A DNA stretch of 20,535 nt, from positions 1 to 20,535 of IMG/VR virus record IMGVR_UViG_3300027759_003333; one strand, given 5' to 3'. Positions 1 to 20,535 of the stretch are shown piece after piece. Position 1 is the stretch's first letter, and every line of letters starts with the position of its first letter. This DNA comes from a virus. The notes beneath the pieces are model-generated. The model searched no databases, was not told the DNA's origin, and saw only the letters and a list, made by a program, of their open reading frames with translations. The translations under genes were made by a program, and so were the position numbers.

Positions 1-2
1 CG

Positions 3-503
3 ATCAACGGTCACGAAATGTATCAAGGTTGGATCTCTATTCCTTACATTACTGCTAGTGGTTCTTGCGTGGGGTTCAAGTTCCGCAGAGTAGATGAAGG
101 TAAGCCTAAGTACGGTAGTCCTACCGGACAGAAGGCTCACTTATATAACGTATCCGATATAACTATTATGAAACCTTACGTAGTTGTATGTGAAGGTGAA
201 CTTGATACTGTAATTGTCTCAGGTGTATTAGATATACCAGCAGTGGGTGTGCCAGGAGTAGCTGCTTGGAAGCCACACTTCCCCAAACTATTTGGTGGAT
301 ATGAAACTGTATATATTGTCGGTGACAATGATGTTAAAGAAGATGGCTCCAATCCTGGAGCAGAGTTTAGTAAGCGCGTGGCTAACGAGGTGATGAACTC
401 TACAATCGTTACACTTCCACCTAATATGGACATTAATGATTATTACTTAGCCTTTGGTGCTGACTCAACCCGCAAACTACTGATAGGAGAGTCTAGTGAA
501 TGA
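3..503 (+). CDS. DNA primase, C-terminal Toprim portion (5' partial)
   Basis: The frame is open from the first bases of the window, so the gene starts upstream. The visible part holds a Toprim fold: the acidic motif VVVCEGELD followed about 60 residues later by YIVGDNDV, the two metal-binding motifs expected for a primase or primase-helicase. The tail, with PPNMDINDYY, matches the way such proteins end after the Toprim domain (family knowledge). The product would make RNA primers at the phage fork. No helicase motifs are visible here, so any helicase part is either a separate gene or absent. The stop overlaps the next GTG start by 8 bases, so it belongs to the same operon as the genes that follow. 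A different Toprim enzyme is less likely. Confidence 0.85.
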   Translation: MNGHEMYQGWISIPYITASGSCVGFKFRRVDEGKPKYGSPTGQKAHLYNVSDITIMKPYVVVCEGELDTVIVSGVLDIPAVGVPGVAAWKPHFPKLFGGYETVYIVGDNDVKEDGSNPGAEFSKRVANEVMNSTIVTLPPNMDINDYYLAFGADSTRKLLIGESSE

Positions 504-882
504 CGGATCAAGACTGGGAAAGATTGCTACAGACTATGCTTACTATGGGCTTACAGATCCTAAGCTCGGACAGAACGAGCGAGACTATATTGATAAGGCC
601 AATACCGACGCGTTTATAGCAGCGATGTGGGATGTGCTTGATAGTGCCGGTAACTTGCTTCTAAAGAAGCATAGCGACTATGGCCCAAGCAATATCGCTG
701 GCGCTCCAGGTGGGCCACTGAACGGCTTACGTGTACGTATGTGGGATAAGACAGCACGCATTAATCATTTGATTGATAGCGGTGCGACACCTGAGAACGA
801 ATCGCTACGCGATAGCTTCATAGACTTACTTAATTACAGCGCTATTGCTTTGCTAGTACTGGACGGTAAGTGGCCTGAGTGA
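496..882 (+). CDS. DUF1599-like (nucleotide modification associated domain 1) protein
   Basis: The 128-residue product has the pattern I associate with DUF1599: KKHSDYG near residues 57-63, then a Gly-rich NIAGAPGGPLNGL segment, RMWDKTARI at 81-89 and ESLRDSFIDLLNYSAIALL at the end. Members are found in phages and are thought to be linked to nucleotide or base modification, but the reaction is not established. The start is taken as GTG 496, with AGGAG six bases upstream; an ATG at 500 lies in another frame and gives only a short peptide. It overlaps both neighbours (8 bases upstream, 4 downstream), which indicates translational coupling within the primase/sigma operon. Family recognition is by motif memory only. 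Confidence 0.75.
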   Translation: MNDGSRLGKIATDYAYYGLTDPKLGQNERDYIDKANTDAFIAAMWDVLDSAGNLLLKKHSDYGPSNIAGAPGGPLNGLRVRMWDKTARINHLIDSGATPENESLRDSFIDLLNYSAIALLVLDGKWPE

Positions 883-1514
883 CCGCCATTGATCCAGTTA
901 TATATGATCTAGTACCTGGCGTTGCTCGTGCTATTCATAACAGGTATAAGGCTTATGTAGAACGTGAGGATATAGTACAAGAGTGTATCTCGTGGGCGCT
1001 AACGCGCACTGCTTGGATTGCTGACCAACTAACAGAGGCAACTGATACTGATAAACGTAAGCACGTTGAGTCACGCATAGCGTGGCAGATGAGGCGAGCA
1101 GCTGAGCGCTACGCTAGACGTGAGAAGGCTACTAAGTCTGGCTACCAGATAACTGATGAGGCTTACTACCAAGGCTATACGCTGGGTCAATTACTTCCAT
1201 TTGTTATTGCATCCGTTGTTGATAACACAGTGATTGAACAGATCCAAGATATGATTCAAGATGGACAACCTCGTGGCGCTTCTAGTCCTTCTGAAGGTGG
1301 CAACTTACTTGCTAACCTAATTGATATTAAGATTGGCTTTACTAAACTTGAAGTTGAGGATCAGACTTTACTTCGTATCCGGTACTTAGATCACTTCACC
1401 TTACAGCAGATAGCCAACCAGTATGGTTGCTCAGTATCTACTGCTGATCGCAGAATTGATGGCGCTATGCGCCGGTTACAAGACAAACTAGGAGGGGTGA
1501 GTCCTTTCCAATGA
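879..1514 (+). CDS. RNA polymerase sigma-70-like factor
   Basis: The 211-residue product resembles a small sigma factor. An N-terminal stretch (VEREDIVQECISWALTRT, about residues 27-45) looks like sigma region 2. The C-terminal stretch around 160-205 (LLRIRYLDHFTLQQIANQYG then SVSTADRRIDGAMRRLQ) has the form of a region 4 helix-turn-helix that reads a -35 element. Such a protein would redirect host RNA polymerase to phage promoters. The GTG start overlaps the preceding TGA by four bases (GTGA). Two promoter-like sequences at 7029 and 7226 share an unusual motif and are candidate targets (inference). The linker between the two regions is longer than in a typical ECF sigma, so it could also be a sigma-like DNA-binding regulator. 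Confidence 0.75.
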   Translation: MTAIDPVIYDLVPGVARAIHNRYKAYVEREDIVQECISWALTRTAWIADQLTEATDTDKRKHVESRIAWQMRRAAERYARREKATKSGYQITDEAYYQGYTLGQLLPFVIASVVDNTVIEQIQDMIQDGQPRGASSPSEGGNLLANLIDIKIGFTKLEVEDQTLLRIRYLDHFTLQQIANQYGCSVSTADRRIDGAMRRLQDKLGGVSPFQ

Positions 1515-1894
1515 AAGAAGTAGAACTCTTTGATTATCTTAAAGCCCAACTGTACCCAGACTTAGAGAAGTCTGTTGGTATCTATGATTCTTTTGACTGT
1601 ATCAGTTCTCACGCTGGTCATTACATAGAACTCAAGTGTCGCCATACCCATTATGATACGCTGCTTATAGAGGAAATGAAGTACCGGAAGTTAATTACTC
1701 AGGCAGCAGAGCGAGATCTAATCCCGTTCTATATTAACTCGACACCCAAGGGTGTCTTTTCTTTTGATCTGATGGATGTTGCTGAACCTGAGTGGTTTAC
1801 TCACCGTATGCCGGCGACTACTGAGTTTGCTCGCAACAAGAAGATTGATAAGTTAGTAGGTTATCTACCTATCGAGGAGGCGGTACAGCTATGA
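1511..1894 (+). CDS. PD-(D/E)XK nuclease-like protein
   Basis: The 127-residue product carries the core of the PD-(D/E)XK fold: Asp29 in the segment DSFDC, then E40-L41-K42 in HYIELKCR, with a beta-strand-like segment LIPFYINSTPKGVFSFDL further on. This spacing (D-x10-ExK) is typical of small phage nucleases and Holliday-junction resolvase-like proteins (family knowledge). It may act on replication or packaging intermediates. There is no second recognisable domain. The ATG overlaps the sigma-like gene by four bases and its own stop overlaps the next ATG by four. Which DNA structure it would cut cannot be read from the sequence, and an inactive relative with a binding role is possible. Confidence 0.6.
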   Translation: MKEVELFDYLKAQLYPDLEKSVGIYDSFDCISSHAGHYIELKCRHTHYDTLLIEEMKYRKLITQAAERDLIPFYINSTPKGVFSFDLMDVAEPEWFTHRMPATTEFARNKKIDKLVGYLPIEEAVQL

Positions 1895-2115
1895 CGCACG
1901 AGGAACTGTTGGCAAAGATAAGTCTTGGAGAACAATTTGAAGGCGCAACTTGGAGAATTGATATTGATTCAATTGTTAAACAATTAATAGCCCTTCGTGA
2001 GGTAGTTAAGTTACATAAGCCAATGGAAGATAGTCCGTATTGCGAGCAATGTTGTTTATCTGGATTTGAATATCCTTGCCATACTATCCAAGCCATCGAG
2101 AAGGAACTAGAGTGA
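1891..2115 (+). CDS. small zinc-binding-like protein
   Basis: The 74-residue product has a helical N-terminal half (IVKQLIALREVVKLHKP) and a C-terminal cluster C51-x2-C54-C55 then YPCHTIQAIEKELE with C63 and H64, a likely single zinc site. I recall similar small proteins ending in a YPC-TIQ/R-AI motif in actinophages, always without known function. ATG 1891 overlaps the preceding TGA by four bases. Its stop overlaps the next GTG (2112) as GTGA. Coupling on both sides argues it is translated. Confidence 0.7.
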   Translation: MTHEELLAKISLGEQFEGATWRIDIDSIVKQLIALREVVKLHKPMEDSPYCEQCCLSGFEYPCHTIQAIEKELE

Positions 2116-2294
2116 ACTACGATTACAAGTGCGATAAATGTAGTAGCGAACTAACTATTGAGCGTTCTATTCACGCTGAAGCTAGTGATCCTATGTGCTT
2201 TGATTGCCATACAACTATGAGCCGTGTCTGGTCTACACCTACCATTACCTTTAACGGGTCTGGCTTTTACAGCACGGACAATAAGCGTGACTGA
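2112..2294 (+). CDS. FmdB-like zinc ribbon protein
   Basis: The 60-residue product begins MNYDYKCDKC and has two Cys pairs, C7-x2-C10 and C29-x2-C32, followed by ITFNGSGFYSTDNK. This is the layout of the FmdB-type zinc ribbon family: a YxYxCxxC start and a closing F-x-G-x-GFY-x-TD motif. The family is often labelled regulatory, but its role in phages is unknown. GTG 2112 is chosen because it overlaps the preceding stop as GTGA and places the conserved Tyr at the N-terminus; an in-frame ATG at 2076 would add 12 residues that do not fit the family. It overlaps the next gene by 8 bases. Confidence 0.8.
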   Translation: MNYDYKCDKCSSELTIERSIHAEASDPMCFDCHTTMSRVWSTPTITFNGSGFYSTDNKRD

Positions 2295-2871
2295 CTATCC
2301 TAATTGGTTTGCCACCAGTGCTCAGTATAACTTCGAGGCTCTGCTTAAACCGTTAGCAGGTAGATCTGATCTTAACTTCTTACAGCTGGGCGTATTTACC
2401 GGTGATGCCAGCCTTTGGTTACTAAAGAATATCCTTACCAGTTCCAGCTCTACCTTAACTGATGTTGATACTTGGAAAGGTAGCGATGAGCCAGACCACG
2501 AGCCAATGGACTTTAATGATGTCTGGAAAACTTACTTAAAGAAAGTAACTAAACATATTAACGTTTACTTTCTCGAACAAACGACTACTGACTATTTAGT
2601 TGAGGTTCTTGCTGATCCACCGTATAAGATGTTTGATTTTATTTATATAGACGCAGACCATACAACTGTTGGCGTACTGTTAGACGCTGAACTATCTTGG
2701 CCACTGTTAAAGTCCGGTGGCATTATGGCTTTTGATGATTACACTTGGGGTCACGAGTCCGGTGACCCACGTTTAGCACCGCAAGTAGGTATTGATCTCT
2801 TTCTACACCGTCACTTGGGTAGCTATGAATTGCTTGCTAAGAACACTCAAGTTTGGTTATGTAAGAAATGA
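2287..2871 (+). CDS. class I SAM-dependent methyltransferase (Methyltransf_24-like)
   Basis: The 194-residue product has a Rossmann-type methyltransferase core. Motif I is LQLGVFTGDASLWLL (residues 32-46), followed by an acidic end DVDTW at 59-63, then FDFIYIDADHTTVGVLLDAE (116-135) and LLKSGGIMAFDDY (140-152). The IDADH and FDDY motifs are those of the Methyltransf_24 group, which often modifies sugars or small molecules (family knowledge); the substrate here is unknown. GTG 2287 overlaps the preceding stop by 8 bases and removes a poor N-terminal extension that would lie inside the zinc-ribbon gene. It is the last gene before a hairpin terminator. Glycan or small-molecule modification is as plausible as DNA modification. 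Confidence 0.8.
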   Translation: MTDYPNWFATSAQYNFEALLKPLAGRSDLNFLQLGVFTGDASLWLLKNILTSSSSTLTDVDTWKGSDEPDHEPMDFNDVWKTYLKKVTKHINVYFLEQTTTDYLVEVLADPPYKMFDFIYIDADHTTVGVLLDAELSWPLLKSGGIMAFDDYTWGHESGDPRLAPQVGIDLFLHRHLGSYELLAKNTQVWLCKK

Positions 2872-2872
2872 C

Positions 2873-2900
2873 AAAACCCCACCTCGCGTCTTAGGTGGGG
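2873..2900 (-). terminator. intrinsic terminator between convergent operons
   Basis: CCCCACCT (2877-2884) pairs perfectly with AGGTGGGG (2893-2900) around an 8-base loop. Read leftward, the stem is followed by TTTT (2873-2876 complemented), so it is best formed for the leftward operon. The plus-strand operon ends at 2871 and meets the same hairpin, but lacks a T-run after it, so bidirectional action is possible and not proven. Confidence 0.8.
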
Positions 2901-2909
2901 CTTGCCAGT

Positions 2910-2937
2910 GCGGGAGAAAGAGAGAGCAAACTCCCGC
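2910..2937. repeat. second inverted repeat next to the terminator
   Basis: GCGGGAG (2910-2916) pairs with CTCCCGC (2931-2937) around a 14-base purine-rich loop. It lies between the end of the leftward operon and the T-run hairpin, so leftward RNA would form two stems in series. It may help termination or protect the 3' end; it has no T-run of its own. Confidence 0.55.
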
Positions 2938-2958
2938 AATCTCTACTCTACTGTATTT

Positions 2959-3363
2959 TTAGTACCAATAGTGACGGTTGTGGAAGTTAAGCGCGTTACA
3001 CGGGGTTGAATATCGGTGAGCAATGTACTTGAGACCACTGATAATTTGCTCTCTAGGATCTGACTTTGTTTCTCTAAGTAGCTGAGCAATTCCGAAAGCA
3101 CTAGATCGGGGATTGTCCGCTTGGTGGTCAAACCTGCTCTCACGGGCCCAAAGGGTGACAAGGCAGGCTTGCTGCTTTCTCCCCCACCCGTGTATGAGGT
3201 AAGCGTAACGCTTCGATACACGTATGTTTTCACGCTTCTCCTCCATCGTAGTTTTCTTTACTATCGGTTTGGGTATTGGCAAGTTCCCCGTGTGATGTGC
3301 TGGTACTAGCAACCATACGAGTATTACCGCTAATATCAATCCAATTCTTTCCCTCTTGCTCAT
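2959..3363 (-). CDS. membrane-anchored lysozyme/transglycosylase-like protein
   Basis: The 134-residue product starts with a short basic stretch and a hydrophobic segment IGLILAVILVWLLVPAHH (residues 7-24), a signal anchor or signal peptide. The C-terminal domain reads LVTLWARESRFDHQADNP then SSAFGIAQLL and GLKYIAHRYSTPCNALNF, the pattern of small actinobacterial transglycosylase/lysozyme-like domains. Glu75 in ARESRFD is the expected catalytic acid; Cys67 and Cys122 could form a disulfide. It would cut peptidoglycan, probably for host lysis. The start 3363 has AAAAGG upstream but makes the gene overlap the upstream one by 134 bases; a start at ATG 3246 would remove the hydrophobic segment. 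Being last in the leftward operon is unusual for a lysis gene. Confidence 0.75.
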   Translation of the reverse strand: MSKRERIGLILAVILVWLLVPAHHTGNLPIPKPIVKKTTMEEKRENIRVSKRYAYLIHGWGRKQQACLVTLWARESRFDHQADNPRSSAFGIAQLLRETKSDPREQIISGLKYIAHRYSTPCNALNFHNRHYWY

Positions 3364-3514
3364 CTATTGCCTTTTCAATCCCAAGCAGCTGCTTGTATGT
3401 GTCAGGGTACAGGTGTGAAAGTTTCGCTAACGCTCGATCTCTAGCTCTGCGATAATTGCGATTATTAACTGCTTGATTGGTGGCGGTTTTTATACGCCGG
3501 TCTAGGTTGTCCAC
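3230..3514 (-). CDS. small basic phage protein (unknown function)
   Basis: The 94-residue product has a conserved-looking N-terminal half: NNRNYRRARDRALAKLSHLY, PDTYKQLLGIEKAIDEQEGK and NWIDISGNT. I recall this arrangement in many small actinophage proteins of unknown role. The last 45 residues are Ser/Thr/Asn-rich and lie in the stretch that overlaps the lysozyme-like gene in another frame, so their composition may be shaped by that gene. GTG 3514 has a strong site, AAGGAG, five bases upstream. The helical basic part could bind nucleic acid, but that is a guess. Confidence 0.7.
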   Translation of the reverse strand: MDNLDRRIKTATNQAVNNRNYRRARDRALAKLSHLYPDTYKQLLGIEKAIDEQEGKNWIDISGNTRMVASTSTSHGELANTQTDSKENYDGGEA

Positions 3515-3523
3515 TCTCTCTCC

Positions 3524-3769
3524 TTATTGTCTGCTGAAAGCGATAGCAGATACTACCGCACTTGTTATATCTATTGGTTGCCCTACCAAGTGAGCGTCAT
3601 CTGCGTCACTATCCCACGCAGATACTATTAACCGACAATTTACTGGGCTATTGCGAAATTGTATGATCGCCTCATAGCCCGACTCTCCGCCCCATAGGGG
3701 CGTGCCGGTGCTGTCTACGACTTCATATAGGTTTATTAAACCTGTCTTAGTTGGATGAAAGCTACTCAT
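3524..3769 (-). CDS. small hypothetical phage protein
   Basis: The 81-residue product is rich in beta-strand-like segments (INLYEVVDSTGTPLWGG, IIQFRNSPVNCRLIVSAWDS) and has no recognised domain. ATG 3769 is preferred over ATG 3781 because GAGG lies six bases upstream and because it overlaps the tiny gene before it by the same 8-base ATGAGTAG pattern used twice more in this operon. The gene ends nine bases before the next start. Confidence 0.65.
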   Translation of the reverse strand: MSSFHPTKTGLINLYEVVDSTGTPLWGGESGYEAIIQFRNSPVNCRLIVSAWDSDADDAHLVGQPIDITSAVVSAIAFSRQ

Positions 3770-3866
3770 TATCAGCCTCATAACAGGCGTAGCAAGTCCA
3801 ACCCTCTGCCATTAGGTCATCATCTAACTGATCGCAAGCGCAACCCTTAGTCATTACCTTACTCAT
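3762..3866 (-). CDS. 34-residue Cys-rich mini-protein
   Basis: The reading frame gives MSKVMTKGCACDQLDDDLMA followed by EGWTCYACYEADNE. It has CxC and CxxC motifs 14-15 residues apart, enough for one zinc site. GAGAGG lies nine bases before the ATG. Both ends use an 8-base overlap: its start ATGAGTAA overlaps the preceding stop and its stop sits in ATGAGTAG of the next gene. No family is recognised. Its size is below most gene-calling limits, so it is probably missing from automatic annotation of relatives. Confidence 0.6.
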   Translation of the reverse strand: MSKVMTKGCACDQLDDDLMAEGWTCYACYEADNE

Positions 3867-3960
3867 TTATCGAATCCTCTCTCCCAAAGTGATTATCGCA
3901 AAAGTACCAATCGGCCAAGCTCTGATCTTTACACTCTTGATAGTGACAGGTATTACTCAT
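3859..3960 (-). CDS. 33-residue Cys/His mini-protein
   Basis: The frame reads MSNTCHYQECKDQSLADWYF then CDNHFGREDSINE. Cys5, Cys10, Cys21 and His24 could make a CCCH zinc knuckle. It starts inside the end of the upstream gene and ends inside the next start, each time by the shared sequence ATGAGTAA, which is strong evidence for a coupled chain of translated genes. No known family is recognised. Confidence 0.6.
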   Translation of the reverse strand: MSNTCHYQECKDQSLADWYFCDNHFGREDSINE

Positions 3961-4129
3961 TACTCTCTCCCTCTCTCTCGATTATTATTCCGACTTCGCC
4001 TAACGCCTTAACCATACGCATTAAGTTTTTAGCTGCCTTCTCTCCCTCTCCCGCGTCTATTTGGGTGAGTGCTAGGTTCCGGCACATATTGGCTTTAGCC
4101 AATAGATATTCTTTAGTTGGTTCGCTCAT
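3953..4129 (-). CDS. small helical hypothetical protein
   Basis: The 58-residue product starts MSEPTKEYLLAKANMCRNLA and appears almost wholly helical, with a repeat-like ALTQIDAGEGEKAAKNL segment that resembles a TPR-type helical pair. ATG 4129 is preferred to the in-frame ATG at 4147 because it overlaps the stop of the upstream gene as TAATG and has GGGTAGG before it. Function is unknown. Confidence 0.65.
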   Translation of the reverse strand: MSEPTKEYLLAKANMCRNLALTQIDAGEGEKAAKNLMRMVKALGEVGIIIEREGESNE

Positions 4130-4266
4130 TAGCCTACCCTTTCCCATACATCATTAAGAATTGCGTTCTGCCACTCACCGCAACCTTCGCAAACCACGTC
4201 ACCAACGCCGGTAACTAACAACAGATAATCGCCGGTGCCACATTTTTCGCAATCAAAATTGTTCAT
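4129..4266 (-). CDS. 45-residue zinc-ribbon mini-protein
   Basis: The product begins MNNFDCEKCGTGDYLLLVTG and continues with VCEGCGEWQNAILNDVWERV. Two CxxC-Gly knuckles (C6-x2-C9 and C26-x2-C29) separated by a beta-hairpin-like stretch form a standard zinc ribbon. ATG 4266 overlaps the upstream TGA by one base, and its own TAA overlaps the next ATG by one. It may bind nucleic acid or act as a protein adaptor; no evidence decides between these. Confidence 0.7.
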   Translation of the reverse strand: MNNFDCEKCGTGDYLLLVTGVGDVVCEGCGEWQNAILNDVWERVG

Positions 4267-4577
4267 CAGTTTCTCTCCTCTACGAATAGATAGTGCTTAC
4301 CTTCACGTTGAAAGTAATCGTAAGTAGTAGTGCCGCCGTCAATTACGTACCACTCGCCACCGCCGGAATCGGCAATAGCCTCTAAGATGTCATACCAGTA
4401 TTCACCCTGATACCAGGCATTACTCTCGAACTCTTTAAGAGTTAGCCCAGCTACCTTACTCACGTAACCGTCTACCGGTGAGGTAAAAGATAATCCGCCC
4501 TCTACCTCATTTAGTTCTATATCTGCCCAGATTACGCCGCGCTTGTTGCGCTCGTAGTGTTTAGTTATCGTACTCAT
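4266..4577 (-). CDS. hypothetical phage protein, 103 residues
   Basis: The product has an acidic, aromatic-rich sequence with SFTSPVDGYVSKVAGLTLKE in the middle and EWYVIDGGTTTYDYFQREGK toward the end. No catalytic motif or known domain is recognised. ATG 4577 is chosen because GGGAGAGG lies seven bases upstream and the start overlaps the preceding stop as TAATG; an in-frame start at 4607 would lie inside the upstream zinc-ribbon gene. It is one of the larger genes in this chain. Confidence 0.65.
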   Translation of the reverse strand: MSTITKHYERNKRGVIWADIELNEVEGGLSFTSPVDGYVSKVAGLTLKEFESNAWYQGEYWYDILEAIADSGGGEWYVIDGGTTTYDYFQREGKHYLFVEERN

Positions 4578-4723
4578 TAGGCAGCCTCTCCCGAACACGG
4601 GTGACAATAGATACCCTCGCCAATTTTCATAACGTAACTAGGCAGCTTTTCTCCGTTGCCTAGCGTTATGTACAACGCCTCGCTTGATCCGCAACCTTTA
4701 CAACTTGCTATTTTCTTAGCCAT
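4577..4723 (-). CDS. 48-residue zinc-ribbon mini-protein
   Basis: The product starts MAKKIASCKGCGSSEALYIT and ends with IYCHPCSGEAA. The CKGCG and CHPC pairs are about 31 residues apart, a zinc-ribbon arrangement with a beta-rich middle. The ATG directly follows the TAA of the upstream mini-protein gene (TAAATG), and the stop overlaps the next ATG by one base. Function is unknown; a family match is not recognised. Confidence 0.65.
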   Translation of the reverse strand: MAKKIASCKGCGSSEALYITLGNGEKLPSYVMKIGEGIYCHPCSGEAA

Positions 4724-4852
4724 TTATTCGCTCTCTCTTTCTTGTAAGCAGATAACGCAGATACCGGCACGCTCTACGAGCACGCCTTCAATCTCACCGG
4801 TATCGGCGCAGGGTAGGCAATATTCTCTCTCATTACTATCTACTTTTAACAT
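4724..4852 (-). CDS. 42-residue zinc-ribbon mini-protein
   Basis: The product reads MLKVDSNEREYCLPCADTGE then IEGVLVERAGICVICLQERE. CLPC and CVIC form a four-Cys site with a 17-residue spacer, typical of a small zinc ribbon. Its start overlaps the upstream stop by one base (TAATG). There is a purine-rich tract, GAGAGAG, at its end that precedes the next gene and probably serves as that gene's ribosome site. Confidence 0.65.
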   Translation of the reverse strand: MLKVDSNEREYCLPCADTGEIEGVLVERAGICVICLQERESE

Positions 4853-5007
4853 TACGCGCTCTCTCTCATCTCTTGGCGCCATAACCTAATTGCCTCGCGC
4901 TTGGTGTAACCCCAATAGCTGCGCTTTAAGAAATAATGATCGCCTTCGCCTTCAATTACGCCATAAATAAGCCAAGCGCCACTAGGCGCTAGTTTCTCTA
5001 TTGTCAT
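4852..5007 (-). CDS. small hypothetical protein with GYTKREA motif
   Basis: The 51-residue product contains WLIYGVIEGEGDHYFLKRSY and WGYTKREAIRLWRQEM. A Y-x-GYTK-x-EA-x-x-x-F/W motif is familiar from small actinophage proteins of unknown role. ATG 5007 has GAGGG nine to ten bases upstream. An upstream in-frame GTG at 5100 would extend it by 31 residues across two strong hairpins and has no clear ribosome site, so it is not preferred. The stop overlaps the next start as TAATG. Confidence 0.65.
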   Translation of the reverse strand: MTIEKLAPSGAWLIYGVIEGEGDHYFLKRSYWGYTKREAIRLWRQEMRESA

Positions 5008-5040
5008 TAGCTTGCCCTCTTTCTCTCTTATTAGTGTGTT

Positions 5041-5090
5041 GCCCTCTCGGTGAGAGGCCACGAGGGAGAGCCTACCGAACTCTCCCCCAT
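5041..5090 (-). promoter_or_regulatory. tandem hairpins in the leftward operon leader/intergenic gap
   Basis: In a 102-base gap, CCTCTC (5043-5048) pairs with GAGAGG (5052-5057) around GGT, and GGGAGAG (5064-5070) pairs with CTCTCCC (5080-5086). Shorter CTCTC/GAGAG pairings between the two stems would be mutually exclusive with them. There is no T-run, so they are not ordinary terminators. On the leftward strand a 12-base ATGGGGGAGAGT (5079-5090) is repeated at 6477-6488. Confidence 0.45.
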
Positions 5091-5109
5091 AGTCAAGCAC
5101 CGAACGCGG

Positions 5110-5298
5110 TTAGCTGGCTACGTGTACGTAGTCCACGCCGTTTAGTTTCATAAGCAGCACGGTTATCTCGTAGCTCTTAACCTTGCGCCGCCCTGCCTGC
5201 GCCTGAAATAGTGGCACCGCTAGCTGCTGCGCTTGGTAGGTAGTTTCTGCCTCGATAACTAGCTCTTTCTCTCTCCATATTGCGCCGTAAGTGTTCAT
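5110..5298 (-). CDS. small hypothetical phage protein
   Basis: The 62-residue product starts MNTYGAIWREKELVIEAETT and continues YQAQQLAVPLFQAQAGRRKV, KSYEITVLLMKLNG. The pattern of an aliphatic strand, an AETxYxAQQxA helix and a final strand before 'LNG' is familiar from small actinophage proteins that have no known role. A GAGAGAGGG tract lies six bases before ATG 5298, and the start overlaps the upstream stop by four bases (ATGA). It is followed by the hairpin-bearing gap. Confidence 0.7.
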   Translation of the reverse strand: MNTYGAIWREKELVIEAETTYQAQQLAVPLFQAQAGRRKVKSYEITVLLMKLNGVDYVHVAS

Positions 5299-5441
5299 TC
5301 CTTGCCCTCTCTCTCGTTTAACTTGCGAACTCTTTCCATACCAGCGCGATAAAATTCAACCGCGCTAGTGCTTGCCCACGCAATAAACCAAATAACGAGC
5401 AGTAGCTCTATGGCTTGGATCCAGCCGTGAAGGTAGTTCAT
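5295..5441 (-). CDS. 48-residue single-pass membrane protein
   Basis: The product starts MNYLHGWIQAIELLLVIWFI followed by AWASTSAVEFYRAGMERVRK. One hydrophobic helix (about residues 8-30) is followed by a basic, amphipathic tail, so it is probably a small inner-membrane protein with its C-terminus in the cytoplasm. Its size and topology would suit a holin-like or superinfection-related role, and the operon ends in a cell-wall hydrolase, but no family is recognised. Start overlaps the upstream stop by one base (TAATG) and its stop overlaps the next start by four. Confidence 0.65.
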   Translation of the reverse strand: MNYLHGWIQAIELLLVIWFIAWASTSAVEFYRAGMERVRKLNEREGKE

Positions 5442-5809
5442 TAGAGCCACCGCTGCTTAATCTTGTAACCTGCGCGCTCTTGCCCGTGAAATAACACGCT
5501 AGAAAGGTTATAGACAAGGTGGAAACCCATATCCATTCCGCAACCGTTCACTTTAATAGTGTTATGCCCGTTACGGTCGCTTACGCGCTCACCTAGAGCT
5601 TGCGCTGCTTGGTAGGTAATGTCATAAATATCATTACCCTGCGCGACCTTTAGGGAGATGTGGCGGGTCATACCGCTAGCACTAACCGACCTTAGCACCG
5701 TGTAAACGGTTGGCTCGTTGCCGTTAAAATACTCTTTCAATAACTCTTGCTTGGCTAGATCTTGGTCGGTAATTCCCAATAGCTGCGCCTTAATTGACGT
5801 GTTAGACAT
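5441..5809 (-). CDS. conserved phage protein with GCGMDMGFHLVYNLS motif
   Basis: The 122-residue product has TVYTVLRSVSASGMTRHISL (residues 34-53), then YDITYQAAQALGERV and VNGCGMDMGFHLVYNLSSVL (88-107). I know this motif pair from a phage protein family of unknown function that is widespread in phages. ATG 5809 is preferred to 5848 because AAAGAGAG lies just upstream and the extra 13 residues would run through a hairpin region. The Ser-Arg/His and Cys-Gly-Met-Asp patches look like a ligand or catalytic site, but no activity is known. The stop overlaps the next start by one base. Confidence 0.75.
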   Translation of the reverse strand: MSNTSIKAQLLGITDQDLAKQELLKEYFNGNEPTVYTVLRSVSASGMTRHISLKVAQGNDIYDITYQAAQALGERVSDRNGHNTIKVNGCGMDMGFHLVYNLSSVLFHGQERAGYKIKQRWL

Positions 5810-5851
5810 ATAGCTCTCTCTTTCTTGGTAGCTGGCGAGTGATCTCATCAG

Positions 5852-5882
5852 GCAGCGCGTAACGCTGCGACCGCCGAGGCGG
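5852..5882 (-). promoter_or_regulatory. tandem GC-rich hairpins in an operon gap
   Basis: In the 82-base gap between two leftward genes, GCAGCG (5852-5857) pairs with CGCTGC (5863-5868), and CCGC (5871-5874) pairs with GCGG (5879-5882) around a CGAG loop. There is no T-run on the leftward strand. Together with the pair at 5041-5090 this makes two gaps in the operon filled by double hairpins, suggesting RNA processing, stability or attenuation sites. Confidence 0.4.
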
Positions 5883-5891
5883 TTTCGATCT

Positions 5892-6122
5892 CTAAGGCTT
5901 GATAGCTGCGAGCAGCTGCTCGTTTAGTAGGTGCGTGGTGCGCTCTAGTATTGCGGCGATAATGTCTAGTAGCTCATCATCACCGAGAAAGTCACCGCCT
6001 AGTTCATAAGCTAGGCCTATGAGTTCTACGGCTACGTTATTAGGGTGAGTATCCTCGTGTAGGACATAATCGGCAAAGCTCTCGTTAGTGTCTAGTATGG
6101 CCTCGATCTGCTTTAGTTTCAT
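5892..6122 (-). CDS. small acidic hypothetical protein
   Basis: The 76-residue product is mostly helical and acidic: MKLKQIEAILDTNESFADYV, then VAVELIGLAYELGGDFLGDD and ELLDIIAAILERTTHLLNEQ. No domain is recognised. GGGAGAA lies about ten bases before ATG 6122. The gene starts four bases after the stop of the upstream mini-protein gene. Confidence 0.65.
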   Translation of the reverse strand: MKLKQIEAILDTNESFADYVLHEDTHPNNVAVELIGLAYELGGDFLGDDELLDIIAAILERTTHLLNEQLLAAIKP

Positions 6123-6126
6123 TAGA

Positions 6127-6237
6127 CTATTCTCCCTTTATTTCGTTTAGGCAACCCTCGCAGGTTGCGCCCCAAGGCTCGACTGTTGCGCCTTTAGTTA
6201 TATCTTTAATCACGTCTCCGCAAAGATTACAGTTCAT
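6127..6237 (-). CDS. 36-residue zinc-ribbon mini-protein
   Basis: The product reads MNCNLCGDVIKDITKGATVE then PWGATCEGCLNEIKGE. Two CxxC motifs (residues 3-6 and 26-29) surround a short beta-rich segment: a minimal zinc ribbon. ATG 6237 overlaps the upstream stop as TAATG. It is the first of six Cys-motif mini-proteins in this operon. No known family is recognised. Confidence 0.65.
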   Translation of the reverse strand: MNCNLCGDVIKDITKGATVEPWGATCEGCLNEIKGE

Positions 6238-6422
6238 TAGATCTCGACCGCCTTCGATACTGCCTCGATCTGCTCGCCCATAATTCTTAGCGGCTCGTCT
6301 AATAGATAGCTGGTTAGGTCGTAATTGCTTAACACGTAAGCAATAGCTTTCGCGTTATAACCTTCATTAAGTAGGCACTTTATAACTACTTTAGCGAGTT
6401 CTTTCTCTATTTGCTTATTCAT
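6237..6422 (-). CDS. first gene of the leftward operon, hypothetical
   Basis: The 61-residue product, starting MNKQIEKELAKVVIKCLLNE, is helical, with YNAKAIAYVLSNYDLTSYLL in the middle. The segment NAKAIAYVLSNYDL could be a winged-helix or helix-turn-helix-like unit but is too short to claim. GAGAG lies about nine bases before ATG 6422. It is the gene nearest the central repeat region, so the leftward promoter must lie to its right. Confidence 0.6.
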   Translation of the reverse strand: MNKQIEKELAKVVIKCLLNEGYNAKAIAYVLSNYDLTSYLLDEPLRIMGEQIEAVSKAVEI

Positions 6423-6553
6423 ATTCTTAGCTCTCTTTCGTGGTTGGTAGGTGATCCACTAAGAGAAAGATACGGCACTCTCCCCCATTACGCAACTCTT
6501 AAAGCAAGGTTTCTTTTAACTATTTGGGGCAGCTTGGGCAGCTATCGAGGGCG

Positions 6554-6584
6554 ACCTCGACCGGTGGGGATCACCTCGACCGGT
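6554..6584 (+). repeat. two copies of ACCTCGACCGGT, 19-base spacing
   Basis: ACCTCGACCGGT occurs exactly at 6554-6565 and 6573-6584, with GGGGATC between. The 19-base phase is close to two helical turns, so bound proteins would face the same side of the DNA. It is the leftmost of the repeats in the non-coding region. Confidence 0.8.
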
Positions 6585-6627
6585 ACGCCTTGGCCTTGGT
6601 AATAGCTCGCGGCCTGATAGCTCTACG

Positions 6628-6712
6628 GGTTGGCAGGGTTTGGGGTTGGATAGCTGCGAACTATTGGCTCGGCCTCGGTTGGTTGGCAGCTCATCGGGTC
6701 ATCGGTTGGCAG
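6628..6712 (+). repeat. three copies of GGTTGGCAG
   Basis: GGTTGGCAG occurs at 6628-6636, 6681-6689 and 6704-6712. Its core GTTGGC is the reverse complement of the GCCAAC core repeated at 6785-6800, so the two arrays face each other. GGTTGGC at 6704-6710 is exactly complementary to GCCAACC at 6795-6801. Confidence 0.8.
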
Positions 6713-6784
6713 GTTATCGGTTACTTAATTAGTTAGCGCGAGAGGGCTAAGGGTTGCCGAGGGGTTAGTCACCATTCTAGCCCG

Positions 6785-6874
6785 TAGCCAACTAGCCAAC
6801 CTTTAGCCAGCAATAAGGGGCAGACAGTAGGCAGACAGGGGGCAATAGCCAGCAATACGGCCAGCAGGCCAGCA
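6785..6874 (+). repeat. TAGCCAAC / TAGCCAGCAATA iteron-like array
   Basis: TAGCCAAC stands in perfect tandem at 6785-6792 and 6793-6800. TAGCCAGCAATA occurs at 6804-6815 and 6846-6857, and CCAGCA recurs at 6861-6866 and 6869-6874. GGCAGACAG is also doubled within the array (6819-6840). The stretch is C/A-rich, opposite to the G/T-rich stretch to its left. Iterons of this type bind replication initiators or terminase (general knowledge); which applies here is not shown. Confidence 0.75.
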
Positions 6875-6982
6875 AAGCCGACCCCATATCGTTAAAAATA
6901 ATGCTGCGTGTGTATATACTCCCCAAATAAATATATTTCCTAAAGTGAAAGCCCCTGAACTGGGGTTATGTAGTTAATAATA

Positions 6983-7002
6983 ACTGTGACGCGAAACACA
7001 GT
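6983..7002. promoter_or_regulatory. dyad ACTGTG-N8-CACAGT, possible operator
   Basis: A perfect 6-base dyad with an 8-base spacer, 20 bases in all, lies 27-40 bases upstream of the candidate promoter at 7029. The geometry suits a dimeric repressor or activator. It could also fold as a short RNA hairpin if transcribed from further upstream. Confidence 0.45.
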
Positions 7003-7028
7003 AGCAGATGCGGTAAACGGTCTAAATT

Positions 7029-7046
7029 TTCTGCCTTATATATAGT
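7029..7046 (+). promoter_or_regulatory. candidate promoter for the folded RNA
   Basis: TTCTGCCT-TA-TATATAGT: the sequence includes TATA and TATAGT, close to a -10 box, preceded by A/T-rich AAATTTT. No good -35 box is visible. The 14-position pattern TTCTGCCTNNTATA recurs at 7226-7239 before the terminase gene, which supports a shared phage-specific promoter element. Confidence 0.45.
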
Positions 7047-7049
7047 AGA

Positions 7050-7180
7050 GGAGCAAAGCGGGGTTAAGAAGCTTTGCGACGAAAGGTTGGCCTCTAACGA
7101 GGCCCCTAGGCCGAGTGTAGCTTTACCCCTCACTACGCTGTGGCTTGTTCGGGAGTTTACTCCCGCCTACGGCGGTTTTT
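7050..7180 (+). ncRNA. candidate structured RNA ending in a terminator
   Basis: Four stems are visible in order: GCAAAGC (7053-7059) with GCTTTGC (7071-7077); GGCCTC (7089-7094) with GAGGCC (7099-7104) around TAAC; GTAG (7117-7120) with CTAC (7133-7136), weak; and CGGGAG (7150-7155) with CTCCCG (7160-7165) around TTTA. The loop of the first contains GGGGT (7060-7064) and the loop of the third contains ACCCC (7125-7129), which can pair. The last stem shares CCG with the terminator stem that follows, so the two exclude each other. It may be a small RNA or the leader of the virion operon with an attenuation switch. No known RNA family is recognised. Confidence 0.55.
7163..7180 (+). terminator. 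intrinsic terminator before terminase gene
   Basis: CCGCC (7163-7167), TAC loop, GGCGG (7171-7175), then TTTTT (7176-7180): a short but all-GC stem with a T-run on the plus strand. There is no plus-strand gene upstream in the non-coding region, which is why an RNA transcript from about 7045 is proposed. Its first three bases also belong to the CTCCCG arm of an upstream hairpin. Confidence 0.75.
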
Positions 7181-7210
7181 AGTGGGGATAGTTCTATTAA
7201 TATCTAGACC

Positions 7211-7241
7211 GGTATAAATCCCATATTCTGCCTGGTATAAA
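7211..7241 (+). promoter_or_regulatory. candidate promoter of the virion operon
   Basis: GGTATAAA occurs twice (7211-7218 and 7234-7241). The second copy is TGGTATAAA, an extended -10-like box, and is the end of TTCTGCCTGGTATA (7226-7239), which matches the element at 7029. It lies 26 bases before the ribosome site of the terminase gene and after the terminator. CCGATT is doubled just downstream (7249-7264). No clear -35 box is seen. Confidence 0.5.
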
Positions 7242-7277
7242 ACATAAACCGATTCCGGCCGATTTTGAGGAGACCAC

Positions 7278-9137
7278 GTGGCTGATAACTCAGCTGATAT
7301 AGCCAAGCGTATTATCCTTGGTTGCGTAGCAGAAGGTATGACCATAGACGCGGCTTGTTCATCAGCCGGTAAGTCTATGAAGACTTATGAGTATTACCGT
7401 CGCTCCGATAAGATCTTCGCGGATAAAGTTGACCGCACCAGACTCGGACTTAAGGACAAACAGTTCCAAGGTGGCGACGTTCACGATATTGACTTCGTGG
7501 AGTTCAGACAGCGCTTCCTACACTCTAGGACCTTTGACCACCAGAAAAACATTGTGGATGTAATTGAAGGCCGTGAGCCTGGTTGGCTCCATCCTTCTAT
7601 GAAGTTTGAAAAGGGTGTGGCTAATAATCGTATCCTGGTAAACATCCCGCCCAACCACGCCAAGTCTATGACCATCACGGTTGACTACGTAACTTGGCAG
7701 GTAGCACGCAATCCTAACTTCCGTGTGCTGATAGTTTCACAAACCCAGCGACTAGCTGCTGACTTTCTCTACGCCATCAAGCAACGTTTGACACACCCAA
7801 TGTATGCTGATCTTCAAAGCGCTTATGCTGCTGGCGTAGGGTTTAACTCTAAGACGGCCTCTTGGCAGGCCACCCGCGTCACCTTTGGTGATGAACTCAG
7901 AGAATCTTCTGAGAAAGATCCAAACATCGAAGCCGTCGGCATCGGCGGTCAGATCTACGGCAAGCGTGCGGATATGATTATCGTAGACGATGCAGTGACT
8001 TTATCTAACGCTAATGACTTTGAACGGCAGATCAAGTGGTTGACTCAGGATGTTAGATCCCGTCTTAACCCTACCGGTAAGTTAATTATTATTGGAACTC
8101 GTGTTGCATCAGTAGACCTGTACCGCGAACTACGCCAAGAGGATCGCTACCCAGCCGGTCTTGTCCCTTGGACATATCTGGCTATGCCAGCGCTGCTGGA
8201 GCCAAACGAAGACCCCGACAAGTGGGTAACGCTCTGGCCTAAGTCAGATGCCCCTTTTGATGGGCAAGAAGAAAATGAAAAAGACGAAGACGGCCTATAC
8301 CCCCGTTGGTCTGGTAAGAATTTATTTAATGAACGCCAAGCTATGGATACCAGCACTTGGGCGCTCGTCTACCAGCAACAGGATGTTTCCGAGAACGCGG
8401 CTTTTGATCCCGTCTGTGTCCGTGGCTCTATTGACGGTATGCGTAAGTCTGGCCGACTTGAGATGGGTCACCCAGGTCATCCTAAAGATTTGAATGGCTT
8501 TAGTTATATCTGCGGTATGGACCCAGCCATTGTTGGAGATACCGCTGTTGTCTGTTACGCGATTGATCGCGCTACCAGCAAACGCTACATAGTGGACGTA
8601 ATGAAAATTACCCGCCCCTCACCACAGCAGATCCGCGACATTATCTTTAACTGGACTTCACTCTATAGTCCTAGTGAATGGATTATTGAAAAGAACGCCT
8701 TCCAGGCTTTCCTAACTCAAGATGAAGGTATCCGTCAGCACTTAGCATCTCGCGGAGTAATCCTACGTGAGCATCATACCGGTACTAATAAATGGGATAC
8801 CGGTTTCGGTGTAGCTTCTATGGCTACCTTATTTGGTACCAAGCAACCAGATGGTAAGCACCATCGAGATAACTTAATACATTTGCCTAGCGATCAAACT
8901 GAAAACGTTAAGTCTTTAATTGAACAGTTGATTACTTGGACGCCAACTACAAAGGGTAAGACCGATATGGTAATGGCGTTATGGTTTTGTGAGATCCGAG
9001 CAAGAGAAATGCTCAACTATGGCCAGTACGCAACGCACCACTTAAAGAACCCGTTCTTATCACGGGCAGAGAAATCCAAAAGAGTTGTTGTAAACATTGA
9101 TGAAATGATTGCAGCGCAAAACAAAACATTCGTATAA
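7278..9137 (+). CDS. terL: terminase large subunit with N-terminal HTH-like segment
   Basis: The 619-residue product is the ATPase-nuclease motor that packages DNA. The ATPase part has a variant Walker A motif NIPPNHAKSMT (122-132), Walker B ADMIIVDDAV (231-240, acidic D237/D238) and coupling motif IIIGTR (270-275). The nuclease part has Asp415 in ICGMDPAIVGDTAVV and Glu471 in EWIIEKNAFQ, with a late Asp in KTDMVMALWF. Residues 1-58, IAKRIILGCVAEGMTIDAAC and then KTYEYYRRSDKIFADKVDRT, look like the helix-turn-helix of a terminase small subunit fused in front. No separate small subunit is seen in this window. GTG 7278 follows GAGGAG by five bases. Length is somewhat above the usual 450-550, fitting the extension. 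Confidence 0.93.
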   Translation: MADNSADIAKRIILGCVAEGMTIDAACSSAGKSMKTYEYYRRSDKIFADKVDRTRLGLKDKQFQGGDVHDIDFVEFRQRFLHSRTFDHQKNIVDVIEGREPGWLHPSMKFEKGVANNRILVNIPPNHAKSMTITVDYVTWQVARNPNFRVLIVSQTQRLAADFLYAIKQRLTHPMYADLQSAYAAGVGFNSKTASWQATRVTFGDELRESSEKDPNIEAVGIGGQIYGKRADMIIVDDAVTLSNANDFERQIKWLTQDVRSRLNPTGKLIIIGTRVASVDLYRELRQEDRYPAGLVPWTYLAMPALLEPNEDPDKWVTLWPKSDAPFDGQEENEKDEDGLYPRWSGKNLFNERQAMDTSTWALVYQQQDVSENAAFDPVCVRGSIDGMRKSGRLEMGHPGHPKDLNGFSYICGMDPAIVGDTAVVCYAIDRATSKRYIVDVMKITRPSPQQIRDIIFNWTSLYSPSEWIIEKNAFQAFLTQDEGIRQHLASRGVILREHHTGTNKWDTGFGVASMATLFGTKQPDGKHHRDNLIHLPSDQTENVKSLIEQLITWTPTTKGKTDMVMALWFCEIRAREMLNYGQYATHHLKNPFLSRAEKSKRVVVNIDEMIAAQNKTFV

Positions 9138-9147
9138 GGAGATCCCA

Positions 9148-9333
9148 ATGGCATTAACACCAAGCTGGAAGACAGAAACTGTCGAAGAAGATTACATTGA
9201 TAAAGGTGCTGTAACAACACCTCAGATCAACCCAATGGTAGACGCTAAGTACGCTGCCGCTAAAGCCGAAGCTGCTGCCGCTGATTTTATTGAGTGGCCA
9301 ACTAATGTACACGCCGACGATAAGGGTATGTAA
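9148..9333 (+). CDS. small virion-operon protein, hypothetical
   Basis: The 61-residue product, MALTPSWKTETVEEDYIDKG and onward, is rich in Ala/Lys (YAAAKAEAAAADFIEW) with a helical middle. AAGGAG seven bases before ATG 9148 fixes the start; an in-frame upstream start would overlap the terminase end. No domain is recognised. It lies between terminase and portal, where head-connector or completion proteins sometimes lie, but it is too short to argue this. Confidence 0.7.
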   Translation: MALTPSWKTETVEEDYIDKGAVTTPQINPMVDAKYAAAKAEAAAADFIEWPTNVHADDKGM

Positions 9334-9335
9334 CT

Positions 9336-9566
9336 ATGGCTAGACCAGCAGAGTCAAATGGCAAGAAAGCCACACCGCCCAAGAAGGATGACTACACCTA
9401 CGCTAAAGAAGTAGCCGGTCAACCAGCAACTACTCCTGAAGAAATAATTCAAAAGACCCGTGCCAAACTAGATAAGAAGTATCTTGAAGATAAGTACCCA
9501 GAATTAAAAGATGCTTCAACCCAATCTGGGGTTGTACGCCACAGAACTTATACTAAATTAGTTTAA
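9336..9566 (+). CDS. small lysine-rich hypothetical protein
   Basis: The 76-residue product has a basic, Pro-rich start (MARPAESNGKKATPPKKDDY) and a helical tail with KTRAKLDKKYLEDKYPELKD. It follows the preceding gene after two bases and has AAGGG nine bases upstream of the ATG. It is 12 bases before the portal gene. No family is recognised; a DNA-binding or scaffold-accessory role is only a guess. Confidence 0.65.
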   Translation: MARPAESNGKKATPPKKDDYTYAKEVAGQPATTPEEIIQKTRAKLDKKYLEDKYPELKDASTQSGVVRHRTYTKLV

Positions 9567-9578
9567 TAAGGATTCCCA

Positions 9579-11330
9579 ATGCTAACAATTAAAGAAGTTA
9601 CTGCAAAGGTAACTCGCTTACAGACCAAGTACGCTGCGCGTGATGGTCGTATGCGTGATGTCCTTTCGGTACGTCAGGGAGACATCTCGAAGGTTTATCC
9701 TTCTATGTTCTCAGAGGACTATCCAAAACCTCTAGTCGCCAATATTATTGACGTCTCCGCACGTGACCTTGCTGAGTCAATGGCTCCGCTGCCTTCTTTT
9801 AATTGCACAGCATCTAATATGGTCTCTGATACAGCACGTAAATCTGCTGATATCCGTACCCGTATTGCTAACTATTATGTAGATCGCTCTGAACTAGGTA
9901 TCCAGATGTATACCGGTGCGGATTGGTACAACACCTACGGTATGTTAATTGGTCGCGTTGAACTTGATTACGAGAACGACAATCCAATTATGAAGATGAT
10001 TAACCCATTTGGCGCTTATCCTGAATTGGATCGCTTTGGTCGTTGTCTTTCATTAACACAAATCGTTGGTATGGATGCCCAGACTCTGGCTTCCTTATAC
10101 CCAGAGTTCTATAAAGAGATCGTAGGAATGAATCAGTTCACACCTGGTTCTCCATATCTATCTTTAGTTCGCTACCACGACAAAGACCAAGACCTGATCT
10201 ATCTACCAGAGCGTAAAGATCTAGTTCTATCTAATACACCAAACCCAATTGGTGAATGTATGGTTCGTGTTGCTATGCGCCCATCTATTGATGGCGAAGC
10301 ACGTGGACAATATGATGATGTATTAGGCGTTCAGTTAGCCAGAGCACGCTTTGCTGTACTTCAGGTACAGGCAGCTGAGAAATCAATCCAAGCACCTATT
10401 GCTATTCCACAAGATGTACAGGAATTAGCACTCGGCCCAGATTCAATTATGCGTTCGTCTCAACCTCAGAACATCCGTCGAGTTCCGCTTGATCTCCCAC
10501 CTGGTATCTTTGCTGAATCAGGTGTACTAGAGCGCGAACTACGTACCGGTGCTCGTTATCCTGAGACTCGCGGTGGCAACACAGACGCTTCCGTTGTTAC
10601 AGGTCGCGGTGTTCAAGCGCTACAAGCTGGTTTTGATACACAGATCAAGGCAGCACAAGCACAGTTCGCACGTATGTTTGTTGAACTTATTGCGCTTTGC
10701 TTTAAGACAGATGAAACCATCTTTGGTAATAAGATGAAAGAAATTCGTGGCGTTGACGACGGCACACCTTACACAATGAAGTACGTTCCATCTAAGGCAA
10801 TCGCAGGCGATTACACAGTAGATGTTCGTTACGGAATTATGTCCGGTATGAATCCAAACAACGCAACCGTTGCGCTTCTACAGATGCGTAGCGATAAGTT
10901 GATCTCACGTGATTATGTACGTCGTGAACTTCCTATTGAGATTAACGTAACTCAAGAAGAACAAAAAGTTGATATTGAAGAAATGCGCGATGCCCTACGG
11001 GCTGCTATCGGACAGACAGCACTTGCTATTCCTCAGATGGTTGCACAAGGACAAGACCCAACTAAGATACTAATGTCATTTAGTGAAATGATTAAGGGTC
11101 GCCAAAAAGGTTTAACTATTGAAAATGTTGTGGAGAAAGCGTTTACGCCTGAACCTCAGCCAGCAAATCCAGAAATGGGTATGCAGCCCCCAGCAGCAGG
11201 GATGACTCCCGTCGCGGCCTCGCAGCCAAGTATGGTACAACCTGGCGGTGCAGCCCCTGCTGCTGGTGGTGCCCCTCAAGGCAAACCAGATATCGCATCA
11301 TTGCTCGCATCAATCGGCGGCGCAGCATAA
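9579..11330 (+). CDS. portal protein
   Basis: The 583-residue product sits just after the terminase, has the usual portal length and the typical features: N-terminal helix (LTIKEVTAKVTRLQTKYAAR), the segment YPKPLVANIIDVSARDLAES, an early beta-rich wing (IGRVELDYENDNPIMKMINP, FGAYPELDRFGR), a central stem/crown region and a long helix with ARFAVLQVQAAEKSIQAPIA, TGRGVQALQAGFDTQIKAAQ. The last 70 residues are Pro/Ala/Gln/Gly-rich and probably disordered inside or outside the head. It would form the dodecameric ring through which DNA enters and leaves. AAGGA lies before ATG 9579. Assignment rests on position and overall pattern rather than on one diagnostic motif. Confidence 0.85.
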   Translation: MLTIKEVTAKVTRLQTKYAARDGRMRDVLSVRQGDISKVYPSMFSEDYPKPLVANIIDVSARDLAESMAPLPSFNCTASNMVSDTARKSADIRTRIANYYVDRSELGIQMYTGADWYNTYGMLIGRVELDYENDNPIMKMINPFGAYPELDRFGRCLSLTQIVGMDAQTLASLYPEFYKEIVGMNQFTPGSPYLSLVRYHDKDQDLIYLPERKDLVLSNTPNPIGECMVRVAMRPSIDGEARGQYDDVLGVQLARARFAVLQVQAAEKSIQAPIAIPQDVQELALGPDSIMRSSQPQNIRRVPLDLPPGIFAESGVLERELRTGARYPETRGGNTDASVVTGRGVQALQAGFDTQIKAAQAQFARMFVELIALCFKTDETIFGNKMKEIRGVDDGTPYTMKYVPSKAIAGDYTVDVRYGIMSGMNPNNATVALLQMRSDKLISRDYVRRELPIEINVTQEEQKVDIEEMRDALRAAIGQTALAIPQMVAQGQDPTKILMSFSEMIKGRQKGLTIENVVEKAFTPEPQPANPEMGMQPPAAGMTPVAASQPSMVQPGGAAPAAGGAPQGKPDIASLLASIGGAA

Positions 11331-11348
11331 ACTTCTAGGAGGTGAAAT

Positions 11349-11489
11349 ATGAATAAAGGATCACAAGCCCCAGCTCCAATGTCTAAGCCTATCCACGGCG
11401 CAGCAGGCGCAGGCGCTAAGGTAACAGGCGGCGACGTTAAGATGCCTTTCGCTGGAGCACCAAAGCCAGGTAAGAAAGTAAAGAAGTAA
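11349..11489 (+). CDS. 46-residue Ala/Gly/Lys-rich virion-operon peptide
   Basis: The product reads MNKGSQAPAPMSKPIHGAAG, AGAKVTGGDVKMPFAGAPKP and ends GKKVKK. It has a near-perfect ribosome site, AGGAGGTG, five bases before ATG 11349, so it is probably made in quantity. Low-complexity, basic and probably unfolded alone, it could coat DNA or lie in the head, but no function is recognised. Too short for most gene callers. Confidence 0.75.
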   Translation: MNKGSQAPAPMSKPIHGAAGAGAKVTGGDVKMPFAGAPKPGKKVKK

Positions 11490-11516
11490 AAAACTTTTTA
11501 GTAAGGAGTACTGGGC

Positions 11517-11738
11517 GTGGATAATCACGAAGAAATACCGCGTCCAGTACGTCCTACTGACGGTTTAGTTATTCTTACCGAATTCTTTTTTAACCTCTGC
11601 CAAGTGATTACGACCCTAGCAGAGTCATTAATGGAATTATCAATTTATCATTCAAACAGAGAAACCAAAGTCCACAAGATGTGGAAAGGTTTTTCACAAG
11701 ATTTAGAAACTATTCAGGAGGATACAGATGGCGCTTGA
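11517..11738 (+). CDS. small hypothetical protein with helical core
   Basis: The 73-residue product has a Pro-rich start (MDNHEEIPRPVRPTDGLVIL), then a hydrophobic/amphipathic helix TEFFFNLCQVITTLAESLME and a charged tail. AAGGAG lies eight bases before GTG 11517. Its stop overlaps the next gene's start by 11 bases. The hydrophobic run is broken by polar residues and is more likely a buried or coiled-coil helix than a membrane span. Function unknown. Confidence 0.65.
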   Translation: MDNHEEIPRPVRPTDGLVILTEFFFNLCQVITTLAESLMELSIYHSNRETKVHKMWKGFSQDLETIQEDTDGA

Positions 11739-12159
11739 AGACGCTACTAACCCAATGCAGGGTGTATCAGGTCCTGGTCCATACGCTAAGCGTACAGATT
11801 TACAATACAGCCCTGATACTTATGGCGCAGGTGTTGAGATGGCCGCACAAAAGGCTGGCGCTCCACTTGCTACAACAGGCGGTGTAAAACTTTCACAGGC
11901 TCCAACAGTTGGCGGCAGCGCTCTTGCTGGTATTGGGCTATACGATCAAACTCAACGTCCTAATGAACCAGTAACACAAGGCGCAGACGTAGGCGCAGGC
12001 TTGGGATCTGATTCTTTAATGATGGCAAAGCCAGCAGATGACTCAGAGTTTAGAATGAAAATTGAATCCGTAAAGCCAGTGCTTGCTTATATTGCAGACC
12101 TGCCTAACACTTCTCCAGAAACTCGCGCTGCGATCAAAGAGTTATGGAATATGCAGTGA
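11728..12159 (+). CDS. virion-operon protein, Gly/Ala-rich, unknown function
   Basis: The 143-residue product begins MALEDATNPMQGVSGPGPYA, is Gly/Ala/Pro-rich for about 100 residues and ends with a folded-looking helical unit FRMKIESVKPVLAYIADLPN and SPETRAAIKELWNM. AGGAGG lies six bases before ATG 11728. I recall a similar plan (N-terminal PxGVSGPGPYSxRTD segment) in virion-operon proteins of actinophages, without known role. It overlaps both neighbours. Confidence 0.7.
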   Translation: MALEDATNPMQGVSGPGPYAKRTDLQYSPDTYGAGVEMAAQKAGAPLATTGGVKLSQAPTVGGSALAGIGLYDQTQRPNEPVTQGADVGAGLGSDSLMMAKPADDSEFRMKIESVKPVLAYIADLPNTSPETRAAIKELWNMQ

Positions 12160-15100
12160 GTTTATGGAATCGAATTGGTGATATAGCTTCGACCATTGCT
12201 AAAAATACGGTCAAATTTGGTGGCGAAGTCCTCGGTGGTGCCGGCAGTGTTGCACGCGTTGGCTGGGATATCGGTACAGCGCCTTGGAATGATGCCGCTG
12301 AATACAACGGTTTTGCTAATACATTAAAGAATGCTTGGGCACCAGAGAGCAAAGACATAATTAAACCATTGGCATCAGCCGGTGGAGCAATTATGAAAGT
12401 ACCTGGAGTTCAACCTACTCTTGAACGTATTAACTATATTAATCAACAATACATTCGTGAGCCTTTAACTACATTTAACCTTGTACAAGGTGATATCAAT
12501 AGTGGTCGAGTACCAGTAACAGATATCTTTAATCCTAACGAATGGCGTAAAGCCTACACAGGCGCTCAAGAAATTTCATTTGGCCAATCAGTATTAGGTG
12601 TATACCGGTCATACTACGATCCAAAGTTTAATATCTATGACCCACGTGAACGCGAACAAGCCTTTAGCAAAAGCGCTTGGGGTAAAGGATTATCTGGCGG
12701 CATAGATACGCTAGCTCAGATCTTTGGCGATGTAACAATTGTTGGGTCTAAAGCCGGAGCAGCCCTTAAAGCAAGCAAGTTAGTAACTGGTGAATTAAAG
12801 AGCGCAGACATTGTTGCTAAGGCAGCAGAAGATATTACTAAAGCGCAGTATGGCGAAGTAAACCGTTTTACTAAGCCTATTCAAGATTTTACTGATAACA
12901 ATTCTATCTACGCAATTAATCATCCAATGATTAAAGCATCAAATCAGCCAGCACTACTTGCTCATCTACTTGGTCAGTCTACTGATAAAGATACTACTGC
13001 TCTTATTTTGCGCACAGCAACTGGTGATCCTGCTGCTATGGATGAACTTGCGTTAGCACGTGCCGATATGAAAGATGCTTTAGCTGCTGCTCGTGGTGAT
13101 TTATCGGCAGTAGACGAATATAAATTATTTTCAGCACCAGATGGAACTGGAATGATCCCATTCCTTAATGATAATCCTACTGTTATTGCTGAAGCTGAAG
13201 CAAATTATGCAGCACTTGCTAAAGCAGATACTTTATTTGCAAAGATGATGGGACTTGGTAAGGGCGGCGGCTCACTTGCCCGCACAACTGGTGTGCTTAC
13301 TCAGGGCGTTGAAGATGTTATTGCTAAATCACGTTCTGCTCGTTTTTATGACAAGCCTGTTGGAACTGCTAGCATCGAAGTATTCCAGCCAACACCATTT
13401 CACCGTTTATACCAAAAGATTTCTTGGGCAGAAAATGAACGCCCTGCTGGCATAGTTGACTTTGACGATCCTGATTCATACAAAGAAGTTGTAGCAACTC
13501 TTGAGCGCTTGCGCACAAGCACCGCTTTGCCAGGCGTTCCTGCTTCAATAAAAAGAATCAATGTGCTTTCAGACGAACAAGCCAACTCTTTGCTTGATTC
13601 TTATATGGGAGCTGCTACCCCAGAAGCCCGTAGTTTGGCTATGCTAAATATCGAAGGCGCTGGCGTTCGTGCTATTGCAGCTAAATACAATATTGATGCA
13701 GAAATAGCAGATCAACTTTATAATACATATCAAGGTGCTCGCACATCTGGCATAAGGTCTATTAAAGACAGAGGATTTATGGTTGATCTTGATGGATCAC
13801 CAATCTTAGTTCCGCAATTTGAATCTCAAACTGCTAACTATCTCCCAATAATGGATTTTGATTTATTAGATCGTCTATTAAAAGAAAACTCCTCAGCGCT
13901 TCAAGCGTTAAAAGGTGGCATAGTAAACCCAGTTATTAATTCTTTTGATATGCTACAAGATCTTTTTAAGGCTGGAGCACTATTACGCCTTGGTTATACA
14001 ATACGTAACGGTGTTGATTCACAATTACGTATTGCCTCAGCTCTTGGTGCTATGACATCTTTGCGTCACTTAGGTCCTGGACTTAAAAACATTGTTAATA
14101 ACTCAGTTCGAGTGCCTGCTCGTTTGATTGACACTTACTTACCGGTACACGATGGTATGTCAATTAAAAATGTGCAACAATCTACTACTGCTGTTGTTAG
14201 AGATCTTAAAGATCTTAAAACTAAGATTGCTGAAGGAGAAGCAAAGCTATCTTTGCGTCCTGATAATCTTGATTTAATTGGTGAAGTGAACACTCTTAAA
14301 CTTCTTCAAGAAGAAAAGTTAGCAGTTTATAATCATTATACAGAAATGATTAATAAATTTGGAACTGTCACACCAAAAGACCGAATTGGTAATGGAACTT
14401 ATGACATTACTACTAGCGATGGTACAACTTATCAATTATACGATGCCTTTGGTGGCCCATTAGGTGAGATGTTTAGAAAGATTGCCTCATCTGGTAATAC
14501 TTTCCAACGTATGGTTGAAAGCAATAGCGACTTGTATGCTCGTAAACTTCAAACAAAAGGATACGGCGTAGTACGCCCTACTGATCCTGGTTACTTTGAA
14601 CAATGGGCTCAAACTTTGCGTCAACAGTTTGGTAACTCTGCAGTTATTAAGAAACTTGCTGCTGGAGATAACCTAGAAAGCATTACTAAATGGTTAGTAG
14701 GATCTCCAGAGGGACGTGATCTGCGACGTCGTTTAGGCATTAAGTCTGAAGAAGCGGCAGAACACGTAACAAAGATCAAAGGCTTCTTTGATAACTACTT
14801 GCCTGAATCATCTGGCCTGAGAAGTTCTTTACGCACCCTTACTGCCAACGATTTACGTTCTGCTTTTCCAGATCCAACTACTTTGCCTATTATTCACGGC
14901 CACGTACTTGAAGAAGCCTTGTATAACACCGGCAAATTGAATGTACGTAAAATGATTAACGGAGCTTTCAAATTCTTGGGTACATTGCCTGAGGATACTT
15001 GGGCACGTAACCCTGTTTATATTCAGTTGTATCGCCAAGAGGCTCGCCGTCGTGTTGAGATTACCGCTGGACTTAAAGATGGAAAGTTAACTACAGCAGA

Positions 15101-16808
15101 TCAAGAAGCAATTATGTCAGCATCTCACAAAGTAGCAGTACGTGAGATGAAAGGTATCTTGTTTAACATTGAACGCCGTACAAACTTAGCAACTGCTATG
15201 AAGTTTATTAGCCCATTCTTTTCAGCACAAGAAAACGCTTATAAAACTTGGATGAAATTTGCTGTTGCCAATCCAGCAATTATTAACCGTGGTTACAACG
15301 TATGGCAAGCGCCTAATCGTTCTAGCCTAGTAACAGATCAAGACGGTAATGTTGTACCAGAAGGTCAGACTTCCGGTAACGATGTTATCTGGGTAAGCGT
15401 TCCTAAAGTATTCCGTAATATCCCAGGATTGAACTCGCTTACTGAAATGGGTATTCCAAAGCAATCATTAGATATCATCTTTCAAGGTGGTATGGATGTC
15501 CTTTACAATAAAGGCAACCCAAATGTGTTTGGTGATATCTTCCCAGTAGGACCTTATGTAGCAATTCCTATCAGTGAACTCGTCAAGAAGATGCCTTCGC
15601 TAGAAGATTCTTTTAAGTGGGCGCTTCCTTATGGCCCAACAAAGGATATTGCTTCTGGACTGCTACCGGCTTGGGTAAATAAAGCACGAGCAGCTACTAA
15701 TGAGTTAGATGATCCACAGTTTGCTAGAACCTATGATCTAATATTTGCTACAGAGCAAACACGCGCTCGTCGCAATGGTAAACCTCCTGTTAAGCCTGAA
15801 ACTATTATGAGAATGACTCAGGATTACTGGAAGATGCGTATCGCTTCTAACCTGATCCTGCCGTTTGCTCCACGCTTTGACAGCCCGTACAAATTCTGGA
15901 TTGAAAAATCTCGTGAGTACAAGCGCAAGTTTGGTTTAGAAGCAGATGCTAAGTTCCTTGATGACTTTCCAGAGTTCTTTGCCTTTACAGCATCTACTTC
16001 TAAGAACCCAGCAAAGGTTGACTATACAATCAAGGCTGTTGAGAACATTCAAAAGTATCCAGATCTGATAAATGAACTTGCTAACATAGAGCCAAAACTT
16101 ATTGGAACTATTGTTAACGATAAAGACGGTTATAAGTTTTCTCAAGCTGCTTACCAGTATCTTTACAACAAGAATATTACTCCTAACTCAAGAGAAAAAT
16201 TCTTATCTGCTCAAGACCCACTTGTTGCCCAAAAGGCCAACGAAGCAGAAAAAGGCTGGATTGTATTTAGCCAGTTCCGTGATGCGATTGACGCAACCCT
16301 TCAAGAGCGCGGCTTGACTTCTATTCAACAAAAAGGCGCTGAAGATTTAGCAGCAATTAAATCAGCAGTAATTACTAAACTATCAAGACAAACAGATGCT
16401 CAAGGCAATCCGGTAATTGATCCTAAGTCTGGACAGTTTGTACGTACAGCTTGGTATGACGACTACCTAGATTCAGATGGTTCTAAGACCAACCGAGTTG
16501 TAGCAGGTCTTGCCAAAATTATCGGTAATGAAAAATTTATGGCTGACAATTCCAAGAGCACAACTTGGAAGTCTGTTGGAATCTACTTTGATTTCCGTCA
16601 AGCAATTGCTGGTGAGTTATCTAAGCGCACAGTTAAATCAATTGATGCTAAGGCAAATGCTGATTTAAGAATTATGTATGATGCAATTGTTCGAAAGTTA
16701 AAGAATGACGACCCTATCGGGTTTGGATCATTATACGAAAGATTCTTGACTCAAGATCTAATTGTAGATAAGTATTTAACACCTCAGACTCCGAAGGAAA
16801 ACAAATAA
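12144..16808 (+). CDS. giant virion-type protein (1554 residues), putative internal/ejection protein
   Basis: At 4.7 kb this is the largest gene. Sequence seen: an N-terminal Gly/Ala-rich amphipathic region (SVARVGWDIGTAP and similar), a central unit around KAGALLRLGYTIRNGVDSQL, a long helical region with several AxxxA patterns, and a later unit NIERRTNLATAMKFISPFFS followed by ENAYKTWMKFAVANPA. The RLGY-IRN and ISPFF motifs recur in very large phage proteins thought to enter the cell with the DNA (recollection). No lysozyme, protease or polymerase motif was found. ATG 12144 overlaps the preceding gene by 16 bases; GTG 12156, overlapping it as GTGA, is an equal alternative. Its stop overlaps the next ATG by one base. 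A tail or MuF-like role is possible. Confidence 0.7.
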   Translation: MEYAVSLWNRIGDIASTIAKNTVKFGGEVLGGAGSVARVGWDIGTAPWNDAAEYNGFANTLKNAWAPESKDIIKPLASAGGAIMKVPGVQPTLERINYINQQYIREPLTTFNLVQGDINSGRVPVTDIFNPNEWRKAYTGAQEISFGQSVLGVYRSYYDPKFNIYDPREREQAFSKSAWGKGLSGGIDTLAQIFGDVTIVGSKAGAALKASKLVTGELKSADIVAKAAEDITKAQYGEVNRFTKPIQDFTDNNSIYAINHPMIKASNQPALLAHLLGQSTDKDTTALILRTATGDPAAMDELALARADMKDALAAARGDLSAVDEYKLFSAPDGTGMIPFLNDNPTVIAEAEANYAALAKADTLFAKMMGLGKGGGSLARTTGVLTQGVEDVIAKSRSARFYDKPVGTASIEVFQPTPFHRLYQKISWAENERPAGIVDFDDPDSYKEVVATLERLRTSTALPGVPASIKRINVLSDEQANSLLDSYMGAATPEARSLAMLNIEGAGVRAIAAKYNIDAEIADQLYNTYQGARTSGIRSIKDRGFMVDLDGSPILVPQFESQTANYLPIMDFDLLDRLLKENSSALQALKGGIVNPVINSFDMLQDLFKAGALLRLGYTIRNGVDSQLRIASALGAMTSLRHLGPGLKNIVNNSVRVPARLIDTYLPVHDGMSIKNVQQSTTAVVRDLKDLKTKIAEGEAKLSLRPDNLDLIGEVNTLKLLQEEKLAVYNHYTEMINKFGTVTPKDRIGNGTYDITTSDGTTYQLYDAFGGPLGEMFRKIASSGNTFQRMVESNSDLYARKLQTKGYGVVRPTDPGYFEQWAQTLRQQFGNSAVIKKLAAGDNLESITKWLVGSPEGRDLRRRLGIKSEEAAEHVTKIKGFFDNYLPESSGLRSSLRTLTANDLRSAFPDPTTLPIIHGHVLEEALYNTGKLNVRKMINGAFKFLGTLPEDTWARNPVYIQLYRQEARRRVEITAGLKDGKLTTADQEAIMSASHKVAVREMKGILFNIERRTNLATAMKFISPFFSAQENAYKTWMKFAVANPAIINRGYNVWQAPNRSSLVTDQDGNVVPEGQTSGNDVIWVSVPKVFRNIPGLNSLTEMGIPKQSLDIIFQGGMDVLYNKGNPNVFGDIFPVGPYVAIPISELVKKMPSLEDSFKWALPYGPTKDIASGLLPAWVNKARAATNELDDPQFARTYDLIFATEQTRARRNGKPPVKPETIMRMTQDYWKMRIASNLILPFAPRFDSPYKFWIEKSREYKRKFGLEADAKFLDDFPEFFAFTASTSKNPAKVDYTIKAVENIQKYPDLINELANIEPKLIGTIVNDKDGYKFSQAAYQYLYNKNITPNSREKFLSAQDPLVAQKANEAEKGWIVFSQFRDAIDATLQERGLTSIQQKGAEDLAAIKSAVITKLSRQTDAQGNPVIDPKSGQFVRTAWYDDYLDSDGSKTNRVVAGLAKIIGNEKFMADNSKSTTWKSVGIYFDFRQAIAGELSKRTVKSIDAKANADLRIMYDAIVRKLKNDDPIGFGSLYERFLTQDLIVDKYLTPQTPKENK

Positions 16809-18616
16809 TGGACTTGTATGACCTTCTTGTAAAACAAGGAATAATGACAAAGGAGCAGGCTGCTGCTGCTCGTGCTGCTGCTAATAAGCCTACTCCTACA
16901 TCTTCGACGCCTGCTGCAACTCCAAAGCCTACAAGCAATAAATACCCAACAGTATTTAGTTCAACTGCTGCTACTGCTTTTATCAATAAGACATTCCAAG
17001 CGCAGTTAAAGCGTGATGCTACTGCTGCTGAATTAAAGTACTGGAAGCCTTTACTCAAGGCTGCTCAAACAGCTGGTGGAGCATCTCAGAGTTATGCTGT
17101 AAAAGACAAGGTTGGTATCCAAACTACTCTTACCGGTCTAGATGAAGAACAATGGCTTAAAGATCAGTTAGCAACAAATGTAGAATATAAAAAGACTCTT
17201 AAAGATGTTGATTACGCTGCTGAAATTAGCACAATCAAAGTTACTGATCCTAAATACTATGACCGCCAAGAAGAAAAGAAAGCCTACAACGATGCAGTTA
17301 AAGCTGCTGCAGGCGATGCCGCCAAGATTGCGGCTCTTAACGAAACAACCACCTATGGTCGCGGACTCAAAGAAATATTGTCTAACATCCAGCTTCAGGC
17401 CGAAAATGCTGGGGCAACTAACACTCCAGAGGAGCTAAATGCTCTTGCTCAAAAGTTATATGACAAAGGCGTAGATATTAGAAGTGCTGAAGCACTAGCC
17501 GAAATTAACAATGCTTTCAAAACAACTACCGGATTAGTTAAAGATCAAGCAGATGCGTTAACTAAACTTGCTGCTAACAAAAAGATCTATGACAAATTAA
17601 TTGCTGATGCTAAAGGTGACCCAACCAAGATTGTTGCGGCTAATGAAACTACTGAGTATGGTCGTGGTCTTAAAGAGATTACTGCTGCTATACAAGCCAA
17701 GGCAAAAGATAACGGTGCCATTAATACACCAGAAGAACTAGCAACACTTGCTAAGAAAATATATGATAAAGGTCTTACCTTAGCCAGCGAAGAAGGTATT
17801 GCTGCTGTAGATGCTGTTCTTAAAACAAAGAATGGCTTAGTATCAGATCAGCCAGCCGATTTAATTAAAATTGCTGCTGATAAAAAGATCTACGACAAAC
17901 TTATTATAGCAGCTGCTGGAGATCCAACTGCTATTGCTAACGCAAAGGCAACTACTGCTTATGGTCGTGGACTTGCTGAAGTAGAAGCAGCCCTAAAAGC
18001 GCAAGCAAAGATTAGCGGTGCTTCTAATACTGCTGAAGAATTAACAGCTTTGGCACAGAGTCTTTACAACACCGGAATTAAAGTAAACAGCAATGAAGGT
18101 TTAGCAAAAATCAATTCAACTTTTAAGTATGCTGCCGATGCTAAGACTGGTAAATACAGTGGAACAGCCGGAACTACTATTGCTGACCTACAGGCAACTG
18201 CTGTGGCTAACGGGCTTGACTTGCAAGGTAACTTCAAAGATCAAATACCTGGTTGGTTAAATGCTATTGCTAACGGCGAAGATATTAAAAACATCAAGCA
18301 ACAAATACGTGAAGTTGCCAAACTAGGTCAGCCAGATTCTATTAAGAAGTTAATTGATAACGGAACCGATCTAAAAACTATCTACGCACCTTATCGAAAC
18401 ACTATGGCTAGCGTGCTAGAAATTCAAGATCCTAATTCAATTAAGTTGGATGATCCTACTTTACGTATGGCTATTACACCTAACGGTGAACTTAACCTTT
18501 ACGACTACCAAAAGGCTCTACGTAAAGATAGCCGTTGGCAGTACACACAAAATGCTAACCAAGAAGTTTCCGATGCTACACAAAAAGTCCTCAAGGACTT
18601 TGGATTTATGGGGTAA
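16808..18616 (+). CDS. structural-type protein with three 101-residue repeats
   Basis: The 602-residue product has four parts. Residues 1-45 are helical then Pro/Thr-rich. Residues 47-130 (TAFINKTFQAQLKRDATAAE, LKYWKPLLKAA) loosely resemble DUF4214-type linker domains. Residues about 158-445 are three tandem repeats of 101 residues, with YGRGL at 183, 284 and 385 and (T/A)xEEL(N/A/T)xLA(Q/K) in each. The C-terminal part has LGQPDSIKKLIDNGTDLKTI and ends in a DSRWQYT...VLKDFGFMG unit. It is probably a virion or tail-associated protein. The ATG overlaps the preceding TAA by one base. The C-terminal unit is familiar from actinophage virion operons, but I cannot name it. Confidence 0.7.
   Translation: MDLYDLLVKQGIMTKEQAAAARAAANKPTPTSSTPAATPKPTSNKYPTVFSSTAATAFINKTFQAQLKRDATAAELKYWKPLLKAAQTAGGASQSYAVKDKVGIQTTLTGLDEEQWLKDQLATNVEYKKTLKDVDYAAEISTIKVTDPKYYDRQEEKKAYNDAVKAAAGDAAKIAALNETTTYGRGLKEILSNIQLQAENAGATNTPEELNALAQKLYDKGVDIRSAEALAEINNAFKTTTGLVKDQADALTKLAANKKIYDKLIADAKGDPTKIVAANETTEYGRGLKEITAAIQAKAKDNGAINTPEELATLAKKIYDKGLTLASEEGIAAVDAVLKTKNGLVSDQPADLIKIAADKKIYDKLIIAAAGDPTAIANAKATTAYGRGLAEVEAALKAQAKISGASNTAEELTALAQSLYNTGIKVNSNEGLAKINSTFKYAADAKTGKYSGTAGTTIADLQATAVANGLDLQGNFKDQIPGWLNAIANGEDIKNIKQQIREVAKLGQPDSIKKLIDNGTDLKTIYAPYRNTMASVLEIQDPNSIKLDDPTLRMAITPNGELNLYDYQKALRKDSRWQYTQNANQEVSDATQKVLKDFGFMG
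17279..18142 (+). repeat. three tandem coding repeats of about 303 bases
   Basis: At protein level units 1 to 3 begin at residues about 158, 259 and 360 with (K/A)(I/A)YD/NxxxxxAxGD and carry YGRGL at a constant 101-residue step. Units 2 and 3 are closest (both start KIYDKLI). The third lacks the closing TTGLVKDQ/TKNGLVSDQ part and runs into KYAADAKTGKY. DNA identity is lower than protein identity, so the duplication is not recent. Confidence 0.85.
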
Positions 18617-18619
18617 CAG

Positions 18620-19789
18620 ATGGCAACAGTAGATCCATTATTTAAGCGTGACGCTGCCAAAGAAGCAGCAGCTGTTAAAGCTGGCAGAATTACTCAAGCA
18701 GAACTTGAAGCACGCGGCGGTATTAACGCCTCTGGTTATTATGGTGACTCTTGGGATTCTAAGAAGAACCTAAGTGATGCTGAATATGCTGCTGCTTTAG
18801 CTAAAGGTGGTGGCGCTGCTATTAACGCAGCAACTGCTGCTAAAACAAGCAACCTTGGCTTAGGTGCTGGCACAGATGGAGCTACCGGTACTACTGTAGC
18901 CCCTGTAACTCAGAATAACTCAGGACGTCAATCAGCATATGACACTCTTTACAATGAGTTTAAGAAATATGGTTTAACTTCTTTAGTAGAGTCAGTCAAA
19001 AATTTGATTACTGATGCCAACACTTCTCCTTCTCAGTTGTCAATTGCTTTACAAAATACCAAAGAATACCAACAACGTTTTTCTGCTAACCAAGACCGCA
19101 TTAAGGCTGGTCTCCAAGCATTAACCCCAGCAGAATATATTGGGCTGGAAGATCAATACCAGAACATTATGCGTAACTATGGATTGCCCAATTCTTACTA
19201 CGCAAAAGATTCCATAGGTACTCAATCTGGTTTTAGCAAACTTCTTGCCAATGACGTATCTGCTACTGAGTTAGAAGATCGAATTGCTACCGCACAACAG
19301 CGTGTACAGAACTCTAATCCAGAAGTTCTTAGAGCGCTAAAGCAGTTCTACCCTGATATCAGCAACGGCGATATTTTATCTTACGCACTTGACCCACAGA
19401 ATGCTTTAACTAATATCAAGCGCAAAGTAACTGCTGCTGAAATTGGTGGAGCAGCACTAGCCCAAGGCTTACAAGCCCAAGGCGGCACAGCTGAGTCATT
19501 AGCCGGTATGGGAATTACTAAAGCCCAAGCGCAACAAGGTTATGTTGATGTTGCTCAAATGGTTCCTACTGGTTCAAAACTTGCTGATATTTATGGTCAA
19601 CAGCCATACACACAACAGACAGCAGAGGCTGAAATATTTAACTCAGCAGGCGCAGCAGATGCTGCTACAAAGCGCAGAAAACTTTCTGAACTTGAGAAAG
19701 CATCATTCAGCGGCTCATCAGGAGTCGGAGCGCTAGGACGAGATAAAGCCGCTTACGGCATCACATACGGCCAACAAGGCCAGTACTAA
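18620..19789 (+). CDS. virion structural-type protein, 389 residues
   Basis: The product has a low-complexity start with an ITQAELEARGGINASGYYGD segment, then a folded part: YDTLYNEFKKYGLTSLVESV (106-125), LQNTKEYQQRFSANQDRIKA, GLQALTPAEYIGLEDQYQNI and LANDVSATELEDRIATAQQR. It ends with ALAQGLQAQGGTAESLAGMG, LSELEKASFSGSSGVGALGR and a Gly/Tyr tail. This plan, with RFxxNxxRxxAGLxxLxPAEYxxLE, is one I associate with actinophage virion operons. Function is unknown, probably head or head-tail. GGGGT precedes ATG 18620. A 122-base gap with strong folding potential follows. Confidence 0.75.
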   Translation: MATVDPLFKRDAAKEAAAVKAGRITQAELEARGGINASGYYGDSWDSKKNLSDAEYAAALAKGGGAAINAATAAKTSNLGLGAGTDGATGTTVAPVTQNNSGRQSAYDTLYNEFKKYGLTSLVESVKNLITDANTSPSQLSIALQNTKEYQQRFSANQDRIKAGLQALTPAEYIGLEDQYQNIMRNYGLPNSYYAKDSIGTQSGFSKLLANDVSATELEDRIATAQQRVQNSNPEVLRALKQFYPDISNGDILSYALDPQNALTNIKRKVTAAEIGGAALAQGLQAQGGTAESLAGMGITKAQAQQGYVDVAQMVPTGSKLADIYGQQPYTQQTAEAEIFNSAGAADAATKRRKLSELEKASFSGSSGVGALGRDKAAYGITYGQQGQY

Positions 19790-19791
19790 AT

Positions 19792-19882
19792 AGACCTACC
19801 ACTAGAACCACCGGCCTAGTGGAGTGAAACCAATTCCGGTAGCAGAAGCCATATAGGTAATCCCCAGAACTATATGAGGTCT
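19792..19882 (+). promoter_or_regulatory. candidate structured RNA element upstream of scaffold/capsid
   Basis: An outer stem AGACCT (19792-19797) with AGGTCT (19877-19882) encloses hairpin CCACTAG (19799-19805) with CTAGTGG (19816-19822), a weak ACC/GGT hairpin (19829-19831 with 19838-19840), and CATATAG (19850-19856) with CTATATG (19870-19876). ACCGG in the first loop (19810-19814) can instead pair with CCGGT (19836-19840), a possible pseudoknot. No T-run follows, so it is not a standard terminator. It lies in the only sizeable gap of the virion operon, 30 bases before the scaffold start. Confidence 0.6.
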
Positions 19883-19911
19883 GCGATAACTTAACGAATG
19901 GGAGATGGACT

Positions 19912-20379
19912 ATGTCCAACTACGACTACGAGGATGACGACGATACAGAATCAACTCTTGATTCTAATGATCTCGTTAAACAACTGCGCAAAGCAAACAA
20001 GCTAAAGGATAAAGAACTTTCCGATCTGAAATCTCAGTTCGAAGGTCTATCAAAAGCGCAAAGAGAACGAGCTATTAAGGACACCCTCGAAGCTCGCGGA
20101 GTGAATAGCAAAATTGCTAAATTCATTCCATCGGACATTGACCCAACTGAGGAGTCTTTGTCTAAGTGGCTTGATGAAAACGGCGACGTTTTCGGATATC
20201 AGGCTGCTGAATCCAACCAGAATAATGTTGATCCAGCGCAAGCTGCAGCATATAAGCGAATGAGTAATGCTACTGAACAGGGCCAAACCCCTGATGCTTC
20301 AGATGACATTCTTCGTAAACTTATGTCTGCTAATTCGAAAGAAGAACTTGACGACATCATCAGAAGTTCTGGACTCTAA
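19912..20379 (+). CDS. capsid scaffold protein
   Basis: The 155-residue product is acidic at the start (MSNYDYEDDDDTESTLDSND), then has a coiled-coil-like segment LVKQLRKANKLKDKELSDLK, SQFEGLSKAQRERAIKDTLE, a central SKIAKFIPSDIDPTEESLSK unit and a short C-terminal helical unit. Acidic N-terminus, coiled coil, and position immediately before the capsid gene are the usual signs of a scaffold. It would shape the procapsid and then leave. GGGAGATGG stands before ATG 19912. The SKxAKFIP-DIDPT-E-LxKWLxENGDVF pattern is one I recall from actinophage scaffold proteins. Confidence 0.85.
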   Translation: MSNYDYEDDDDTESTLDSNDLVKQLRKANKLKDKELSDLKSQFEGLSKAQRERAIKDTLEARGVNSKIAKFIPSDIDPTEESLSKWLDENGDVFGYQAAESNQNNVDPAQAAAYKRMSNATEQGQTPDASDDILRKLMSANSKEELDDIIRSSGL

Positions 20380-20405
20380 TTAACTAACCGAAAGGCATAA
20401 CCCAA

Positions 20406-20535
20406 ATGGCAATTCCATCAGGTACGCTGACCGGCACATCCGCAATTAGCAATCTAGTCCAAACAGCGTACGATCAGTACGTTCGTATGGCACTACGTAG
20501 CATTCCAGTAATGCGTGCTCTTGCAGACGTTAAGC
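20406..20535 (+). CDS. major capsid protein, N-terminal part (3' partial)
   Basis: Only 43 residues are visible: MAIPSGTLTGTSAISNLVQT then AYDQYVRMALRSIPVMRALA. The segment AYDxxVxxALRSxPxxRxLADxK matches the N-terminal arm of major capsid proteins found in actinophages, and the gene follows the scaffold. GAAAGG lies about ten bases before ATG 20406. The rest of the gene is outside the window. Position carries most of the weight. Confidence 0.85.
   Translation, partial: MAIPSGTLTGTSAISNLVQTAYDQYVRMALRSIPVMRALADVK

Follow-up and report, generated by a model that had tools for sequence, protein, structure and literature searches.

The coat-protein operator of phages MS2 and R17 is a hairpin at the start codon of the replicase gene. 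In phages T4 and RB69 the translational operator of gene 32 comprises a 5' RNA pseudoknot and an A-rich ribosome-binding region (PMC535899, PMC3014915). A pseudoknot also takes part in ribosomal-protein autoregulation of the rpsO/S15 type, and a 2010 review knew of one viral pseudoknot involved in translational autoregulation (PMC3014915).

We analysed 20,535 nucleotides of viral DNA (IMG/VR record IMGVR_UViG_3300027759_003333; this whole stretch is called the window) in which a gap of 122 nt precedes a putative scaffold gene. The original prediction had placed a multi-branched RNA element in this gap; the gap is present at 19790-19911, and the tight packing claimed for the rest of the virion operon holds provided that a 46-aa ORF at 11349-11489 is counted. 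The features of the locus, in window positions, are as follows.

18620-19789: virion-operon gene upstream of the gap (phrog_8424)
19790-19911: leader gap of 122 nt between the phrog_8424 and phrog_7813 genes
19792-19798, plus strand: 5' conserved strand AGACCTA, its CCU invariant in clade 1
19799-19822, plus strand: hairpin P1 (19799-19805 with 19816-19822), 7 of 7 pairs double-changed, 99.8% of cells paired
19810-19814, plus strand: 5' strand of the pseudoknot, ACCGG, within the P1 loop
19836-19840, plus strand: 3' strand of the pseudoknot, CCGGT, among the top mutual-information pairs
19842-19846, plus strand: 5' strand of P3, GCAGA, pairing with 19880-19884; 100% of cells paired, 3 double-change pairs
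19847-19849, plus strand: internal loop AGC opposite AGG (19877-19879), AGC and GG columns invariant
19850-19876, plus strand: hairpin P4 (19850-19856 with 19870-19876), 6 of 7 pairs double-changed
19862-19865, plus strand: P4 apical loop CCCC, conserved as C-rich
19880-19884, plus strand: 3' strand of P3, TCTGC (pair counts given with the 5' strand)
19886-19904, plus strand: A-rich single-stranded linker with the Shine-Dalgarno GGGAG (19900-19904)
19906-19918, plus strand: start-codon hairpin P5, TGGAC (19906-19910) with GTCCA (19914-19918), the AU of the start codon in the loop
19912-20379, plus strand: putative scaffold gene of 155 aa (phrog_7813, function unknown in PHROGs)
20406-20535, plus strand: major capsid protein gene (phrog_1357), cut by the window end

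We take the gene at 19912-20379 to encode the scaffold on the basis of its position before the capsid gene, its synteny and the annotation of its homologues, which are named scaffolding protein in the Streptomyces phages Dennebes, Vorvolakos and others. Elsewhere in the window, a virion-operon gene at 12144-16808 (1554 aa; phrog_10618, unknown function) shares about 24% identity with the giant protein of Beephvirinae, and its product is probably located inside the virion or ejected from it; a block of small ORFs without an assigned family lies on the minus strand at about 2959-7157, divergent from the virion operon.

Like the gene 32 operator, the leader carries in a phage mRNA a covarying pseudoknot upstream of an A-rich single-stranded stretch with the Shine-Dalgarno and the start region; unlike it, the fold is larger, has an extra P3/P4 hairpin, precedes a scaffold gene and not that of a single-strand DNA-binding protein, and occurs in many phages of actinobacterial hosts. 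As in MS2 and R17, the start codon is held in a short hairpin of the phage message, conserved in the freshwater clades and missing from most Streptomyces-type phages, although here the phage has double-stranded DNA and a pseudoknotted leader precedes the hairpin. With rpsO/S15 the element shares a pseudoknot in a translational operator region; it differs in the gene concerned and in having no Rfam match. The gene 32 pseudoknot and the RNA-phage start-codon operators would thus be the closest precedents in working, the likeness being one of RNA layout and membership in neither being claimed. In the whole window, Rfam 15 gave no match at the gathering threshold and a permissive search returned sub-threshold chance matches only; clades 2 and 3 gave no match up to E 5. 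We found no earlier description of the element in the open-access literature, so that one elsewhere is possible. From these comparisons, the element appears to be a new RNA family that would work like known phage translational operators.

Taken alone, the sequence of the gap is unremarkable. Its single-sequence fold has a z of -1.6, with 13 of 200 shuffles folding as well, and the two perfect 7-bp hairpins that had been predicted, which exist as P1 and P4, have their equal in 1163 of the 20413 stretches of 122 nt across this DNA. The evidence comes from relatives. A search with the scaffold protein yielded 80 viral contigs with 67 distinct leaders that align across the whole element and make up clade 1, the clade of the window. 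When P1, the pseudoknot, P3 and P4 were imposed on these 67 relatives, 96.4% of cells were standard pairs and 18 of 24 pairs were double-changed, a result matched by none of 500 shuffles, and sliding the partners by 1-3 columns lowered pairing to 21-47%. The complement ACCGG/CCGGT between a loop and a downstream strand, also predicted, proved to be a covarying pseudoknot, which appears in relatives as ACCGG/CCGGT, ACTGG/CCAGT, ACCAG/CTGGT, ATCGG/CCGAT and GTCAG/CTGAC. The P1 and P3 cells of clade 1 include 49 G-U and no A-C combinations, which implies that a plus-strand RNA is under selection; at the closing wobble of P1 (A19806/C19815), A.C alternates with G.U among relatives. Judged from these alignments, the gap 19790-19911 harbours a real, conserved structured RNA.

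As read from the same alignments, the fold consists of an H-type pseudoknot and, after it, a single long, interrupted hairpin (P3/P4), with the conserved strand order P1-PK-P1'-PK'-P3-P4-P4'-P3'. At the base of P1, C19796-T19797 are able to pair with A19823-G19824, leaving A19798 as a bulged purine; RNAalifold lengthens P1 by these two pairs across the bulge. In clades 2 and 3, too, P1 has a bulge. Conserved unpaired bases surround the variable helices, namely an AAGAC junction in several clades, the AGC/NGG internal loop retained in all of them and the C-rich apical loop; extra long-range tertiary pairs were not evident among the top mutual-information pairs. The idea of a conserved RNA at this site, for which an alignment of relatives had been proposed as the check, survived that comparison; the multi-branched fold closed by an outer 6-bp stem (19792-19797 with 19877-19882) did not. 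Covariation of the outer stem is not above that of shuffles (0.106 vs 0.119), the arms present in most relatives, AAGCCT/AGGTCT, fail to pair fully, and its 3' arm overlaps the P3 helix (19842-19846/19880-19884), which is paired in all cells.

Gap lengths in clade 1 range from 118 to 131 nt, and frames 0, 1 and 2 after the upstream stop are represented by 21, 22 and 24 sequences, respectively, implying that the gap is non-coding; a readthrough or frameshift pseudoknot was likewise discarded, as the same distribution leaves no constant open frame from the upstream into the downstream gene. ARAGORN recognises no tRNA or tRNA-like gene in the gap, in agreement with the lack of tRNA arms noted earlier. 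An internal promoter, another function proposed at the outset, found no backing: the sole match (19389-19416) lies outside the gap, and such matches are no more frequent than in shuffles. A direct DNA search of the window region against phage records gave zero matches.

Wherever the searches, which covered freshwater phages, a Planktophila phage and Streptomyces phages, found a scaffold homologue whose leader was complete, the element was present, and the freshwater clades that carry it reach down to about 41% scaffold identity. Clade 2 includes an isolate, the Planktophila phage LanE43AprF5 (OX376641; PMC10202952), which has 39-41% scaffold identity and carries the element. The covariance model R1 detected it in all 36 clade 2 loci searched, L118 being cut by its contig end; these matches are not fully independent of the model, because clade 1 and L082 supplied the sequences for R1. 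An independent alignment of clade 2 gave 97.7% of cells paired and 15 double-change pairs. Clade 3, composed of Streptomyces phages of the Beephvirinae, has in common with the window phage a terminase (about 43% identity), the giant virion protein (about 24%) and a scaffold (28%, E 1e-7). At the homologous site of these phages a tRNA array precedes the element, and the scaffold gene starts 19-22 nt after the latter. Their 8 distinct sequences gave 99.1% paired cells and 14 double-change pairs; added soil contigs had the element in 25 of 25 loci, and the combined Streptomyces and soil set reached 98.1% paired with 22 of 29 pairs double-changed, none of 500 shuffles equalling it on any of five measures. 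Model R2, derived from Streptomyces phages only, detected the leader of a freshwater clade 2 locus (L163) in the right place (E 2.9e-5); model R3, from the soil set plus L163, detected 4 of 11 clade 1 leaders tested and missed the leader of the window itself. Two further freshwater clades carry the element. All four helices covary in three independently aligned clades. Between lake phages of actinobacteria and cultured Streptomyces phages, the element preserves its structure more than its sequence.

Its placement is equally constant. We scanned viral and genome contigs with the DNA pattern of the P3/P4 hairpin alone; among the matches listed (at least 120 stretches), 117 were directly upstream of a scaffold homologue, 2 were cut by contig ends and 1 was a chance match. 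The distance from the end of P3 to the start codon is 25-32 nt in clade 1, 29-37 nt in clade 2 and 19-22 nt in the Streptomyces phages, and it stays short and fixed while the upstream neighbour varies from the stop codon of an ORF to a tRNA. Six phages that have only a related capsid protein (L193-L198) gave no match up to E 5 with R1 and R2 and up to E 1 with R3. Among bacterial and archaeal genome contigs, a search with the scaffold gave no relative, and the motif scan of genome contigs returned one Actinomycetota MAG contig with a phage scaffold and one chance match. A binned Actinomycetota MAG contig (L318, RHAS01000055.1) has the element and the scaffold gene, as expected if the host is an actinobacterium or if a phage contig was binned wrongly.

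A start-codon hairpin of 4-9 bp was found in every distinct start region of clades 1, 2, 4 and 5, with arms TGGAC/GTCCA in clade 1, GTTGC(T)/(A)GCAAC in clade 2, ATTGC/GCAAT in clade 4 and GTTGC/GCAAC in clade 5. The pairing survives a switch of the Ser2 codon between TCC (GGAC/GTCC) and AGC (GTTGC/GCAAC) and of the Asn3 codon between AAC and AAT (GTTGC/ATTGC), and one locus (L226) retains GTTGC/GCAAC although its protein starts with MATS and not MSN. As a control, 1 of 93 distinct capsid-gene starts had a hairpin of at least 5 bp at that place. A helix equal to the real one arose from 2-5% of shuffled spacers in clades 2, 4 and 5 and from 25% in clade 1, so that clade 1 on its own is weak evidence for this hairpin. 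Its register relative to the start codon varies by clade; the arms are thus not homologous columns, and it is the occurrence of a hairpin that is conserved. In freshwater phages the Shine-Dalgarno either adjoins the hairpin or forms part of its lower stem. The hairpin is not universal, since it is missing in most Streptomyces-type phages; arms GGAC/GTCC occur in L343 and L344. The P4 loop CCTAG is complementary to the Shine-Dalgarno CTAGG over 5 nt in 8 of 8 aligned Streptomyces phages. As a universal feature, pairing of the P4 CCCC loop with the Shine-Dalgarno was rejected, being no better than with shuffled loops in clades 1 and 2; sequestration by the P4 loop is unsupported because in clade 2 the complementarity is mostly of 3 nt and does not exceed that of shuffled loops. 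Separately, the capsid-gene leader in the window (20383-20400) and in clade 1 scaffold-capsid gaps has AACTAACCGAAAGG. This resembles an A-rich stretch (AACTAA..GAAT) found ahead of the scaffold Shine-Dalgarno in relatives, and the two may share an initiation motif.

Post-transcriptional control of scaffold (and capsid) synthesis is suggested by three features: the exclusive placement, a spacing to the start codon that stays constant, and the structure around the start codon. That the element acts in cis on scaffold/capsid expression, as originally proposed, is the reading best supported by location, covariation and the start-codon hairpin; in its specific form, a structured 5' leader of the scaffold-capsid message exerting translational control, we hold it at about even confidence. 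If the gap is transcribed, as we infer, the pseudoknotted module (P1, pseudoknot and P3/P4), which precedes the scaffold start by about 20-35 nt, would most likely serve as a domain for recognition and folding. It would be engaged by a partner acting in trans, for which the scaffold or some other assembly protein is the simplest candidate, or else by the ribosome itself, and in freshwater phages this engagement would set the opening of the start-codon hairpin. Whichever the direction of this putative control, the supply of scaffold would be tuned late in infection, and that of capsid too, through coupling.

The main rival is definition or protection of the 5' end, which may act together with translational control. 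According to this explanation, a late polycistronic RNA is cut at the 5' edge of the element, the cut being made by tRNA 3' processing where the phage is of the Streptomyces type; the scaffold-capsid mRNA gains a fresh 5' end, which the pseudoknotted P1 then guards against 5'-dependent RNases (RNase J/E). RNA processing remains in contention because the element directly follows a tRNA in these phages: in the 24 soil or Streptomyces-type loci where a tRNA was detected, CC and P1 come immediately after its discriminator base, whichever the tRNA (Val in most; Met, Ile or Asn in three). Such constant abutment is no less expected from 5'-end processing than from translation, and the element and scaffold also stay together while the upstream neighbour changes. 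However, no tRNA occurred within 260 nt upstream in any freshwater leader match (271 matches, from fewer independent phages because some loci were found by more than one search), and a different cutter would be needed there; a structure 1-2 nt past the discriminator may hinder RNase Z, and the start-codon hairpin is left unexplained. The tRNA being constant in the soil branch and absent in freshwater, we assign the element to the scaffold gene and see the soil-branch tRNA as a mark of its 5' edge, where the tRNA would presumably be cut off. On balance we regard 5'-end definition as possible yet rather unlikely to be the function. The change of tRNA identity (Val, Met, Ile, Asn) with zero spacing kept can be followed in L343:1306-1383, L344:1305-1380, L338:1314-1386, the Beephvirinae loci L184-L191 and L199; three contigs have a single tRNA in the upstream stretch and no array, and an ARAGORN tmRNA call overlapping two genes of a tRNA array (L340:151-412) is probably false. 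A more elaborate proposal, in which a widespread new RNA family makes translation respond to capsid assembly, by letting free scaffold or capsid protein read the pseudoknotted leader and start-codon hairpin and so set the scaffold:capsid ratio, the abutting tRNA of the soil branch being the cutting signal that creates the mRNA 5' end, seems to us doubtful in this full form.

A self-cleaving ribozyme that parts the scaffold-capsid mRNA from the upstream message is improbable. A pseudoknot as compact as this one (about 95 nt), in which unpaired bases are conserved, would suit it, and the HDV-like theta ribozymes (PMC10879173) are a precedent of pseudoknotted phage RNAs adjoining tRNAs, a likeness confined to the Streptomyces-type branch; yet no clade tested has an Rfam ribozyme match, the freshwater clades have no tRNA link and no invariant run of bases around a constant cleavage site was seen. 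The order P1-P2-P3-P3'-P1'-P4-P2' of the HDV-like nested double pseudoknot is not that found here, where P1-PK-P1'-PK' is followed by P3 and P4. A metabolite- or ion-sensing riboswitch governing capsid production is no more credible: conserved unpaired bases around variable helices (AAGAC, AGC/NGG and the C-rich loop) would be expected of one, but the 117 motif-only matches, among those listed, all precede one virion gene and never a metabolic or transport gene. Least probable is a packaging or other DNA-level signal (packaging-RNA-like or a cis DNA element) lying by chance among the head and packaging genes, given that strand-specific G-U pairs and helix covariation indicate RNA and that the element is tied to the scaffold start and not to the terminase or genome ends.

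A phage needs its scaffold and capsid proteins in a suitable ratio, and few cases are documented in which a double-stranded DNA phage controls this at the RNA level. As the structure is conserved from lake phages to cultured Streptomyces phages, its role is testable in isolates already in hand, namely the Streptomyces phages and the Planktophila phage LanE43AprF5. Furthermore, the element would serve as a structural marker of this phage group and of its capsid operon in metagenomes.
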